Source: Candidatus Latescibacterota bacterium (lineage in GTDB: Bacteria; JAAXHH01). Taken from it: 64,000 bases of DNA. The notes below the pieces were generated by a model that worked only from the letters and a program-made list of their open reading frames with translations, had not been told where the DNA came from and searched no databases. This document shows, in pieces, positions 1 through 64,000 of the stretch (positions are counted from its first letter, which is position 1; each line of letters begins with the position of its first letter). The DNA lies in contig JAJEEG010000006.1 of the NCBI GenBank assembly GCA_022821085.1, positions 2,439,330 to 2,503,329 of the forward strand. Direction: 5' to 3'. The position numbers were made by a program, and so were the translations under genes.

Positions 1-813
1 GACTTCTTCGGGCTGGGCCACGGCAGGCGGAAGGATTTCATCACCGCGCCGCTGCAGATGAGCCCGCAGGACGGCAAGGGGTTCAATGCCTGGTGGCCCA
101 TGCCCTTCAGGAACAAGGCCGTGATCGAGGTGGAGAACCAGGGCACCGAGGGATACAACCACTATTTCTACATTGACTACGAGACGTATCCCACGGTTGA
201 AGCGGTGGCGGACCAGGCCTATTTCCACGTGCAATGGCGCAGAGAAGCCGATACGAAGGGATGGGCCTTCGAGGAAGGGCTCAAGCCGGAGACCTACCGG
301 AACGATCCGCGCTGGGCGAATTTGAGCGAACAAGAAAACTACGTCATCTGCGACGTCGAGGGCGACGGTATCTACTGCGGCGCACACCTGGACATCGACT
401 GCTTTCAGCGCAACCCGAACGACTGGTACGGCGAAGGCGACGACATGATGTTCATCGACGGCGAGGCCTGGCCGCCGTCGCTGCACGGGACCGGCACCGA
501 GGACTGGTATCATTGCGCCTATTGCCCGACCGACGAGTACAATGCGCCTTATCACGGCATCATCCTGTACAGCGGCAACGACGAGTGGCGGTGGAAGGGC
601 AAGAACACGGTCTACCGCTACCATATCGAGGATCCGATCCGGTTTCATCAGCGCTTCCACATTTCCATCGAGCACGGTCACGCGAACAAGCTGAGTAACG
701 ATTACTCGAGCACGGCGTATTACTACCTTTCCGAGCCGAGGCGGGGCGGCCCCGGCCTGTTGCCAGTCGAGGAACGACTGCCGCGTCCGGACGAGCCGAA
801 GTACGGCGAGTGA
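1..813 (+). CDS. DUF2961 / GH172-like protein, 5' truncated by window edge
   Basis: The reading frame is open from base 1, so the gene starts outside the window. Alignment by eye with the downstream paralogue (852-1931) shows about 90 N-terminal residues are missing. The visible 270 residues match the DUF2961 family (glycoside hydrolase family 172-like), including the region GTGTEDWYH, which corresponds to the GTGxEDYF signature of that family, and a DYETYP segment. Characterised GH172 members act on furanoside glycans; the substrate here is unknown. It is nearly identical to the next gene over long stretches, so the pair is a recent tandem duplication. One difference is that two glycines of the paralogue (HGAYGP) are cysteines here (HCAYCP). 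No terminator separates the two genes. Confidence 0.85.
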   Translation, partial: DFFGLGHGRRKDFITAPLQMSPQDGKGFNAWWPMPFRNKAVIEVENQGTEGYNHYFYIDYETYPTVEAVADQAYFHVQWRREADTKGWAFEEGLKPETYRNDPRWANLSEQENYVICDVEGDGIYCGAHLDIDCFQRNPNDWYGEGDDMMFIDGEAWPPSLHGTGTEDWYHCAYCPTDEYNAPYHGIILYSGNDEWRWKGKNTVYRYHIEDPIRFHQRFHISIEHGHANKLSNDYSSTAYYYLSEPRRGGPGLLPVEERLPRPDEPKYGE

Positions 814-851
814 AAGACGATAAACGGCCACACATCCGCAAGGGAGAAATC

Positions 852-1931
852 ATGATCGGTCAGACCAGCCTGGCGTCGCTGCCCGCGCTGCGAACGTACA
901 AGAGCCACCGGATTTCGAGCTGGGACACCACCGGCGCCAACACCGACGCCTGGCGGATCGAGGCCGGCGAAAAACGCGTCATCGGGCAGATCGACAGCCC
1001 CGGCTGCATCAAGCACATCTGGATGACGCTCGGGATCCCGTCCGAGGACTACTGCCGCCGCATCGTGCTGCGCATGTACTGGGACGATTGCGCGGAACCA
1101 AGCGTGGAATGTCCCATCGGCGATTTCTTCGGACTGGGTCACGGCATGCGCAAGGACTTCATCACCGCGCCGCTCCAGATGAGCCCGCAGGACGGCAAGG
1201 GGTTCAATTCGTGGTGGCCCATGCCCTTCAGGGAAAAGGCCATACTGGAAGTGGAAAACCAGGGCGAGGAAGGCTATTTCCATTACTTCTACATCGACTA
1301 CGAGACCTATCCCACCGTTGACGCGGTGGCCGATCAGGCTTATTTTCACGTACAGTGGCGCAGGGAAGCCGACACGAAGGGGTGGGCCTTTGAAGAAGGG
1401 CTCAAACCCGACGAGTACCGGAACGACCCGCGCTGGCAGAATACGAGCGACGAGGAAAACTACGTCATCTGCGACGTCGAGGGCGACGGCATCTACTGCG
1501 GCGCCCACCTGGACATCGACTGCTTTCAGCGGAACCCGAACGACTGGTACGGCGAAGGCGACGACATGATGTTCATCGACGGCGAGGCCTGGCCGCCGTC
1601 GCTGCACGGCACGGGTACCGAGGACTGGTATCACGGCGCCTACGGTCCGACGACGGAGTTCCAGGCCCCGTACCACGGGATCATTCTCTACAGCGGGAAC
1701 CCCGAATGGAGGTTCAAGGGCAAGAACACCGTGTACCGGTATCATATTGAAGATCCGATCCGGTTCCGGAAAAGTTTCCGCATGTCCATAGAGCACGGCC
1801 ATGCGAACAAACTGAGCAACGATTACGCCAGCACGGCCTACTACTACCTGTCCGAACCGCGTCAAGGCGGACCGGTCCTGCTGCCGGTCGAAGAACGCCT
1901 GCCGCGGCCGAACGAGGAGCGGTATGGATGA
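852..1931 (+). CDS. DUF2961 / GH172-like protein, complete paralogue
   Basis: This 359-residue protein belongs to the DUF2961 family (GH172-like). It carries GTGTEDWYHGAYGP in its second half and the same DYETYP segment as the preceding truncated copy. The frame could be extended upstream to an ATG at 810, but the ATG at 852 is preceded by a good ribosome-binding site (AGGGAG, about 6 bases away) and gives a family-like N terminus, so 852 is preferred. No signal peptide is visible, so a cytoplasmic location is likely. The gene follows its paralogue by 38 bases and probably shares its transcript. The family assignment is firm; activity on sugar furanosides is inferred from characterised GH172 enzymes only. 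Confidence 0.88.
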   Translation: MIGQTSLASLPALRTYKSHRISSWDTTGANTDAWRIEAGEKRVIGQIDSPGCIKHIWMTLGIPSEDYCRRIVLRMYWDDCAEPSVECPIGDFFGLGHGMRKDFITAPLQMSPQDGKGFNSWWPMPFREKAILEVENQGEEGYFHYFYIDYETYPTVDAVADQAYFHVQWRREADTKGWAFEEGLKPDEYRNDPRWQNTSDEENYVICDVEGDGIYCGAHLDIDCFQRNPNDWYGEGDDMMFIDGEAWPPSLHGTGTEDWYHGAYGPTTEFQAPYHGIILYSGNPEWRFKGKNTVYRYHIEDPIRFRKSFRMSIEHGHANKLSNDYASTAYYYLSEPRQGGPVLLPVEERLPRPNEERYG

Positions 1932-2018
1932 CGGGAAATTGACGATAGACTGAATGGCTGATGCCTGGTCGGCGTTACGAGGCGCGGACGGCTCGCAGTC
2001 CCAATTACGGAGGTTTAA

Positions 2019-2873
2019 ATGTTAACCCAGCAGCAGGTTGAGTTCTACCACGAGAACGGTTATTTGACCGTCGACAAAGTGCTTTCGGATGCGGAAGTCG
2101 CGGATCTGCAGCGGGTGACGGACGAATTCGTCCAGAAGGCTGCCGCCTTTACCGATCATACGGATTTCTACGATCTTGAGCCGGGTCACACGGCGCACGA
2201 TCCGCAGGTGCGCCGCCTGAAAAGCCCGATCGACCACCACGACGTGTACCGGAGCACCATTGAACACGACGGCATCCTCGACATCGTGGCACAGCTGATC
2301 GGCGACGACATCCGGACCAACGGCAACAAGCTGAACATGAAGTCCGCCGACTACGGCAGCCCGGTGGAGTGGCACCAGGATTGGTCTTTTTATCCACACA
2401 CCAACGACGACATCCTGGCCGTCGGCGTCTGCATCGACGAGATGACCGAAGCCAACGGCGCCCTGCTGGTGATACCCGGTTCCCACAAGGGGCCGACCTA
2501 CGACCACCACCAGGACGGCCGGTTCTGCGGCGCGGTGAACGATCCCGACTTCACCCCGGACAACGTCGTTGCACTCGAAGTGCCCGCGGGTGGGATTTCG
2601 ATCCATCACGTCCGGACGCTGCACGGATCGGCGCCGAACTATTCCGGCGCCCCACGGCGGCTGCTCCTGTTCCAGTACGTCGCCGCCGACGCCTGGCCGC
2701 TCACGGGAGCGGGCGACTGGGACGCCTTCAACGGCAACCTGCTCCGGGGTGAACCGACCAACGTGCCGCGTATGGCCGACCTGCCCGTACGTATGCCCCT
2801 TCCCGGGCCGGTAAGAGGCGGTTCGATCTACGAGACCCAGTCGGTCCTCGAGAACAAGACCTGGGCCCGGTGA
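2019..2873 (+). CDS. Phytanoyl-CoA dioxygenase family protein (PhyH copy 1)
   Basis: This 284-residue protein is a predicted Fe(II)/2-oxoglutarate dioxygenase. The iron-binding triad is visible as WHQDW near residue 118 (H-x-D) and a distal histidine in RTLHGSAPNYS, followed by arginines that would hold 2-oxoglutarate. The N-terminal LTQQQVEFYHENGYL is the usual PhyH opening. The start ATG follows ACGGAGG at good spacing. It sits 87 bases after the DUF2961 pair, suggesting a shared catabolic theme. Members of this family hydroxylate very different small molecules, so the substrate is not assigned. It is one of six PhyH-type genes in the window. Confidence 0.9.
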   Translation: MLTQQQVEFYHENGYLTVDKVLSDAEVADLQRVTDEFVQKAAAFTDHTDFYDLEPGHTAHDPQVRRLKSPIDHHDVYRSTIEHDGILDIVAQLIGDDIRTNGNKLNMKSADYGSPVEWHQDWSFYPHTNDDILAVGVCIDEMTEANGALLVIPGSHKGPTYDHHQDGRFCGAVNDPDFTPDNVVALEVPAGGISIHHVRTLHGSAPNYSGAPRRLLLFQYVAADAWPLTGAGDWDAFNGNLLRGEPTNVPRMADLPVRMPLPGPVRGGSIYETQSVLENKTWAR

Positions 2874-2937
2874 TCCGCTCGGGCCGAAGATTCAACCCGC
2901 GCCATGACGAACCCGGCCCGGTAAAGGACGCTGAGCG

Positions 2938-3453
2938 GTGAACGACTCGGCCCACAGTGGAGCGGAGCGCGCGGGTAATGCGGATCGAGGAGCGCGCGAA
3001 GACCAGGCCGGTCGGCATCGACCCATCCTCTTCTTCGACGGCGTATGCGGCCTGTGCAACCGGTTCATTGACCTGATGTTGCGGGCCGATAGCCAGGATC
3101 GCTTTCGGTACGCGCCGTTGCAGGGCGAGACCGCGAGGCGCTTGCTTGGGGTGAATGACGAGGCCGGCGACCGCAAGGCCTCCGATCTCTCCGTCGGCGG
3201 CGCCCGGAACGGCGAGCCCCAGTCCTTTGTTTTCCTCGAAAATGACAGGCGATTCGAGCAGTCCAGCGCCGTTCTGCATGCCCTGGGACGCCTGGGTGGG
3301 CTATGGCGACTGATCGCCGTGCTCTATGTATTCCCCAGACCTTTGCGTGATTCGATCTACCGCTTCGTTGCGCGTAACCGGTACCGTTGGTTCGGCAAAA
3401 GCGACGAGTGCCGTCTGCCCACGCCGGAAGAAAGGGAGCGGTTTCTTCCGTGA
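2938..3453 (+). CDS. DUF393 (DCC family) thiol-disulfide oxidoreductase-like protein
   Basis: The 171-residue protein contains FFDGVCGLCNRF at about residues 32-43, the DxxCxxC motif that defines the DUF393 or DCC family, with cysteines at 37 and 40. Such proteins are predicted thiol-disulfide oxidoreductases. The start chosen is a GTG; the first 27 residues are polar and not part of the domain, so translation could begin later. The end overlaps the start of the next gene by four bases (GTGA), which suggests translational coupling. The natural substrate is unknown for this family. Confidence 0.8.
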   Translation: MNDSAHSGAERAGNADRGAREDQAGRHRPILFFDGVCGLCNRFIDLMLRADSQDRFRYAPLQGETARRLLGVNDEAGDRKASDLSVGGARNGEPQSFVFLENDRRFEQSSAVLHALGRLGGLWRLIAVLYVFPRPLRDSIYRFVARNRYRWFGKSDECRLPTPEERERFLP

Positions 3454-4319
3454 CCTCCAGATATACGTCCGATAACCATCCCTTCGTTACACCCGACGTG
3501 GTCAACACCCTGCCGAGCAAGCCTGCGGATGTTTGGTCCGCGTATGGATCAGCGCCATCCCAGTATGGCGAATTGCGCCTGCCGAAGGGCGACGGTCCCA
3601 ATCCTGTGGCCGTGGTCTTCCACGGTGGCTGCTGGCTCTCGCTTTACGCGGACCTGCACAATGCGGATGCGCTGGCGGACGCGCTGAGAGACGAGGGCAT
3701 CGCGACTTGGAACGTCGAATACCGGTGCGTGGACCAGGATGGAGGCGGATGGCCGGGAACGTTTCTCGACGCGGGGCTCGCGGTAGACCACCTGCGCGCG
3801 CTGGCCGGGGGTCACGGCCTCGATTTGAGCCGCGTGATTACGGTCGGCCACTCGGCAGGCGGCCACCTGGCGCTGTGGACGGCCGCGCGACACAGGCTAC
3901 CCGAGGAAAGCCCGCTGTGGACCGCGGATCCGCTGGGACTGCGTGGGGCAATCGTACTGGGCGGTCCCGGAGATTTGAAGGCATTCGCGCCGCACGCGGA
4001 TGCGGAATGCCGGCAAGGCGTCGTGGCGGAACTGCTGGGGAAGCCTGGTGTATCATCCGAAAGTCTGGAAGCGCGGTACAGGTGCGGATCCCCTGTCAAA
4101 TTGCTGCCGCTTGGCGTGAGACAGGTCACGATCAGCACGGAACATGACTGGGTCGTACCGCCCGAACTGGGTGCGGCCTACGTGGAAGCGGCCCGCGCGG
4201 CCGGTGATCCTGTCGAACACGTCATCGTCTCGAACGCCGGTCACCACGAACTCATGGTCCCGGGTTCGGTGACGTGGCCCGCCATATGCCGGGCCGTGCA
4301 TGCATTACTTGAATCCTGA
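3450..4319 (+). CDS. Alpha/beta hydrolase, kynurenine formamidase/esterase-like
   Basis: The 289-residue protein is an alpha/beta hydrolase of the esterase/lipase D or kynurenine-formamidase-like group. It has an HGGCW oxyanion-hole segment at 58-62, the nucleophile elbow GHSAGGH with Ser135, a likely acid Asp233 in STEHDWVVPP and a histidine in NAGHHELM (265 or 266). Starting at the GTG at 3450 overlaps the upstream stop codon as GTGA and removes 21 unsupported N-terminal residues of the longer open frame. There is no signal peptide. The reaction is probably hydrolysis of a small ester or formamide; there is no tryptophan-pathway gene nearby to support kynurenine. Confidence 0.85.
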   Translation: MTSRYTSDNHPFVTPDVVNTLPSKPADVWSAYGSAPSQYGELRLPKGDGPNPVAVVFHGGCWLSLYADLHNADALADALRDEGIATWNVEYRCVDQDGGGWPGTFLDAGLAVDHLRALAGGHGLDLSRVITVGHSAGGHLALWTAARHRLPEESPLWTADPLGLRGAIVLGGPGDLKAFAPHADAECRQGVVAELLGKPGVSSESLEARYRCGSPVKLLPLGVRQVTISTEHDWVVPPELGAAYVEAARAAGDPVEHVIVSNAGHHELMVPGSVTWPAICRAVHALLES

Positions 4320-4346
4320 GCACGGCCGTGATTCCGGCCGAAATAG

Positions 4347-4394
4347 GAAGCCGGTGATAATAGAAGCCGGTAATGATTGAAGCCGATATTGGAA
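4347..4394. repeat. 16-bp tandem repeat, three units
   Basis: GAAGCCGRT begins at 4347, 4363 and 4379, so three 16-base units lie head to tail in the gap before the SnoaL-like gene. The units diverge in their 3' halves. No function is apparent. Confidence 0.7.
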
Positions 4395-4431
4395 ATGGTT
4401 AGGACTGATTATGGAAATGAAAGGACAAACC

Positions 4432-4821
4432 ATGCCCAGCATCACCGTTAAACCCGATTGCGGCCATTCGCCTAAAAAGGCTCTGCTGCGGGACTTCATC
4501 TCCGCCTTCGCGCACGCGGACGTCGACGGCATCCTGGCCCCAATGAGCGATGACATCGTCTGGAATCTGGTGGGGGAAACCGTGATCGAAGGCAAAGAAA
4601 ACGTCCGCAAACTCCTGGAATCGATGGAAAACGCGGGAACGAGCGATCTCGTCATCGAATCCATCATCACCCACGGCCGGGACGCGGCAGTCAACGGCGT
4701 GATCCGATCGAACGCGGGCCAGGCTCACGCTTTCTGCGATGTCGTTCAGTTTACCAGTACGTCCGGCACGAAGATCAAAACCATGACCTCGTACTCGATT
4801 GCAGTGAGCGAGGAGAGATAA
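4432..4821 (+). CDS. SnoaL-like / nuclear transport factor 2-fold protein
   Basis: About 129 residues with the SnoaL-like pattern: an N-terminal helix (LLRDFISAFAHADVDGILA), then MSDDIVWNLVG and strands ending in a conserved VQFTSTSGTKI region. NTF2-fold proteins of this size are polyketide-cyclase-like, ketosteroid-isomerase-like or simply binding proteins. An in-frame ATG lies at 4411, but AAAGGA seven bases before the ATG at 4432 favours the shorter form. It is three bases ahead of the VOC gene and probably cotranscribed. No specific substrate can be inferred. Confidence 0.75.
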   Translation: MPSITVKPDCGHSPKKALLRDFISAFAHADVDGILAPMSDDIVWNLVGETVIEGKENVRKLLESMENAGTSDLVIESIITHGRDAAVNGVIRSNAGQAHAFCDVVQFTSTSGTKIKTMTSYSIAVSEER

Positions 4822-4824
4822 GCC

Positions 4825-5301
4825 GTGCAGAAGATCGTCACCAATCTGTGGTTCGACGGGCGTGTCGAGGAGGCCCTGGAACTCTATACTTCGCTGCTGC
4901 CCGATTCGCGCGTCCTCGGCGTCACCCGTTACAACAAAGCCGGCATGGGCACACCGGGCGACATCATGACCGCGAACTTCGAACTGGCGGGGCAGTCATT
5001 CACGATCATCAATGGCGGGCCGCATTTTAAACACAGTCCGGCCATGTCGCTCTGCGTCACCTGCGTCGATCAAGAGGAGGTGGACAGACTATGGAACGGC
5101 CTGACATCCGATGGCGGCAAGGAAAGCCGGTGCGGCTGGCTGATCGACCGCTTCGGCGTCTCCTGGCAGATCATGCCGGCGAGGTTGGGCGAGATGCTGG
5201 GCAGTGCTGACACGGCGGCGGTCGAACGGGTCACCGCGTCGTTCCTCAAGATGAACAAGCTCGACATCGCCGAATTGGAAAGGGCCTTCCGCGATGAGTA
5301 G
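4825..5301 (+). CDS. VOC family protein, PhnB-like
   Basis: The 158-residue protein begins QKIVTNLWFDGRVEEALELYTSLLPDS, the typical opening of the PhnB/3-demethylubiquinone-methyltransferase-like branch of the vicinal oxygen chelate superfamily. The later GVSWQIMPARLGEML segment is also characteristic. The start is GTG, preceded by AGGAG. VOC proteins bind metal and act in lyase, dioxygenase or resistance roles, but this branch has no settled function. It overlaps the next gene by eight bases, consistent with an operon of small domains. Confidence 0.85.
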   Translation: MQKIVTNLWFDGRVEEALELYTSLLPDSRVLGVTRYNKAGMGTPGDIMTANFELAGQSFTIINGGPHFKHSPAMSLCVTCVDQEEVDRLWNGLTSDGGKESRCGWLIDRFGVSWQIMPARLGEMLGSADTAAVERVTASFLKMNKLDIAELERAFRDE

Positions 5302-5674
5302 ACCGAAGCCGTCCCGGCATGCCCCGGAGGAGGTGGATACGTATCTGGCCGCACTGCCGGATGACTTTCGCGCCACGTTGCAGCAACTGCGAGAGATCGT
5401 ACGGCAAATCGCGCCGGACTGCACGGAACGGGTCAACTACCGGATTCCGATCTTCCGCCTCAAGAGAGACTTCGTGGCCATGTCGGCCGCCTCGAAACAC
5501 GTCGGATTCCACACCATGAGCAAGGCTATTCCGGCGGCCATGAAGGACGAACTCGGTGAGGAAGGGATCTGGATATCCGGCACGACGTTCCACATCAAAC
5601 CCGGAACGGGTCTTCCGGTAGCGTTGCTGGAGAAAGCGTTGCGCGCGCGGCTGAGGGAGCTGGAGTCCGGCTAA
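5294..5674 (+). CDS. DUF1801 domain protein (YdhG-like)
   Basis: The 126-residue protein has the DUF1801/YdhG pattern: EVDTYLAALPDDFRATLQQLREIVRQIAPDC, then a tyrosine- and isoleucine-rich core and FHTMSKAIPAAMKDEL. The family is a small alpha-beta fold related to CyaY/YjbR, with no established activity. It overlaps the VOC gene by eight bases and ends the small-domain operon. A possible stem-loop follows before the convergent GNAT gene. Confidence 0.8.
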   Translation: MSRPKPSRHAPEEVDTYLAALPDDFRATLQQLREIVRQIAPDCTERVNYRIPIFRLKRDFVAMSAASKHVGFHTMSKAIPAAMKDELGEEGIWISGTTFHIKPGTGLPVALLEKALRARLRELESG

Positions 5675-5690
5675 AGCAGGTGACCAACAA

Positions 5691-5750
5691 TGCCTGGGTT
5701 GAGCAACAGCCGCGGCGGTATGAGCCGTACTTCGCACGATTACCCAGGCA
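5691..5750. repeat. Inverted repeat between convergent genes
   Basis: TGCCTGGGT at 5691-5699 is perfectly complementary to ACCCAGGCA at 5742-5750. The 42-base loop holds a smaller CGGC/GCCG stem. It fills the gap between the DUF1801 and GNAT genes. No T-tract follows, so a bidirectional terminator is possible but not shown. Confidence 0.5.
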
Positions 5751-5758
5751 CTCGACCG

Positions 5759-6211
5759 TCAGGTATCGAGATTCAGCGTCCAGTTGTTCCACTTGCGGTC
5801 CGGCAAACCACCTAGGGACCGGTAGAATGATTCGGCGGCGGCGTTCCCGGTCATGACCGTCCAGGTGACTTCCGACGCGCCAATGGACCGTGCATGCGCA
5901 GTCACCGACGCCATCAGGGCCTTTCCCGCACCCATGTTCCGGGCAGCCTCGACGACAAACAGTTCTTTGAGCACGAGCTTCGGACGCAGCGTGTAGGTCC
6001 AATGGATTGGATAAGTAACCGCCATTCCGACGAGATCGTCTTCGTGTTCGGCGACGAACGCGGTGAACAACCGATTGTCGCTAAAACCGTGCTCGAGGAT
6101 GCTCTCCCGCGTCACGGCGAACTGGTCGATGTAGTCTTCGTACCGCGCCAGCCCTTCCATGAGTTCGAGCAGGCGATCGGTGTCTTCCGGTACGGCTAAT
6201 CTGACGTGCAT
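5759..6211 (-). CDS. GNAT family N-acetyltransferase
   Basis: The 150-residue protein begins MHVRLAVPEDTDRLLELMEGLARYE and contains an acetyl-CoA-binding segment EAARNMGAGKALM at about 92-105, matching the R/Q-x-x-G-x-G/A pattern of GNAT enzymes. FYRSLGGLPDRKWNNW near the end is the usual beta-6/7 region. The acceptor is unknown; close relatives include diamine and small-molecule acetyltransferases. The gene lies 14 bases downstream of hisC on the same strand, so it may be the last gene of the hisG-hisC transcript. Confidence 0.85.
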   Translation of the reverse strand: MHVRLAVPEDTDRLLELMEGLARYEDYIDQFAVTRESILEHGFSDNRLFTAFVAEHEDDLVGMAVTYPIHWTYTLRPKLVLKELFVVEAARNMGAGKALMASVTAHARSIGASEVTWTVMTGNAAAESFYRSLGGLPDRKWNNWTLNLDT

Positions 6212-6225
6212 TCGGTAAGGTATCC

Positions 6226-7320
6226 CTACGCGGCCAGCACTTCCCGCAGCGCCTTGAGGAAGGCGTCGTTCTCTTCCGGCAGGCCGATGGTGACCCGCAT
6301 GCCCCGTTCCAGCATGGGATACCGGCTCACGTCGCGGATGAGCACGCCGCGGTCGATGAGTCCGTGGAAGATCCCGGCGACCGGACGTTCCGCCTCGAAG
6401 AGAATGAAGTTGGCGTGGGAGGGGTAGGGTCGGATGCCGGGCAGCTCCCGGAGGCCTTCGTAGACCCGTTGTCTCTCGGCCCGGATCAGCGCCGCCCGCT
6501 CCTCGATCAGGGCATCCTGCCCGATCAGCGTCCGCGCGGCGATCAGCGAGATGGCGTTCACATTGTAGGGAAGCTTGACCTTCTCGATTTCTCTCGCCAC
6601 GGATGGATCGGCGGCCAGGTAGCCCAGCCGAAGGCCGGCCGCGCCCAGTGCTTTCGAAAAGGTACGCGTGATCACCAGGTTCGGATGCCGGTCCAGCAGT
6701 TCGATGCAGGACACGCCGCAGAACTCGTAGTAGGCCTCGTCCACCACGACCAGGCCCGTGGCCGCTTCGGCGATCGCCGCCACTTCTTCAGGCTGAATCA
6801 TCGAGCCGGTCGGATTGTTCGGTGAACAGAGCACCACGAGTCTCACGCCAGGCTGGGCGCTTTCTTCCTTCAGCCGATCGACGTCGAAGCTCAGGTCTCG
6901 CTTGAGGTGTACCGTCCTGATGTCGGCGCCCGCGATCCTGCCCATGAGTGCGTAGAGGGTAAAGGTCGGCGCAGGCAGCACCACCCGGTCTCCCCGGCCA
7001 ACCGCGGCCTGGAAGACCGCCTGGATCAGTTCGTTCGAGCCATTGCCGATGAGGATGTGTTCGGGACCCAGTCCGTGCCTCTGGCCGATGGCCGCCTTGA
7101 CCTCGCCGGGGACGAATCCGGGATAGCGGCCCCAGTTGCTCGCCAGGGCCTCGTCCACGATCTCCCGCTTGAGTTCCTCGGGCACATCGAAGGGGCATTC
7201 ATTCTGGTTGAGCTTGACCGGGCAGTCCGGCTGGACCAGCGTGTAACCTGACATGGCGCGGACGGCCGCTTTTACGGGTGGGGAGGGTTCACCGGTGTTA
7301 TCGCGCGTCGAGGCAGCCAT
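6226..7320 (-). CDS. hisC: Histidinol-phosphate aminotransferase
   Basis: This 364-residue class-II-like PLP aminotransferase converts imidazole acetol phosphate to histidinol phosphate. Visible landmarks are KLNQNECP at 36-43, GNGSNELI at 92-99, CSPNNPTG at 165-172, VVDEAYYEF at 192-200 and the PLP lysine K223 in RTFSKALGAAGLRLGY. Length fits the family. The start lies four bases after the hisG stop, so the two are translationally linked and the histidine assignment is supported by context. The first 25 residues are variable and a slightly later start cannot be excluded. Confidence 0.9.
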   Translation of the reverse strand: MAASTRDNTGEPSPPVKAAVRAMSGYTLVQPDCPVKLNQNECPFDVPEELKREIVDEALASNWGRYPGFVPGEVKAAIGQRHGLGPEHILIGNGSNELIQAVFQAAVGRGDRVVLPAPTFTLYALMGRIAGADIRTVHLKRDLSFDVDRLKEESAQPGVRLVVLCSPNNPTGSMIQPEEVAAIAEAATGLVVVDEAYYEFCGVSCIELLDRHPNLVITRTFSKALGAAGLRLGYLAADPSVAREIEKVKLPYNVNAISLIAARTLIGQDALIEERAALIRAERQRVYEGLRELPGIRPYPSHANFILFEAERPVAGIFHGLIDRGVLIRDVSRYPMLERGMRVTIGLPEENDAFLKALREVLAA

Positions 7321-7324
7321 GCCT

Positions 7325-8194
7325 TTAGTAGATCACCTTGTTCAGCGGGTACTCTACCAGGCCTTGGGCGCCGGCCCGCTTGAGCGCCGGGATCAACTGC
7401 CGGATGGTGTGCTCCTCGATCATCACTTCGATGGCCACCCACTCCCTGTCGGCCAGGGGAGACACGGTCGGGTTCTGCAGCGCGGGCAGCAGGGCGGATA
7501 CGGCGTCCAGGTCCGCGCGCTTCACGTTCATCTTGAGGCCGACCATTTCCTCGGCGAGCATGGCGCCTTTGAGCAGCAGGGCGATGTTCTCGATCTTGCG
7601 CCGCTTGTCGGGATCCTGCCAGCTCGTCCTGTTCGCGATGAGCCGGTTGGTGGACACCAATATAGTATCGAGGATGCGAAGCTTGTTGGCCCTGATCGAA
7701 CCGCCCGTTTCGGTGATTTCCACGATCGCGTCCGCCAGGTCCGGGGCCTTGGCCTCGGTGGCGCCCCAGGAGAACTCCACCTTCGCGGTCACGCCGTGTT
7801 TTTTGAGGTAGTTTTCCGTGATGTTGACGACTTCCGTGGCGATGCGTTTTCCTTCCAGATCCTCGACGCTCTTGATGTCTGAAGCTTCCGGAACGGCCAG
7901 CACCCACCGAAGGGGCTGTCGCGTATGCTTGGCGTAGACCAGTTCCGCCGCCTCCACCACGTCCGCCCCGGTCTCCGTGATCCAGTCCTTGCCGGTCAGT
8001 CCGGCGTCGAACACTCCGTCCGCGACGTAGCGGCCGATCTCCTGGGCCCGGATCAGCATGATCTCCAGTTCTTCGTCGTCCACCCAGGGAGAGTAGGACC
8101 GGCTGCTGACCGTGCAATGAAACCCCGCCTTCCGCATGAGTTCGAAGGTGGATTCCTGCAGGCTTCCCTTGGGCAGCGCCAGTTTGACAAGCAT
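7325..8194 (-). CDS. hisG: ATP phosphoribosyltransferase, long form
   Basis: This 289-residue protein catalyses the first step of histidine synthesis, joining ATP and PRPP. It begins with [12 protein letters not shown], contains the signature [20 protein letters not shown], and ends with the extra C-terminal regulatory domain of the long, HisZ-independent form ([27 protein letters not shown]). The start has a GAGGAG ribosome-binding site nine bases upstream. The C-terminal ACT-like domain means it is expected to be histidine-inhibited as in long-form enzymes. Other his genes are absent here, so the pathway is split in this genome. Confidence 0.95.
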
Positions 8195-8386
8195 TTCCGT
8201 ATGCTCCTCGTGACTCTTGTGGGATCGACTCCCTGGGTGACCTTACTGACTGTTTTAGTGCTTTCTCTTTCTGATCCAACTCGCTTCTCAAGCTCACTGC
8301 TTCGAATTGCCACCGCGTTTCCATCGAAGATCCATCCAACAGAAAAGCCGCCTGAAAATAACACGACCTTGCACAATTGTCCAATT

Positions 8387-9028
8387 CTATCGACGACCAC
8401 GCCTCAATGGTGTAGTTACATCGAAATATAGTTTGAACTGACTGCTGTCGGCGGGATTTGTTACGTGCACTACATCGTAATACAGGCCATCATGGACTTC
8501 CAATTCCTTAACGTTGTACACAAGACCAAACATCCCGAGAAAGGCCCATCTTTCTTGAAGACTTGTGCAAAAAAACGCTGTCTCTGGCGACTTTCCGTCA
8601 CCACTGGTCCAGATCGACTCGATCAGACCATCCAAAACGGATTCGTGGAAATTACCGGTTGTTGTGTCATTGTTATTTCTTGAACAAATCATAGCCCCAT
8701 AATGGGCATCCAGACTGATGTAACTGTAGGAGAGTATACGTGTTGCATGCTCAAGACATTTTTCCCAGTCCTCTTCATTCATACCCTCATTCATGTTTGC
8801 CGTGTCGTTTCTTTCCGTTGTCGCATAAGGCGCGTAGTATTCTGTTCTCACATATACCCTTCGTAGCTCATCGAAATCCACTGATGTTACGTCTGCCTTT
8901 AGTTTCTCCACAAGTTCAGCATAGCGAGCGTTTGCTTCTTCAAAGTCCTTTACCTCGGTTTGATTCTGATCGATTTGGGAAACACTGTATGCCAGCAACG
9001 CGATGATATAAAGGATAGTAAGCGACAT
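8387..9028 (-). CDS. DUF4919-like exported protein
   Basis: A 213-residue protein with a short hydrophobic N terminus (MSLTILYIIALLAYSV) that could be a signal peptide or anchor. The segment VDFDELRRVYVRTEYYAPY at about 50-68 matches the DUF4919 pattern, followed by the family's cysteine/tyrosine-containing middle and a C-terminal strand-rich FKLYFDVTTPL. DUF4919 has no known function and is commonest in Bacteroidota. A strong GGAGGAG site precedes the start. The coding sequence is noticeably more AT-rich than its neighbours, as is the following 250 bases, which suggests a transferred segment. Confidence 0.65.
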   Translation of the reverse strand: MSLTILYIIALLAYSVSQIDQNQTEVKDFEEANARYAELVEKLKADVTSVDFDELRRVYVRTEYYAPYATTERNDTANMNEGMNEEDWEKCLEHATRILSYSYISLDAHYGAMICSRNNNDTTTGNFHESVLDGLIESIWTSGDGKSPETAFFCTSLQERWAFLGMFGLVYNVKELEVHDGLYYDVVHVTNPADSSQFKLYFDVTTPLRRGRR

Positions 9029-9278
9029 GCCAACTCCTCCACTTGCTATTTGTCAGTCTCGTAGTTGACAAGTTTAAACTCTGGAAGCTCACGACATTGT
9101 AAGCACAATGAATACCACAACAAAGACTATATTGTGGGTTCTACGTAGAACAAAGCATCACGGCGTGGAGATTTAGATTCAGATACCGATGCATAGTGTG
9201 TCAGCATCAGGACGTTCACCGGGTCAGAGAAGCCTTGATATGGGTTCTCATTTATAACCCTTTCCGTTTAACGATTGA

Positions 9279-9371
9279 CGTTATATATCAAATCATACTT
9301 TCGCAGATCGAGAAACCGAGAAGATCTTCCGCGGCGACGCCTACGATGTTGAAATCGTAGACTATCACTAG
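9279..9371 (+). pseudogene. Remnant of HigB toxin with internal deletion
   Basis: A frame running to the TAG at 9369-9371 reads TFADRETEKIFRG followed directly by DAYDVEIVDYH. The first half is the N-terminal end and the second half the C-terminal end of RelE/HigB-type toxins; the intact copy at 14505-14798 also ends in DVEIVDYH. About 65 central residues are missing. An in-frame TGA at 9276 and no ATG, GTG or TTG start remain. It lies 11 bases before an intact HigA antitoxin, exactly where the toxin gene belongs. Confidence 0.75.
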
Positions 9372-9382
9372 GAGAGCCAACC

Positions 9383-9703
9383 ATGCGTAACAAAAAAACA
9401 GATCCTGTACATCCAGGTGAGGTCTTATTGGAGGAGTTTCTCAAGCCAATGAACCTGAGCCAGAACCGCCTGGCGCTTTCCATCGGCGTACCGCCGCGAC
9501 GCATCAACGAAATCGTCCTGGGAAAACGAGGCATAACCGCCGATACGGCCCTCAGGCTGGCTCGCTACTTCGATATGTCGCCCCAGTTCTGGATGGGCAT
9601 ACAGATGGACTATGCGCTCGACGTTGCCGAAGACGAGCTATCAGATCGGTTGGCGATTGAAGTTCGGCCACTTCAAGCGACCAAGCAGGCAGTATCCTCC
9701 TGA
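9383..9703 (+). CDS. higA: HigA-type antitoxin (HTH, XRE family), apparently orphaned
   Basis: A 106-residue protein with the HigA signature: DPVHPGEVLLEEFLKPMNLSQNRLALSIGV, then a helix-turn-helix with RRINEIVLGKRGITADTALRLARYF and the typical end FWMGIQMDYAL. HigA proteins bind and neutralise the RNase HigB and repress their own promoter. The toxin frame immediately upstream is deleted internally, so this antitoxin has no functional partner in place. It could still act as a repressor or as an anti-toxin for other HigB proteins. The second higBA locus is at 14505-15135. Confidence 0.9.
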   Translation: MRNKKTDPVHPGEVLLEEFLKPMNLSQNRLALSIGVPPRRINEIVLGKRGITADTALRLARYFDMSPQFWMGIQMDYALDVAEDELSDRLAIEVRPLQATKQAVSS

Positions 9704-9747
9704 GTGCTTAGATACGGGATGATTGATCTCGAAGAGGGGCGTCATCC

Positions 9748-9775
9748 TTGTCGCCCCGACACTGCATCCTATAAA
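9748..9775 (+). promoter_or_regulatory. Candidate sigma-70 promoter for the ABC permease
   Basis: TTGTCG at 9748-9753 and TATAAA at 9770-9775 are separated by 16 bases. The -10 lies within a partly palindromic stretch (CTATAAATAG). The position, about 55 bases before the permease start, is sensible. Visual call only. Confidence 0.4.
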
Positions 9776-9779
9776 TAGT

Positions 9780-9836
9780 ATGAATGCAAACAAGACCGCC
9801 GTGATTTTCGATATCGACGGAGTCGCGCATTGCTGA
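9780..9836 (+). pseudogene. Micro-ORF resembling the first 18 residues of a HAD phosphatase
   Basis: ATG at 9780 opens a frame reading MNANKTAVIFDIDGVAHC and stops at 9834-9836. VIFDIDGV is motif I of haloacid dehalogenase-type hydrolases at the place where it normally begins these proteins. The stop overlaps the TTG start of the permease. It is either a 5' remnant of a HAD gene cut off by the arrival of the permease gene, or a leader peptide that happens to look like one. Confidence 0.45.
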
Positions 9837-12247
9837 AACACTACTTCACGATAAGCGCCAGACATCTGCTCAGGTATAAACACTACGCGGTGCTCAATAC
9901 CCTGAATCTGGCCGTCGGCATATCCTGCGCGATCCTCATCGGGCTATACATCCAGGACGAACGCCAATACGACCGGTATCACGCGAACGCGGATCGTATC
10001 CATCGCATCGTGAACGGGTCCAATGCCAAAACGACGTCCGCCCTCGGCCCCGCCCTGCAGAGACTCCTGCCCGAGGTCCGGTCATTCGTTCGCCTCAGCC
10101 CGCCGTCGGGCGGATGGGTCGTGCGCCACGAAGACCGGTCGTTTTTCGAAGACCGCGTGTTCTGGGCGGACCCCGATCTCTTCAGCGTTTTTACGTTTCC
10201 AATGGTGCAGGGCAATCCCGATCTGGCGCTGCGCGATCCATGGACGGTCGTCATCACCGAATCGATGTCGCGCAAGTACTTCGGCAACGCCGACCCCCTC
10301 GGTGAGACCATATCGCTTGATACGTGGGATTTCACCGTCACGGGCGTGATGCGCGACATACCCGGGCACTCGCATTTTCAGGCGGACTTCTTCCTTGGGA
10401 TTACCGCGGCGCCCGAGTTCTTCGGCGATGACTACCTGGAACGCTGGGAAGCGCCTTTTTTCTATACCTACCTGTTGCTGTCCCCGGATGCGGATCACGG
10501 CGACTTCCAGCAGAAAATGGCGGGTGTGCTCGAAGAGCGGGTCGGCGCCCAGTGGGAAGCGAAAAACGTCACGATGGCCCTCCAATTGCAGCCGCTGACC
10601 GGCATCTACCTGAACTCCCATCTCGAGAACGAGGCCGGATCGAACGGCAACGGCATGTACCTGCTCCTGCTGGCCGCCCTGGCTGTCGTGGTCGTCCTAC
10701 AGGCCTGCTTCAACTTCATGAACATGGCAACGGCCCGTTCGCTGACGCGCATCCGGGAGGTCTCGCTGCGGAAGGTCTTCGGCGCAAACCGGGGACAACT
10801 GGTCCGACAGTACATGGGCGAATCCTTCAGCATCACGTTCGTTGCAACGGCAACCGCGCTGATACTCGTCGCGCTCAGCCTGCCCTTCTTCCAGGAGCTC
10901 ACCGGGAAAACGATCGCGCTCGACGTTTTTTGGTCGTGGCGATTCTGGGCCGGCATCGCCGCGATAACACTCCTGGTAGGGTTCGTTTCCGGCAGTTATC
11001 CCGCGTTCTTCATCGCCGCCTTCAGGCCGATACAGCACTTGAAAGGCTCGTCCGCGACGGAAATATCCGCGACGGGCGCAACCCGCCACATGGTGAGAAG
11101 GTTGCTGGTCATGGGCCAGTGCGTGATGGTGATATTGCTGATCGGCAGCACCTGGGTGTTTACCGTGCAACTGGACTACGTACAGAACAAACGGCTGGGC
11201 CTGCAGGCGGAACAGGTGCTTGTCGGGCCGTCCAGCTTTCCATCCTTCGTGGATCAGTATCCCGTATTCAAGGAATCGCTGGAGCAGCTAACGCAAATCG
11301 AACGCGTCAGTACCGCCATGATGCTGCCCGGCCGCACGGGCCGTAAGGGTATGCTCCCCGCGACGGGCGTGCAACGGACCGATCTGCCCCAGGAAGACGT
11401 GCGGAATTTCCAGGATTTAACCATTACCGACCACTTTGTCGAAGTATTCGGCATGGACCTGCTGGCCGGCCGCACACCCTTGAGGTCGCGCGGCACCGAC
11501 GAGCGCGAAGCCGTACTGATCAACGAAACCGCCATGCGCAGGCTGGGATGGGATTCGCCGGACGAAGCCATCGACCGGGAGATCATGGTCGATATGGGAA
11601 ACCCCTGGGCGCACGAACGTCGGATCATCGGCGTGGTGGCGGATTTTCACATGCGTTCGCTCCATCATCGCATCGAACCCATGATCATCAGGCACTGGTT
11701 CAGGGACAACCTGCCCTTCTACGCGATACGTATCGACACCGATGATCTGAATGGCACGGTCTCCCGGATCGAGGAAACCTGGAAGCAGCTGATGCCGGAC
11801 GTGCCCATGGTATATTCGTTTCTCGACGAGGATTACGACCGGCTCTACGCGGCCGAGCGGACGCTGCGCGAGGTATTCGGCGTCTTTTCGTTCATCGCGG
11901 TCTTCATGGCATGCGCCGGGCTGTTCGGACTGGCATCTTTCATGACAGAGCGGCGCACGAGGGAAATCGTCGTGCGGCGGATTCTTGGTGCCACGGTGTT
12001 TCAAACGGCAGGCCTGCTCCTGAAGGAGTACGTCTACCTGGTGCTGATCGCGACCGCGCTGGCCGCGCCAATCGCCTATTATGCAATGGGGCAGTGGCTT
12101 CAGATGTTCTCGTACCGGGTGGACGTCGGACCGGCCGCCTTCATTGTCGCCGGCGTGGTCGTCCTGGCCATCGCCTTGATGACGGTGAGTCTGCGCGTCG
12201 TCCGCGTGGCCCAGGCGAACCCGGTGGACGCGCTGCGGTATGAATGA
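9830..12247 (+). CDS. ABC transporter permease, MacB/FtsX type (copy 1)
   Basis: An 805-residue inner-membrane protein with a first transmembrane helix at about 20-40, a large periplasmic MacB-type domain, a block of FtsX helices around 280-400, a second periplasmic region and a final FtsX block at about 690-800. Paired sequences such as RSLTRIREVSLRKVFGANRGQL and ERRTREIVVRRILGATVFQ are the conserved cytoplasmic loops that contact an ATPase. No ATPase or membrane-fusion gene is adjacent. The start used is TTG; the N terminus aligns with three permeases at 52-59 kb. These proteins usually export peptides or lipids by mechanotransmission; the cargo is unknown. Confidence 0.88.
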   Translation: MLKHYFTISARHLLRYKHYAVLNTLNLAVGISCAILIGLYIQDERQYDRYHANADRIHRIVNGSNAKTTSALGPALQRLLPEVRSFVRLSPPSGGWVVRHEDRSFFEDRVFWADPDLFSVFTFPMVQGNPDLALRDPWTVVITESMSRKYFGNADPLGETISLDTWDFTVTGVMRDIPGHSHFQADFFLGITAAPEFFGDDYLERWEAPFFYTYLLLSPDADHGDFQQKMAGVLEERVGAQWEAKNVTMALQLQPLTGIYLNSHLENEAGSNGNGMYLLLLAALAVVVVLQACFNFMNMATARSLTRIREVSLRKVFGANRGQLVRQYMGESFSITFVATATALILVALSLPFFQELTGKTIALDVFWSWRFWAGIAAITLLVGFVSGSYPAFFIAAFRPIQHLKGSSATEISATGATRHMVRRLLVMGQCVMVILLIGSTWVFTVQLDYVQNKRLGLQAEQVLVGPSSFPSFVDQYPVFKESLEQLTQIERVSTAMMLPGRTGRKGMLPATGVQRTDLPQEDVRNFQDLTITDHFVEVFGMDLLAGRTPLRSRGTDEREAVLINETAMRRLGWDSPDEAIDREIMVDMGNPWAHERRIIGVVADFHMRSLHHRIEPMIIRHWFRDNLPFYAIRIDTDDLNGTVSRIEETWKQLMPDVPMVYSFLDEDYDRLYAAERTLREVFGVFSFIAVFMACAGLFGLASFMTERRTREIVVRRILGATVFQTAGLLLKEYVYLVLIATALAAPIAYYAMGQWLQMFSYRVDVGPAAFIVAGVVVLAIALMTVSLRVVRVAQANPVDALRYE

Positions 12248-12273
12248 GTCTGCGCCAGTGGAGTGCGTGCAAG

Positions 12274-13350
12274 TCAACACAACCCTGCGCTGCCGAGTCG
12301 TGTTCTTAATCCCTCTACACCATCCTCTACCACATCCGCTTTCCCTTCCTCCAACCCGTAGATGACCTCGTGACAGGAGGCCATCCAGGTGTAAAAACGA
12401 AGCCTGCGCTCGAAATTGGCGTCCAGCTCGAAGTGGTAGCCGTCTCGAACCCTTTCAACGGCCTTCATGCCATAGGTGACGAAGATCCCGACGAAATCGA
12501 TTGTCGGATCGCCGATGGTCGCGTCTTCGAAATCGATCAGTCCGTTCACGGTCGTACCGTCATCGCGGATCAAAACATGCTCGCAGCCCAGGTCGCAGTG
12601 CACCAGGGCGACGTCTTCGAGCGTCGCGAGTTCTTCGTCGAGAAACCGTTCGAAACCGCGTTCGACTGCGTCGATCGTGCGCGAATCCAGTAAGGGCGAT
12701 ACCATGGTACGGACGGTTTCCCTCAGCGCGTGGTACCGCTGCTGCCACGCATCGACCGTGGGTTCCACGGCACAGGCCTCGGCGACCAGCGATGTTGGTA
12801 TGTTGTGCAGCGAGGAGAGCGTCGCCGCGATGGCTTCGGCTGTCACGGCGGGTAATTCTCGAGAGGAGTGCGCGGCCGCTACGGATCCGTCGGTTTCGTC
12901 GTCCAATCCGCGGTTGTTAAATGGATGATCCGAAAGGGGACGGCCGGGAATCCGCCGGTAACCTGCAAAGGGCTGGCCGTTCCGGAAACCCGCGTGTTCG
13001 AAACGCGGTACGGCGAAGTCAACCCGTGGGGCAACGATGGGCAGAACCGCCTGCTCTTTCTGCAGGTTTTCTGCGACGACACTATTCCTGGGAAACCGGA
13101 AGATCCAGCCGGGCTTGTGGGACTCACCGGGCTTGCGGAACTCGCCGTGCTTGTGGAACTCGGCCTGCTCACCGTGCCCATTCGATTCTACTTCAAAGGT
13201 CCAGTAAGACCAGCCTCCGGTAATGGGATGGACCCGGCCGTGGTCCAGTCCCAGACTGGCGTGTAGGTTTTCTACATCCCGGGTTGTCACGACTGGATAC
13301 TGCTCGATTGGGTTCTGAATGATCAACCCGTCCTTTGAATGCCCGTTCAT
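12274..13350 (-). CDS. Phosphotransferase, macrolide/aminoglycoside kinase-like
   Basis: A 358-residue protein kinase-like fold enzyme. The catalytic loop reads LVHCDLGCEHVLI and the metal-binding segment NGLIDFEDATIGDP. The usual catalytic-loop asparagine is a histidine, as in macrolide 2'-phosphotransferase (Mph)-like proteins (HGDLxxxH). Residues of about 58-80 form a polar insert of repeated histidine, glycine and lysine-rich units encoded by 18-base tandem repeats (13111-13164). It lies 15 bases after the related gene 13366-14280. A resistance function is possible but many such proteins phosphorylate other small molecules. Confidence 0.8.
   Translation of the reverse strand: MNGHSKDGLIIQNPIEQYPVVTTRDVENLHASLGLDHGRVHPITGGWSYWTFEVESNGHGEQAEFHKHGEFRKPGESHKPGWIFRFPRNSVVAENLQKEQAVLPIVAPRVDFAVPRFEHAGFRNGQPFAGYRRIPGRPLSDHPFNNRGLDDETDGSVAAAHSSRELPAVTAEAIAATLSSLHNIPTSLVAEACAVEPTVDAWQQRYHALRETVRTMVSPLLDSRTIDAVERGFERFLDEELATLEDVALVHCDLGCEHVLIRDDGTTVNGLIDFEDATIGDPTIDFVGIFVTYGMKAVERVRDGYHFELDANFERRLRFYTWMASCHEVIYGLEEGKADVVEDGVEGLRTRLGSAGLC
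13111..13164. repeat. 18-bp in-frame tandem repeat, three units
   Basis: Three 18-base units begin at 13111, 13129 and 13147 (consensus GGGCTTGTGGAACTCRCC). They are read in frame on the minus strand as a six-residue repeat within the phosphotransferase N-terminal lobe. Confidence 0.75.
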
Positions 13351-13365
13351 GTCACGAACGACAGT

Positions 13366-14280
13366 TTAGCCGAGACTCAGCACGGTCCTGAATTTCTCTA
13401 CACAAATCTGAGCTTCTCGCTGGTCTCCGGTCTCCAGGCAATAGCACAGTCCTCCGAGCTCTCTGTAGGCGAGGTGCAGTTCAATGCGGGAGATGGCACC
13501 GGGACCGAATTCGCCGCCCTTCGCCTGATATGCCTCGAGCATACAGGTCATGTATTTACGGCCCAGGCGCATCAGGGGCACGAAATCAAGGATCGGATCG
13601 CCGAATCCCGCGTGTTCCAAGTCGAGGACCCCTGCGACCCGCAGTTCTTCGGCCGTGTTGAACAGGATGTGTTCATGCCACAGGTCACCATGTTGAAATC
13701 GATGGTCCGGTCCACCTTCTTCCAGGTCCCGGCAGTACTGCGCCCACCAGGCTTCAGCGTTGCGCAGTTCGCGGGATGTAAGGGCTGCTTTCAAATAGGC
13801 GTGCGCGTAAGACCATGTTTCCTCGGGCCGGGGAGTCTCGGCTGAAATCAGTCCCGGCAGGTCCTGTTGCCTGATGGCCTGAATGGCGAGAACCAGCTCG
13901 CCGGTCATTGCCGCGACTGGCTGAATCCGTGGCGAGCACTTGAGTATTGAGTCCAGGTTCGGCCCCTCTATTTTCCTCTGCATCATCACGCCATAGGGGA
14001 AGCCTTCCGATGCCTCGCAGTATCCCAGGACTTCCGGCACCTGAACAGGTAACATCAGTGGTTTGAGCTTTGAAAGGAGATCGCACTCCCTTCTGTGCCC
14101 TGTCTGAGCCTTCCCGTTCAGCGCCACCCTGAAGACCAGGCCGGCCGGGCTTCCCATGACGACGCTCTTAAATCCCGTACCTATTCTACGAAGTGGAAGC
14201 GCAGAGTCGCCGAGGTCGAAGGTGCGCCGTATGCGTTCGGCCAGCACATTGTCGTCTTCGAATTGTTCTGTAAGGGACAT
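13366..14280 (-). CDS. Phosphotransferase, macrolide/aminoglycoside kinase-like
   Basis: A 304-residue kinase-like phosphotransferase with LRRIGTGFKSVVMGS as the nucleotide-binding loop, FQHGDLWHEHILF as the catalytic loop and AGVLDLEHAGFGDP as the metal-binding loop. As in the neighbouring gene, a histidine stands where the asparagine usually is, placing both in the Mph-like branch. It is transcribed ahead of the second kinase and the two are probably one operon produced by an old duplication. No antibiotic biosynthesis genes are nearby, so the substrate is unknown. Confidence 0.82.
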   Translation of the reverse strand: MSLTEQFEDDNVLAERIRRTFDLGDSALPLRRIGTGFKSVVMGSPAGLVFRVALNGKAQTGHRRECDLLSKLKPLMLPVQVPEVLGYCEASEGFPYGVMMQRKIEGPNLDSILKCSPRIQPVAAMTGELVLAIQAIRQQDLPGLISAETPRPEETWSYAHAYLKAALTSRELRNAEAWWAQYCRDLEEGGPDHRFQHGDLWHEHILFNTAEELRVAGVLDLEHAGFGDPILDFVPLMRLGRKYMTCMLEAYQAKGGEFGPGAISRIELHLAYRELGGLCYCLETGDQREAQICVEKFRTVLSLG

Positions 14281-14469
14281 TGTGACGATATCGACTGGAA
14301 AACCCCTGAACCTTCAGGTATGACATATGAAGTGTCTGCAAAACTTAGCGGTGTGCCGGTTCAAAGGATTTAAAATCCATGCTAGCAATCCGACTGTAAT
14401 CAAGTCACCTGGAGTAGTCAATCATTGACAAATGCCGGAATAGCCAGAACTCCGATATGATTTCGCATA

Positions 14470-14498
14470 TTGACATAGCATGGATACCGTGCTACTAT
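14470..14498 (+). promoter_or_regulatory. Candidate promoter for higBA
   Basis: A perfect TTGACA at 14470-14475 is followed after 17 bases by TACTAT at 14493-14498. Transcription would begin near 14505, the first base of the higB ATG, giving a leaderless message. An alternative extended -10 (TGCTACAAT, 14498-14506) lacks a -35 and would start inside the gene. Confidence 0.55.
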
Positions 14499-14504
14499 GC
14501 TACA

Positions 14505-14798
14505 ATGATCATGTCGTTCCGGAATAGCGGCACCGAGGATATCTTCTACGGGCGGGAAACACGTGCCGCACGCTCTGCATGCCCGTACTCATTGTGGTCC
14601 ATTGCCGCACGAAAACTTGAACAGTTGGATTCGGTCGATAGACTACGCGACCTGAATAGTCCACCAGGCAATCGTCTCAAGGCTCTGCGGGGTGTGCGGA
14701 CCGGGCAATACAGCATCCAAATCAACGACCAGTACCGCGTTTGCTTCGTTTGGTCGGATGCTGGGCCCCGGGATGTCGAAATCGTCGATTATCACTAG
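14505..14798 (+). CDS. higB: HigB/RelE-type toxin
   Basis: A 97-residue toxin of the RelE/HigB family. It begins MIMSFRNSGTEDIFYG and contains LNSPPGNRLKALRG, GQYSIQINDQYRVCFVW and the terminal DVEIVDYH, all standard for HigB, a ribosome-dependent mRNA endonuclease. A longer frame begins at 14457, but residues before MIMSF do not belong to the family and a strong promoter overlaps that stretch. The start at 14505 or 14511 is therefore preferred. The antitoxin gene follows after 22 bases, the toxin-first order typical of higBA. Confidence 0.88.
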   Translation: MIMSFRNSGTEDIFYGRETRAARSACPYSLWSIAARKLEQLDSVDRLRDLNSPPGNRLKALRGVRTGQYSIQINDQYRVCFVWSDAGPRDVEIVDYH

Positions 14799-14820
14799 AA
14801 TGAGTAGCGAGGAGTTCATT

Positions 14821-15135
14821 ATGGTGCGTGTCCCTACTGATCGTGTTCCCACCCACCCGGGTGAAATGCTACTGGAGGAGTTCCTGATTCCGATGAACCT
14901 GACGCAGCGCGAGTTGGCTAATGCCCTTCACGTACCATACCAGCGTGTGAACGAACTGGTAAACGGTCGCCGCGGCATTACGCCAAGCACGGCGTTGCGT
15001 CTGGGCAAGTACTTCGATGTGTCTCCCTCGTTCTGGCTCAATTTACAACTCCGCTGGGACCTTTATCATGCTATGCGGTCAGAGGCCCGGGAGTTAGAAG
15101 CCATCGAGCCTAGGGGTGTTGTACTTGAAGCTTGA
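14821..15135 (+). CDS. higA: HigA-type antitoxin (HTH, XRE family)
   Basis: A 104-residue antitoxin with RVPTHPGEMLLEEFLIPMNLTQRELANALHVPYQRVNELVNGRRGITPSTALRLGKYF in the family's order (HigA motif, then helix-turn-helix). It should neutralise the adjacent HigB and repress the higBA promoter. GAGGAG lies about nine bases before the ATG at 14821; an ATG at 14800 is also in frame but less well placed. It resembles the orphan HigA at 9383-9703 in layout but differs clearly in sequence, so the two loci are not a recent duplication. Confidence 0.92.
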   Translation: MVRVPTDRVPTHPGEMLLEEFLIPMNLTQRELANALHVPYQRVNELVNGRRGITPSTALRLGKYFDVSPSFWLNLQLRWDLYHAMRSEARELEAIEPRGVVLEA

Positions 15136-15266
15136 TAAGAATAATGACCTCGCGAAGAAACGGCCGGAGAAAGAGGTACCGAGACTCCGCGTAGTTGTAT
15201 GAATCCCATTTGTAGCCGGAAACCACCCCTGTTCATCCTCACCCGACGCGCACCGCATTGACAGGA

Positions 15267-16538
15267 CTATAGCTTGTAGTTCCCGGCGTTGATCGTGAGC
15301 GTTCCGTCGTCGTGCTCTTCGTGCTCTTCGTGCGCTCCCTGCTCCTCTTCGTCGCTTTCGTCCTGTTCGCTTGCTTCGTGCAAGGTCCCTTCATTGACGG
15401 CCATCCTTGCCTCGACCGCGCTCATCTGGTCTGGAAAGCAGGTTATCGTACCCCAATTGTAGACCGCGGACAGACGGTCATGCAGGGTCCTGGCGTCCAC
15501 GTCTTCTTCGATGGTCACGGTTCCGTTGTTGTACAATGTGGCGGTCCCGTCGATCAGGTCCAGGCGGGACTGGCGCAGCGTGAGATCCGTCTCCACGACC
15601 CAGAGCGTGCCGCCGTAGAATACGACGTCGGTGTTCAATGTATCGCATGCGCCCGAAAAGACTTCGCTCAGCGGTTCCGGGCACAGGACCCTGCCCGTGC
15701 AGACGAGGCTGTCGAGCGCCGTGTCCAATGTGACCGCGTCCACGTCATCATGGATGGTGACGCTGCCTGCGGCATAGATCTTCCGCCCTTTCCAGGACCG
15801 GATGCTTGCGGCGGTGATCGACAGGTCGCGTTCGACCAGTTCATGTTCATCCGGTACGACGTTCGTGTCCGGCGAAGCGGACTTCGGATCATACTTGGAA
15901 CGTAGCATGCTCACGTTTTCCGCGCGACAGAGGACGTCGCCTCTGACGAGCACCGTGTTGATCTTCCGGTCGAGCACGTCGTTCGACACAGGCTCCGGTA
16001 TCCGGAGATTCCCCGTGACGACCAGGTCCACGTCATCGTCCAGCGACGCCAGATAGACTTCGTCCAGCATGACATCGCCTTTAATGAGCTGTGCGGAGGA
16101 CCTGTACGGCGTAAGTCCGCCCATATTGGCCGTCAGTTTATTCGTGATCGGTCCGGCCACGTGCTCCGGATACAGGATATCCCCCATGTTGATGATTTCA
16201 TACCATGATCCTTCCACACCCTCGGCGGTAACATCCGGCTCCAGCGTGACGTTGCTCATGTTCATGATAAGAAACGGTTCTACTTCACCTGAAAACGCAT
16301 CCCGGCCCAGTATTTCATCCGCCAGAATCGTTTTCAGCCTGACCTCCCTGGGGACTTCGATCATGTTTCCCACGTTGTTGGAAAACATCGACAGAAAGTC
16401 CCTGGTTTCCGCCGTCACCAACACGCTGCCGGCGTTGACGTGCAAGATCCTGGACGCCACCTGTTCCGTGGTTTCCCGCATGTCCAGGTTGCCACAGTTG
16501 ATTCGAACCGATCGGGGGGCGCGGTCTTCGAGATTCAT
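15267..16538 (-). CDS. Repeat-containing strand-rich protein with acidic/His tail, unknown function
   Basis: A 423-residue protein that I cannot assign to a family. It has no signal peptide. It is built of strand-like repeats; the clearest are VTIHDDVDAVTLDTALDSL and VTIEEDVDARTLHDRLSAV, each followed by a segment with G-x-[IV]-x-C. Similar strings (GDVMLDEVYLA, GNLRIPEPVSND) recur through the protein, which suggests a solenoid like that of bactofilins or a right-handed beta-helix. The C terminus is a charged tail rich in Glu, Asp and His (about residues 385-410). It lies 100 bases downstream of a sigma-factor gene on the same strand and is probably cotranscribed. Confidence 0.7.
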   Translation of the reverse strand: MNLEDRAPRSVRINCGNLDMRETTEQVASRILHVNAGSVLVTAETRDFLSMFSNNVGNMIEVPREVRLKTILADEILGRDAFSGEVEPFLIMNMSNVTLEPDVTAEGVEGSWYEIINMGDILYPEHVAGPITNKLTANMGGLTPYRSSAQLIKGDVMLDEVYLASLDDDVDLVVTGNLRIPEPVSNDVLDRKINTVLVRGDVLCRAENVSMLRSKYDPKSASPDTNVVPDEHELVERDLSITAASIRSWKGRKIYAAGSVTIHDDVDAVTLDTALDSLVCTGRVLCPEPLSEVFSGACDTLNTDVVFYGGTLWVVETDLTLRQSRLDLIDGTATLYNNGTVTIEEDVDARTLHDRLSAVYNWGTITCFPDQMSAVEARMAVNEGTLHEASEQDESDEEEQGAHEEHEEHDDGTLTINAGNYKL

Positions 16539-16638
16539 TGTCTTCCTCCTGTCCTTTGGGATGCATCCGAAAACGGGAACATTGACTGTCGTGCCTCGGC
16601 GTGTGCTGCCGGGTGTGCGTGCGATGCCCGACGCATCG

Positions 16639-17151
16639 TCAGGAGAATCGGGATTTTCTCGCGCGCAGTTTGCTGATGGTCACGTGCAGGCGGTAACGGA
16701 CCGTCGAAGCCGGAATCCCCGTACGCGAGGCGATTTCCTCGCTGGTCATTCCCGTTACGAAACGCATATGGAAAAGATCGTGATCTCTCCTCGGTATGTA
16801 CCTCATTATCTCAGGTAGGCTGACGGTTTCGAAAATATGGGGGTCCGTATCAGATTTCCATCCGGCAGTTGTGCGAATCGACTCCTCCTTTAGTATTTGA
16901 TGCAACGTCCCGAGGAATGCCCTTTCTCTCCTTCGGGCACGCTGCTTGTCAACGAACAGATTGCCCATGGTCCTGAACAGCCAGGCACGCCTCTTGTGGG
17001 GCGACAGCGATTTGAGCAGATTCAGGTTTTTCATGGCCCGAATGAACGTTTCCTGTAGCAGATCGTCCGCATTGTCTTCGTCCGCGCTCAGAATTTGAGC
17101 GTGCCGCGTAAGTTGAGCGGCATACGTTACATAAAGATCACCAACGGTCAT
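16639..17151 (-). CDS. ECF-like sigma-70 family RNA polymerase sigma factor
   Basis: A 170-residue sigma factor. Region 2 is at about 10-75 with DNADDLLQETFIRAMKN and RAWLFRTMGNLFVDKQRARRR; region 4 is at about 110-165 with MTSEEIASRTGIPASTVRYRLHVTISKLRA forming the helix-turn-helix. No anti-sigma factor gene is adjacent. The downstream gene encodes a repeat protein of unknown function, which may be its target or its regulator. The upstream 327 bases separate it from a divergent HAD gene. Close relatives belong to ECF or SigM-like groups; the target promoter is unknown. Confidence 0.88.
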   Translation of the reverse strand: MTVGDLYVTYAAQLTRHAQILSADEDNADDLLQETFIRAMKNLNLLKSLSPHKRRAWLFRTMGNLFVDKQRARRRERAFLGTLHQILKEESIRTTAGWKSDTDPHIFETVSLPEIMRYIPRRDHDLFHMRFVTGMTSEEIASRTGIPASTVRYRLHVTISKLRARKSRFS

Positions 17152-17478
17152 GCGCTTTTCCGATCATCACAACCTGTGAGCAATTGAAACCTGAACGGTT
17201 CTTATACTTATGACTTCCCGCCGCATGGGGCAGTCTGCCGCGGATGGCGGTTTACTATCACCCGGGTCGATCTACTCAATACGACGATCCATGATGAGGA
17301 ACCGTTTGGAAAACATGCATGCGGGTTGTGTGCGGCCGAGGTGTGCATAGTCTCTCAGCCATTAAAATACGGATAAGAAACAGGGATCTTTTCACTGCTG
17401 TATCTCTTGTCGCTTAACAGCGGGTAGACCATATTCATTCAAGTCTTGCATAGATGCTGACTGGTACAGGATAATGCC
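17152..17478. other. Intergenic region between divergent sigma factor and HAD genes
   Basis: These 327 bases contain no convincing gene. A GAACC-type element lies upstream of the sigma gene on the minus strand (near 17190), which could be an ECF -35 box for autoregulation, but no matching -10 is clear. Confidence 0.4.
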
Positions 17479-18171
17479 GTGGATATTTCCGCAGTATCCT
17501 TCGACGTGGACCAGACCCTGATCGACACGGATCAGGTCATCATGCGATCCATGGAGTCCGTGCGCGATGAACTGATGAGGTGTGTTCCGGGTGAGCAGTC
17601 GCGGAGTCTTACGGTGGAGGAGATGTGGTCTATTCGCGACCGGGAGGAGAAAGGGTACACGGGCGATGTGAGGGACTACGACGAAATCCGGCGGAACTCA
17701 TTCCTGAAGATGCTTGACCATGTCGGTTACTCGGGGCCCGATCTCTCGCACCAACTCAACGAATCCTACCTGAAATACCGGTATAAAGATATCCAGCCTT
17801 ACGAAGATGTCGTGCCCGCGCTCGATGTCCTTGGCCCGCGTTACACGCTCGGCCTGCTGTCCAACGGCAACAACTACCCCGGATATTTCGGTCTCGCGGG
17901 ACGGTTTGACTTCGCCGTCTTCGCCCAGGACGTTCGAATCGAAAAACCCGATCCCAGGATCTTCCGCATCGCGGCGGAACGGGCTTCGTGCGAATTGAGT
18001 CAGATCATGCACGTGGGTGATTCGCTGGAAACCGACGTAGCGGCCGCGCAGGCTGTCGGCGCAATCGGTGTCTGGCTGAACCGGGAAGGCGAGGCGAACG
18101 ATTCGGGGATCGAGCCGGACCATGAAATCACGTCGTTGACCGAACTGCCAGCTATTCTGGGCCTGGGGTAA
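17479..18171 (+). CDS. HAD superfamily hydrolase
   Basis: A 230-residue HAD-like hydrolase. Motif I is FDVDQTLIDTD (nucleophile Asp in DVDQT), motif II is LLSNGNN, motif III is the lysine of IEKPDPRIF and motif IV is HVGDSLETDVAAAQ. The region between motifs I and II is an alpha-helical cap, as in phosphatases of the phosphoglycolate/pyrophosphatase type. The start is GTG at 17479. Substrate is unknown; it stands alone on the plus strand. Confidence 0.88.
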   Translation: MDISAVSFDVDQTLIDTDQVIMRSMESVRDELMRCVPGEQSRSLTVEEMWSIRDREEKGYTGDVRDYDEIRRNSFLKMLDHVGYSGPDLSHQLNESYLKYRYKDIQPYEDVVPALDVLGPRYTLGLLSNGNNYPGYFGLAGRFDFAVFAQDVRIEKPDPRIFRIAAERASCELSQIMHVGDSLETDVAAAQAVGAIGVWLNREGEANDSGIEPDHEITSLTELPAILGLG

Positions 18172-18229
18172 CCGGACAACACCAACAATAGTTGGGTTGG
18201 CGCGCTGATCCTGGTTGTGACGATCAGGT

Positions 18230-18715
18230 TTATCCCACTCGGCTGAACGCCAGCCGCTCTCCGGCGAATCCCTCGCGCCAGATGCTCGTGCACGCCTCCA
18301 CCATCTCCCCGAGATTCTCCGTAACCTCGCCGAAGCGATTACCGGGGACCAGGCCCATGTTGGGTGACAGGATCAGATTGTCCCGTCCGTAGAAGATCGC
18401 GAGATCGACCAGGCCCCTGCTGAAGGCGACCTCGCGCAACGACGGCACGTTGACGGCGCCGGGTGGAAAGTAGAAGTAAAGCAGGTCCCCGGTGATCGGC
18501 GTAACTGTGGGATTCTCCATACCGATCTCACTCGGTGCGAAGGGTGGGACGAGGGCATAGACTTCATTGCTCGCGTATTTGGCGTGATAGGCATCATTCT
18601 CCTGCGGCAGTGCATTCCACAGCGCCTCGCACGTCTTCGGCGCAAGGTCGTCCAGCAACCGCGCGATACAGCTCACGCCGCGTTTTCGCAAGGTCACTTC
18701 GATAAATCGATCCAT
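18230..18715 (-). CDS. DUF3830 family protein (cyclophilin-like fold)
   Basis: A 161-residue protein of the DUF3830 family, recognisable by RGVSCIARLLDDLAPKTCEALWNALP, HAKYASNEVYALVPPF, ENPTVTPITGDLLYFYFP and AIFYGRDN. The fold is cyclophilin-like and the family occurs with catabolic enzymes. It is the last gene of a three-gene minus-strand run after an acetoacetate decarboxylase-like and a racemase-like gene, with only 10 bases to the racemase. No catalytic role has been shown for DUF3830; a binding or auxiliary role in the pathway is a guess. Confidence 0.82.
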   Translation of the reverse strand: MDRFIEVTLRKRGVSCIARLLDDLAPKTCEALWNALPQENDAYHAKYASNEVYALVPPFAPSEIGMENPTVTPITGDLLYFYFPPGAVNVPSLREVAFSRGLVDLAIFYGRDNLILSPNMGLVPGNRFGEVTENLGEMVEACTSIWREGFAGERLAFSRVG

Positions 18716-18725
18716 GCCGGTCTCC

Positions 18726-19460
18726 TTACAGTTCTCCTGGGTCGCCTGCCATCATCCGTCCCAGGCCGGACTGTGGCGTCAGACGGTCCGCAAGGCGCAG
18801 GGCTTCCCACATCGTCACCTGGTTCGCCGTCAGCACCGTTTTACCGACCGCCGTCTCGAGTTCAGAAAGTAAACCTGCGGTGTGCAGTGCGGTGTCCGGA
18901 ATCAGCACCGCTTCCGCTTCGGGATGATCGTTGGCTCGGGCAAAGCGCAGCACCTCGTCGCGTTCAATTAGCGCGGAATCGTCCCCCGACCACACTCCGA
19001 GGCATCCCATGTGAACCACCTCAAGGCCATCTGCATCCAGAAAATCGCAAAAGAGGTCGGAAAGTGCTTCGGGGTACGTTGAGGCCACGGCGACACGCTT
19101 CAATCCGAGGGCTTTGTAGGCACTGAGGAACGCCAGCGACGTGCTCGATGACGGCACGCCGAGTGCGTCGGCCAGGTCCTGTGCCTGGCGCCGCGCTCCA
19201 TCCACGCCGAACGCAAAGCTTGCGCTGGTGCAGGCCCACATACAGACGTCAACGTCTTGAGGACGCAGTTCCTCGGCCCCCGCGAGAAGGTATTCCCGGC
19301 TGCCGGTGATCTGCGTCTCGTCGATACGATGCAGGTTCGGACTTTCGGTATGAACCACCCGGACATCCACCGCGGGCTTCAATGCGGCGGCGAGAAGCGG
19401 ATAGTCGTCTTCCGCGGAATACGCGGGGTAGAGGATGCCGATCTTGAGCGGGTTTTCCAT
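18726..19460 (-). CDS. Asp/Glu racemase / maleate isomerase superfamily protein with altered active site
   Basis: A 244-residue protein of the superfamily that includes maleate cis-trans isomerase and arylmalonate decarboxylase. The first catalytic cysteine is present as Cys77 in WACTSASF. The second, expected in a SCTxLRT segment, reads IPDTALHT, so an aspartate (Asp189) replaces it. With one cysteine it cannot use the usual two-base racemase mechanism; the arrangement is the reverse of arylmalonate decarboxylase, which keeps the second. It sits between the ADC-like and DUF3830 genes and probably acts in the same pathway. The activity should be left open. Confidence 0.8.
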   Translation of the reverse strand: MENPLKIGILYPAYSAEDDYPLLAAALKPAVDVRVVHTESPNLHRIDETQITGSREYLLAGAEELRPQDVDVCMWACTSASFAFGVDGARRQAQDLADALGVPSSSTSLAFLSAYKALGLKRVAVASTYPEALSDLFCDFLDADGLEVVHMGCLGVWSGDDSALIERDEVLRFARANDHPEAEAVLIPDTALHTAGLLSELETAVGKTVLTANQVTMWEALRLADRLTPQSGLGRMMAGDPGEL

Positions 19461-19519
19461 GGGTAGAGATATCTCGCATGTACCTTTGCGGCCTACCGGA
19501 CTGCACCTCGCGCAATCCG

Positions 19520-20281
19520 TTACGGTTCCTCACGCAAATAGTCGTAGACAACCCGCGCATATCCTTCGGAATAGCTGCTCTCCATATGAAAGGCATCGCC
19601 GTATTCGAGCGGCGCGAGCGGGGTGAGGTCGCACCGCGGTGAAGCACCGAGTTCGATGGTGCCCTTCCCTTGCGCGAAGGAGTGCACTTCCACGTCCTGG
19701 GTCGTTTCGGTGCAGTCGATCAACTGCTTTATCGCAGGTCCCGGACCGTCGGCCCGGGGTATGATCTTCAAGCGCCATGCCGGGGTAAGGGCGGGCATCG
19801 GGTCGTGGGGCGGGTCGGCATCCTGGGGATCACCGGCTTCCACGCTCGAGGCGATGCGCAACACCGGCCCACCGCCATAGGAGGTCTCCGTGACCATGGA
19901 CCGATCCGTATGGGTCACCTTCATGTCCGCGTATACCTTCGGCGTCCCGTAGATCTCCCGGCCCGCGGCGATGCCGGCGGGACCGTTGTGGAAGACATGG
20001 GAGCAGTAGAACCCGGTCTGGTCCCGGAAATGGCATTTCATCACGATAAACGACTCGTCGAAGGGTCCGTAATTCTCACAATATGGCACCTCCAAGCCCG
20101 AGGCCACGCACAACCCGTCCGCCGCCGCCTGCAGGGGCTCCGGGAGAAACTCCTGCACAGCGTCTGGCGCGGCATGAAAGAAGACGAAATGGAACCGCAC
20201 GTTCCGATAAACCGCCGGTAGGGGCGGGTAGAAGGGGCTTCCCGCCGGCATGTTCCAGCCGTCATCGTGTTTAAGTCTCAT
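19520..20281 (-). CDS. Acetoacetate decarboxylase family protein
   Basis: The protein contains GREIYGTPKVYADM, where the lysine is the Schiff-base residue of acetoacetate decarboxylases. From the start at 20281 this lysine is Lys115. The N-terminal MPAGSPFYPPLP and mid-region VPYCENYGPFDES also fit. A longer frame reaches an ATG at 20347 but its extra 22 residues are unlike the family. Family members range from true decarboxylases to aldolases and dehydratases, so the exact reaction is not fixed. It is the first gene of the minus-strand trio, divergent from the sulfatase. Confidence 0.8.
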   Translation of the reverse strand: MRLKHDDGWNMPAGSPFYPPLPAVYRNVRFHFVFFHAAPDAVQEFLPEPLQAAADGLCVASGLEVPYCENYGPFDESFIVMKCHFRDQTGFYCSHVFHNGPAGIAAGREIYGTPKVYADMKVTHTDRSMVTETSYGGGPVLRIASSVEAGDPQDADPPHDPMPALTPAWRLKIIPRADGPGPAIKQLIDCTETTQDVEVHSFAQGKGTIELGASPRCDLTPLAPLEYGDAFHMESSYSEGYARVVYDYLREEP

Positions 20282-20497
20282 GTGCGGGTCCCGAGCCGCG
20301 GTGGGCGATGCGATTTGTGTAATGTGCAGGACCATGTTCCTTGTCATTAACTTAAAGGTCTGGCATATTAGGTACAGGATGAATTCGCCAGCAGTTGCTC
20401 AAGCATCTTCACTATCGCCTACGCCAACTTCAATCGGTGCCGCATCAATCGGAAACGGGTGGTGCGAGACCGTTTCCCGGACCTCAAGAACATAACT

Positions 20498-21970
20498 ATG
20501 CCCGATTCCACCCCCAACATCATCTACATCCTCGCCGACGACATGGGATACGGCGACATGGGGTGCAACAACTCCGGTTCGAAGATCCCGACGCCCCACC
20601 TGGACCTGCTCGCCGGGGAATGCATGCGTTTTACCGACGCCCACGCCCCGTCGAGCGTGTGCACGCCGAGCCGGTACGCTCTGCTGACCGGCCGTTACGC
20701 CTGGCGCACGCCCTTGCAGAACAGCGTCCTGTGGCCCTACGATCCGCCCCTGATCGAGCACGGACGCCTCACCGCCGCGGAATTGCTTCGCCGGCAGGGA
20801 TACCGCACCGCGTGCATCGGAAAATGGCACCTCGGTTGGGAATGGGCCACCCGCGACGGCAAGCCGGCCCACGAGGGCACGGAGGTGGGCAGGCTGGACC
20901 GGGAACTGCGGGAGGAACGGGAACGGCACGTCGATTTCAGCGCGCCCATGCGCGGGGGGCCGGTCGACTGCGGATTCGACACGTACTTCGGCGTGGACGT
21001 ACCTAATTTCCCGCCCTACACCTGGTTCGAGCAGGACCGCCTCGCCGGGGAGCCGACGGTAACCAAGCCCGACGACATGTTCGGATGGCCGGGCGTCATG
21101 AAACCGGGCTGGTCCCTCGAGGAGATGATCCCCGCATTCATACGCCGCGCGGTCAACTTCATCGAATCTTCCGGACCCGATCCGTTCTTCCTCTACTTCC
21201 CGCTCACGTCGCCCCACACGCCCATCGTGCCCAACGCGCCCTTCATCGGCCGGAGCGGCTCGGGGCTCTACGGCGACTTCGTATGCGAGGTGGACTGGGT
21301 GGTGGGCCAGATCATGGCGGCCCTGGAGCGCCGCGGCATCGCCGACGACACGCTGCTGATCTTCACGAGCGACAACGGACCGGAATGCGCCCCGGCCGCG
21401 GACGGCGGAAGCTACGAGCACGCGCGGCTTCACGGCCACTACAGCATGGGGAACCTGCGCGGCGTCAAGCGCGACGTGTGGGAGGGCGGACACCGCGTCC
21501 CCTTCCTCGCCCGGTGGCCGGGTGTTGTGCCTGCAGGCTCGGTCTGCGACCAGCTCACCACCCTGGGCGATTTCATGGCGACCTGCGCCGAGCTGACTGG
21601 CGTCGATCTGCGCGAGGATGAAGGCGAGGACAGCGTGAGCATGCTGCCGTTGTTGGAGGGGGAGACCGGTGACCCGGTGCGGGATTTCGCCGTTCACCAC
21701 AGTTGCCACGGGACCTTCGCCATCCGCAGGGAGAATTGGGTCTTCATCGACGCCCCGGACGGGGACGACAACCGCGAACCCGACTGGTTCAAGGAGGAGC
21801 GCGGCTACACCGCCCACGACTACCCCGGCGAGCTCTTCAATCTCGACGTCGACATTTCAGAACGGATAAACCGGTACGGCGACCACCCGGCACTCGTCCG
21901 GGAGATGTCGCAGATGCTGGAACGGGTGAAGTCGGAAGTGATTTCGGAAAGGCCGTCGCCCGGGCGATGA
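20498..21970 (+). CDS. Sulfatase (type I, formylglycine-dependent)
   Basis: A 490-residue sulfatase of the alkaline-phosphatase superfamily. Metal-binding DD is at 14-15 (YILADDMGYGD), the modification motif is SVCTPSR with Cys55 as the residue converted to formylglycine, GKWHLGW supplies Lys109 and His111, and TSDNGPE gives the later metal ligands. There is no signal peptide, so it is probably cytoplasmic or lacks Sec export. A formylglycine-generating enzyme must exist elsewhere in the genome. The ATG at 20498 is preferred to an upstream start. Its stop overlaps the next gene (ATGA), so a HAD phosphatase is translationally coupled to it. Confidence 0.92.
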   Translation: MPDSTPNIIYILADDMGYGDMGCNNSGSKIPTPHLDLLAGECMRFTDAHAPSSVCTPSRYALLTGRYAWRTPLQNSVLWPYDPPLIEHGRLTAAELLRRQGYRTACIGKWHLGWEWATRDGKPAHEGTEVGRLDRELREERERHVDFSAPMRGGPVDCGFDTYFGVDVPNFPPYTWFEQDRLAGEPTVTKPDDMFGWPGVMKPGWSLEEMIPAFIRRAVNFIESSGPDPFFLYFPLTSPHTPIVPNAPFIGRSGSGLYGDFVCEVDWVVGQIMAALERRGIADDTLLIFTSDNGPECAPAADGGSYEHARLHGHYSMGNLRGVKRDVWEGGHRVPFLARWPGVVPAGSVCDQLTTLGDFMATCAELTGVDLREDEGEDSVSMLPLLEGETGDPVRDFAVHHSCHGTFAIRRENWVFIDAPDGDDNREPDWFKEERGYTAHDYPGELFNLDVDISERINRYGDHPALVREMSQMLERVKSEVISERPSPGR

Positions 21971-22617
21971 TTCGATGTGTGCTCTTTGACCTGGATGGTA
22001 CGCTGATCGACACGTTGAACCTGTATGTTCGGGCGGTAGTCCGGACGCTGCAGGCGACCGGACACAACCTGATGTCCCTGGAAGAAGTCCTGTCGCTCCG
22101 CCTGAATTCCGAACCGCGGCTCATGGCCCATTTCTATCCGCCGGATGAAGTTGAAGGCGCCCATCAGCGCTTCCTTGAAAACTACCGCGGACTGCACGCC
22201 CGGTACTTCGATGGCGTGTATCCCGGCGTCGACGGACTGCTCAAATCGTTGCGCAGCCGAGGTATCAAACTGGGAATCGTTACCGGCAAGAGCCGGGGCG
22301 CCTGGACGATCACCCGTGAACACGTTCGGTTGGGCACATTCGATACGATGGTCTTCGATGACGATGTATCCACTCCCAAACCGGATTGCGAGGGTCTCGT
22401 AAAGGCGATGATCAACCTGAGCGCTTCACCTTCGGAAACCGTCTACGTCGGCGACTCCGTCGATGACCTGGAAGCCGCGACTGCCGCGGGCACCGGGTTC
22501 ATAGCGGCCTTCTGGTCAAAATCCGAACCGGAAATCCTGGCCTTTGAGCAGGCCGCCGTAGAGATCGGTCCGTATGCCGGCGCGGACGATCCTGGTAATG
22601 TCGTACGGTTTATATAG
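21967..22617 (+). CDS. HAD hydrolase, phosphoglycolate phosphatase-like
   Basis: A 216-residue HAD phosphatase beginning MIRCVLFDLDGTLIDT. Motif I is FDLDGT, motif II VTGKSRG, motif III TPKPDCEG and motif IV VYVGDSVDDLEAATAAG. The cap lies between residues 15 and 80. The start is fixed by a four-base overlap (ATGA) with the sulfatase stop; the frame is open further upstream but that extension is antiparallel to the sulfatase end and is not used. Coupling suggests joint expression, though the two reactions need not be consecutive. Confidence 0.88.
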   Translation: MIRCVLFDLDGTLIDTLNLYVRAVVRTLQATGHNLMSLEEVLSLRLNSEPRLMAHFYPPDEVEGAHQRFLENYRGLHARYFDGVYPGVDGLLKSLRSRGIKLGIVTGKSRGAWTITREHVRLGTFDTMVFDDDVSTPKPDCEGLVKAMINLSASPSETVYVGDSVDDLEAATAAGTGFIAAFWSKSEPEILAFEQAAVEIGPYAGADDPGNVVRFI

Positions 22618-22668
22618 GAGAGCGCGACGAAGAAACTTCCGCAGGACGATACCATACCGTAGCGCACC

Positions 22669-23514
22669 ATGCCCGATTACAACTATCATTTCGATTATGA
22701 TAATATCGAGGCGGCCCTGGCCTGCCTGGATGAATACGGCTTCTGCGTCATTCGGCAGCTGATCGGCCTGGACATGGTCTCCGCACTGAAGGATTCCATT
22801 GATCGTCACCTGGATCCGGAGGGCGACCTGGCCCCGGCGTCCAACCGGTATCACATGGCCTTCGCCGAGGACAGCGAGCCCGTCTGGGACCTGGTGGACA
22901 ACCCGGCCTACATGCATTTCATACGCACCGTGCACGGTACGACCGACCTCTGCCTGCATCGCTCCGCGGCCATCCTGCGCACGCCGGGCGAAGGCATGGG
23001 CCGCTGGCACCAGGACCACCGGGGACACATCGAGAATCCGCAACGGGCCAATGACGTCCTGAACCGGTATCCCATCCCCAGCGGTGCGTGGTTCTACCTC
23101 AACGGGAGCCATCCCGATCGCAGCGGCATCGCGGTCATCGAGAAATCCAATCATCTGGAGTGGGAAGGCCCCGAAGGGTTCGTCATGGGACCGGATCGAA
23201 CCGGCCTGTACCCCGAGGGCAGTACGCCCGACACGCCCTACGACCCCATGTCCGTGCCCGGCTGCGTCCCGGTCCTCGCCGACCCCGGCGATCTGATCTG
23301 CTTCGCCGCGCTCACCTGGCACGCCAACATGGCCACCCGCGAGCGGCGCTACTCCTGCGGCATCGGGTTCCGCCCCAAAAACTGGCGCATCGATGCACCG
23401 TGGCCCCTGCCCTCTTCGGCCGCCGCCCTCGCCGATCGACTTCCTGATCGCCTCAAGCATTTCACCGACGGATACACGGGTTTCGACGGGGAGTGGAGGG
23501 CGGACGAAACCTGA
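22669..23514 (+). CDS. Phytanoyl-CoA dioxygenase family protein (PhyH copy 2)
   Basis: A 281-residue Fe(II)/2-oxoglutarate dioxygenase-like protein. The H-x-D pair is in RWHQDHRGHIEN, and the distal histidine is in ALTWHANMATRERR, with RRYSCGIGFRP downstream as the cosubstrate-binding region. The start ATG at 22669 directly follows the HAD gene after 51 bases. The protein lacks the LTxEQ opening of copy 1 and is clearly divergent from it, so the PhyH genes here are not recent copies of one another. Confidence 0.88.
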   Translation: MPDYNYHFDYDNIEAALACLDEYGFCVIRQLIGLDMVSALKDSIDRHLDPEGDLAPASNRYHMAFAEDSEPVWDLVDNPAYMHFIRTVHGTTDLCLHRSAAILRTPGEGMGRWHQDHRGHIENPQRANDVLNRYPIPSGAWFYLNGSHPDRSGIAVIEKSNHLEWEGPEGFVMGPDRTGLYPEGSTPDTPYDPMSVPGCVPVLADPGDLICFAALTWHANMATRERRYSCGIGFRPKNWRIDAPWPLPSSAAALADRLPDRLKHFTDGYTGFDGEWRADET

Positions 23515-23538
23515 TACGCGATCCACGGTTGGAACTTC

Positions 23539-24225
23539 ATGATTACAACGTTGTTCTTCGATATCGGTGAGACCATCCTGGACGCCGGATCGCAGATGGA
23601 CGCGTTGATGGAAGTGCACCGAAATGTGCTGGAGGACTTTGGCTTTCCTCTGGCGCAGGAAGAATATCGACAGTTGGACGACAGGATGATAAGGGCATTC
23701 GTGCCCAGTGCGATGCATGCGATTACGTGGCATTTCGCCAAGCCGGATAAAGGCCTGCACGACGACATAACCGGCAAGATACGTTCGCACTATGATGAAA
23801 TAAGGCAGATCGAAGTACGACTCTATCCCGGCGTGGACGGTCTACTTGAAACGTTGGCCGGTGATTTCACCCTTGGCCTGGCCGGTAACGCGCCTGCGTC
23901 GGTGCTGAAATCACTGGAAGAACTCGGCGTATTGCGCTGGTTCACCCATACCGACGTATCCGGGCGTATCGGAATCAAGAAGCCGGACCCTCGATTCTTC
24001 GAGACCATTCTTGCCAATGCGCGCACGAGCGCGTCTGAAGCGGCCATGATTGGCGACCGGCTCAACAACGACATCATACCGGCCAAACGAATCGGCATGA
24101 AGACGATCTGGATACGATGGGGGCGTTACCGTGTCATGGAACCTCGCACGCCGGATGAAATTCCCGATGCGACCGTGGCCGATGTGTGTGAAATATCGGG
24201 CGCGGTAAACTCTTTCGTTGATTGA
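23539..24225 (+). CDS. HAD superfamily hydrolase
   Basis: A 228-residue HAD hydrolase with motif I FFDIGETILD (the Asp-x-Gly-x-Thr variant), motif II GLAGNAPAS, motif III IKKPDPRFF and motif IV MIGDRLNNDIIPAKRIGMKTIWIRWG. The GETIL and IRWGRY elements resemble the subgroup that includes N-acylneuraminate-9-phosphatase-like proteins. It is 24 bases after the PhyH gene and likely cotranscribed with the sulfatase operon. It is the third HAD gene within seven kilobases. Confidence 0.85.
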   Translation: MITTLFFDIGETILDAGSQMDALMEVHRNVLEDFGFPLAQEEYRQLDDRMIRAFVPSAMHAITWHFAKPDKGLHDDITGKIRSHYDEIRQIEVRLYPGVDGLLETLAGDFTLGLAGNAPASVLKSLEELGVLRWFTHTDVSGRIGIKKPDPRFFETILANARTSASEAAMIGDRLNNDIIPAKRIGMKTIWIRWGRYRVMEPRTPDEIPDATVADVCEISGAVNSFVD

Positions 24226-24298
24226 CGCCCTGATCCAGAACAGTATAGATTCCGCCTGCAACCACTAACCCAGGTAGTATCAGAAGTTTGCGTGAATC

Positions 24299-25111
24299 AT
24301 GTGCTCCCGCCCGCTCGATCCAAATAGTCTTCCCGATCCCATCCAGTCTCGCCTCAGGGGTTATTCTTCCGACGGCCGGAATCTTCGGACCGAATCCAGT
24401 TCAGCTGTATACCTCTACACGCATCCCTTGAAGAGCGGTTTGATCCTGAAGACGAGAGACGTACGGCTGCGACCGCAGGAACCGGATCTGCTGGCGGAGA
24501 CCGTGGCCCTGACCTGGTTGCAGGACAAACTGCCCGTGCCCGAATACCGGTGCTTTCACGTGGAAGGCGAAACACAGTACCTGCTCATGACGCAGTTGGA
24601 AGGCGTAACGGGGATCCATCCGGAAGCGACGAAGGATCCAGCGCGTCTCGTGGAGAAATTCGCACAGGGCCTGCGCGAAGTACACGCGCTGGCTGTCGGT
24701 TCCTGTCCCATGGATTGGCGCATGTCGCGGTTCTTTCCGTGGGCGGATGGCCTGATCAACGGAGGTGTGTTTGACGATCGGATCCCGGCAGGTGGGACCA
24801 GAGACCGTCTAAGAGAAGAACTCGACGCGATCAGAGCCGCGCTGCCCGAGGAGGAAGACCCGGTATTCACCCACGGTGATTACTGCTTGCCTAACGTCAT
24901 GTTCCAGGACGGCAAGCTGACCGGATACATAGACCTTGGTTACGCGGGAGTCGGCGACCGGTACATGGATTTCGTGTCTGCGAGCTGGACGATACAGAGG
25001 AACCTGGGCGAAGAATGGATCGCCCCGTTCTTCAACGCCTATGGTCTCGAGCATCCCGACCAGGAGAAAATGAAGACCTGGCAGAGCGTGTTCGAATTTG
25101 TCTTTCGATAG
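24299..25111 (+). CDS. APH(3')-like aminoglycoside phosphotransferase family protein
   Basis: A 270-residue kinase-like phosphotransferase. Lys51 in LILKTRDV is the nucleotide lysine, and FTHGDYCLPNVMF supplies Asp194 and Asn199 of the catalytic loop; the YIDLGYAGVGDRYMD metal loop with Asp212 matches the APH(3') signature very well. Unlike the two kinases at 12-14 kb it keeps the catalytic asparagine, so it belongs to a different branch. Aminoglycoside resistance is plausible but not demonstrated by sequence; environmental members often act on other substrates. Confidence 0.82.
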   Translation: MCSRPLDPNSLPDPIQSRLRGYSSDGRNLRTESSSAVYLYTHPLKSGLILKTRDVRLRPQEPDLLAETVALTWLQDKLPVPEYRCFHVEGETQYLLMTQLEGVTGIHPEATKDPARLVEKFAQGLREVHALAVGSCPMDWRMSRFFPWADGLINGGVFDDRIPAGGTRDRLREELDAIRAALPEEEDPVFTHGDYCLPNVMFQDGKLTGYIDLGYAGVGDRYMDFVSASWTIQRNLGEEWIAPFFNAYGLEHPDQEKMKTWQSVFEFVFR

Positions 25112-25153
25112 GATATAAACTCGCAAACGACACACCGACGGGAGGCGATGTCA

Positions 25154-25999
25154 ATGAACATCCCCCACGCCCAGGTCGAGGCCCTCCTACGCGAGGCGGC
25201 TGGTCAAATCATCATGCCGCTCTGGCGGAACCTGGGTCGGGACGACGTCACCGAGAAGAGCGCGGGCGATTTGACAACGTCGGCCGACACCCGGTGCGAG
25301 GCGTTCCTGGCGTCGCATCTACCCGGGTTGATCGAAGGCTCGCTGGTCCTCGGGGAAGAGAGTGTCTATGACGATCCGGGCCTATTGGCGGTCCTGCACA
25401 CGGACGCACCGGTCTGGGTCATCGATCCCCTGGACGGGACCCGGTACTTCGCGGCAGGCGAGCCAAAGTTTGCCGTCATGGTTTGTCTTATTCAGTCTGG
25501 TGTGACCATCGGAGCGTGGATACTCAACCCGATTGACGGTGTGTTGACAAGTGCGGAAAGGGGTGCCGGGGCCTTCCAGGGAGACAAGCGCCTGGACGTG
25601 GATCCCTCGCCCCTGACCGTGGATCCCGCGCCCCTACCCCTGGATCGCGCCCGCGGCGTGGCCATGACGTGGTATCTGCCGGACGCACTCAAGCCCACCG
25701 CCGATGCGGCGCTGGATACCTTCCTGTTCATCGAACGCACCCGGTGCGCCGGGTACAACTATCCTTCCTTCGCGAAGAACGAACTTCAGTTTTTGTTCTT
25801 CTATCGCACCCTGGTCTGGGACCACGCGCCGGGCGTCCTGATCGCGCAGGAAGCGGGCGGCTTCGTGCGCAGGTTGGATGGGACCGAGTACTCCCCGGTG
25901 GATAACCGCAAGGGCTTGCTGTGTGCCAACAACCCGGAAACGTGGAAATCGGTACAGCGGACGCTGGTGCCGTCCGTCGAGGTCGTCGACAGAGTATGA
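25154..25999 (+). CDS. Inositol monophosphatase / CysQ-like phosphatase
   Basis: A 281-residue Mg-dependent phosphatase of the inositol monophosphatase superfamily. GEES (about 67-70) and DPLDGTRYF with Asp91 and Asp94 bind metal, and WDHAPGVLIAQEAGG carries the third acid. Family members hydrolyse inositol phosphate, fructose bisphosphate or 3'-phosphoadenosine 5'-phosphate; the choice cannot be made here. An ATG six bases upstream is in frame, but the GGAGG at 25141-25145 is correctly spaced only for 25154. Residues about 149-165 hold a tandem repeat (DVDPSPL, TVDPAPL) inserted in the fold. Confidence 0.87.
   Translation: MNIPHAQVEALLREAAGQIIMPLWRNLGRDDVTEKSAGDLTTSADTRCEAFLASHLPGLIEGSLVLGEESVYDDPGLLAVLHTDAPVWVIDPLDGTRYFAAGEPKFAVMVCLIQSGVTIGAWILNPIDGVLTSAERGAGAFQGDKRLDVDPSPLTVDPAPLPLDRARGVAMTWYLPDALKPTADAALDTFLFIERTRCAGYNYPSFAKNELQFLFFYRTLVWDHAPGVLIAQEAGGFVRRLDGTEYSPVDNRKGLLCANNPETWKSVQRTLVPSVEVVDRV
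25598..25639. repeat. 21-bp in-frame tandem repeat, two units
   Basis: GTGGATCCCTCGCCCCTGAC and a near copy start at 25598 and 25619; a third, partial copy follows at 25640. It sits in frame inside the inositol-phosphatase-like gene, giving VDPSPLT-VDPAPLP. Confidence 0.7.
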
Positions 26000-26028
26000 C
26001 TGTTCTCTTCTGTGTAGGTCATGGATAA

Positions 26029-26057
26029 CGTGGCCCCGCGCCATCCACGGGGCCACG
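26029..26057. terminator. Strong hairpin between convergent genes
   Basis: CGTGGCCCC (26029-26037) and GGGGCCACG (26049-26057) form a perfect 9-bp GC-rich stem with an 11-base loop, 30 bases after the phosphatase stop and 41 bases from the stop of the convergent gene. There is no T-run, so it may be a pausing or Rho-assisted terminator or a REP-like element. Confidence 0.45.
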
Positions 26058-26097
26058 CCTGGCCGCGATGGGCCGGTTCACGATGCGAGGCATCCCT

Positions 26098-26874
26098 TTA
26101 CCTCGTGGTCTGGAACGGTCGGCCTGTTCCGGAGAAAGGTAACGGCGGATCAAGCCGCCACACCCGGGATTCAGCCGAAACTTTTTCCAGGTCGGCAAGC
26201 GTTATGACAAGCGAATCCGATGCCCTTTCAAGTTGGTCAGCGGGCTCGGTGTTTTCCTCGAAATATCCTCCCATGGATTCGGAGGTCTCCGAATTCACGG
26301 TGGATTCGTCATACACCAGCCCAAGGTTGAATAACACCGGTTTGCTCTCCGATTTGCCGTCACTGGCATAGATGACCGCCGGCAAAACGGGAACGATTCC
26401 GACGTTCCCGTATACAGACGCGAATTCGGCCGGCGTTACGTTACTCCGGGGCCGGATGTGGAATAGACTGCCGTACCGATCGACACAGAGCAGCGCTTCC
26501 TCGGGGGATCGAATGCCCAGCCTGCCGGGAATCGCGATACCGAACCGGTAAGTAACAATGTCCTCCTCATAGTCCGACGCCGGATCCCCTTCGAACTTCA
26601 GGTCCGTCCCGGGACCCGCAGGGAACTGGACGACGCGTGAACGACTACTGACCGGGCCGTTTACGACCGGAGGGTGGTTGGGTCCGTGGTGCACGGGTCG
26701 AATCAGGGATTTCGTGTCGAAGGCGGCCGGTGCCGATTGCCTGTGCAGCACTGGCTCCGTCGACTGCTTCGACTGCGGTGACGGCGTGGAACCTGAGAAT
26801 CCGATCCAGGCGACCACGAACGTGACCGCGAGCACAGGAACCAAAAAGCAGGAAACAAGGATTGACCGTGACAT
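26098..26874 (-). CDS. Exported or anchored protein of unknown function
   Basis: A 258-residue protein that I do not recognise. Residues 5-27 (ILVSCFLVPVLAVTFVVAWIGF) are a signal anchor or signal peptide, followed by a Ser/Pro/Gln-rich linker to about residue 55. The remaining part is mixed alpha/beta with a repeated theme of ...RFGIAIPGRLGI... and RPRSNVTPAEFASVYGNVGIVP. AAGGGAG precedes the ATG at good spacing. It ends 98 bases from the convergent phosphatase gene. It is probably periplasmic. Confidence 0.7.
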   Translation of the reverse strand: MSRSILVSCFLVPVLAVTFVVAWIGFSGSTPSPQSKQSTEPVLHRQSAPAAFDTKSLIRPVHHGPNHPPVVNGPVSSRSRVVQFPAGPGTDLKFEGDPASDYEEDIVTYRFGIAIPGRLGIRSPEEALLCVDRYGSLFHIRPRSNVTPAEFASVYGNVGIVPVLPAVIYASDGKSESKPVLFNLGLVYDESTVNSETSESMGGYFEENTEPADQLERASDSLVITLADLEKVSAESRVWRLDPPLPFSGTGRPFQTTR

Positions 26875-27271
26875 GGGTAGCTCCCTTGTTGCAGTGTGAA
26901 AGAGAACAGGAAGGAACTACGGACATGAGGTCAAGGAGGAGATCGTGACTGCCAGCTGCTGCTGATGACATCCGGCAGTCCGTTACTTATGTCTGAATCG
27001 TTTTCGACAATGTTGACAGGGGATGAAGAGACCGTCAGCAGGATCTCGCGCGAAAGGGAATTTACGTGCAATCCGCACAAATCCACCAACAGGTCCAGAG
27101 ACAGCCTATCCTGCACAATCGCAAAACATTTGCACACCCAGGTCCCGATCATGATCATTCCTCGTGGACGCGTCGTGACGGACGGTGTCTCTACCCCGTT
27201 TAACCACCGCGGTAATTTACGGGTTCCCGGAAAATGTGAACGGACGAAAACGGGTCGGTTCATGCCGCCAT
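26875..27271. other. Intergenic region between exported protein and citrate synthase
   Basis: Besides the doubtful small frame at 26931-27152 this 397-base region shows no motif I can support. Its base composition is less GC-rich than the flanks. Confidence 0.4.
26931..27152 (-). CDS. Small hypothetical protein, 73 residues
   Basis: A short frame beginning MIGTWVCKCFAIVQDRLSLDL and ending SSSWQSRSPP. GAGGA lies six bases before the ATG at 27152, which is why this start is chosen over a longer frame. It precedes the exported unknown on the same strand. Codon use is not clearly coding and there is no recognised family; it may be noise within the 397-base gap 26875-27271. Confidence 0.25.
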   Translation of the reverse strand: MIGTWVCKCFAIVQDRLSLDLLVDLCGLHVNSLSREILLTVSSSPVNIVENDSDISNGLPDVISSSWQSRSPP

Positions 27272-28495
27272 TCAGGCACTGGGAACATTGGGCGGCCGCA
27301 AACCGGTATATCTGGCCCGCGGCCGGATGAGCTGGTCCCTTTCGTACTGTTCGATCGCGTGTCCGATCCAGCCGGCCGTGCGGCCGAGGGCGAACAGGGC
27401 CATGGCGCTGCCTTCGGGCATGTTCATAACGCGCACGAGCGCCGTAAGGGCCAGGTCGATGTTGTAACGGTCCGGGACCAGGCGATGGGTCGTTTCGATG
27501 ATTTCCCGCGCAAGCTGCAGGTCCTTCGATCCCGGAAACCGATCCTCCAGCTTGCGCAACAACAGGCTCGCTCGAGGGTCCACGTCGCGGTAAACGGCGT
27601 GGCCGAACCCGGGGATCTTCTCACCGATCCGCAACCGGTTGGCAATCGCCCGTTCAACGCTGCCGATAGATTCCGCCTCCTGAAACAGCGCTTCGACGCG
27701 CTCGCTGGCTGCGCCGTGCTTGTAGCCGCGCAGTGCGGCGAGTCCCGCACAGACCGCACTGTAGGGTGTCGTTCCGGCCGACGCGGCGCATCGCACGGTA
27801 AAGGTCGATACATTCAATTCGTGATCCGCGAACAGCACCAGGGTCGTATTGATCAGCTCCGCCGCGCCATCAATATCCGGCGCCCAGGCCCTTCGCAAGG
27901 CCTGGGCGATCCCGCCCATCGGGTCTTCGCCCGTGGCCACACCCGTCATGAACCAGAGGATCCGCATGCCCGTCGCGGCGACCGTGTCCCGCCGCAGGTC
28001 CAGCGCGGCCAGGTCATCCGCCTCTGCCAGGGGAAGCAGCGTCTGAAAGCGTTCGACGGGTTTGAGCTTATTCAATTTCATCCAGCTTTCGCGGTAATCT
28101 CTCTGATAGGTGTTCGAGAAAATGGGAAAAGAGAAACGCTTGTCCCCCGTCCAGAGCAGGGCCGCGACGCGCTCGAACGATTCGTTCGCCGCCAGGATCG
28201 TCGCGTCGCGTCCCCGGTAGAACAGCCGTTCATCCGTGATCAACGTAATCGCCGATTCCAGGATCGGATCCCCCGTGTGCAGGGCACGTTTTACCGCCCA
28301 TCCCGGATTCCGGCGGGCTCTCTTTCGGGCCTTCAACCGCTCGATGTCTTCACTGCGGTACAACCGCTTCCGCCTGCCGTCGCCGCTTTCTTCGGACCGG
28401 ATCATGCCGCGGCTCACATAGGCATAGAGCGTCGACAGGCTGATATTCAGCGCGGAAGCCGCTTCGGTGGATGTCATGTATCTTCTGCTGTTCAT
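27272..28495 (-). CDS. Citrate synthase family protein with N-terminal HTH domain
   Basis: A 407-residue protein. Residues about 6-60 form a MerR-like helix-turn-helix (MTSTEAASALNISLSTLYAYVSRGMI ... RLYRSEDIERLKAR), a known architecture in one citrate-synthase family. The rest is a citrate synthase fold, with ADHELNVSTF and HGAASER carrying catalytic-region histidines and GFGHAVYRDVDPRA the third conserved motif. It could condense an acyl-CoA with a 2-oxoacid, regulate transcription, or both. It is divergent from a leuB-citrate synthase pair across a dyad-rich region, which may be its operator. The start has GGGGA seven bases upstream. Confidence 0.88.
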   Translation of the reverse strand: MNSRRYMTSTEAASALNISLSTLYAYVSRGMIRSEESGDGRRKRLYRSEDIERLKARKRARRNPGWAVKRALHTGDPILESAITLITDERLFYRGRDATILAANESFERVAALLWTGDKRFSFPIFSNTYQRDYRESWMKLNKLKPVERFQTLLPLAEADDLAALDLRRDTVAATGMRILWFMTGVATGEDPMGGIAQALRRAWAPDIDGAAELINTTLVLFADHELNVSTFTVRCAASAGTTPYSAVCAGLAALRGYKHGAASERVEALFQEAESIGSVERAIANRLRIGEKIPGFGHAVYRDVDPRASLLLRKLEDRFPGSKDLQLAREIIETTHRLVPDRYNIDLALTALVRVMNMPEGSAMALFALGRTAGWIGHAIEQYERDQLIRPRARYTGLRPPNVPSA

Positions 28496-28506
28496 TGCAA
28501 GGTCCC

Positions 28507-28557
28507 CTCGTATAGACGGCGCGCTCGTGTAGACGGCGCACTCGTATAGACGGCTCT
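28507..28557. repeat. 17-bp tandem repeat, three units
   Basis: Units of CTCGTATAGACGGCGCG begin at 28507, 28524 and 28541, with CTCG of a fourth at 28558. They lie in the leader of the HTH-citrate synthase gene. Confidence 0.8.
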
Positions 28558-28587
28558 CTCGTGGATGTCCTATTTCGAAAATATATG

Positions 28588-28624
28588 TTGATTGATATTT
28601 TAATCAATATTGACAATATGTCAA
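28588..28624. promoter_or_regulatory. Nested palindromes in the divergent citrate synthase / leuB promoter region
   Basis: In an AT-rich stretch, ATTGAT (28591-28596) mirrors ATCAAT (28603-28608). ATATTG/CAATAT with a one-base centre spans 28607-28619, and TTGACA/TGTCAA with a three-base centre spans 28610-28624. The TTGACA could also be a -35 box for the rightward genes. Such dyads are typical operators; the HTH domain of the adjacent citrate synthase is the obvious candidate ligand, by inference only. Confidence 0.6.
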
Positions 28625-28677
28625 AACGCTTTTTTGTTACATATCGACAGACCATTGATCTGAAAAGGAGAAACGCC

Positions 28678-29757
28678 TTGCACCATATTGCCGTATTGCC
28701 CGGAGACGGGATTGGTCCTGAAATCACCCGCGAGGCCGTCAAGGTTCTGAAGGCTGTGGGGGAGCGACACCAGCTGGATCTCGTCTTCTCCCACCACCTG
28801 GTCGGGGGAGCGCTGCTCGATGCACAGGGCGTCGCATTGACCGATGAGCTCGTGGAAGCTTGCCGGCGTAGCGACGCGGTGCTCTTCGGTGCGGTAGGCG
28901 GCCCAAAGTGGGATCACCTGGACATGCCGGACCGGGTGGACCATGCCCTGATCCGTTTACGGCAGGAACTTTCCGTCTACGCGAATCTGCGCCAGTTCAG
29001 GTTGTACGCGGGTCTGGAAGACGCGTCCGCGGTCAAATCCGATCGCATAGCCGGAGGTGTTGATTTCATCATACTGCGCGAGCTCTCCAGCGGCGCTTAT
29101 TACGGACAGCCGAAATTCAGGGAGGAAACGCCCCGGGGCAGAAGAGCGGTCGACACCATCGAGTACTTCGATTTTCAGGTCGAACGGCTGGCGCGTTACG
29201 GATTTGAACTGGCGCGACAGAGGCGTGGCAAACTGACCTCGATGTCGAAGTGGAACGCCCTGGAATCCTCCAGGCTCTGGCGCGACGTGGTCGAGGAAGT
29301 GGCCGGGCAGAATCCGGATGTAGATACGCGGCATGAAATCGTCGACGCGGGCGCCATGAACCTGATCCAGCGGCCCGCCGAGTACGACGTGATCATCATG
29401 CCCAATATGTTCGGTGATATACTGGGCGACGAGGCGGCCGTACTTACCGGGTCTATCGGTATGGTCCCGTCCGCGGAGATCTCACTGGACGGCACCTCGC
29501 TGTATGAGCCGATACACGGGAGCGCGAACGACATTGAAGGCAAAGGCATCGCGAATCCCATCGGAATGATCCTGAGCGCCGCCCTGATGCTCCGGTACAG
29601 CCTGGACTGTCCCGATGGCGCCGACGTAATCGATCGCGCGGTCGCCAGGGTGATCGAAGACGGATACCGGACCGCGGACATCCGGAGATCGCCCGGTCAG
29701 CAGCGGGTATCCACCTCGGAAATGGGCGACCTGGTTGCTGCAAAGATCAACGAATGA
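28678..29757 (+). CDS. leuB: 3-isopropylmalate dehydrogenase
   Basis: A 359-residue beta-decarboxylating dehydrogenase. GDGIGPEITREAVKVL is the NAD-loop region, RLRQELSVYANLRQFRLY the LeuB-specific substrate loop, SMSKWNALESSRLWR the lysine segment (usually VDKANVLE; here the Asp is Ser), and SLYEPIHGSANDIEGKGIANP the nucleotide-binding end. AAAAGGAG is seven bases before a TTG at 28678, which fits the family N terminus better than the ATG at 28561. In context between two citrate synthases it may serve a LeuB-like chain-elongation step or ordinary leucine synthesis; leuC/leuD are absent. Confidence 0.9.
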   Translation: MHHIAVLPGDGIGPEITREAVKVLKAVGERHQLDLVFSHHLVGGALLDAQGVALTDELVEACRRSDAVLFGAVGGPKWDHLDMPDRVDHALIRLRQELSVYANLRQFRLYAGLEDASAVKSDRIAGGVDFIILRELSSGAYYGQPKFREETPRGRRAVDTIEYFDFQVERLARYGFELARQRRGKLTSMSKWNALESSRLWRDVVEEVAGQNPDVDTRHEIVDAGAMNLIQRPAEYDVIIMPNMFGDILGDEAAVLTGSIGMVPSAEISLDGTSLYEPIHGSANDIEGKGIANPIGMILSAALMLRYSLDCPDGADVIDRAVARVIEDGYRTADIRRSPGQQRVSTSEMGDLVAAKINE

Positions 29758-29797
29758 CCACGCCCGCCATCCTTCCATCTAATGCTGGGAGCACATC

Positions 29798-30919
29798 ATG
29801 TCTTTTTCACCCGGTCTCAAGGACGTCGTAGCGGCGGAAACCCGGCTGAGCCATGTCGATGGGGAAGCCGGCATACTGGTCATCGGGGGATATCCACTCG
29901 AGGAGATTGCGGAACGTGCGACTTACGAGGAGATGGTCCACCTGCTGTGGCATGGAACGCTGCCCGACGGGGCCGGCCTTAATCAACTCACCGGGGATCT
30001 GGCCGCGAGCCGCCCACTGTCCGGTGTTACCCTCGATCTGCTGCGCGGCGCGGCGAAGGAACGCCGACCCGTCATCGACGCGGTTCGCATGGCCGCGGCC
30101 TCCCTGCCTTCCTGTGACGACACGACCGACGCCCGGTCCCTGGTAGCCGGGCTGCCGACTATCGTAGCGGCCTACTGGCGCCTTTTCCACAATGAAGAAC
30201 CAGTGGAACCGGACCCCGGTCTCGGCCATGTGGCCAATCTGCTGTACATGCTGCACGGCAAAATCCCCGGCGAGGACCGTGTACGGGCGCTCACGACGTA
30301 CCTGAATACGGTGATTGATCACGGCATGAACGCGTCCACGTTCACGGCGCGGGTCATCGTTTCCACGCGTTCCGACTTCATCTCCGCCGTTACGGGAGCG
30401 ATCGGAGCGCTCAAAGGCCCGTTGCACGGCGGGGCGCCGGGACCGGTCATTTCCATGCTCGAAGCGATCGGCAACGCCGACAACGCCGAATCCTGGCTTC
30501 GGGAAGAACTCGAATCGGGAGAACGGCTCATGGGTTTCGGACATGCCGTGTATCGCGTACGAGATCCGCGGGCCGACGTCCTTTCGCGCGCGGCGCGCGC
30601 CTTCTTCGACCGTGAAGACAACGGCCGTGAAGACGACCTGTACGCCTTGGCCGTGCACGTCGAGAAAACTGCCCTCGAACTCCTCGAAGAATACAAGCCC
30701 GGCCGGCGCCTTCAAACCAATGTCGAGTTCTACACCGCCCTCCTCCTCAAAGGGCTGGGTCTCCACCCGGACCTCTTCACCCCCATGTTCGCCGTGGGAC
30801 GCGTCGCCGGCTGGACCGCCCATTGTATCGAACAGCGGACCGTAGACCGCATCTTTCGTCCCGAGTCCCTTTATGCGGGCGAGATGAGCAGTCAGTGGAC
30901 GCCTCTTGAGGAACGGTAG
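29798..30919 (+). CDS. Citrate synthase / 2-methylcitrate synthase family protein
   Basis: A 373-residue citrate synthase fold without the HTH. SHVDGEAGILVIGGYPLEEIA opens the family, and DHGMNASTFTAR, LHGGAPG and GFGHAVYRVRDPRADVL carry the conserved histidines and Asp. It is 40 bases after leuB and probably in one transcript. Short citrate synthases of this kind include methylcitrate synthases. Together with the HTH paralogue it forms a two-gene pair like those known in Actinobacteria, here separated by leuB. Confidence 0.9.
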   Translation: MSFSPGLKDVVAAETRLSHVDGEAGILVIGGYPLEEIAERATYEEMVHLLWHGTLPDGAGLNQLTGDLAASRPLSGVTLDLLRGAAKERRPVIDAVRMAAASLPSCDDTTDARSLVAGLPTIVAAYWRLFHNEEPVEPDPGLGHVANLLYMLHGKIPGEDRVRALTTYLNTVIDHGMNASTFTARVIVSTRSDFISAVTGAIGALKGPLHGGAPGPVISMLEAIGNADNAESWLREELESGERLMGFGHAVYRVRDPRADVLSRAARAFFDREDNGREDDLYALAVHVEKTALELLEEYKPGRRLQTNVEFYTALLLKGLGLHPDLFTPMFAVGRVAGWTAHCIEQRTVDRIFRPESLYAGEMSSQWTPLEER

Positions 30920-31090
30920 CGCATTGGTATCGGCAGCACATCGCCACAGGTAGGGAGCGCCACGGGTATTCATCGACTTAACGCTGGCATAACGCGTCCG
31001 AATCCCGCATAATACCACCTTGAGACATCGATGCGGTTATCGACATGATTCAGGATGATCTTGAAGTTCATTCTGGGAAAGGAACAGCCT

Positions 31091-31981
31091 ATGGCGATGG
31101 TCGACATGAAGCAGATCCATGCGCTGGAAGACGCGACGGACCTGCTGAGAAACCCCTACGAACTGCGGCAACGTGCCGCGGAGCACGGGTGCCTGTTCTT
31201 TCGGCGTCTGCTCGATCCGGCGCGCGTGCTGGCGGTCCGGCGCCAGGTGCTCGAAGTGTGCCGGGAACACGGCTGGCTCGCCCCCGGAACGGATAACATG
31301 GACGGTATCGCGAATTCCGGCATCAGCGTGTTCGAAGGCGACGACCCGCGCTGGATCGCTTTCTACGATGATGTCCAGCGGATCCGCGACTTCCACGCGC
31401 TGGCTCTCGACCCCGCGATCATCCACATGCTCGAAGTGCTGTTCGGAGAACCCGTGCTGGCACACAGCCGGAACATCTGCCGGCTCGTATTCCCGGACAC
31501 GAACACCCACTCGACCCCGCCTCACCAGGACAACTACTTCATCGGCGGATCGGACGAGACGTGGACGGCCTGGATACCGCTCGGCGACTGTCCGGAGGAA
31601 CTCGGCGGGCTCGCCGTCAACCGGGGATCCCACCGCAGCGGCATGCTGGAGACGACCGAAGGCGTGGGGCCGGGCGGGCGGCAGGTACCCGTCGAAGACG
31701 CTTCCGCCTGGGTCGGCGGCGACTATGCCCGCGGCGACGTCATTATCCTGCACAGTCTGACGATACACCAGGGCCGGGACAATCTCTCCGCCGGCCGGCT
31801 CAGGCTATCGGCGGATTACCGCTACCAGCCGAGAAGCCACCCGGTACGGGAAGACTCGCTCCAGCCTCACATGAACTGGCTGACGTGGGAACAGCTGTAC
31901 GCACGGTGGGACGAGGACGATCCGGTGAAGCACTACTGGAGGGACTGGGACCTGGACGTGGTCAAGCGGGAGCCGCGGTAG
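31091..31981 (+). CDS. Phytanoyl-CoA dioxygenase family protein (PhyH copy 3)
   Basis: A 296-residue PhyH-like protein. The H-x-D is in PPHQDNYFIGG, and the distal histidine lies in ILHSLTIHQGRDNLSAGRLRLSADYRY. AAAGGAA precedes the ATG at 31091, so the longer frame from 31055 is not used. The protein is more like copies with the PxHxD motif than like copy 1. It ends 90 bases before an SDR gene. Confidence 0.88.
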   Translation: MAMVDMKQIHALEDATDLLRNPYELRQRAAEHGCLFFRRLLDPARVLAVRRQVLEVCREHGWLAPGTDNMDGIANSGISVFEGDDPRWIAFYDDVQRIRDFHALALDPAIIHMLEVLFGEPVLAHSRNICRLVFPDTNTHSTPPHQDNYFIGGSDETWTAWIPLGDCPEELGGLAVNRGSHRSGMLETTEGVGPGGRQVPVEDASAWVGGDYARGDVIILHSLTIHQGRDNLSAGRLRLSADYRYQPRSHPVREDSLQPHMNWLTWEQLYARWDEDDPVKHYWRDWDLDVVKREPR

Positions 31982-32071
31982 GGGTCTGTACCAGGTCACG
32001 CTCGCGCCCGGACTAGCCAGTGCCAGGCCTCATCCCGGTACCAGAACTCGCCGCCCCTGACACACCTGGAT

Positions 32072-33151
32072 ATGCCCAATCCAATCATCAAGACCGCCAC
32101 ACACCTGGTCCGGATGTTCCTGCCGAAACCGATGGCGGCACCGGTCGATATGTCGGGACGTTACGTGATCGTGACCGGGGCGTCGCCCGGTTCGATCGGT
32201 TACGAAACCGCGAGAATCCTCGCGGGCTGGGGCGCGACGGTCGTGGCGACGCGGGTCCGCGATGTGGTCCTGATGGAAGCGGCGTTGAAAGACGACCTGC
32301 GCAACGGCGGCGCCGACGCGGACAACCTCACGGCGCACGCACTGGATCTCTCCGATTCGCACAGCGTCAACGCCTTCGGCGCCTGGTATCGCGATAAACA
32401 CCAGGGGCAACTTCATGTCCTGATCAACAACGCGGGCATCCACCGGAAGACCCTTGCTCCACGAGAGAAAGCCCCGCTGTCCGAAGATGGCTTCGAGATA
32501 CACTGGCGGACCAACTATCTCGGCGCCTTTCACCTGACCTGGGCGCTGCTGCCACTTCTGCGGCGAGCCGGTGTCGAAAGCGGCGACGCGCGGGTGGTCA
32601 ACGTGTCCTCCGGCCTGCACGACCGGGTCGGTAACACGGACCTGTTTGACGAGGTACCGCACCGTGAGGTCCCGCAACGCGATAGACCGCACCGCGAGGT
32701 CCCGCAACGCGATAGGCCGCGCTACCACTCCTGGGACGCGTACGGAAAGTCGAAACTGGCGATGATTCACATGGCCTTTGAAATCGAGAGACGATTCGCA
32801 GATACGCACAACCTGCACGCCGTGGCCGTACACCCGGGCGTCGTCATGACCAACCTGACCCTGCCGCAGGCGTTTCGAGGACGGATCGGCAAGGCAGCGC
32901 ATCGCATCAATTCCTCGCTGGCCTCGCTGGTCCTGCTGTCCCCGCATGCCGGGGCGCAGACCATCGTGATGTGCGCGAGCCGGCGGCCGCTGCAGGGCGG
33001 GCGGTACTACGAACGTTGCGACGTCGCCGAACCGAGCGCGGACAGCCTTGACGCGGCCGCCTCGAAACGCCTGTGGGAGCAGTCGGAACGGTGGGTCCGA
33101 TCTCGCGCGCGGCACACCGCACACCCCGCAGCGCACGACGAAAATTCGTAA
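32072..33151 (+). CDS. Short-chain dehydrogenase/reductase
   Basis: A 359-residue SDR with a long N-terminal extension. The cofactor motif TGASPGSIG is at 35-43, NNAG at about 119-122 and the catalytic YGKSK has Tyr224 and Lys228; Ser179-180 is likely the active-site serine. Residues 196-215 are a duplicated ten-residue unit (PHREVPQRDR twice), encoded by a 30-base tandem repeat. The sequence resembles retinol dehydrogenase or WW-domain oxidoreductase-like SDRs. It lies between two PhyH genes, so a redox role in the same substrate pathway is possible. Confidence 0.87.
   Translation: MPNPIIKTATHLVRMFLPKPMAAPVDMSGRYVIVTGASPGSIGYETARILAGWGATVVATRVRDVVLMEAALKDDLRNGGADADNLTAHALDLSDSHSVNAFGAWYRDKHQGQLHVLINNAGIHRKTLAPREKAPLSEDGFEIHWRTNYLGAFHLTWALLPLLRRAGVESGDARVVNVSSGLHDRVGNTDLFDEVPHREVPQRDRPHREVPQRDRPRYHSWDAYGKSKLAMIHMAFEIERRFADTHNLHAVAVHPGVVMTNLTLPQAFRGRIGKAAHRINSSLASLVLLSPHAGAQTIVMCASRRPLQGGRYYERCDVAEPSADSLDAAASKRLWEQSERWVRSRARHTAHPAAHDENS
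32657..32716. repeat. 30-bp in-frame tandem repeat, two units
   Basis: Two nearly identical 30-base units (starting CCGCACCG, containing GAGGTCCCGCAACGCGATAG) at 32657 and 32687 duplicate ten residues of the SDR just before the catalytic tyrosine. Confidence 0.8.
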
Positions 33152-33187
33152 TCAGCCTACAGAGATCAAACCTCAGGAAGACCCATC

Positions 33188-33949
33188 TTGGATAACGAAC
33201 TGCTGAAACGGGGGTTCGTACCCCGGCCGCTGAACTCCGCGCAACGCAGGGCGCTGGACACCGAGGGTTTCCTCGTGCTGGAGGAGATCATCTCGCCGGA
33301 CTGGCTCGCCGGGTTGTGCCACGCTTTCGATGAGATTCATGACCGCGAGGGCGACAAGGCGGGCGAAGAGGTCGCACAGATGGAAGGCGTGCGCCGGCTT
33401 GCCGACCTGGTCAACAAGGGATCGGTGTTCGACCCGGTTTACCTGCAGCCTGAACTCTTGACCGCGGTCTTCCATGTCCTGCAGCGGCCGTTCAAGCTGC
33501 ACTCGCTCAACGGGCACGACCCGCTGCCCGGCAGCGGATTGCAGATATTGCACGCCGATTGGGGCCAGCCCGCCGCGCCCGGCGGACCGTACCACGTCGT
33601 CAATTCCATGTGGATGCTCGACGATTTCACCACGGTCAACGGAGCGACGCGCTGCGTGCCCGGTAGCCACCTGACACCCGGCAGGATTACCGACCATGTT
33701 TCCGATCGCATGGCGGACCACCCGGACCAGGTATTTCTGACGGGCCGCGCCGGTTCGGTGGCCGTGTTCAACGGCAACCTGTGGCACAGTTCGTATACCA
33801 ACCGCAGCGACGCCCCACGGCGCGCCCTGCACTGCGCCTTCATAGCCCGTGAACACCCGCAGCAGACCAATCAACGGGAGTACCTGCGGCCAGAAACGGC
33901 CCGTCGGCTTTCCCCCCTGGCGCGCTACATCCTGGACGTGCCCCGGTAA
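33188..33949 (+). CDS. Phytanoyl-CoA dioxygenase family protein (PhyH copy 4)
   Basis: A 253-residue PhyH-like protein. The H-x-D is QILHADWGQP, and NGNLWHSSYTNRSDAPRRALH supplies the distal histidine and the cosubstrate arginine. The start is TTG at 33188 with AGGAAG before it. The coding end (ILDVPR) is the first unit of a 20-base repeat that continues past the stop. It follows the SDR by 36 bases in an operon-like arrangement. Confidence 0.87.
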   Translation: MDNELLKRGFVPRPLNSAQRRALDTEGFLVLEEIISPDWLAGLCHAFDEIHDREGDKAGEEVAQMEGVRRLADLVNKGSVFDPVYLQPELLTAVFHVLQRPFKLHSLNGHDPLPGSGLQILHADWGQPAAPGGPYHVVNSMWMLDDFTTVNGATRCVPGSHLTPGRITDHVSDRMADHPDQVFLTGRAGSVAVFNGNLWHSSYTNRSDAPRRALHCAFIAREHPQQTNQREYLRPETARRLSPLARYILDVPR

Positions 33950-34031
33950 GTCTGGACGTACCTCGGTAAACCTGGACGTCCCTCGGCAATACTGGACGTA
34001 CCTCGTCAATCCGGAACGCCCCTCGGCCATT
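33932..34031. repeat. 20-bp tandem repeat spanning a stop codon, five units
   Basis: CTGGACGT begins at 33932, 33952, 33972 and 33992, and a decayed unit at 34012, giving five 20-base units. The first encodes the last residues of the PhyH protein and its stop; the rest fill the gap up to the stop of the convergent ceramidase-like gene. Confidence 0.85.
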
Positions 34032-35468
34032 TCATTTCCCAAACAGCTCCTTCACCAGGTCCCGTGCCCGCGTGATCACGGTTTCGAGACAGCCTGGGGC
34101 AAGTTTGGCCCAGTAGGTGACGTCGTCGTTGGCCTCGTGCCCACCGCGGGAGTATGCATCCCGCGTCGGCAGGTAACCGACATAGTGCGAGGTGAGGTGG
34201 GCCGGAAAGAGATAGGGTGCCGCCGAGTTTACTTTGAGCGCCAGTTGCCCCTCCACGAAAGGCTCTCCGGGGAGGCCGACAATACCGAGATTGCCGATGC
34301 GAAAGGCCTGGATCTCGTAGCTGAACGTGCCATCCCGCTGCCTGCACAATTCGACGCTGCGTGTCGATGCCGCCCGGAACCAGCGCGGGTCCACCTGCCC
34401 GTCCGCTTCGCGCGGCGGCTTCGGATGCTCGGTGAGGATCATGTCGACTTCGCGCAGGCGCTCGTCCGGAATCTCGCGAAAGGGCAGGCCGATTTTCTCG
34501 ATCCGGGTATCCACCGCGGCATCGCCTTCGAACGTCAGGTTGCGCACGATACGTTCGCTCAGACGGGACAGTCCGCGCCCCATCCGCTGGTGGTCCGGCC
34601 GGAAATCCCCGTCGAAGGGGTGCCAGGGGTTGATATTGCCGCAGCATCCGTTGACGACCAGCGGCACGGTGTCGGCACCGAAGGTCTGCTGCATCTCCCG
34701 GGCCCAGGTGCCGGGCCAGTCTGCCGACGCGGCCAGGAAGGTCTCCCGATTTCCGTACGCATTGACCGGGTGGCACGTGTAGTGCAGGAGAAAGGCCAGC
34801 GGTCTCCCATCCATGTCCTGGACGCAGCAGACCCCTACCTCCGGGTCTATCGGCCCTTCCAGGTAGCATACCTCCGAAATCCCGAAGGGCTGCTGGTCCA
34901 TGCCCAACGGTCTGGGCATGAATATGGTGCCGTCCCTGCGTATGCCGCGCCGGTTGAACGCCAGGTCGCCCAGCACGCCACGGCCCAGGCCGATGCGCGC
35001 GGGTTGCAGCCGGCCCGCCGCTTCCACCGCGGCCTCCACCGCGGCGGCCGCGGCCCGGTCGCCATAGTCACGCTCGGCCCCGCGCAGGTACTCCGTCTTC
35101 TCGGTGGTCTCCAGGGGAAAGTCCGGATCCAGCATGAAGTAACCGAGGCTCGGGGCGGAATGCGTCTGCGTCGCCTGGACCATGATGGCATCCCGTTCAA
35201 TGCCCGTCTGCTCGCAGATGGCCGCGCGGATCCGGTCCGTGTACTCGCCCGTGACGATGGTTAGATCCAGGATCACCAGGCAGACGCGCCGCCCACCCGC
35301 CGCGAAGACGATGGCTTTGGCGAAGAGGGGATCCAGCACGGCCTGGGTCGGGCGATGGTCACCGGCGCCGCTGCCCGCCAGATGAGTCCCGGCTGGCGGG
35401 GATATGTCCACCATCGCCGCACCGGCGCTCAACTGGCTAGACGCGTTCAGCTGGCTAGACGCGCTCAT
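34032..35468 (-). CDS. Neutral/alkaline ceramidase N-terminal domain-like protein
   Basis: A 478-residue protein matching the neutral ceramidase N-terminal domain family: AGAAMVDISPPAGTHLAGSG, VMVQATQTHSAP, LHYTCHPVNAYG and CCGNINPW with zinc-ligand histidines. The family hydrolyses ceramide N-acyl bonds in some members and is unassigned in most environmental ones. No signal peptide is present, unlike secreted ceramidases. The first residues are a duplicated ASSQL sequence encoded by an 18-base repeat (35427-35462). It is convergent with the PhyH gene across the 20-base repeats. Confidence 0.82.
   Translation of the reverse strand: MSASSQLNASSQLSAGAAMVDISPPAGTHLAGSGAGDHRPTQAVLDPLFAKAIVFAAGGRRVCLVILDLTIVTGEYTDRIRAAICEQTGIERDAIMVQATQTHSAPSLGYFMLDPDFPLETTEKTEYLRGAERDYGDRAAAAAVEAAVEAAGRLQPARIGLGRGVLGDLAFNRRGIRRDGTIFMPRPLGMDQQPFGISEVCYLEGPIDPEVGVCCVQDMDGRPLAFLLHYTCHPVNAYGNRETFLAASADWPGTWAREMQQTFGADTVPLVVNGCCGNINPWHPFDGDFRPDHQRMGRGLSRLSERIVRNLTFEGDAAVDTRIEKIGLPFREIPDERLREVDMILTEHPKPPREADGQVDPRWFRAASTRSVELCRQRDGTFSYEIQAFRIGNLGIVGLPGEPFVEGQLALKVNSAAPYLFPAHLTSHYVGYLPTRDAYSRGGHEANDDVTYWAKLAPGCLETVITRARDLVKELFGK
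35427..35462. repeat. 18-bp in-frame tandem repeat, two units
   Basis: GCTCAACTGGCTAGACGC at 35427 and GTTCAGCTGGCTAGACGC at 35445 duplicate six residues at the N terminus of the ceramidase-like protein. Confidence 0.75.
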
Positions 35469-35823
35469 GGTTTACCTTTCGTCGTTTTTCGGTCACCAAT
35501 CGGGGCGTAACACATGGACTTCAGATATGAGCCGTCACCGGTTTTGTCAATGCCGTTTTGTCTTGACAGACCCGTGTACTTTTATTGGACAATAGCAAAT
35601 AAGGACTACATGGTCTACGAGCGTGTTCAGTTCAACACCGTCTCGCTGTTCACCTGCCGTCAACGGGATGACGACCGGCAGCTATGCGCGGAGAAATACG
35701 GCACCGAAAATGGGTGGAATACCAGGCGCGAGTGAAGTACAGGATTGTTCCGGGGGTTTATTGCGTGCTGATTGAGGCAAAGTGGCGAGGTGCCGGCGTG
35801 AGATTCAAGAAGGACGTTGCCGA
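35469..35823. other. Intergenic region upstream of methyltransferase
   Basis: A 355-base stretch, less GC-rich than average. TTGACA at 35563-35568 is a possible -35 box for the methyltransferase, with only a poor -10 (GACAAT, 19 bases on). A 41-residue frame at 35610-35735 has a cramped ribosome site and is not called as a gene. Confidence 0.35.
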
Positions 35824-36534
35824 ATGAAAGCCAATAGAACAGAGGAGTCACGCAGGTTACTGCACTCCGTAAAGGACAAGTACAACGGTCCTGAAGAACT
35901 TGATATCCGAAAAGACGAACTGAAAAACGGCATCCGCGAGGTCGAACAGGCGTTCGTAAGAAAGTACCCGCCAGGCAGCCGTCTGTTAGACATTGGATGT
36001 GCGTCAGGACGGCTATGCTTCGCACTGGCAAGGCAGGGATTCTACGTCATGGGGATCGATGTCGCCGGCAAGCAGATAGATCAGGCAAGGCGACATGCGC
36101 AGGACGAAAACATCGATGTAACGTTCCTGCAATACGAAATGCCGACGCTGCCTCTTCCCGACGCCTCTTTTGCCGCAGCGTTTATGGGCAACGTGTACTG
36201 TTATGTCCCCCACCGCGCGGCGCGTATTGCGTTTTTAGATGAGGTCGCGCGAGTGCTGGTCCCGGATGGCGAGGTTTTTCTTTCGCAGACCGTCCTGGAT
36301 TCCGTATTGGCAAGTTACAAAGAGATTTGCGATGACAACCATCGTCGATTTGCTCCCGGCTACGAGACCCTGGAAGAAGGGGACGGGTTCATTTTGGGAG
36401 CGCCGCAATATCTGCACTTCTTCTTCGTCGATGACCTCAAGGCGGAACTGGCGGCCTCGTCGTTTCAGATTGTCGATCCGGTCCTGGAGGGTGACCTTTT
36501 TCACTGTGTTTTAAGGAAGCGGAACGGGGTGTAA
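35824..36534 (+). CDS. Class I SAM-dependent methyltransferase
   Basis: A 236-residue methyltransferase. Motif I is LLDIGCASGRL at about 54-64; GIDVAGKQIDQAR supplies the acidic ribose-binding residue and PLPDASFAAAFMGNVYCY the post-motif II loop. GAAGGA before the ATG at 35824 favours this start over the ATG-equivalent at 35782. It resembles Methyltransf_11/25 proteins; the acceptor is unknown. It lies in the gap between the ceramidase-like gene and a convergent PhyH gene. Confidence 0.87.
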   Translation: MKANRTEESRRLLHSVKDKYNGPEELDIRKDELKNGIREVEQAFVRKYPPGSRLLDIGCASGRLCFALARQGFYVMGIDVAGKQIDQARRHAQDENIDVTFLQYEMPTLPLPDASFAAAFMGNVYCYVPHRAARIAFLDEVARVLVPDGEVFLSQTVLDSVLASYKEICDDNHRRFAPGYETLEEGDGFILGAPQYLHFFFVDDLKAELAASSFQIVDPVLEGDLFHCVLRKRNGV

Positions 36535-36632
36535 CCGGCCATCTCCCAAGCTGGCCACCGATACAGCTTCCTGGCCCGCTGCCAACCCGGTAACCTGAAC
36601 CTTGATCAGCATGGCTCATACCGGCCTGTTCA

Positions 36633-37370
36633 TCAAACCTTCCTCGCCACATGCCGGTCTTCATAGATCCCCTTCTGGAACCTTTCCGGATTGAGTGCTT
36701 CGGGCATGTAATGCCATGCCGTGCTGTAGCGCGTGCGATCGCTGTGGTTGTCATAGGCGCCGTGCAGCAGGTTCGCGGAAAACAGTACAACTGTACCTTC
36801 GGGAATGACCAGGTCCACGGCCTGCGCTTCATCGACCTTCGTCCAGCTGCCGTGCCTGTTTATCTCGCTGCGGTGCTCCACGATCTCACCCATTCGGTGG
36901 CTGCCGGGCACCACCCGCAGGCAGCCGTTCTCCACGTCCGCGTCTTCCAGGTAGATCCCGCAACTGACGATGCGGTCCGTGTCGGTGCCGAAGTAGTAAT
37001 TGTCCTGGTGCCAGCTCGTTGAAGTGCCGCCATCGGGCAACTTCGGAAAGAACTTGGTTCCGAACACGTCGAGATTCTCTCCGATCAATTCGGCAACACG
37101 GTCCACAATCACCGGTTCACGCGCCAGTTCCAGCACGCGGTCATCGACCACGCAAACCCCCTGGATCTTGTGCAGGAGTCCTGCCCGGGGTTCGCCGTGT
37201 TCGTCCTTCTCGAACGACCAGTGCGGTATCTGCTCGGTCAACTTGCGTCCATCTGCGACCAACTCGTCGAACACCTGCTTGTAGTAAGCCAGGCGCTCAC
37301 CTTGAATCAGCGCTTCAAAGACGAGAAAGCCGTCATCCCGGTACTGCCGCAACTGATCTTTTGTTAACAT
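36633..37370 (-). CDS. Phytanoyl-CoA dioxygenase family protein (PhyH copy 5)
   Basis: A 245-residue PhyH-like protein. H-x-D is in SWHQDNYYFGTDTD; the distal histidine is in SANLLHGAYDNHSDRTRYSTAWHYM. LTKDQLRQYRDDGFLVFEALI is the usual N-terminal helix and strand. It closely resembles environmental PhyH proteins annotated as ectoine-hydroxylase-like, without the ectoine cluster being here. It is downstream of the DUF4377 lipoprotein on the same strand by 109 bases. Confidence 0.88.
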   Translation of the reverse strand: MLTKDQLRQYRDDGFLVFEALIQGERLAYYKQVFDELVADGRKLTEQIPHWSFEKDEHGEPRAGLLHKIQGVCVVDDRVLELAREPVIVDRVAELIGENLDVFGTKFFPKLPDGGTSTSWHQDNYYFGTDTDRIVSCGIYLEDADVENGCLRVVPGSHRMGEIVEHRSEINRHGSWTKVDEAQAVDLVIPEGTVVLFSANLLHGAYDNHSDRTRYSTAWHYMPEALNPERFQKGIYEDRHVARKV

Positions 37371-37479
37371 AAGAACCTCTCAGGATTGGCGGGTTTCAAC
37401 TGTTGCCAACGCGCGTTCCTGCCTATGGCGGCAACGGCAGGATCATCGATTGGATATCGATTGAGCGTCGCTGAAACGG

Positions 37480-38343
37480 TTATGAGCCGCTGTATTTCCC
37501 GCCTTGCGTTTCCTCGAGCGTCTCCAGCCAGCGATAGCCGTATTCCGGGACAATAGGTGATCCGGTTGGGCCGCCGGGGTTCATGCCGTCGGGAAACATA
37601 CTGAATTTCTCGACGCGCAGCCGGTAGCCATATTCGTGCCTGGGATGGAAGCCCACGATCTCGCCGCGGTAAGGGACGCCGTTGTAGACCTTGCAGAACC
37701 CGGGATGGCCGTCGTTGCACTCGACCCTTCCCCAGTTGATAGTGATCTCTTCCTCCGTGCCTTCCGCCCTGGTCTTCGAGACTACGTTCGTCATAATGTA
37801 CCGTGCATCACTGTACCTGTCGGCCTCGAGGACATAGTGATAGCCGGCCTCGTATTCGAAGCCGTTGATATAATCGTCGTAAGGGGCGCCGTTCACCACA
37901 GGACAGAAGTCGTCACTCCCGGCGCATATGACGCGCGCGGGACCCACCGTCAAGGTTACCGGCGTGGAAGGCGCCTCGGTCTTCTCCAGTTGCTCCAGCA
38001 GGCGATAGGCGTACAGGCCGGCGTCCTGTGGCGGCTCTCTCCCGCCCCAGGGATCATACTTGCCGATGCGGAGGCGATACGTATAGCCGGCCTGGTACTC
38101 GAAACCTTCGATTCCATTGTAGAACAAAAACCCGTCCACCACCATGCACGTCCGCAGGCCTACGCCGTAGCACTTGGCCAGCGTGGGACCGACGGTAACG
38201 ACCCGTGTCTCGATGTACTCCGGCTCATTGGGACCAGGCCCTGTCGGATCGGTGGAATCGCCGCACCCGGCGAATACCATGGACAGCAGGAGTATGGGTA
38301 AGAAGCTTGGGCAGCGGTATTTTGAAGTAAGCCGGTGTGACAT
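37480..38343 (-). CDS. Lipoprotein with three DUF4377-like repeats
   Basis: A 287-residue protein with a lipoprotein signal: a hydrophobic segment to residue 26 and the lipobox VFAGC with Cys27. Three copies of the DUF4377 pattern follow: VGPTLAKCYG...IEGFEYQAGYTYRLRI, VGPARVICAG...INGFEYEAGYHYVLEA and NWGRVECNDG...IVGFHPRHEYGYRLRV. The family is of unknown function and often linked to outer-membrane or stress proteins. Cys pairs recur in each repeat, suggesting disulfides in the periplasm. It is divergent from katG. Confidence 0.78.
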   Translation of the reverse strand: MSHRLTSKYRCPSFLPILLLSMVFAGCGDSTDPTGPGPNEPEYIETRVVTVGPTLAKCYGVGLRTCMVVDGFLFYNGIEGFEYQAGYTYRLRIGKYDPWGGREPPQDAGLYAYRLLEQLEKTEAPSTPVTLTVGPARVICAGSDDFCPVVNGAPYDDYINGFEYEAGYHYVLEADRYSDARYIMTNVVSKTRAEGTEEEITINWGRVECNDGHPGFCKVYNGVPYRGEIVGFHPRHEYGYRLRVEKFSMFPDGMNPGGPTGSPIVPEYGYRWLETLEETQGGKYSGS

Positions 38344-38566
38344 GGTGGCGCGCCTCTATGGGAAAGCGGGGCTCTAATTCAACCTGCGCAATTTCCATTG
38401 AAGCATCAAGACCATTTTGTGCGGGGCGGACACCTGATCGCGTGCAAATTACACTATATTCCTCTTGCCTGCATGCGGGTGAAACCGGTATTTTTCCTAG
38501 CTGTAAGTTCTCAGGCTAAGCAAGCAGCGAATCCCTTGGGTTGTACCATCAATCAGCACACGTTAA

Positions 38567-40711
<2,145 letters not shown>

Positions 40712-40799
40712 TCCTGACCTCTACGCACCGCGGCGCTCAATACGGCAAGGCGGTACAGGCCATTCTACACGACGAAATGACCTGGCGAGGACACAGGTG

Positions 40800-41822
40800 A
40801 TGCCCGTCACCGTCCACAACCCGGTTTCGAAGGCCGTCAAGCGGGAAGACACCGCTCATGTGGCCGAGAAGTACCGCAGCTTCCATAACGAGGGAATGGG
40901 AGGAAGTTCCCTCGTTCGCAAGCAGCGCTACATGGAAATGGTCAACCAGTACTATGACCTGGTTACCGATTTCTATGAATACGGCTGGGGGCAGTCCTTC
41001 CACTTTGCGCCACGCAAGCGAAACGAGTCATTTGAAGATTCCCTCGTCCGACATGAGTTGTTCCTGGCCGAATCCATGAACCTTCACCGGGACATGCGGG
41101 TGCTGGACGTCGGCTGCGGCGTAGGCGGTCCAATGCGACTCTTCGCAAGGGAGTTCGGCGCCCACGTGGTCGGGCTCAACAACAACGCGTATCAACTGGG
41201 CAAGTGCGAAACCTACAACCGCGAGGCCGGCCTCGAGCATCAGACAGCACTCCTGCGGGGCGACTTCATGCAAATCCCGGCGGCAGAAGCGAGCTACGAT
41301 GCCGCCTATCAGATCGAGGCCACGCCCCATGCACCCGATAAAGAGGGGGTCTTTGCCGAGATCTGGCGCGTGTTGCGGCCCGGCGGCGTGTTCGGCGGGT
41401 ACGAGTGGTGCATGACGTCCTTATACAACGCCGGGGACCCGCGTCACCAGGAAATCAAGAAGGGCATTGAGACGGGCAACAGTCTCCCGGATATCGCGTC
41501 CTTCGACGACGTGACCGGAGCTTTGCAAAACGTGGGATTCGAAGTGATGGACGCATTCGATACAGCCGATAACTCGGATCCGGAGACGCCCTGGTACCGG
41601 GCGCTGGAGGGAAGGGACTTTACGATAAAGAGCCTGCCGAGGACAGCCATTGGCAGATTCTTCACCACCTGGGCCTTGCGGATCCTGGAGCCTCTGCATA
41701 TCGTGCCGAAGGGTACGACCGACGTACAGGACTTCCTCAACATAGCCGCGGACAGTCTTGTAGCCGGCGGGCGGCTCGGTATATTTACGCCCATGTACTA
41801 CTTCAAGGCACGCAAGCCATAG
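40800..41822 (+). CDS. Sterol C-24 methyltransferase homologue (Erg6/SMT family)
   Basis: A 340-residue SAM methyltransferase with the full sterol C-24 methyltransferase signature. Region I reads YYDLVTDFYEYGWGQSFHFA (51-70), motif I is LDVGCGVGGPMR (102-113), then GLNNNAYQ (125-132) and YQIEATPHAPDKEGVF (170-185), equivalent to the conserved YxIEATxHAP of eukaryotic SMTs. The C terminus has the SMT C-terminal domain (about 270-340). This family methylates the sterol side chain. GTG at 40797 is also possible, but ATG at 40800 is used because GAGGA lies eight bases before it. Neither squalene epoxidase nor oxidosqualene cyclase is in the window, so the sterol source is unknown. Confidence 0.88.
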   Translation: MPVTVHNPVSKAVKREDTAHVAEKYRSFHNEGMGGSSLVRKQRYMEMVNQYYDLVTDFYEYGWGQSFHFAPRKRNESFEDSLVRHELFLAESMNLHRDMRVLDVGCGVGGPMRLFAREFGAHVVGLNNNAYQLGKCETYNREAGLEHQTALLRGDFMQIPAAEASYDAAYQIEATPHAPDKEGVFAEIWRVLRPGGVFGGYEWCMTSLYNAGDPRHQEIKKGIETGNSLPDIASFDDVTGALQNVGFEVMDAFDTADNSDPETPWYRALEGRDFTIKSLPRTAIGRFFTTWALRILEPLHIVPKGTTDVQDFLNIAADSLVAGGRLGIFTPMYYFKARKP

Positions 41823-41929
41823 TCTCGCAATGCGCGCCTATACACTAGCCCTGTTCATGTGCTTCGCATCGATACGGCACACCTCGCGCCTCACTCCCAT
41901 ACTGCAGGCTGAGGATTCGACGAAGCGGA

Positions 41930-42601
41930 TTAAAGGCCCAGCACGCCGTAGTCGCCATCCAGGATGAGGCGCGCCGACACGTACAGTCCAAGTAAGGCGA
42001 AGAGCACCCAGGGACCGTTCATGGCCCAGATGTAAGTGAACACTTCGCCCCGGCTGATATGGCGCTGTCTCCCGGCGACGAAGAAGCTGGCCAAATAGAC
42101 CGACGTAACGTAGGTCCATTGCCAGAAAAGTATGAGTCCGAGCATGCCGGCCAGGACCGCCGGCATGAAATCGACCGTTAAAGCCGCGTAGAGGATCAGG
42201 ATCGGAAGCGCCGCAACGAATCCGTTGGCAAAGTCGATGTTGAATCCCAAAGAGCGTCGGTCTGAAAAGGATCCGTCGACGAGGGCGTACGTAGCCCAGA
42301 CATCCGCCCAGACTGTTGGCGAAAGGATCTTCGTCAAGGGCACCCTGGTCGTGAGAAACTCGACCGACGGCGTTCGGCCGGATTCACGTTGCCGTGCGCG
42401 CCAATATTCGGTGCGTCTCTCGATATAGTCCCGTTTGAAAAACAAACACATCTCCCAGTAGCAAAGCAGAAGATTGAACGAGAAAAACAGACTGAACAAG
42501 CCGTGGATTATATTGAAGTCCCCGATCAGATAGAAACGAGTACTTACACCGAGCAGCGTCAGCAGCATGACTACCACCGCTGCAAAAAGTCCAGGTGCCA
42601 T
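41930..42601 (-). CDS. Polytopic membrane protein, possibly EXPERA/EBP-like
   Basis: A 223-residue protein with about five or six hydrophobic helices and no family that I recognise firmly. Segments WATYALVDGSFSDRRS and EVFTYIWAMNGPWVLFAL are reminiscent of the W-x-x-Y-x-x-x-D and YxWxxxxNxxW patterns of emopamil-binding-protein (EBP, sterol delta-8,7 isomerase)-type EXPERA proteins, but the key glutamates of EBP are not clear. It lies 107 bases from and convergent with the sterol methyltransferase gene. AAGGAG is about eight bases before the ATG. The EBP link is speculative; membrane location is firm. Confidence 0.75.
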   Translation of the reverse strand: MAPGLFAAVVVMLLTLLGVSTRFYLIGDFNIIHGLFSLFFSFNLLLCYWEMCLFFKRDYIERRTEYWRARQRESGRTPSVEFLTTRVPLTKILSPTVWADVWATYALVDGSFSDRRSLGFNIDFANGFVAALPILILYAALTVDFMPAVLAGMLGLILFWQWTYVTSVYLASFFVAGRQRHISRGEVFTYIWAMNGPWVLFALLGLYVSARLILDGDYGVLGL

Positions 42602-42725
42602 TCCCTATCTCCTTTTGCTCGCGTTAAACTCGCGCCTGACCGTCCCTCTACCAGTGCCTGACCAGGATCATTCACTACGTGGACTGGTGCGTTTCATTTG
42701 GTGACATACGTCCAATGTGCCGATA

Positions 42726-42737
42726 GTTTAATTAAAC
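42726..42737. promoter_or_regulatory. Perfect 12-bp palindrome between divergent genes
   Basis: GTTTAATTAAAC reads the same on both strands. It lies 125 bases before the membrane-protein start and 99 bases before the dipeptidase start, a position suited to an operator for either gene. No regulator is identified. Confidence 0.35.
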
Positions 42738-42768
42738 CCACCGGCATTGTGTTTCACAAGCCCCTTAG

Positions 42769-42808
42769 TGTACACGAAGGCTTTATTGGCGCGTGCACAC
42801 GAAGGCTT
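42769..42808. repeat. 25-bp direct repeat in the dipeptidase leader
   Basis: TGTACACGAAGGCTT at 42769 and TGCACACGAAGGCTT at 42794 share 14 of 15 bases and are spaced 25 bases apart. Confidence 0.6.
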
Positions 42809-42824
42809 GATCAGGAGAGGCCCC

Positions 42825-43880
42825 ATGCTGATCGTCGATTCGCACCTCGATATCGCCTACAACGCCCTCGAATGGGACAGGGACCTGTTCCAGCCCATCG
42901 CCAAAATCCGTGAATCCGAAGCCGGAATGGCGCAGAAGGGCCGCGGCCTGGGCGTGGTGAATTTCGAGGAATTGCGCCGCGGCGGGATCGGCCTCATGTT
43001 CGTCACGGTGAACTGCCGGATTGCTTCGATGGGAAAGCGTTTTTCCGGCGTGCGCACCCAGGACATCGCCTACGCCCGGTGCATGGGCGAGCTGGCCTAT
43101 TACCGCCTGATGGAATCCAAAGGGGTCTTTCGCCAGGTACGTAACCGGGCCGAACTCGACGCGCACCTGGCCGAGTGGGACGCCGATCCACAGGCGACCC
43201 CGCTGGGGTATGTCCTCAGCATGGAAGGGGCGGACGGCATCGTGGACCCCGAACAGGTGACCGGGTGGTGGGAAGAAGGGCTTCGGGTCGTGAGCCTGTG
43301 CCACTACGGCGTCAGTTCCTACGCTCACGGGACCCAGGCGCCCGGCGGCCTGACGGCCAGGGGCGGGCCCATGCTCGAAGCCCTGGAGGCGGCCGGCATC
43401 ATCCTCGATGTGAGCCACCTGGCCGAGCAGGCCTTCTGGGAAGCGATGGACATCTTCGGCGGTCCCGTGCTGGCCACCCACAACTGTTGCCGGGCTCTCT
43501 GCGACCACGACCGCCAGCTCGACGACAATCAGATCAAGGCCCTGGCTGAACGCGGAGGCGTCATCGGCACGGCTATGGACGTCTGGATGATCTCTCCCCT
43601 GTGGGACCCGGCCGCCATGGACAACTCGGCCATAACCTTTGAAACCGTGGTGGACCACATCGACCATGTCTGCCAGCTGACCGGGAGTGCGCGGCACGCC
43701 GCCATCGGGACCGACCTGGACGGAGGCTACGGCAAGGAGCAGAGCCCCGCCGATATGGAGACCATCGCCGACCTGAGGAAGATACCCCCCATTCTTGAGC
43801 GGCGCGGTTATTCGCAGGCCGACATCGCCGACATCATGCACGGCAACTGGGTACGGACATTGCGCACGGCGTGGGGTTGA
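42825..43880 (+). CDS. Membrane dipeptidase, M19 family
   Basis: A 351-residue metallopeptidase of the M19 renal dipeptidase family. MLIVDSHLDIAYN carries the first zinc-binding H-x-D; SMEGADG has the bridging Glu; ILDVSHLAEQAFWEAM and ATHNCCRALCDHDRQL supply the later histidines. GTDLDGGYG near the end is the C-terminal metal/substrate segment. AGGAG precedes the ATG at 42825. The family cleaves dipeptides or related substrates with D-residues; there is no signal peptide, so this copy is cytoplasmic. Confidence 0.93.
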   Translation: MLIVDSHLDIAYNALEWDRDLFQPIAKIRESEAGMAQKGRGLGVVNFEELRRGGIGLMFVTVNCRIASMGKRFSGVRTQDIAYARCMGELAYYRLMESKGVFRQVRNRAELDAHLAEWDADPQATPLGYVLSMEGADGIVDPEQVTGWWEEGLRVVSLCHYGVSSYAHGTQAPGGLTARGGPMLEALEAAGIILDVSHLAEQAFWEAMDIFGGPVLATHNCCRALCDHDRQLDDNQIKALAERGGVIGTAMDVWMISPLWDPAAMDNSAITFETVVDHIDHVCQLTGSARHAAIGTDLDGGYGKEQSPADMETIADLRKIPPILERRGYSQADIADIMHGNWVRTLRTAWG

Positions 43881-43949
43881 CGTAAACGAATAGCCATTCC
43901 GTACGACTCAAGCACTTCAGAAACGATCGACGGCAACCGGAGCCGATAC

Positions 43950-45062
43950 ATGCCTGAAGTACCCGTATTTCGCCGCCACACCATCTACGAAGGCGGTCCC
44001 GCCGAACGCATGGATTGCGTCGTGGGGGACCTCGACGGCGACGGCGTGCAGGAGTTCGTCGTCGCCACCCGCAACCCGGACGGACTCCACTGGTTCGGCA
44101 GAACGGACCAGGGCGCCTGGGTGCCGCACCTGATGGACGATTCGTTCCCAAGCAACAGTGTGGGAACCGCCCTCGTCGACCTCACCGGCAATGGAAAGCT
44201 CGACTTCATATCCGGTACCAGCGATCGCGGAAACTTCGTCTTCTGGTGGGAATGCCCCGACGACCCTACCCGGCGGTGGACAAGGCGCGTGGTCTTCGAG
44301 CTTCCCGACAACCGGATCCACGACCTGATGCTGGCCGATATCGACGGCGACGGCCGGGACGAGCTGTACGTCTGGAACCCCGACGCTGAAACGATCTTCT
44401 CGGTCCCGGTGCCCGAAGATCCATTCGTGACCCCCTGGCCCGGTGTCGGCAAGGTCGCCACGGGCGTGAACGAACAGGATTTCGCTGCCGCCGATGTGGA
44501 CGGCGACGGCAAACTCGAACTCATCGCGGGAACCTCGTGGTATCGCCTTCTGCCGAACGGTGAATGGGAACGGCACGTTTTTGCCGAAGGCTACAGGGGC
44601 GTGCGGGTCCGCGCGGCGGATTTCGACGGGGATGGACGGACGGAAATCGCCGTCTGCGAGGTAGCCCTCGATATCAGCCAGACCTACGGCCGGCTGGCAC
44701 TGTTCAGACCGGGGCCGGACGTCGAGCAGCCCTGGGAAGCCGAGGTGCTCAATGACCGGTTGCTCGACGCGCACACGCTCCAAGTGGCGGACTTCGACGG
44801 AGACGGACGTCCCGATATCTACGTGGGCGAGATGGGCCGGGGGGACTGGACCAAACCACACCTGCCGCGTCAGCTGCTCTATCTGAGTCGTGGCGGCCAC
44901 ATGGAAGAACACGTCATCGACTCCGGGATCGGCACGCACGAAGCCAAAGTCATCGAACTGGACGGGAAGGTCGGCATCCTAAGCAAGCCCTACCGCTGGC
45001 TCCAAGACACCGCGCCGCGGCCTCAGGCTGTAGATAATCTTTACCTGTACCTGCCGGAGTGA
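43950..45062 (+). CDS. FG-GAP / VCBS repeat protein
   Basis: A 370-residue protein with at least five calcium-binding-like repeats of the FG-GAP/VCBS type: GDLDGDGVQEFVV, DIDGDGRDELYVW, DVDGDGKLELIAG, DFDGDGRTEIAV and DFDGDGRPDIYVG. Such repeats build a seven-bladed beta-propeller. There is no signal peptide, so secretion is uncertain. The D-x-D-G-D-G loops would bind calcium. It follows the dipeptidase by 69 bases and may share its transcript. No enzymatic motif is present. Confidence 0.88.
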   Translation: MPEVPVFRRHTIYEGGPAERMDCVVGDLDGDGVQEFVVATRNPDGLHWFGRTDQGAWVPHLMDDSFPSNSVGTALVDLTGNGKLDFISGTSDRGNFVFWWECPDDPTRRWTRRVVFELPDNRIHDLMLADIDGDGRDELYVWNPDAETIFSVPVPEDPFVTPWPGVGKVATGVNEQDFAAADVDGDGKLELIAGTSWYRLLPNGEWERHVFAEGYRGVRVRAADFDGDGRTEIAVCEVALDISQTYGRLALFRPGPDVEQPWEAEVLNDRLLDAHTLQVADFDGDGRPDIYVGEMGRGDWTKPHLPRQLLYLSRGGHMEEHVIDSGIGTHEAKVIELDGKVGILSKPYRWLQDTAPRPQAVDNLYLYLPE

Positions 45063-45158
45063 GGCGTCGCGGTTGGAGCGAAATGTCGCGGTCAGCCCCA
45101 GGCGTCCGGCACCTGAAGCATTATCCGTATTGAATTTGGACTGGTATTACGGGAAAAC

Positions 45159-45908
45159 ATGATGACCAGCGTCCGAAACGACCGGCCGACCTGGGCGGGG
45201 AGAATACCACGCCACAAGATCGCCGAATTGTACAAGAAGGACGCCCTGGGTATTTGCGACGAAGAACTGATCGACGAAGTGGGGATCGGCCTGCTCGTTA
45301 GAATCGAACACATCTTCCGCGCCAAGGATGCGAACAGCGGTATCGCGAGTTGCCCAATCTGCCGAAGCGAGATTACTCATGATTTCGACCCGGCCTTCCT
45401 GCTTCGCTGCGATTCATGCAACTGGGAACTGCCGTGGACCGAATACCAGAAGTCTTTCAAAGGAAAACACCTTATGGCTTCAGGTATGACCGCCTTTCTC
45501 AAGGAATACGTGGAAAAATACCGTGTCGCGAGATCACCCCAGGAAAAAATGATCCTGATCGATACGCTGATCCACCGGTATCACTGGGAACTCGAAGGCG
45601 GATTGACCGGACCGGGTGCACGGGATCTCATTGGTGGGAAGCCCAGCGAAGTCATCGATTTTCTGAATCATCTGAGCTATGGGACCAAGAGTAATCCGGA
45701 AATCCTGGCAACCAGGCAGGAATGGCTGGACAAGGTGCGCGCGAGTCGGCAAAAGGCTGCATCAGCAGTCAAGGAGCGAGATCGGAAAGCGAAGGAGAAA
45801 AGGCGAAAGGCGGAGGAGAAAACAAGACGGAATGCCTTGAAAAAGAAAGCGCGCCAGGCAGGAACTGGCGGCCAGGCAGATGCAGGAGAGATTCATGACG
45901 CCACATAA
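45159..45908 (+). CDS. Protein with a zinc-ribbon and basic coiled-coil tail, unknown function
   Basis: A 249-residue protein not assigned to a family. Residues 65-87 hold two C-x-x-C pairs (CPIC, CDSC) forming a zinc ribbon. A helical middle follows (about 100-190, with a histidine-rich YHWELEGGLTGPGARDLIGGK), and residues about 195-240 are a highly basic coiled-coil rich in Lys and Arg. Such tails often bind nucleic acid. Two ATGs (45159, 45162) are equally possible starts. It overlaps the HIT gene by 14 bases. Confidence 0.7.
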   Translation: MMTSVRNDRPTWAGRIPRHKIAELYKKDALGICDEELIDEVGIGLLVRIEHIFRAKDANSGIASCPICRSEITHDFDPAFLLRCDSCNWELPWTEYQKSFKGKHLMASGMTAFLKEYVEKYRVARSPQEKMILIDTLIHRYHWELEGGLTGPGARDLIGGKPSEVIDFLNHLSYGTKSNPEILATRQEWLDKVRASRQKAASAVKERDRKAKEKRRKAEEKTRRNALKKKARQAGTGGQADAGEIHDAT

Positions 45909-46353
45909 GAACGACTGCGTCTTCTGTCGCATCATACAAGGCGAACTGGACGCTGCGGTTATTTACGAGGACGAATCCACCATGGCGTTCCTTAATTTGC
46001 GCCAAAGCAACGAGGGGCATGTCCTGGTCGTCCCCAGACGTCATTTCGAACAGATCTATGATCTTGATGACGACTCGGCCTGCGCGCTTGCCTGCACGGT
46101 CCGCAAAGTCGCCCGCGCGGTCCGCTGTGTTTATTCGCCAGACGGGCTGTCTATCTGGCAGTCCAATGGTCCGGCGGCATATCAGGAAGTACCTCATGTT
46201 CACTGGCATGTATTCCCACGTTACACCGACGATGGGCATCTGGTCGTGTATCCGAAGGAAACTGCCGGACGCGCCCGTCGGGAATATCCGTTGCAGTCCT
46301 TGAAGCGCATTGCGGATCCGTTGATTTCGGCGCTTGAGGTCGAAGTTGCGTAA
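45895..46353 (+). CDS. HIT family hydrolase
   Basis: A 152-residue histidine-triad nucleotide-binding protein. Cys8, Cys11 (DCVFCRI), His50 and the triad HVHWH (101-105) in VPHVHWHVFPR are all present. HIT proteins of this type hydrolyse adenosine phosphoramidates or diadenosine polyphosphates. AGGAG precedes the ATG at 45895, inside the 3' end of the zinc-ribbon gene, so translation is coupled to it. The upstream in-frame ATG at 45880 lacks a site. Confidence 0.9.
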   Translation: MTPHKNDCVFCRIIQGELDAAVIYEDESTMAFLNLRQSNEGHVLVVPRRHFEQIYDLDDDSACALACTVRKVARAVRCVYSPDGLSIWQSNGPAAYQEVPHVHWHVFPRYTDDGHLVVYPKETAGRARREYPLQSLKRIADPLISALEVEVA

Positions 46354-46394
46354 CGGACGTTCGCACGCAACGCACGTTCAAAAAGGACCGCCCC

Positions 46395-47633
46395 ATGAAG
46401 ATTACAGAGATCGAAGTACACGAGATCACCCTGGAATACGAGGATTGGATCGCGTACCAGTTAAACCACTTCTACGGTCCGGCGAAGCGGACGGTCTACG
46501 TCGTGCACACGGACGACGGGCTCGTCGGTCTGGGAGAGGGTGGTACTACCGAGCCGGAAGAGGTGGTAGATCAGTACGTCGGCACGAACCCCTTCGACTG
46601 GATCGGGGACGAAACCTCCCTCGCGCTGGGCACGGCGATGTACGACCTGATGGGCAAGGCGGCCGGCGTGCCGGTCTACAAGCTCTTCGGTCAGAAGGTC
46701 CGGTCCTGGGTGCCGGTTGGTAGTTGGACGGTCTCGACACACCCGGACCGTATGGCCGAAGCGGTGCGCGAGTACGCGGCGCTAGGTTATACCTGGATGA
46801 AATACCACCTCTCCCCCTTCGAGAACGTCATGGACCAGACCGAGGCCATGCAGGCCGTGGCGCCGAAAGGGTTCAGGATCCATTACGACTTCACCATGCA
46901 CGGCACCGATGATCACATGCCCGAACTCCTGGACAAGCTGGAGCGATTCGAGGTCGCCGGCTGCTTCGAAGATCCCCTGCCTCCGGGGGACATACAGGGC
47001 TACATAGAGCTGCGTAAGCGGACCGGGTTGCCTGTCGTCCTGCACCACTTTCCCATGGGAGCGACCTACGAAGTCCTGATGAAACCCGCGGACGCCTACA
47101 TGCTGGGGCATCAGCCGATTGGCGAGGCGGTGCGGCGGGCGGGCCTGTTCGCCGCGGACAACAGTCCCTTCATGCTTCAGAACGTGGGCGGCAGTATCAC
47201 CCGGGCCATGACCACCCACATGATGGCGGCCTTCCCGTCGGCGAACTTCCACTTCATCAGCGCTACTGAAACCTGGAAGAGCGACGTGGTCTCACAACGG
47301 CTGGATCCCGTCAACGGGTTCGTGCGTGTTCCGGAGGCGCCGGGACTGGGCGTCACGCTGGACCGCAGTGAGCTGGAGCGCCTTGCAAAACTGCAACTTC
47401 CTCCGCAGGAGAAGTGGATCATCCGGTCGCGGTACGAGAACGGCGCGCGCATGTACAACATCGCCGATCCCGAGGATTCGATCTTCATGGTGCGGCCCGA
47501 CCGGCGGCGGGGGATGGTGCCCATGCGTTACGACGCGCCTCTTACCACCGATTACTGGGACGACGACAGTTCCGACGCCTACAGGGAGATGTTTGCCCGG
47601 ATCGAGCGGGAAGGCGTCGTACTCGAGAGGTAG
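46395..47633 (+). CDS. Enolase-superfamily (mandelate racemase-like) protein with unusual active site
   Basis: A 412-residue protein. The capping domain is at 1-110 and the barrel follows. Asp165 (HYDFTMHG) and Glu192 (FEDPLPP) are two metal ligands of the mandelate racemase subgroup. The third ligand position, after LPVVLHHFP, has histidines in place of the usual acid, and the K-x-K base is K136-Y-H138. It is therefore probably a non-standard dehydratase or racemase, or an inactive member. It has a two-base gap to the next gene, so the pair is coupled. Confidence 0.82.
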   Translation: MKITEIEVHEITLEYEDWIAYQLNHFYGPAKRTVYVVHTDDGLVGLGEGGTTEPEEVVDQYVGTNPFDWIGDETSLALGTAMYDLMGKAAGVPVYKLFGQKVRSWVPVGSWTVSTHPDRMAEAVREYAALGYTWMKYHLSPFENVMDQTEAMQAVAPKGFRIHYDFTMHGTDDHMPELLDKLERFEVAGCFEDPLPPGDIQGYIELRKRTGLPVVLHHFPMGATYEVLMKPADAYMLGHQPIGEAVRRAGLFAADNSPFMLQNVGGSITRAMTTHMMAAFPSANFHFISATETWKSDVVSQRLDPVNGFVRVPEAPGLGVTLDRSELERLAKLQLPPQEKWIIRSRYENGARMYNIADPEDSIFMVRPDRRRGMVPMRYDAPLTTDYWDDDSSDAYREMFARIEREGVVLER

Positions 47634-47635
47634 CC

Positions 47636-49183
47636 ATGCGAAAACCGAAGCTGATCCACTACAACGACGCCCGCCACTACAGCATATACCGGTACGAGCC
47701 GCCTATGAGCCTGTACCAGTGGCGGCAACCCGTGGACGAAATCCTGGGCACCGAAGTGGACACCCTGGTCTACGGCCTGGGTTCCGGCGAGACCTTCCTC
47801 CACGGTTCGGAAGCCGGCCTGAAGTGGGGCGAAGGCGTCGAAGAGCACAACATGAGCATGATGTGGTGGCGCGCGACGAAGAACTTGAACCTGGCACTCG
47901 AGGCGGGTATCGATCCGCTCGCCGTGGCAGTGGAACGGGCGCACGAGAAGGGACGGCGCATCCTGGGCAGCCTGCGGATGACCGAACCCACTTCGCCCGA
48001 CGACGACAACCCCTACATGCTGGGCCGCCTCAAGCGGGAGCGCCCCGAGGTCATGATCGGCGAAAACAGTCCCGAATACCCCCGGGCGGCCGGATGCGCG
48101 GACTACACCCGCGAGGAGGTGCGCGCGGAGCGGCTGGCGGTCATCGAGGAGGTGTGCGGCCGGTACGGCATGGACGGGCTGGAATTCGACCCGTACGTGG
48201 GCGTGTTCTTCAAGCCTTCCGAGGCGCGGAAGAAAGCGCCCGTGCTCACGGATTTCGTGCGTGAGATCAGGCGCCTGCTCGACCGCCTCGGTGAAGCGCG
48301 GAGCGAGCCGTTATGGCTGGCGGTGAAAGTGCGCGCGACCGAGGAGGCGAACCTCGCCCTGGGCATGGACGTGCGCGCCTGGCTGGCGGAGGGGCTCCTG
48401 GATATCGTCATTCCCTGGACCGAGAGCTTTCTGTTCGACCAGGAGATGCCTGTCGGATGGCTGGTCGAGGCGGCTGCCGGAACAAAGACGCCGGTCTACC
48501 CCATGCTGGGCCGTTCACCCTACGACGACCGGCACCATCAGCCGACCATCGAGATGTACCGGGCCGCGGCCGCCAATTACCACGCCATGGGGGTGGACGG
48601 GATTTACCTGTCTGACCTGCCCTGGCCGCACACCGAACGCGAATACCTGGTCTTCCGCGAGATGGCCGATCCGGACATCCATCTCCGGAAGAAGAAACAC
48701 TACTTCCCCGCGCCGGTTGAACCCGAATCCGAGCCGCACGCGCCCGAGCGGTATCTGCCATTGGACCTCGAGGAAGGCGTCCCGTCCGGGGTGCCGTTCC
48801 TGGTCGGCGACCGGTTGGACGAGGCCCGGAAGGACGGCGAGCTCAAGAGCACGACATTAGGCGTGCGCATCGGCCACTGCTGCCCGGAGGACGGAATTTC
48901 CTTCCGATTCAACGGCGAAACAGTCACGCCATCTGAGACCCATCATGTCTACAGTGGTACGGTCTCCTATACGGCCGCAAGAAGCGGACTTCCGGAGCGG
49001 CTAATGACCCACTTCTGGTTCACGTTCGAGCTACCGCTGAATCTGGTATGTGAAGGACGGAACGAAGTCGAGGTTGTCCTGGAGCGCCGATTCACCGGGA
49101 TGGGCGGCGTCCGTGTGTTTCACCAGGTAGAGCTGATCGTGGAATACAAGGAACCGCCGGTGCCCGTGGGCGGGCAGATGTGA
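47636..49183 (+). CDS. TIM-barrel glycoside hydrolase-like protein, unknown substrate
   Basis: A 515-residue protein. Residues about 1-400 resemble a glycoside hydrolase-type barrel: YGMDGLEFDPYVGVFF near 180 and GVDGIYLSDLPWP near 330 match the GxDGIxxD pattern of glycosyl-hydrolase-like proteins. A C-terminal beta-rich domain of about 100 residues follows (RIGHCCPEDGISFRFNG ... FHQVELIVEYK). The start at 47636 is two bases after the upstream stop; the longer open frame is a shadow of the enolase-superfamily gene. Functional linkage to that gene is likely but the substrate is unknown. Confidence 0.78.
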   Translation: MRKPKLIHYNDARHYSIYRYEPPMSLYQWRQPVDEILGTEVDTLVYGLGSGETFLHGSEAGLKWGEGVEEHNMSMMWWRATKNLNLALEAGIDPLAVAVERAHEKGRRILGSLRMTEPTSPDDDNPYMLGRLKRERPEVMIGENSPEYPRAAGCADYTREEVRAERLAVIEEVCGRYGMDGLEFDPYVGVFFKPSEARKKAPVLTDFVREIRRLLDRLGEARSEPLWLAVKVRATEEANLALGMDVRAWLAEGLLDIVIPWTESFLFDQEMPVGWLVEAAAGTKTPVYPMLGRSPYDDRHHQPTIEMYRAAAANYHAMGVDGIYLSDLPWPHTEREYLVFREMADPDIHLRKKKHYFPAPVEPESEPHAPERYLPLDLEEGVPSGVPFLVGDRLDEARKDGELKSTTLGVRIGHCCPEDGISFRFNGETVTPSETHHVYSGTVSYTAARSGLPERLMTHFWFTFELPLNLVCEGRNEVEVVLERRFTGMGGVRVFHQVELIVEYKEPPVPVGGQM

Positions 49184-49213
49184 TCTCGAGGGCGGTTTCA
49201 AGGTCGAGCGGCC

Positions 49214-49235
49214 GTCCGCTGTACGGACTTTTTTT
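49214..49235 (+). terminator. Intrinsic terminator after the TIM-barrel gene
   Basis: GTCCG (49214-49218) pairs with CGGAC (49224-49228) across a five-base loop and is followed directly by seven T residues (49229-49235). It lies about 30 bases after the TIM-barrel stop and before the nitrilase operon. Confidence 0.75.
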
Positions 49236-49309
49236 GGACGCTACATAAAGTCCGATGATGTCGGCTGGATGCATGACAGATCAGAACGGGAACTTGAGGG
49301 AAGAACCAC

Positions 49310-50155
49310 ATGAAGCTCTGCGCGATACAGCCCCAAATGTCGGATTCGATAGACGCAAATGTGACCGAGATCACCAGGTGGATCCATCGGGCCGCCGACG
49401 TGGACGGCGATGTGGTGGTTTTCCCCGAAATGATGCTGACGGGCTATGACCATCACTTACATGGATTTTTTAAGGATCCCGATTGGCATGCGCAGGTCGA
49501 TGAAGCACTGACTGAACTCGGAGGCGTGGTCGACGCGGCCGGATCCAGCGCGTTATTTGGACTGCCATATCCTTTCGGCGAAGGGCATCTCAACGCGTTG
49601 ATACTGATCCGCCCGTACAAACAACCCATTCTTGCTGGTGCGAGATCCCATCTGCCTGTGGGGGACAGAAATCTGTGGAGATTCGTAGAACCGCATGATC
49701 GCACTCCAGTGAAAATCCAGGGGATTTCGCTGGGTTCGATCTTCTGTGCAGAAGCTCATCATCTCGAGTACACAACAGGCAAGGGCCTGGAACGTAGCGA
49801 TGTCATCCTCTGGCCCGGGGTAATCGGATGCGATTATAACGAAAAAAGAGAAATCACCCGAGATTGGAACGTGGAATTGGCACAGAAGATCGCCGGATTC
49901 TTTAAGGTCGCTGTGATACAGTCCAATTATCTGTCTTATGCCACTGAATTGAGTGCCCAGGATATGTTGGAAAGCAGTCGAATGCTGGGAGGCTCCATCG
50001 CCTGCGATTCATCGGGACGTGTCCTCGACCAGGCCTCGAGGACTGAACAGGAAATGCGATCGTTCGAGATCAGCCGGATCAACGGCGCGGTTCAGGTGAC
50101 CCCGCTGGGTAGGGAGGAGATTTCCACACATCCCGCGGGGAATCGAACCACATGA
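49310..50155 (+). CDS. Carbon-nitrogen hydrolase (nitrilase superfamily) protein
   Basis: A 281-residue nitrilase-superfamily protein. Glu40 (FPEMMLTGY) and Cys146 (SIFCAEAHH) are two of the catalytic triad. The lysine expected before the HL motif reads ARSHLP, so Arg112 stands at the position of the usual lysine. Members with a complete Glu-Lys-Cys triad hydrolyse amides or nitriles; with Arg the activity is uncertain. The stop overlaps the next start by four bases (ATGA), tying it to the TPR protein. Confidence 0.83.
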   Translation: MKLCAIQPQMSDSIDANVTEITRWIHRAADVDGDVVVFPEMMLTGYDHHLHGFFKDPDWHAQVDEALTELGGVVDAAGSSALFGLPYPFGEGHLNALILIRPYKQPILAGARSHLPVGDRNLWRFVEPHDRTPVKIQGISLGSIFCAEAHHLEYTTGKGLERSDVILWPGVIGCDYNEKREITRDWNVELAQKIAGFFKVAVIQSNYLSYATELSAQDMLESSRMLGGSIACDSSGRVLDQASRTEQEMRSFEISRINGAVQVTPLGREEISTHPAGNRTT

Positions 50156-51051
50156 GCAGCCTGCCCGATTTCGACCCGTTGTGGGACTACAGCGACCCTG
50201 AGAAAACCGAGAAGGTCTTCAAGGAGCTTTTCGCTGAATCGCGGAACTCCGGAGACCGTGAATACCAGGCCCAATTACTGACACAAATCGCGCGGACCCA
50301 TAGCCTCAGGCGGGAATTCGAGGAAGCCCACCGCATCCTGGACGACGTTGAGAAAATGATCGACGTTGTTGCCAACGCGCTCGACATTCAAACCCCGGTC
50401 GCCCGAATCCGCTACCTGCTCGAACGCGGCCGCACCCACAACTCCGCCGGGGACAGCGAAGCGGCCCGCCCGCTCTTTCTGGAGGCCTGGGAACGGGCAC
50501 GCGACGCCCGCGAGGATTACCATGCCGTGGACGCGGCCCACATGCTCGGGATCTGTGAGCATGGCGATGCATCCCTTTTGTGGAATAACAGGGCGATGGA
50601 AGCCGCGGAAGCATCCGGCGATCCGCGGGCAAAAGGCTGGCTCGGTGCCCTGTACAACAATACCGGTTGGACGTACCACGACACGGGCGAGTACGAACGA
50701 GCACTGGAACGCTTCGAAAAGGGGCTCGCCTGGCGGAGGGAGCGGGACGACCAGCAGGCGACGTGGATCGCGGAGTGGACCGTGGCGCGTGCCAAACGCT
50801 CGCTCAACCGAACGGAAGAGGCCCTGGCCATGCAGCAGTCCCTGCTCGAAGAACACGAAGCGGCCGGGACGACGGACGGTTACGTCTACGAGGAAGTCGC
50901 CGAGTGTCTGTTTGCGCTGGACAGGCCGGATGAAGCCCGGCCCTTCTTTGTCCGAGCCTACCGGGAACTGGCGAAAGATGGCTGGCTGGCAGAAAACGAG
51001 CCGAAGCGGCTGGATCGGCTCAAACGACTTGGCGAAGGACAACCATGTTGA
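50152..51051 (+). CDS. Tetratricopeptide repeat protein
   Basis: A 299-residue helical protein with TPR-like units, such as ALYNNTGWTYHDTGEYERALERFEKGLAWR near 165-195 and the neighbouring helical pairs. No signal peptide or membrane segment is visible. It is translationally coupled (ATGA) to the nitrilase-like gene and overlaps the next PhyH gene by seven bases, so all three are one operon. It may act as a scaffold or sensor for these enzymes, but this is inference. Confidence 0.82.
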   Translation: MSSLPDFDPLWDYSDPEKTEKVFKELFAESRNSGDREYQAQLLTQIARTHSLRREFEEAHRILDDVEKMIDVVANALDIQTPVARIRYLLERGRTHNSAGDSEAARPLFLEAWERARDAREDYHAVDAAHMLGICEHGDASLLWNNRAMEAAEASGDPRAKGWLGALYNNTGWTYHDTGEYERALERFEKGLAWRRERDDQQATWIAEWTVARAKRSLNRTEEALAMQQSLLEEHEAAGTTDGYVYEEVAECLFALDRPDEARPFFVRAYRELAKDGWLAENEPKRLDRLKRLGEGQPC

Positions 51052-51881
51052 CCGCCGCGCAGAAATCCGCGTTCGATGAGCACGGTTGGGTTCGCGTGCC
51101 GGGCGCAATCCCCGACGAGCATGTTCATACGGTACTCAACCGCGTATGGGACGACCTGGAGCAAAGGTGCGGGATTCCTCGCGATGCCCCGGAGACCTGG
51201 CCGGAAGCGAGACCTAAGGGTTTCAATCGGCTGATGCGGTCCGGCGCCTTCGAACCCACCTGCAACCAGGCCGTCAAGGACGCCATAGACGAATTCCTGG
51301 AACCCGGCCACTGGGAAAAACCGAGCCCCTGGGGGGCGCTTCTGCTGACCTTCCCCGCTGCGGGCCCGTGGTTTCTGCCCAACCAGTCATGGCACCTGGA
51401 CCTGCAGATTGCCGTAGACGCCGCGTCTGAGAAAAACCCCGGCGTACAGGTCTTCGCCATATTGGAGCCGCTGGCCGCCCGTGGAGGCGCGACGGTTGCC
51501 CTCGCCGGTTCTCACCGGCTCGTCCGCCACCTCGCACGGCAACCGGATCTGATCGGCGAGGGCCGATCCAAAGACATCACCAATGCGGTCAAGCGGGCGG
51601 CGCCGAATCTGCGTGATCTATGGTCCCGCGACCTGGGTGGAAACCGGGAGGACCGGTACCTTGAGCATCCCGTCGATGTCTCCGGCATTCCCGTGCAGGC
51701 CGTCGAATTCACCGGAGATCCCGGTGACGTGATCTTCATGCACCCCTGGATTATCCATGCCGCGTCACCCAACCGCGGCGACAGGCCGAGAATCGTTATA
51801 ACGGAACGGGTCCGCAGACTGGACGGACCGACCGGGCAGGACGGACCGGGCAGGACGGACCGACCGGGCAGGACAGACTGA
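51045..51881 (+). CDS. Phytanoyl-CoA dioxygenase family protein (PhyH copy 6)
   Basis: A 278-residue PhyH-like protein. The H-x-D is in NQSWHLDLQIAV, and the distal histidine is in MHPWIIHAASPNRGDRPRIVI. It is longer than some copies because of a C-terminal tail made of GPTGQDGPGRTDRPGRTD, which comes from tandem repeats at 51822-51871. It overlaps the TPR gene by seven bases. The tail is unlikely to be functional and probably arose by repeat expansion before the stop. Confidence 0.86.
   Translation: MLTAAQKSAFDEHGWVRVPGAIPDEHVHTVLNRVWDDLEQRCGIPRDAPETWPEARPKGFNRLMRSGAFEPTCNQAVKDAIDEFLEPGHWEKPSPWGALLLTFPAAGPWFLPNQSWHLDLQIAVDAASEKNPGVQVFAILEPLAARGGATVALAGSHRLVRHLARQPDLIGEGRSKDITNAVKRAAPNLRDLWSRDLGGNREDRYLEHPVDVSGIPVQAVEFTGDPGDVIFMHPWIIHAASPNRGDRPRIVITERVRRLDGPTGQDGPGRTDRPGRTD
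51822..51871. repeat. 18/14/18-bp tandem repeat at the 3' end of a gene
   Basis: GACGGACCGACCGGGCAG at 51822, a shortened unit at 51840 and a full unit at 51854 form the low-complexity C-terminal tail of the PhyH copy 6 protein. Confidence 0.75.
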
Positions 51882-51901
51882 ACAATCAGAACGACGACCG
51901 C

Positions 51902-51955
51902 GACACCAGCAACACCAGCGACACCAGCGACACCAGCGACACCAGCGACACCAGC
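51902..51955. repeat. 9-bp tandem repeat, six units
   Basis: Six consecutive GACACCAGC units (the second has AACACCAGC) at 51902-51955, between the PhyH copy 6 gene and the first of three ABC permeases. A repeat of this kind in a leader could vary in number. Confidence 0.9.
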
Positions 51956-51982
51956 AACGGCAACCAACTGGTAGAGGCATAA

Positions 51983-54391
51983 GTGTTCCACAATTACCTC
52001 AGCGTAGCTCTGCGCAACCTCCGCAGGCATCCCGCCTATTCGCTCATCAATATCGCCGGACTCGCAATCGGCATGGCCACGTGCATCCTGATCCTCCTGT
52101 ACATCCAGGATGAGCTCAGCTACGACCGGTATCATCCCCATGCCAACCGCGTATACCGCATCGTCGACGATATCGAAAGTGGGGGCCAGACCGTTCAGAC
52201 GGCCGGGTCGCCCACGGGCTGGGGACCCGCCCTGAAGCGCGACTTCCCCGAGATCGAGCTTGTCGTCCGGTTGAGAGGTACCGAATCCGCGTGGCTGGTC
52301 GATCTCGGAAACACCATCTACTATGAACGCAAGGTCATCTGGGCGGGATCCGACCTGTTCGAGATGTTCAGTATTCCGCTGGCCGCGGGGGACCAAAGCG
52401 TCGCGCTCGCCGAGCCGTATTCGATGGTGATCTCGGAGGATCTGGCCTTCAAGTACTTTGGCGACGAAGAGGCCATCGGCAAAGCGGTCAATCTCGACAA
52501 TCGCTGGGACTTCACGGTGACGGGCGTCATGAAGAACATTCCGACCAACTCCCACTTGCGGCCGGACATGTTCGTATCCTATTCCACGATGACTGCGATA
52601 CAGTCCGGCTGGGACCTGGACGACTGGGAATATCACCGAAACCTGTACACCTACGTCCGGCTCCGCGAGAACGTTTCTCCGAGTGAATTCGAAGCGAAAT
52701 TGCCGGCCTTTCTGGAGCGTCACGCGGGAGACCAGTACCGGGAGGCGGGCATCATCCTGCGGCCAACGCTTCAGCCCCTCGTGGACATACACCTCTATTC
52801 GAACAGGGAGAGCGAACACGAACCCAACGGCGATATACGGTACGTGGCGCTTTTCATGGCCATCGCGTTCCTGGTCCTGATTATCGCTTGCATCAACTTC
52901 ATTAACCTGGCCACGGCCCGTTCCGAGATGCGCGCCAGGGAAGTGGGCGTGAGAAAGGTGCTGGGTGCGAACCGGATGCAGCTGATCCGCCAGTTCCTGG
53001 GCGAATCGGTCCTCATGTCGGGTCTCGCTGCGGTCCTGGCGGTCATACTGGTCCACCTCGCCCTGCCTGCCGTGAACGAAATCGCGGGAAAACAACTCGC
53101 GCTGCCGATTGCCGACTGGATGGTGCTGGCCGCGCTGGTCCTCGGTACGGCCTTGATCGGATTGGCCGCCGGCAGTTATCCGGCTGCGTATCTCTCCGGT
53201 TTTCTTCCGGCCGAAGTAATGAAAGGCAGCCCCGAGACGGGAAAGAAAGGCCTGGGGATGCGTCAGGTGCTGGTGGTGATACAGTTCTCCATGTCCATCT
53301 TCCTGCTGGCCAGCACGGCCGTCATCCACGATCAGCTCGATTACATCCAGACCAAGCGGCTGGGGTTCGACAAAGAACACGTCATGGTCATCCCCATCGT
53401 AGGCTCCCCGCAACTGCCGAATACGCCCGTGCTGAAGCAGCGCCTTTCGGGATTGCCCGGTGTGGTGGGTATCGCGACGACCACCGGCGTGCCGGGCATG
53501 CGGGCGATGCCTACCTATGGAGTTCGGCCCGAAGGCATGGCGCCCGAAGACCACCTGATGATGGCCACGCTGCACGTGGACGAGCACTTCCTGGACGTCA
53601 TGAAGATCGATGTCGTCGCTGGCCGGAACTTTTCACCGGACTGGGGCACGGATACGACCGGTGGGGTCCTGCTTAACGAGACGGCCGTCCGGTCCCTGGG
53701 ATGGGGAGCGCCCGCCGACGCGATCGGAAGGCGATTCGAGCGGCTTTCCTTTGAAGGGGTGGTTCCGGGCCGTGTAATCGGCGTGGTACGGGATTTCCAC
53801 CTGCGGACAATACACGAAGAAATCGAACCTGCCGCGATCATGACCAGCACCTATCACATTTTCGTATTGATCCGTATCGAGCCTGAGGGCATTTCCGAAA
53901 CCATCGGGCGTATCGAGGAGATTTGGAGAGACGTGGATCCCAGGTTCCCGCTGGATTTCACCTTCCTGGACGAGGATTTCAACGCGTTGTACCGGACCGA
54001 CCGGTTGCTTGGCGAAATTTTCGCGGTCTTCGCCTTTCTCGCGGTCTTCGTGGCCTGCCTGGGTCTCCTGGGCCTCGCCTCGTTTGCGATCCAGCAACGC
54101 ACCCGGGAGATCGGGATCCGCAAAGTCGTCGGTTCGTCGGTTTCCGGCATCGTGGTCCTGCTATCGAAGGACTTCATGAAGTATGTCCTCTGGGCGAACG
54201 TGATCGCCTGGCCGCTGGCCTACTTCGTCATGAGCAACTGGCTGCAGAACTACGCTTACATGTCGGAGATCCGGTACGGGTGGTTCCTGGCCTCGGGCAT
54301 GCTCGCGCTGGCCATTGCCTGGCTGACGATCGGGGCCCACGCGGTGGCGGCGTCGCGAAGAAATCCGGTGAACGCGCTGAGGCAAGGGTGA
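51983..54391 (+). CDS. ABC transporter permease, MacB/FtsX type (copy 2)
   Basis: An 802-residue inner-membrane permease, the first of three in tandem. Helix 1 is at about 20-40 (LINIAGLAIGMATCILILLYIQDE), then a periplasmic domain, FtsX helices at about 280-400, a second periplasmic region and terminal helices at about 690-795. Conserved ATPase-contact loops RAREVGVRKVLGANR and TREIGIRKVVGSSV occur in both halves. The start is GTG. There is no ATPase gene nearby. The protein is highly similar to copy 4 at 56813-59215, more so than to copy 3. Confidence 0.9.
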   Translation: MFHNYLSVALRNLRRHPAYSLINIAGLAIGMATCILILLYIQDELSYDRYHPHANRVYRIVDDIESGGQTVQTAGSPTGWGPALKRDFPEIELVVRLRGTESAWLVDLGNTIYYERKVIWAGSDLFEMFSIPLAAGDQSVALAEPYSMVISEDLAFKYFGDEEAIGKAVNLDNRWDFTVTGVMKNIPTNSHLRPDMFVSYSTMTAIQSGWDLDDWEYHRNLYTYVRLRENVSPSEFEAKLPAFLERHAGDQYREAGIILRPTLQPLVDIHLYSNRESEHEPNGDIRYVALFMAIAFLVLIIACINFINLATARSEMRAREVGVRKVLGANRMQLIRQFLGESVLMSGLAAVLAVILVHLALPAVNEIAGKQLALPIADWMVLAALVLGTALIGLAAGSYPAAYLSGFLPAEVMKGSPETGKKGLGMRQVLVVIQFSMSIFLLASTAVIHDQLDYIQTKRLGFDKEHVMVIPIVGSPQLPNTPVLKQRLSGLPGVVGIATTTGVPGMRAMPTYGVRPEGMAPEDHLMMATLHVDEHFLDVMKIDVVAGRNFSPDWGTDTTGGVLLNETAVRSLGWGAPADAIGRRFERLSFEGVVPGRVIGVVRDFHLRTIHEEIEPAAIMTSTYHIFVLIRIEPEGISETIGRIEEIWRDVDPRFPLDFTFLDEDFNALYRTDRLLGEIFAVFAFLAVFVACLGLLGLASFAIQQRTREIGIRKVVGSSVSGIVVLLSKDFMKYVLWANVIAWPLAYFVMSNWLQNYAYMSEIRYGWFLASGMLALAIAWLTIGAHAVAASRRNPVNALRQG

Positions 54392-56796
54392 TGGTATCTC
54401 ACTATCTCAGCATCGCACTGCGTAACATGATCCGGCGACCCGGCTACGACGGCCTGAATGTCATCGGACTGGCGATCGGCATCACGTGCTGCATGCTGAT
54501 TCTGCTGTATATCCAGAACGAACTGAGTTACGACCGATTCCACGCGCATGCCGACAGGATCTACCGCGTGGTAAACGGCGATTCCGCGCGCACGCCACCG
54601 GCAGCGGGACCGACGTTCAAAAACCTGTTCCCGGAGGTGGAGGAATATGCCCGGACGCGAGGCACGGTCAATATCTGGATGATGTCATACAAGGAGAATG
54701 GTTTTTACGAAAGCGACGTGTACAGGGTTAGCAAAGACTTCTTTAATGTGTTCGCCCTGCCGCTGTTACGGGGCAATCCGCGTACCGCGCTGGACGACGC
54801 CGTGCATCCCGAACAGACGGTCGTCATAAGCGAATCCATGGCGATGAAGCTCTTCGGCGATGAAGATCCCTTGGACAAGGTGATCCTTGCCGATGACGAG
54901 ATGAACCTTCGTGTAACCGGAGTGATGGAAGATGTCCCGCCCAATTCCCACTTCGCCGCCGATTACCTGGTCAGTGAGAACCTCGATGCAAACGATCGTC
55001 GTGAGAACTACCGGAACAACTGGTACAGTACGAGCCATTTCACCTATATCCTGCTGGCGGAGGGAACAGATCCGGTCGAACTGGAGGAAAAAATTGCCAG
55101 GTGGGCGAGTACCTATGAGCCGCTGGAGTCACTCAATATGCGCGGCTTGCCCTTCCGCCCCAGACTACAGCCGGTGACCGACATCCATCTGCGGTCTAAT
55201 CTGGAACTGGATATCGCAGGTCGTGGCGACATCGGCTATGTTTATGTCTTTTCGGTCGTGGCGTTTTCTGTCGTGCTGATCGCCTGTATCAACTTCATGA
55301 ATCTCGCCACGGCGCGGTCTACGATCCGTGCGAAAGAAGTGGCCATCCGGAAGACGGTCGGCGCAACGCGAAGCGAGTTGGTGCTGCAGTATATGGGCGA
55401 GTCCATGTGTTCGGCCGGATTGGCCCTTGTGATAGCCATGGGGCTGGTTATAGCCATCCTTCCATGGTTCAACACGCTGATGGGAACGGCGTTTCAAGTC
55501 AGCTACCTGGAGAACCCGGAACTGTTGTTGTGGCTGGCGGGCATCGCGCTGCTTGTGGGACTGCTGTCCGGCAGCTATCCCGCACTGTTCATCTCCCGAT
55601 TTCATCCGGCGAACATCCTCAAGGGTGAAATGACGGGCGGCGTTACTGGTTCCACGCTGCGCAAGGGTCTGGTGGTTGCACAGTTCGCGCTGTCGATCCT
55701 TTTGATCATCAGCACGGCGACGGTGTATCGACAGCTGGATTACATGCAAAACAGGCAACTGGGATTCGACAAGGATCAGGTCGTCGTTATCCCACTTATC
55801 GGAGGGGCAGAGCGAGATTTCAACACCTTCAAGGCGCGACTTTCTCAGAGTCCTCACGTTCAGGGGGTTACTAGATCTGGGCTGATGCCGGGACGTATGT
55901 TCAGTGCGGCTATAATGCCTGTCTTTCCGACACGACTGGCAGAACAGTCGGAAGATGACTTAGTCGGAATTCCCGCCCTGTTTGTATCTACAGATTTCGA
56001 AGAAACCCTTGGCCTCGACTTGATTGCGGGGCGTCCATTTTCCAGTGTGTTGAACGATGATTCGAATAACGCGGTGATCCTGAATCGGTCCGCGATTGAA
56101 CGTTTGGGCCTGGCCACACCGGAGGAAGCCGTAAGACGTCAGATACGATACAGAATGAGCCCGCCAATCAGGATCATCGGCGTCGTCGAGGATTTCCATA
56201 TGCAGAGCTTTCATAATCCTGTGGACCCCATGCAGTTGAGGTTCATGAACCGTGGCGGAGGCGGACAGGCTGCAATTCGATTACAGGCGCAGAATATCCC
56301 AGAAGGGATTAACGCGATTGAAGAAACATGGGCCTCGGTGTTTCCCCATTATCCCCTGGCGTATTCGTTTCTGGATGAAGACTTCGAGCAACTGTACCTG
56401 TCGGAGCAACGCACCGGCAATCTGCTCGGCGCATTCAGCTTCCTGGCCATCTTCATTGCGTGTCTGGGGCTGTTCGGCCTGGCCGCGTTCACCACCCAGC
56501 AGCGGACCAAGGAAGTGGGGATCCACAAAGTGATGGGCGCTTCGGTGATCCGCATTGTCGCCATTCTGTCGAAGGATTTCCTGGTACTGGTTGCGATTGC
56601 CGTGCCCGTCGCGTGGGGCCTGGCTTACTGGATCATGACCAACTGGCTGCAGAACTTCGCCTATAGGATCGATATCGGTCCTGCGTGGTTTCTGGTCGCC
56701 GCCTTCCTCGCGCTGGTTATCGCCCTGGCCACCGTCAGTTTCAAGGCGGTATCGACTGCGTTGACGAACCCGGTGGAAAGCCTGCGGTCAGAATGA
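54391..56796 (+). CDS. ABC transporter permease, MacB/FtsX type (copy 3)
   Basis: An 801-residue permease with the same layout as its neighbours; FtsX loops read RAKEVAIRKTVGATRSEL and TKEVGIHKVMGASVIRI. The ATG at 54391 overlaps the stop of copy 2 (TGATG), so the frame upstream of it is not coding. Its periplasmic domains differ from copies 2 and 4, suggesting a distinct partner. It is followed by copy 4 after 16 bases. The three genes are evidently one transcript. Confidence 0.9.
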   Translation: MVSHYLSIALRNMIRRPGYDGLNVIGLAIGITCCMLILLYIQNELSYDRFHAHADRIYRVVNGDSARTPPAAGPTFKNLFPEVEEYARTRGTVNIWMMSYKENGFYESDVYRVSKDFFNVFALPLLRGNPRTALDDAVHPEQTVVISESMAMKLFGDEDPLDKVILADDEMNLRVTGVMEDVPPNSHFAADYLVSENLDANDRRENYRNNWYSTSHFTYILLAEGTDPVELEEKIARWASTYEPLESLNMRGLPFRPRLQPVTDIHLRSNLELDIAGRGDIGYVYVFSVVAFSVVLIACINFMNLATARSTIRAKEVAIRKTVGATRSELVLQYMGESMCSAGLALVIAMGLVIAILPWFNTLMGTAFQVSYLENPELLLWLAGIALLVGLLSGSYPALFISRFHPANILKGEMTGGVTGSTLRKGLVVAQFALSILLIISTATVYRQLDYMQNRQLGFDKDQVVVIPLIGGAERDFNTFKARLSQSPHVQGVTRSGLMPGRMFSAAIMPVFPTRLAEQSEDDLVGIPALFVSTDFEETLGLDLIAGRPFSSVLNDDSNNAVILNRSAIERLGLATPEEAVRRQIRYRMSPPIRIIGVVEDFHMQSFHNPVDPMQLRFMNRGGGGQAAIRLQAQNIPEGINAIEETWASVFPHYPLAYSFLDEDFEQLYLSEQRTGNLLGAFSFLAIFIACLGLFGLAAFTTQQRTKEVGIHKVMGASVIRIVAILSKDFLVLVAIAVPVAWGLAYWIMTNWLQNFAYRIDIGPAWFLVAAFLALVIALATVSFKAVSTALTNPVESLRSE

Positions 56797-56812
56797 AGCG
56801 AGTGTAGTACCC

Positions 56813-59215
56813 ATGATCCGAAATTACCTCACGGTCGCCGTACGCAACCTCCTCCGGCAACCCGTCTACTCGCTCATCAATATCGCCGGGCTCGCCATCG
56901 GCATGGCGGCCTGCATACTGATCGTGCTGTATATCCAGGACGAGCTCAGCTACGACCGGTATCACCGGAACGCGGACCGGATCTACCGGATCGTCGACGA
57001 TTTCGAAAGCGGCGGGCAGACCATCAGGACGGCGGGGTCGCCCTTGAGCTGGGCGCCGGCGCTGAAGCGGGACTATCCCGAGGTCGAGCAGTTCGCGCGG
57101 ATGCGAGGCACCGCTACCGCATGGCTATTCAAAGTGGGCGAAGCCCAGTTTTACGAGAAAAAGGTCATCTGGGCGGAAGCTTCCCTGTTCGACCTGTTTG
57201 ATTTCCCGCTTGTCGCCGGCGATCCGAAAACCGCGCTGGCAGAACCCTTTACGATCGTCATATCGGAATCGATGGCGGCCAAGTACTTCGGCCGGGAAGA
57301 CGCCATGGGTCAGATCATGGGGGTGGATAACGTCTATGATTTCAAGGTGACCGGGATCATGCGGGACATACCCGCCAATACCCATATGCGGGCGGACATG
57401 TTCACCTCCTATTCCTCCCTGGCCACGCTCGGCGATTTTTACCGGGAAAACTGGCGGATTCATGACAACTTCTATACCTACGTGCTGTTGCGGGAAAACG
57501 CGGACCCGGCCGACCTGGAAGCGGAAATGCCGGACTTTCTCGAACGCTACGCCGGGGACACGTACCGAGAGACCGGCGTGGTGTTGCATCCGTCGCTTCA
57601 GCCGCTCGTCGACATCCACCTGTATTCGCAGCGGGAGGGCGAGTTCGAGCCCAACGGCGATATACGGTTAGTGGTCCTCTACACGCTCATCGCGATACTG
57701 ATTCCGCTAATCGCGTGCATCAATTTCGTCAACCTGGCCACGGCCCGTTCGGCCATGCGCGCCCGGGAGGTGGGCGTCCGGAAAGTTGTGGGCGCCGACC
57801 GGAGACAGCTTCTGGGGCAGTTCCTGGGAGAAGCCGTCGTCATGGCGGCGCTCGCCATGGTCATTTCGGTGATCCTGGTGCAGGCCGCCCTGCCCGCGGC
57901 GAATGCGATCGCCGGGAAGCAGCTTGTCTTTCCGCTCTCGAACGGACTGGTGCTGGCGGCGCTCGCGTCAGGAACGATCGTGATCGGGTTGGCCGCCGGC
58001 AGCTATCCGGCGATCTATCTTTCCGGGTTTCTGCCCACCGAGGTACTGAAGGGCAGCCTGGAAACAGGAACGCGGGGACTGAGTCTGCGCAAGATCCTGG
58101 TCGTCGTTCAGTTCGCCATGTCCATATTCCTGTTGGTCAGTACGGCGGTCATCTATGACCAGCTCGAATACATCAGCACCAAGCGGCTGGGTTTCAACAA
58201 GGAACAGGTGATGGTTATTCCCATCACGGGATCCTCGCAGCGGCCGAATACGCCCGTACTGAAAGAACGACTGTTTCAGTTACCCGGGGTATCGGGCGTA
58301 GCCACGACAAATGGCGTTCCGGGGATGCGGGTGGTTCCCATCATGGCGGTCCGGCCCGACGGGATGGCTCCGGAAGACCACCTGATGATGGCCACGCTCG
58401 AAGTGGATGAGCACTTCCTGGACGTGATGGAAATCGAACTCATCGCCGGCCGCAATTTCTCGCAGGACTGGGGGACGGACTCGACCACAGGCTTCCTGCT
58501 CAACGAGACGGCCGTTCGCTACCTGGGTTGGGGCACGCCGCTCGACGCGATAGGCAGGCCGTTCGAGTGGATCCCCCACGGCGGCGCCAAAGGCCGGGTT
58601 ATCGGCGTCGTGAAGGATTTCCACCTGCGAACGGTTCATGACGAGATCGAGCCCGTCGTCATACTGTCTCACCTGTATCACCAGTACGTGCTTATCCGGC
58701 TCGTACCCGGTGGTATGGCCGAGACCATTTCGCGTATCGGGGAGACGTGGCGGAGCGTCGATGCCAGGTTCCCGCTGGAATACTCGTTCCTGGACGAGGA
58801 TTTCGACGCACTGTACCAGGATGACCGGCGGCTTGGAGAGGTATTCGCGATCTTCGCGTTATTGGGCGCCTTCGTGGCCTGCCTGGGACTGCTGGGCCTG
58901 GCTTCCTACTCGATCCAGCAGCGCACCCGGGAGATCGGGATCCGCAAGGTACTGGGGGCGTCGATCGCAAGCGTTGTCGTGCTGCTGTCGATGGATTTTA
59001 TGAAATTCGTCCTGCTGGGCAACCTGATCGCCTGGCCGCTGGCCTACTACGTCATGATGCGGTGGCTGCAGAATTACGCCTACGCGGCGGACCTGGATTA
59101 CGCATGGTTTCTGGTGGGCGGCGCCGTCGCCCTGATCATCGCGTGGCTGACGATCGGAGCCCACGCGATGGCCGCTTCGAGGCGGAATCCCGTGAACGCG
59201 TTGAGGCAGGGGTAG
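56813..59215 (+). CDS. ABC transporter permease, MacB/FtsX type (copy 4)
   Basis: An 800-residue permease nearly parallel to copy 2 over its length; identical stretches include SLINIAGLAIGMA and SYDRYH in the first 50 residues, and GARMEDHLMMATLxVDEHFL-like text in the second periplasmic domain. Loops REVGVRKVVGADRRQL and TREIGIRKVLGASIASV are conserved. It ends 12 bases before a DUF6528-like gene. The two close paralogues flanking a more divergent one suggest duplication around copy 3. Confidence 0.9.
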   Translation: MIRNYLTVAVRNLLRQPVYSLINIAGLAIGMAACILIVLYIQDELSYDRYHRNADRIYRIVDDFESGGQTIRTAGSPLSWAPALKRDYPEVEQFARMRGTATAWLFKVGEAQFYEKKVIWAEASLFDLFDFPLVAGDPKTALAEPFTIVISESMAAKYFGREDAMGQIMGVDNVYDFKVTGIMRDIPANTHMRADMFTSYSSLATLGDFYRENWRIHDNFYTYVLLRENADPADLEAEMPDFLERYAGDTYRETGVVLHPSLQPLVDIHLYSQREGEFEPNGDIRLVVLYTLIAILIPLIACINFVNLATARSAMRAREVGVRKVVGADRRQLLGQFLGEAVVMAALAMVISVILVQAALPAANAIAGKQLVFPLSNGLVLAALASGTIVIGLAAGSYPAIYLSGFLPTEVLKGSLETGTRGLSLRKILVVVQFAMSIFLLVSTAVIYDQLEYISTKRLGFNKEQVMVIPITGSSQRPNTPVLKERLFQLPGVSGVATTNGVPGMRVVPIMAVRPDGMAPEDHLMMATLEVDEHFLDVMEIELIAGRNFSQDWGTDSTTGFLLNETAVRYLGWGTPLDAIGRPFEWIPHGGAKGRVIGVVKDFHLRTVHDEIEPVVILSHLYHQYVLIRLVPGGMAETISRIGETWRSVDARFPLEYSFLDEDFDALYQDDRRLGEVFAIFALLGAFVACLGLLGLASYSIQQRTREIGIRKVLGASIASVVVLLSMDFMKFVLLGNLIAWPLAYYVMMRWLQNYAYAADLDYAWFLVGGAVALIIAWLTIGAHAMAASRRNPVNALRQG

Positions 59216-59227
59216 CGGGGTATAAAC

Positions 59228-60091
59228 ATGCATGAGCTCATCGTTTGCGGCTGGGATGAAGTATTCATCCTGGATATGAGCCGCGAAGAACATGGTCTTC
59301 CCGCGAAGACCTGGAGTTGGAGGTCGGAAGACCGAAAAGACCTGCCTGACTACATGAAATCGCGATTCAAAACCACAGCCGAGTGCAAGGCTGTTGATCA
59401 CGGCCATCGCATCCTGGTCACGTCCTCGGGAGGTGGTGTCGCGCTCATCGAACGCGCAACCGGAGAAGTGGTGTTCTATGCAGCCGTACCCAACGCCCAT
59501 TCAGCCGAAATGCTCCCAGACAACAGGTTGGCCGCCGCGGCTTCACATGCCCGGGATGGCGACCGACTCATTCTGTTCGACTTAGTTTTTCCGGACAAGG
59601 AATTCTACAGCGACGATCTTCCATGGGGGCACGGCGTAGTCTGGGACAAAACCCGTCAGATCCTATGGGCGCTAGCCGATGAGGACATCCGGGTATATCA
59701 TCTGGTCGGCTGGGACACCGTTGAACCATCGCTTTCGAGAATCGACACCATTAAACTGCCGGAAGGATCGGGGCATGATATGTATCCTGTAGCCGGCTCG
59801 TCCTTTCTTTCCATCAGCACGGAGAAACATTGCTGGCTGTTCGATCGTGATCGCAGGGAGTTCAAACCCCACCACGTGCTTGCAGACGAAGCAGACGTCA
59901 AGAGTATTGCGGAGCATCCGGAAACGGGCCAGTTGGTTTATGTCCGGGCGGACAGCAATGAATGGTGGTCCGAGACCATTCGTTTTGAAAACCCGGCACG
60001 AGAACTTCATTTGCCGGGAGAACACATATACAAGGCACGATGGAACGTTGAATCAGGGAACACGGTTACCGGGTGGCCTTTGACGGGTTGA
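59228..60091 (+). CDS. DUF6528 family protein, beta-propeller-like
   Basis: A 287-residue protein with the DUF6528 pattern: ELIVCGWDEVFILDM at the N terminus, ECKAVDHGHRILVTSSGGGVALIERATGEVVFYA, NAHSAEMLPDNRL, HGVVWDKTRQILWALAD and GHDMYPVAGSSFLSIST. The strands suggest a quinoprotein-like beta-propeller of about six blades. Function is unknown. It starts 12 bases after ABC permease copy 4, so it may be in the same transcript, but has no signal peptide. Confidence 0.75.
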   Translation: MHELIVCGWDEVFILDMSREEHGLPAKTWSWRSEDRKDLPDYMKSRFKTTAECKAVDHGHRILVTSSGGGVALIERATGEVVFYAAVPNAHSAEMLPDNRLAAAASHARDGDRLILFDLVFPDKEFYSDDLPWGHGVVWDKTRQILWALADEDIRVYHLVGWDTVEPSLSRIDTIKLPEGSGHDMYPVAGSSFLSISTEKHCWLFDRDRREFKPHHVLADEADVKSIAEHPETGQLVYVRADSNEWWSETIRFENPARELHLPGEHIYKARWNVESGNTVTGWPLTG

Positions 60092-60142
60092 GGTTGCGGT
60101 TGGATGACTGATTTTTGTGACTGCGATTCAGGATAACTGATA

Positions 60143-60670
60143 ATGAAATGGGACTACTACCGTCCTCATATAGACCGAAGAGTTCCCGGTAACAAGGTCG
60201 ACCTGACTCCGCTGTGTAACGACTCGGAAGTTCGCGGGAACCTGATTCTGGACCTGGTCCGTCCGTTCCGAAACGTAGGCCTGGACAAGGTAGCGAGTCC
60301 TGAATCGCTGGGATATATCCTGGGAAGTGCGGCCGCCCAAAGGCTGAACTGCGGCTTCATACCTTTTCGAAAAGGCGGATTACTCCCTGTCCACCGCCAG
60401 CACAGGTCGCGAGTCTCCTTCACAGACTACACGAACACGAGGAAATCGCTGGAGGTAAACAGAAGCCTGATTGAACCCGGCGAACGCATTCTGATCATGG
60501 ACGACGTCATCGATACCGGCGCCCAGGTAAAGGCCATGATAAAGTTGATCGAACGCCTGGGTGGCGAGGTCGTCGGAGTTTCGGTCCTGGTGGCCGATGT
60601 AAGCCGAAAGACGACACATTTGATCAAAAAGTACAACGTCCATGCCATTCATATGGCGCTCGTCGGTTGA
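60143..60670 (+). CDS. Phosphoribosyltransferase, adenine-PRTase-like
   Basis: A 175-residue type I phosphoribosyltransferase. The PRPP-binding loop is ERILIMDDVIDTGAQVKA at about 114-131. FRKGGLLPVHR and the flexible-loop region TNTRKSLEVN are also present. It resembles the apt group (adenine or a related purine) but lacks enough detail to fix the base. AGGA precedes the ATG. It stands alone, ahead of a NUDIX gene. Confidence 0.87.
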   Translation: MKWDYYRPHIDRRVPGNKVDLTPLCNDSEVRGNLILDLVRPFRNVGLDKVASPESLGYILGSAAAQRLNCGFIPFRKGGLLPVHRQHRSRVSFTDYTNTRKSLEVNRSLIEPGERILIMDDVIDTGAQVKAMIKLIERLGGEVVGVSVLVADVSRKTTHLIKKYNVHAIHMALVG

Positions 60671-60743
60671 TCTCCAACAACGAACGTAGCGTAACACCTG
60701 TTACAGATATTGCCGAATACATACATTCCGAAAGTAGGCGACA

Positions 60744-61199
60744 ATGACCTCCGAATCCGATAACCAGCACACACAGCATATGCACATCGGTGCTTACGCT
60801 TTGTGCCGTGACCCTTCGAACCGACTTCTCCTGGTTCGGGCGACGAGTGGTCTGGAGGATGGCGGCCTGTGGACGATGCCCGGCGGCGGTATTGAATGGG
60901 GTGAGCATCCTGATGACGCGCTGGTGCGGGAATTGGAAGAAGAGACAGGGCTTGTAGACATAGAAAGTTACCGTGTGTCCGCGGTATATTCACATGCCTA
61001 TGAAAGTAGAACGGCTTGGCAGGGCGACCCGGTACACCACATAGGTATCGTCTACGAGGTTATTCTTGCGGCCTACGACCTGAGACCTGAACAAGAAGGA
61101 TCGACAGATCACTGCGAATGGCTCACCGAGAGCCAGGCCCGGGAACTGCCTCTTGGACCGCTCGCTGAATTCGCGGTCGACCTGGCATGGCCGAGTTGA
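60744..61199 (+). CDS. NUDIX hydrolase
   Basis: A 151-residue NUDIX hydrolase. The box GGGIEWGEHPDDALVRELEEETGL at 47-70 contains the complete G-x5-E-x7-R-E-x2-E-E-x-G-x pattern. The N-terminal ALCRDPSNRLLLVRA is the usual fold start. These enzymes cleave nucleoside diphosphates linked to other groups; the substrate is not indicated. It lies 33 bases before the GNAT gene on the same strand. Confidence 0.9.
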   Translation: MTSESDNQHTQHMHIGAYALCRDPSNRLLLVRATSGLEDGGLWTMPGGGIEWGEHPDDALVRELEEETGLVDIESYRVSAVYSHAYESRTAWQGDPVHHIGIVYEVILAAYDLRPEQEGSTDHCEWLTESQARELPLGPLAEFAVDLAWPS

Positions 61200-61232
61200 T
61201 AGCGATAGATTACCAGCGACAGGTTATCTTAC

Positions 61233-61775
61233 ATGATTGAACTGCGTGGCAAAAACGTGGTATTGCGGACCATGGAACGTGCCCATTGCCGCATCCTGTG
61301 GGAAAACTATGAGCCCGTGGAACCTATTCCGACTGAACCCGTCAGGCCCGGTCTTTCAATTGAAGGCGCGGACAAGTGGTTCGAGGAGATCCAGGAGAAG
61401 CAGGAAAAGACTCAGATTTACCTGGGTATCTTCGATGGTGAGTCTAATATCGTAGGTGACATACAGCTTGCAGATGTCGACTGGAGGAACCGCACGGCAA
61501 GCCTCGGTGCTGGAATCGCACGTAAGACGGAAAGAGGGAAGGGATACTGCACGGATGCCGCGGTGGTCATGCTTCGGTACGGGTTTGAACACCTGGACCT
61601 GTACAAAGTTTCGGCCGCGACGATTTCGAACAATGCGGGTGCCATCCGGGTACTGGAGAAACTGGGTTTTGTCCAGGAAGGAACCGAACGAGAGGCCGTG
61701 TTTTGGAGTAATCGTCGTTGGGACCGGCTTATGTTCGGCATTTTGAGAACCGAATTCAAGGCAAGGCAGGTGTGA
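61233..61775 (+). CDS. GNAT family N-acetyltransferase, RimJ-like
   Basis: A 180-residue acetyltransferase. VVLRTMERAHCRIL opens the family; GAGIARKTERGKGYCTDAAVVMLRYGFEHL is the acetyl-CoA-binding region (R-x-x-G-x-G/A), and NNAGAIRVLEKLGFVQEGTERE is the RimJ-like C-terminal part. It is more like the ribosomal-protein/small-molecule RimJ or spermidine-type branch than the GNAT gene at 5.8-6.2 kb. Acceptor unknown. Confidence 0.87.
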   Translation: MIELRGKNVVLRTMERAHCRILWENYEPVEPIPTEPVRPGLSIEGADKWFEEIQEKQEKTQIYLGIFDGESNIVGDIQLADVDWRNRTASLGAGIARKTERGKGYCTDAAVVMLRYGFEHLDLYKVSAATISNNAGAIRVLEKLGFVQEGTEREAVFWSNRRWDRLMFGILRTEFKARQV

Positions 61776-61832
61776 TCGAGGAATTGTGCGTTTTATACCA
61801 ACCTGATTGGATAAGGAACACGCAGGTAAAAT

Positions 61833-62186
61833 ATGAACCCAGCCCCCCTCAAAGACATCGTCACTTTCGAAGATTTCGAGAAGCTCGACATTCGAGCCGG
61901 TACGATTGTCTCCGTCGAAGACGTGCCGAAATCGAACAAGCTGATGAAATTGACGGTCGACTTCGGCGATCACACCCGGTCGATCCTGGCGGGGATAAAA
62001 CAAGAACGGGCGAACCCGCGTGAAATCGAAGGGAAGCAGGCGCTCTTCGTGGTGAACCTGGCCGAGCGGAAAATGGCCGGCGAAGTTTCCCAGGGCATGC
62101 TCTTCGATATGGGCTATGCGGACGGTCTTAAGCCGTGCCTGCTGGTACCCGAATTGCCTGTGCCGGACGGCGCGAGAGCGGGTTAG
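61833..62186 (+). CDS. csaA: tRNA-binding domain protein, CsaA-like
   Basis: A 117-residue protein consisting almost entirely of a tRNA-binding OB fold: FEDFEKLDIRAGTIVSVEDVPKSNKLMKLTVDFG, RSILAGIKQERANPREIEGKQALFVVNLAERKMAGEVSQGMLF. It matches CsaA, a chaperone-like protein, and the C-terminal domain of methionyl-tRNA synthetase; the length favours a stand-alone CsaA. It dimerises in known cases. The last residues end before the DegT gene by 117 bases. Confidence 0.88.
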   Translation: MNPAPLKDIVTFEDFEKLDIRAGTIVSVEDVPKSNKLMKLTVDFGDHTRSILAGIKQERANPREIEGKQALFVVNLAERKMAGEVSQGMLFDMGYADGLKPCLLVPELPVPDGARAG

Positions 62187-62303
62187 TGCCGTTCCGGGAG
62201 GGGTAGCCGAATTGGCGCGTCACACCTTGCCTCTCGGTCCTCGTATTGCAGGTGCCAAATGGTGCCTGGGCGGGATAAACATTGACGCGATTATGGAGGC
62301 AGC

Positions 62304-63572
62304 ATGACTTCCGGAACAGCGACTGGCAAATCTCAGCGTGAGCACGCGCGATATGGGGCCGCCACCCAGCAGGCATTCGACGGTCCCCTGCCGCAACCTT
62401 TTCCCCGGGAGATCGGTCCGCGCGCCAAGGAGTACCTGGCCGAGGTCGTCGATTCCGGGCTCACCTGCGATATGGTGGGCCGGTTCGAGCGCGCTTTCGC
62501 CGAGGCCAACGGCGTCGCGCACTGCATCGCCACGCCGGGCTGCACGCCGGCCCTGGCGGTGCTGGCGGCGGCCTTCGACTTCGAACCCGGCGACGAGATC
62601 GTGGTCAGTTCGGTCAGCGACTTCGGTACCGTGCAGGGCCTGATCAGCGCCGGCTACATCCCCGTGTTCGCCGACACCGCGCCCGGCTCGATCAACGTGA
62701 GCGCCGAAACCGTCGAGGCGTGCATCACCGAACGCACGCGGGCAGTCCTCGCCGTGCATCTGAGCGGCCTGATCTGCGACATGGACGCCATCAACGAAGT
62801 CGCCACGCGCCACGGGTTGGTGGTCTACGAGGATGCCTGCCAGGCGGTCTTCGGCCGGTACAAGGGCCGCTACGCCGGCACGCTGGCGTCGGCCGGGGGC
62901 TTTTCATTCGATTCGGAGAAGACCATGGGCTCCGACGTGGGCGGCTGCATCTTGACCGACGACGATGCGCTGGCCGAACGGGCCCGTTTCGTCGGCCACA
63001 GCCGCGCCGGCGAGATGGTGGAGCACTTCGGACGCGTCCACACGGTGAACGGATTCGCCCATCGCATGACCCAGTCCACCGCGGCGATCAGCCTGGCCCA
63101 GCTCGATATCATCCGGCCGCAGGTGGAGAAGCGCGATCGCATGATCCGCCTGTTGAGCGAACTCCTCGACGAGATTCCGGGCATCACGGCATTGCCTATT
63201 CCGCCGGAGACTGAAGTGTACTCCTGCTGGATGGCGGGATTCAACATCGACCCGGAACAGTTCCGATGCGACGTGGAGGAGTTCGGCACGCAGGTGGCGG
63301 CCGGCGGTATCCCCGGTGCGAGCCCTATGCGCTATTACCTGCTGCCGTTAGCCCTGCCATTCCTCGACGAGGCGGCGAAACAGCAGCGCTTCCCCTATTC
63401 GCAACCTCCCGCGTCACACACATACCGCTACGACGCTTCCAGTTGTCCGAATGCCCACGGAATCCTGGAGCGATTCATCCGCTGGAGCTCGTTCTGCGAC
63501 AAGTACGAGCCCCACCACTGCGAACAGGCGGCCGCGATCGTGCGCCGCGTTGCCGACGAGAACAGGATATGA
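62304..63572 (+). CDS. DegT/DnrJ/EryC1-type PLP aminotransferase
   Basis: A 422-residue aminotransferase of the DegT/DnrJ family. Asp177 of VVYEDACQ binds the pyridine nitrogen and Lys206 in FSFDSEKTMGSDVGG is the PLP lysine. HLSGLICDMDAI and the N-terminal TCDMVGRFERAFA also fit. These enzymes usually transaminate nucleotide-sugar ketones, but the family also includes sugar and secondary-metabolite transaminases. GGAGG is placed well before the ATG. It overlaps a downstream isochorismatase-like gene by four bases (ATGA), an unusual partner. Confidence 0.88.
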   Translation: MTSGTATGKSQREHARYGAATQQAFDGPLPQPFPREIGPRAKEYLAEVVDSGLTCDMVGRFERAFAEANGVAHCIATPGCTPALAVLAAAFDFEPGDEIVVSSVSDFGTVQGLISAGYIPVFADTAPGSINVSAETVEACITERTRAVLAVHLSGLICDMDAINEVATRHGLVVYEDACQAVFGRYKGRYAGTLASAGGFSFDSEKTMGSDVGGCILTDDDALAERARFVGHSRAGEMVEHFGRVHTVNGFAHRMTQSTAAISLAQLDIIRPQVEKRDRMIRLLSELLDEIPGITALPIPPETEVYSCWMAGFNIDPEQFRCDVEEFGTQVAAGGIPGASPMRYYLLPLALPFLDEAAKQQRFPYSQPPASHTYRYDASSCPNAHGILERFIRWSSFCDKYEPHHCEQAAAIVRRVADENRI

Positions 63573-64000
63573 CTGGAAACGGCACCGACAGATCCCCAGG
63601 CAGCACACTTCAACTTGCCGCCCGATACTATCGATCCGTGCCGACGGACCGCGCGGGATACGAAGACGTCACCCTGTCACTGCCCGTGGACAGGACCGCT
63701 TTAATCGGCCTCCACTGCTGGAACATCGGCTGCCCCGACGGTCCGGCAACGGACCCCGACTACTGCGTCGGCATGGGCTGGCCGCAGCCGACGCGGGAGG
63801 CTGGACGCATCATGGCCGAAGTCATCCGTCCGGCCATGGACCTGGCCCGTTCGATCGGGATGGCGGTCTGTCACGTCGAAAGTGACTGGCTGGACCACCA
63901 GTATCCCCACATCGAATCGCGGCGGTCAGACGCGGCGGCATCCGTGCATCCGGTCAGGCAGGAACTGTTCGAGCGAGCCCACGGCGTCGACTACATGAAA
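63569..64000 (+). CDS. Isochorismatase-like (cysteine) hydrolase, 3' truncated by window edge
   Basis: The ATG at 63569 overlaps the DegT stop (ATGA) and the frame remains open to the window end, giving 144 residues. The region VDRTALIGLHCWNIGCP and later EVIRPAMDLARSIGMAVCHVESDWLD matches the isochorismatase-like hydrolase pattern (the D-x-x-x-x-L-I-G-x-x catalytic Asp and first strand). The expected catalytic cysteine lies beyond the window, so the assignment remains provisional. Co-translation with a DegT aminotransferase hints at an amide- or enol-cleaving step after transamination. Confidence 0.7.
   Translation, partial: MTGNGTDRSPGSTLQLAARYYRSVPTDRAGYEDVTLSLPVDRTALIGLHCWNIGCPDGPATDPDYCVGMGWPQPTREAGRIMAEVIRPAMDLARSIGMAVCHVESDWLDHQYPHIESRRSDAAASVHPVRQELFERAHGVDYMK

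Follow-up and report, generated by a model that had tools for sequence, protein, structure and literature searches.

The window, a stretch of 64,000 nucleotides within a 2.87-Mb contig, belongs to a genome of 3.75 Mb (G000; 7 contigs, 96% complete). An intronless coding sequence of 340 amino acids, SMT-A, lies on its forward strand at 40800..41822, with an ATG start and a TAG stop. A GTG start 3 bases upstream is given in the program-made list of open reading frames; the beginning M-P-(V/I)-T-V-H-N is common to the orthologues of SMT-A, which supports the ATG at 40800. The gene was identified as that of a sterol C-24 methyltransferase (24-SMT) from its Sterol_MT_C match, its place in a phylogenetic tree, its residues, and its dN/dS. 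On its left is katG, encoding a catalase-peroxidase (38579..40711, forward strand; PF00141, 240 bits), which is conserved in all of the genus genomes compared. On its right, on the reverse strand at 41930..42601, is the gene for a conserved membrane protein that has no Pfam match and is shared by 9 of 11 genus genomes.

SMT-A matches Sterol_MT_C (PF08498) with 82.7 bits (E 2e-23, cut-off 21.7) at residues 281-341 in GTG-start numbering, which places the C-terminal domain at 41637..41819 on the forward strand. It also matches Methyltransf_11 (PF08241) with 66.3 bits, above the cut-off, and has both the Rossmann methyltransferase domain and the Sterol_MT_C domain of a 24-SMT. Alignment located the four sterol methyltransferase regions on the forward strand, with a residue table used in addition for Regions I, III, and IV. 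Region I, FYEYGWGQSFHF (40971..41006), corresponds to residues 80-91 of yeast Erg6 and contains the sterol-binding aromatics. Region II is LDVGCGVGGP (41103..41132), for binding of S-adenosylmethionine, Region III is YQIEATPHAP (41307..41336), and Region IV is YEWCMTSLYNAGDPRHQEIKKGIETGNSLP (41400..41489; YEWCMT...GNSLP). The Erg6-numbered residues Y81, E82, Y83, G84, W85, G86, H90, H107, D125, Y153, D189, Y192, E195, H199, E209, Y223, E224, W225, and D276 are all kept. Among these are the Y81-E-Y-G-W-G86 stretch, Y153, Y192, Y223, and W225 that, with Regions I-IV, characterize a 24-SMT. There are two departures from Erg6, C198 to P in Region III and D152 to A, both of which are common in the bacterial clade of SMT-A. 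The first-pass annotation had described the four motifs and the C-terminal domain as intact, and this is borne out.

SMT-A shares with yeast Erg6 and plant SMT1 the four regions, the catalytic residues, and the C-terminal domain, with about 41-42% identity to Erg6 and about 46-47% to Arabidopsis SMT1. It differs from them in the proline that replaces the Region III cysteine and in falling outside the branch that unites the two eukaryotic proteins. A PDB sequence search with SMT-A found no closely related 24-SMT structure, the top matches being other methyltransferases; entry 6f5z, labelled 24-sterol C-methyltransferase, is matched in the generic domain only. No SMT model was above its cut-off for SMT-A in an NCBIfam search. 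Judged by its sequence, SMT-A can be taken as a genuine, full-length bacterial member of the sterol C-24 methyltransferase family.

Relatives were collected by a profile scan of the genomes of 84,980 species, from which the best 80 loci were kept, approximately 45 of them SMTs. Nearly all of the SMTs among these loci are from uncultured, metagenome-assembled genomes (MAGs), and many of the isolates have names of the form used in sponge metagenome projects. For one of these projects the sponge species are given in PMC8163846, and the isolate prefixes RHO, COS, and IRC presumably stand for them. In the resulting tree, all SMTs are set apart from other methyltransferases (CFA, sarcosine, and other small-molecule enzymes) with support of 99/99. 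A position in a non-sterol clade, which would have spoken against the original identification, was not obtained. The Erg6 and SMT1 sequences are on the same side of the tree as SMT-A (90/91), and the SMTs divide into a canonical group A, with the yeast, plant, and window proteins, and a divergent clade B (100/98). Within the former, SMT-A is inside a clade of bacterial SMTs supported at 100/98, its nearest kin among the best 80 loci being SMTs, 51-58% identical to it, from MAGs of Alphaproteobacteria, Gammaproteobacteria, and Dadabacteria, mostly of sponge projects. The genomes of three close relatives (L014, L017, and L018) encode both squalene epoxidase and cyclase. A sponge origin of SMT-A is possible on a tree with only two eukaryotic sequences; symbiont SMTs have been found to fall apart from sponge SMTs (Brown et al. 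2023, PMC10070321). Such genes were initially described as rare, and the distribution of Sterol_MT_C agrees with this: of the genomes searched, it occurs in 11 of 12 from the genus and in no other relative. The SMT relatives are what point to a link between the source bacterium and sponges.

Two other members of the genus, G001 and G004, have SMT-A in the same place, with a protein that is 92% identical. In four sister genomes the segment that bears it (40705..41936, defined by comparison with the empty site) is missing, and the gap between katG and its neighbour is 67-149 bp, compared with 1.2 kb in the window. A tree of the flanking genes places G000, G001, and G004 on one side of a branch supported at 100/100, and the branching order of SMT-A, ((G000,G001),G004), agrees with that of the flanking genes. 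The dN/dS of SMT-A is about 0.13 (0.03 over 0.25), with values of about 0.12-0.17 among the three, a low level indicative of purifying selection, which suggests that the protein is in use. The simplest history would be a single acquisition followed by vertical descent.

It seems simplest to regard the insert as the derived state. An ERG4/ERG24-family gene, the best solved relative of which is the Delta14-sterol reductase 4quv (E 1e-35), is intact in six sister genomes, and in the three that were checked (G003, G007, and G010) it is approximately 5 kb upstream of katG. G007 also has a 5alpha-reductase-type gene in this region. The window has a 3' remnant of this Delta14-sterol-reductase-like gene at 35603..35755 on the forward strand, detected by blastn of the intact sister gene (78.5% over 121 bp and 84% over 37 bp), and G004 has a 5' remnant (L095 7857-7973). 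If the insert is derived, sterol genes would therefore have been in the katG region before SMT-A. Also near katG, at 31055-37370 of the window, are three phytanoyl-CoA-dioxygenase-like genes and a weakly ceramidase-like gene; the region of the ceramidase-like gene is absent from G001.

Searches of 11 genus genomes, G000 among them, gave no match to the N-terminal domain of oxidosqualene/hopene cyclase (SQHop_cyclase_N, PF13249) or to squalene epoxidase (PF08491), so no sterol would be made in this genus. The observation that no sterol-forming genes are in the window thus holds for the whole genome, and the search for epoxidase and cyclase that had been suggested for the flanking genome gave nothing genome-wide or genus-wide.

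The genus does have a set of steroid-related genes. In the sister species these form a block with the order outer-membrane factor, membrane-fusion protein, AcrB-type RND pump, GPP34-P450 fusion, SMT-B, and TPR protein, followed on the opposite strand by a KshA-type Rieske oxygenase and an FAD oxidoreductase. In G000, G001, and G004 the pump, TPR, and Rieske genes are kept, SMT-B is absent from the block, and a diverged GPP34-P450 (56-58%) is further along. The G000 block continues with a dehydrogenase (202.5 bits to SdmB, 206 to HpnA, and 71 to 3beta-HSD) and a 3-oxo-5alpha-steroid 4-dehydrogenase (174 bits), the best solved relatives of which are steroid 5alpha-reductases (7c83, E 9e-80; human SRD5A2, 7bw1, E 2e-46). 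Among solved structures, the Rieske protein is closest to 3-ketosteroid 9alpha-hydroxylases (4qdf, E 1e-21); a full Rieske match was found in 11 of 11 genus genomes searched and in 0 of 8 other genomes in the sample. The locus resembles the SdmA/SdmB C-4 demethylase system in having an SdmB-like dehydrogenase and a Rieske protein with weak similarity to SdmA. However, the scores are far under the curated cut-offs (600), the SdmB score of the dehydrogenase ties with that for HpnA, and the Rieske protein is nearer to KshA. The TPR protein was considered as a BstC and rejected, since only short TPR stretches were matched in a PDB sequence search; the BstC-type periplasmic sterol-binding protein of a BstABC system was not recognized in it.

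In G000 the GPP34-P450 gene (L146 6345-8474, reverse strand; contig C1 near 1.674 Mb) contains an in-frame stop and is open in G001 and G004. A frameshift was ruled out, as the alignment has no internal indel, and the gene is either a pseudogene or affected by a sequencing error. Cytochrome P450 fused in one frame to a GPP34 (Golgi phosphoprotein 3-like) domain is found in many phyla (L098 6737-9034 and orthologues).

Taken together, these features make it reasonably likely that SMT-A serves in C-24 methylation of acquired Delta24 sterols, alongside the tailoring locus, and was gained once by horizontal transfer. With S-adenosylmethionine as the methyl donor, the enzyme would methylate the sterol side chain at its Delta24 double bond, giving 24-methyl and perhaps also 24-ethyl sterols. 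Its substrate, a Delta24 sterol such as desmosterol, would come from a host or its food, or from a neighbour that makes sterols. SMT-A may act in concert with the Rieske oxygenase, the P450, the SdmB/3beta-HSD-like dehydrogenase, the steroid 5alpha-reductase, and the tripartite RND pump, the tailoring enzymes oxidizing and reducing the rings of the acquired sterols. 3-Oxo sterols are substrates for the 24-SMTs of yeast and plants (PMC6997595), so methylation and the ring steps could occur in either order. The products may be used in the membrane, as signals, or for export. In the ancestor of the three sister species the gene would have arrived as a single-gene insertion beside katG, and the same lineage would have lost an older clade B SMT-like gene and the Delta14-sterol-reductase-like gene. 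The first-pass annotation had proposed that a symbiont could methylate a host sterol; methylation of a sterol that the bacterium does not itself make gains support from the Rieske, SdmB/3beta-HSD-like, 5alpha-reductase, and P450 genes, and the bacterium probably remodels sterols from a host or neighbours. Against this stand the distance of 0.8 Mb between the tailoring locus and SMT-A in G000, the in-frame stop in the P450, and the failure to identify a sterol importer, the TPR protein of the locus having given no match to BstC.

The supply of another isoprenoid also counts against a sterol substrate. On another contig of G000 (L125 8716-12101, C2), profile matches identified adjacent squalene/phytoene-synthase-family genes that resemble hpnC and hpnD, together with hpnE. 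The HpnD model scores 273.6 bits on a joined frame, compared with its cut-off of 278.6, and hpnE scores 420.8 bits, above its cut-off. The genus therefore probably makes squalene, judging by these genes, with no cyclase found to cyclize it. SMT-related squalene methyltransferases are present in the alga Botryococcus, and by analogy SMT-A could methylate the cell's own non-sterol Delta24-like isoprenoid, most likely squalene. This is unlikely, however, as hpnCDE are genus-wide and SMT-A is in three genomes only, and as SMT-A keeps all sterol-typical residues of Regions I-IV except C198 and D152. In addition, several of its nearest relatives come from genomes that encode squalene epoxidase and cyclase, and its own genome has a 5alpha-reductase and a Rieske protein for steroids.

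These steroid genes could instead serve for feeding on sterols by 9,10-seco catabolism, with SMT-A having a minor or detoxifying part. KshA, an enzyme of that pathway, is similar to the Rieske protein, and a study of sponge metagenomes reported steroid catabolism and divergent clusters of sponge KshA (PMC5790920). However, the best match in 11 genomes to the HsaC-type dioxygenase (TIGR03213) has 65.5 bits, against a cut-off of 366, which makes tailoring more likely than feeding. A reductase and an exporter are also encoded in the locus, and adding a methyl group is a step of synthesis, not of degradation. Catabolism as the main role is accordingly improbable, and tailoring of acquired sterols is to be preferred.

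A de novo sterol pathway to which SMT-A belongs, with the cyclase and epoxidase missed or lying in an assembly gap, is very improbable. The genome is 96% complete and in 7 contigs, which leaves some room for this, and L014, L017, and L018 show that close relatives occur in genomes with both enzymes. The absence extends, however, to all 11 genus genomes, among them the three with SMT-A (completeness 96-98%), and the same models were positive in 17-25 of 45 other, SMT-bearing genomes.

The divergent SMTs of clade B (L031, L036-L038, L040-L042, L044-L048, L050-L052, L054, L059, and L073, plus loci L004-L012) have invariably lost the aromatics of the 24-SMTs: in Erg6 numbering, Y81 is replaced by M, E82 by V, Y153 by I or V, Y223 by Q, and W225 by M. 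The 24-SMTs need the aromatics of Region I, and a nematode 4-SMT that methylates ring A and takes 3-oxo sterols is without them (PMC6997595). Lacking these aromatics, the clade B proteins may methylate a position other than C-24. The clade spans at least 8 phyla, and Rieske, GPP34-P450, FAD oxidase, or pump genes are nearby in 14 of the 19 loci outside the genus of the window. Squalene epoxidase is in 1 of 18 clade B genomes and in 16 of 26 group A genomes (Fisher p = 1.6e-4, for MAGs that are incomplete and related). Group A and clade B SMTs occur in the same setting, as is seen from two loci. L019, a Dadabacteria locus with an A-type SMT from the clade of SMT-A itself, adjoins the GPP34-P450 and FAD oxidase genes typical of clade B. 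On L043, a contig of a Nitrospinota MAG, SMTs of both types lie within about 7 kb of each other (3770-4825, reverse strand, and 9869-10906, forward strand).

The nematode enzyme (STRM-1, PMC6997595) has a family resemblance to SMT-A and acts with 3-oxo sterols, and the 3beta-HSD-like and 5alpha-reductase genes of this genome would yield 3-oxo steroids. Methylation of the sterol nucleus by SMT-A, at C-4 of a 3-oxo sterol, is nevertheless highly improbable, since the 4-SMT has none of the aromatics of Region I and only 21% identity to Erg6, as compared with about 42% for SMT-A (PMC6997595 for the 4-SMT). These aromatics, absent from both the 4-SMT and the clade B proteins of the sister species, are present in SMT-A. 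Such an activity would suit clade B rather than SMT-A. Sterol side-chain alkylation is classically eukaryotic, and SMT-A might on that account be suspected of being contamination from a sponge or alga, or an assembly chimera, a suspicion refuted by junctions common to three genomes with a precise empty site in the sisters, as well as by the 2.87-Mb bacterial contig, the intronless gene, and its clustering with bacterial SMTs.

The reading of SMT-A as a side-chain methyltransferase acting on acquired sterols has precedent, the kind of enzyme being already known. Of 24 uncultured-bacterial SMTs tested in vitro, 20 were active (Brown et al. 2023, PMC10070321); the other four were inactive on the two sterols tested, which counts against assuming that SMT-A is active. 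Several of these bacterial family members are, moreover, from sponge metagenomes. One of the active enzymes comes from a Chlamydiae MAG in which the SMT is the sole sterol gene (PMC10070321), the rest of the pathway being missing as it is for SMT-A. Many of the published genes were reported beside OSC and sdmA/sdmB for de novo synthesis, whereas SMT-A is a lone insert beside katG in a genus without cyclase or epoxidase but with a tailoring locus. Judged by the literature that was accessible, two features are new: an SMT coupled to a steroid-tailoring locus in a genus that makes no sterols, and the swap between two SMT types in one genus. No report of such a steroid locus in sponge symbionts was found in that literature.

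It is tempting to go further and see a transferable sterol-remodelling module in many phyla, mostly in sponge-project bacteria without sterol synthesis. The clade B member, its usual methylase, would be a C-4 ring methylase that was swapped for a C-24 methylase in the window lineage, and such bacteria would jointly set the sterols of their hosts and the sterane fossils that these leave. This broader proposal is tentative and, as a whole, rather doubtful. The 24-alkyl sterols in rocks are read as signs of algae, fungi, and sponges or animals; if bacteria without sterol synthesis can alkylate borrowed sterols, the side chains deposited by a holobiont could be predicted neither from the genome of the organism itself nor from whether a cyclase is present. 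The genus offers a natural comparison, between species with a side-chain SMT and species with a divergent SMT-like gene and the Delta14-sterol-reductase-like gene.

Fusions are a further feature of the SMT-bearing genomes. In many other such MAGs, epoxidase and cyclase are in a single frame of 1000-1500 amino acids. An uninterrupted frame of 1581 amino acids in a Candidatus Versatilivorator MAG (L029 6248-10990, JAPVWS010000307.1) has the order squalene epoxidase, oxidosqualene cyclase, and SMT, and is an apparent three-enzyme sterol fusion protein.
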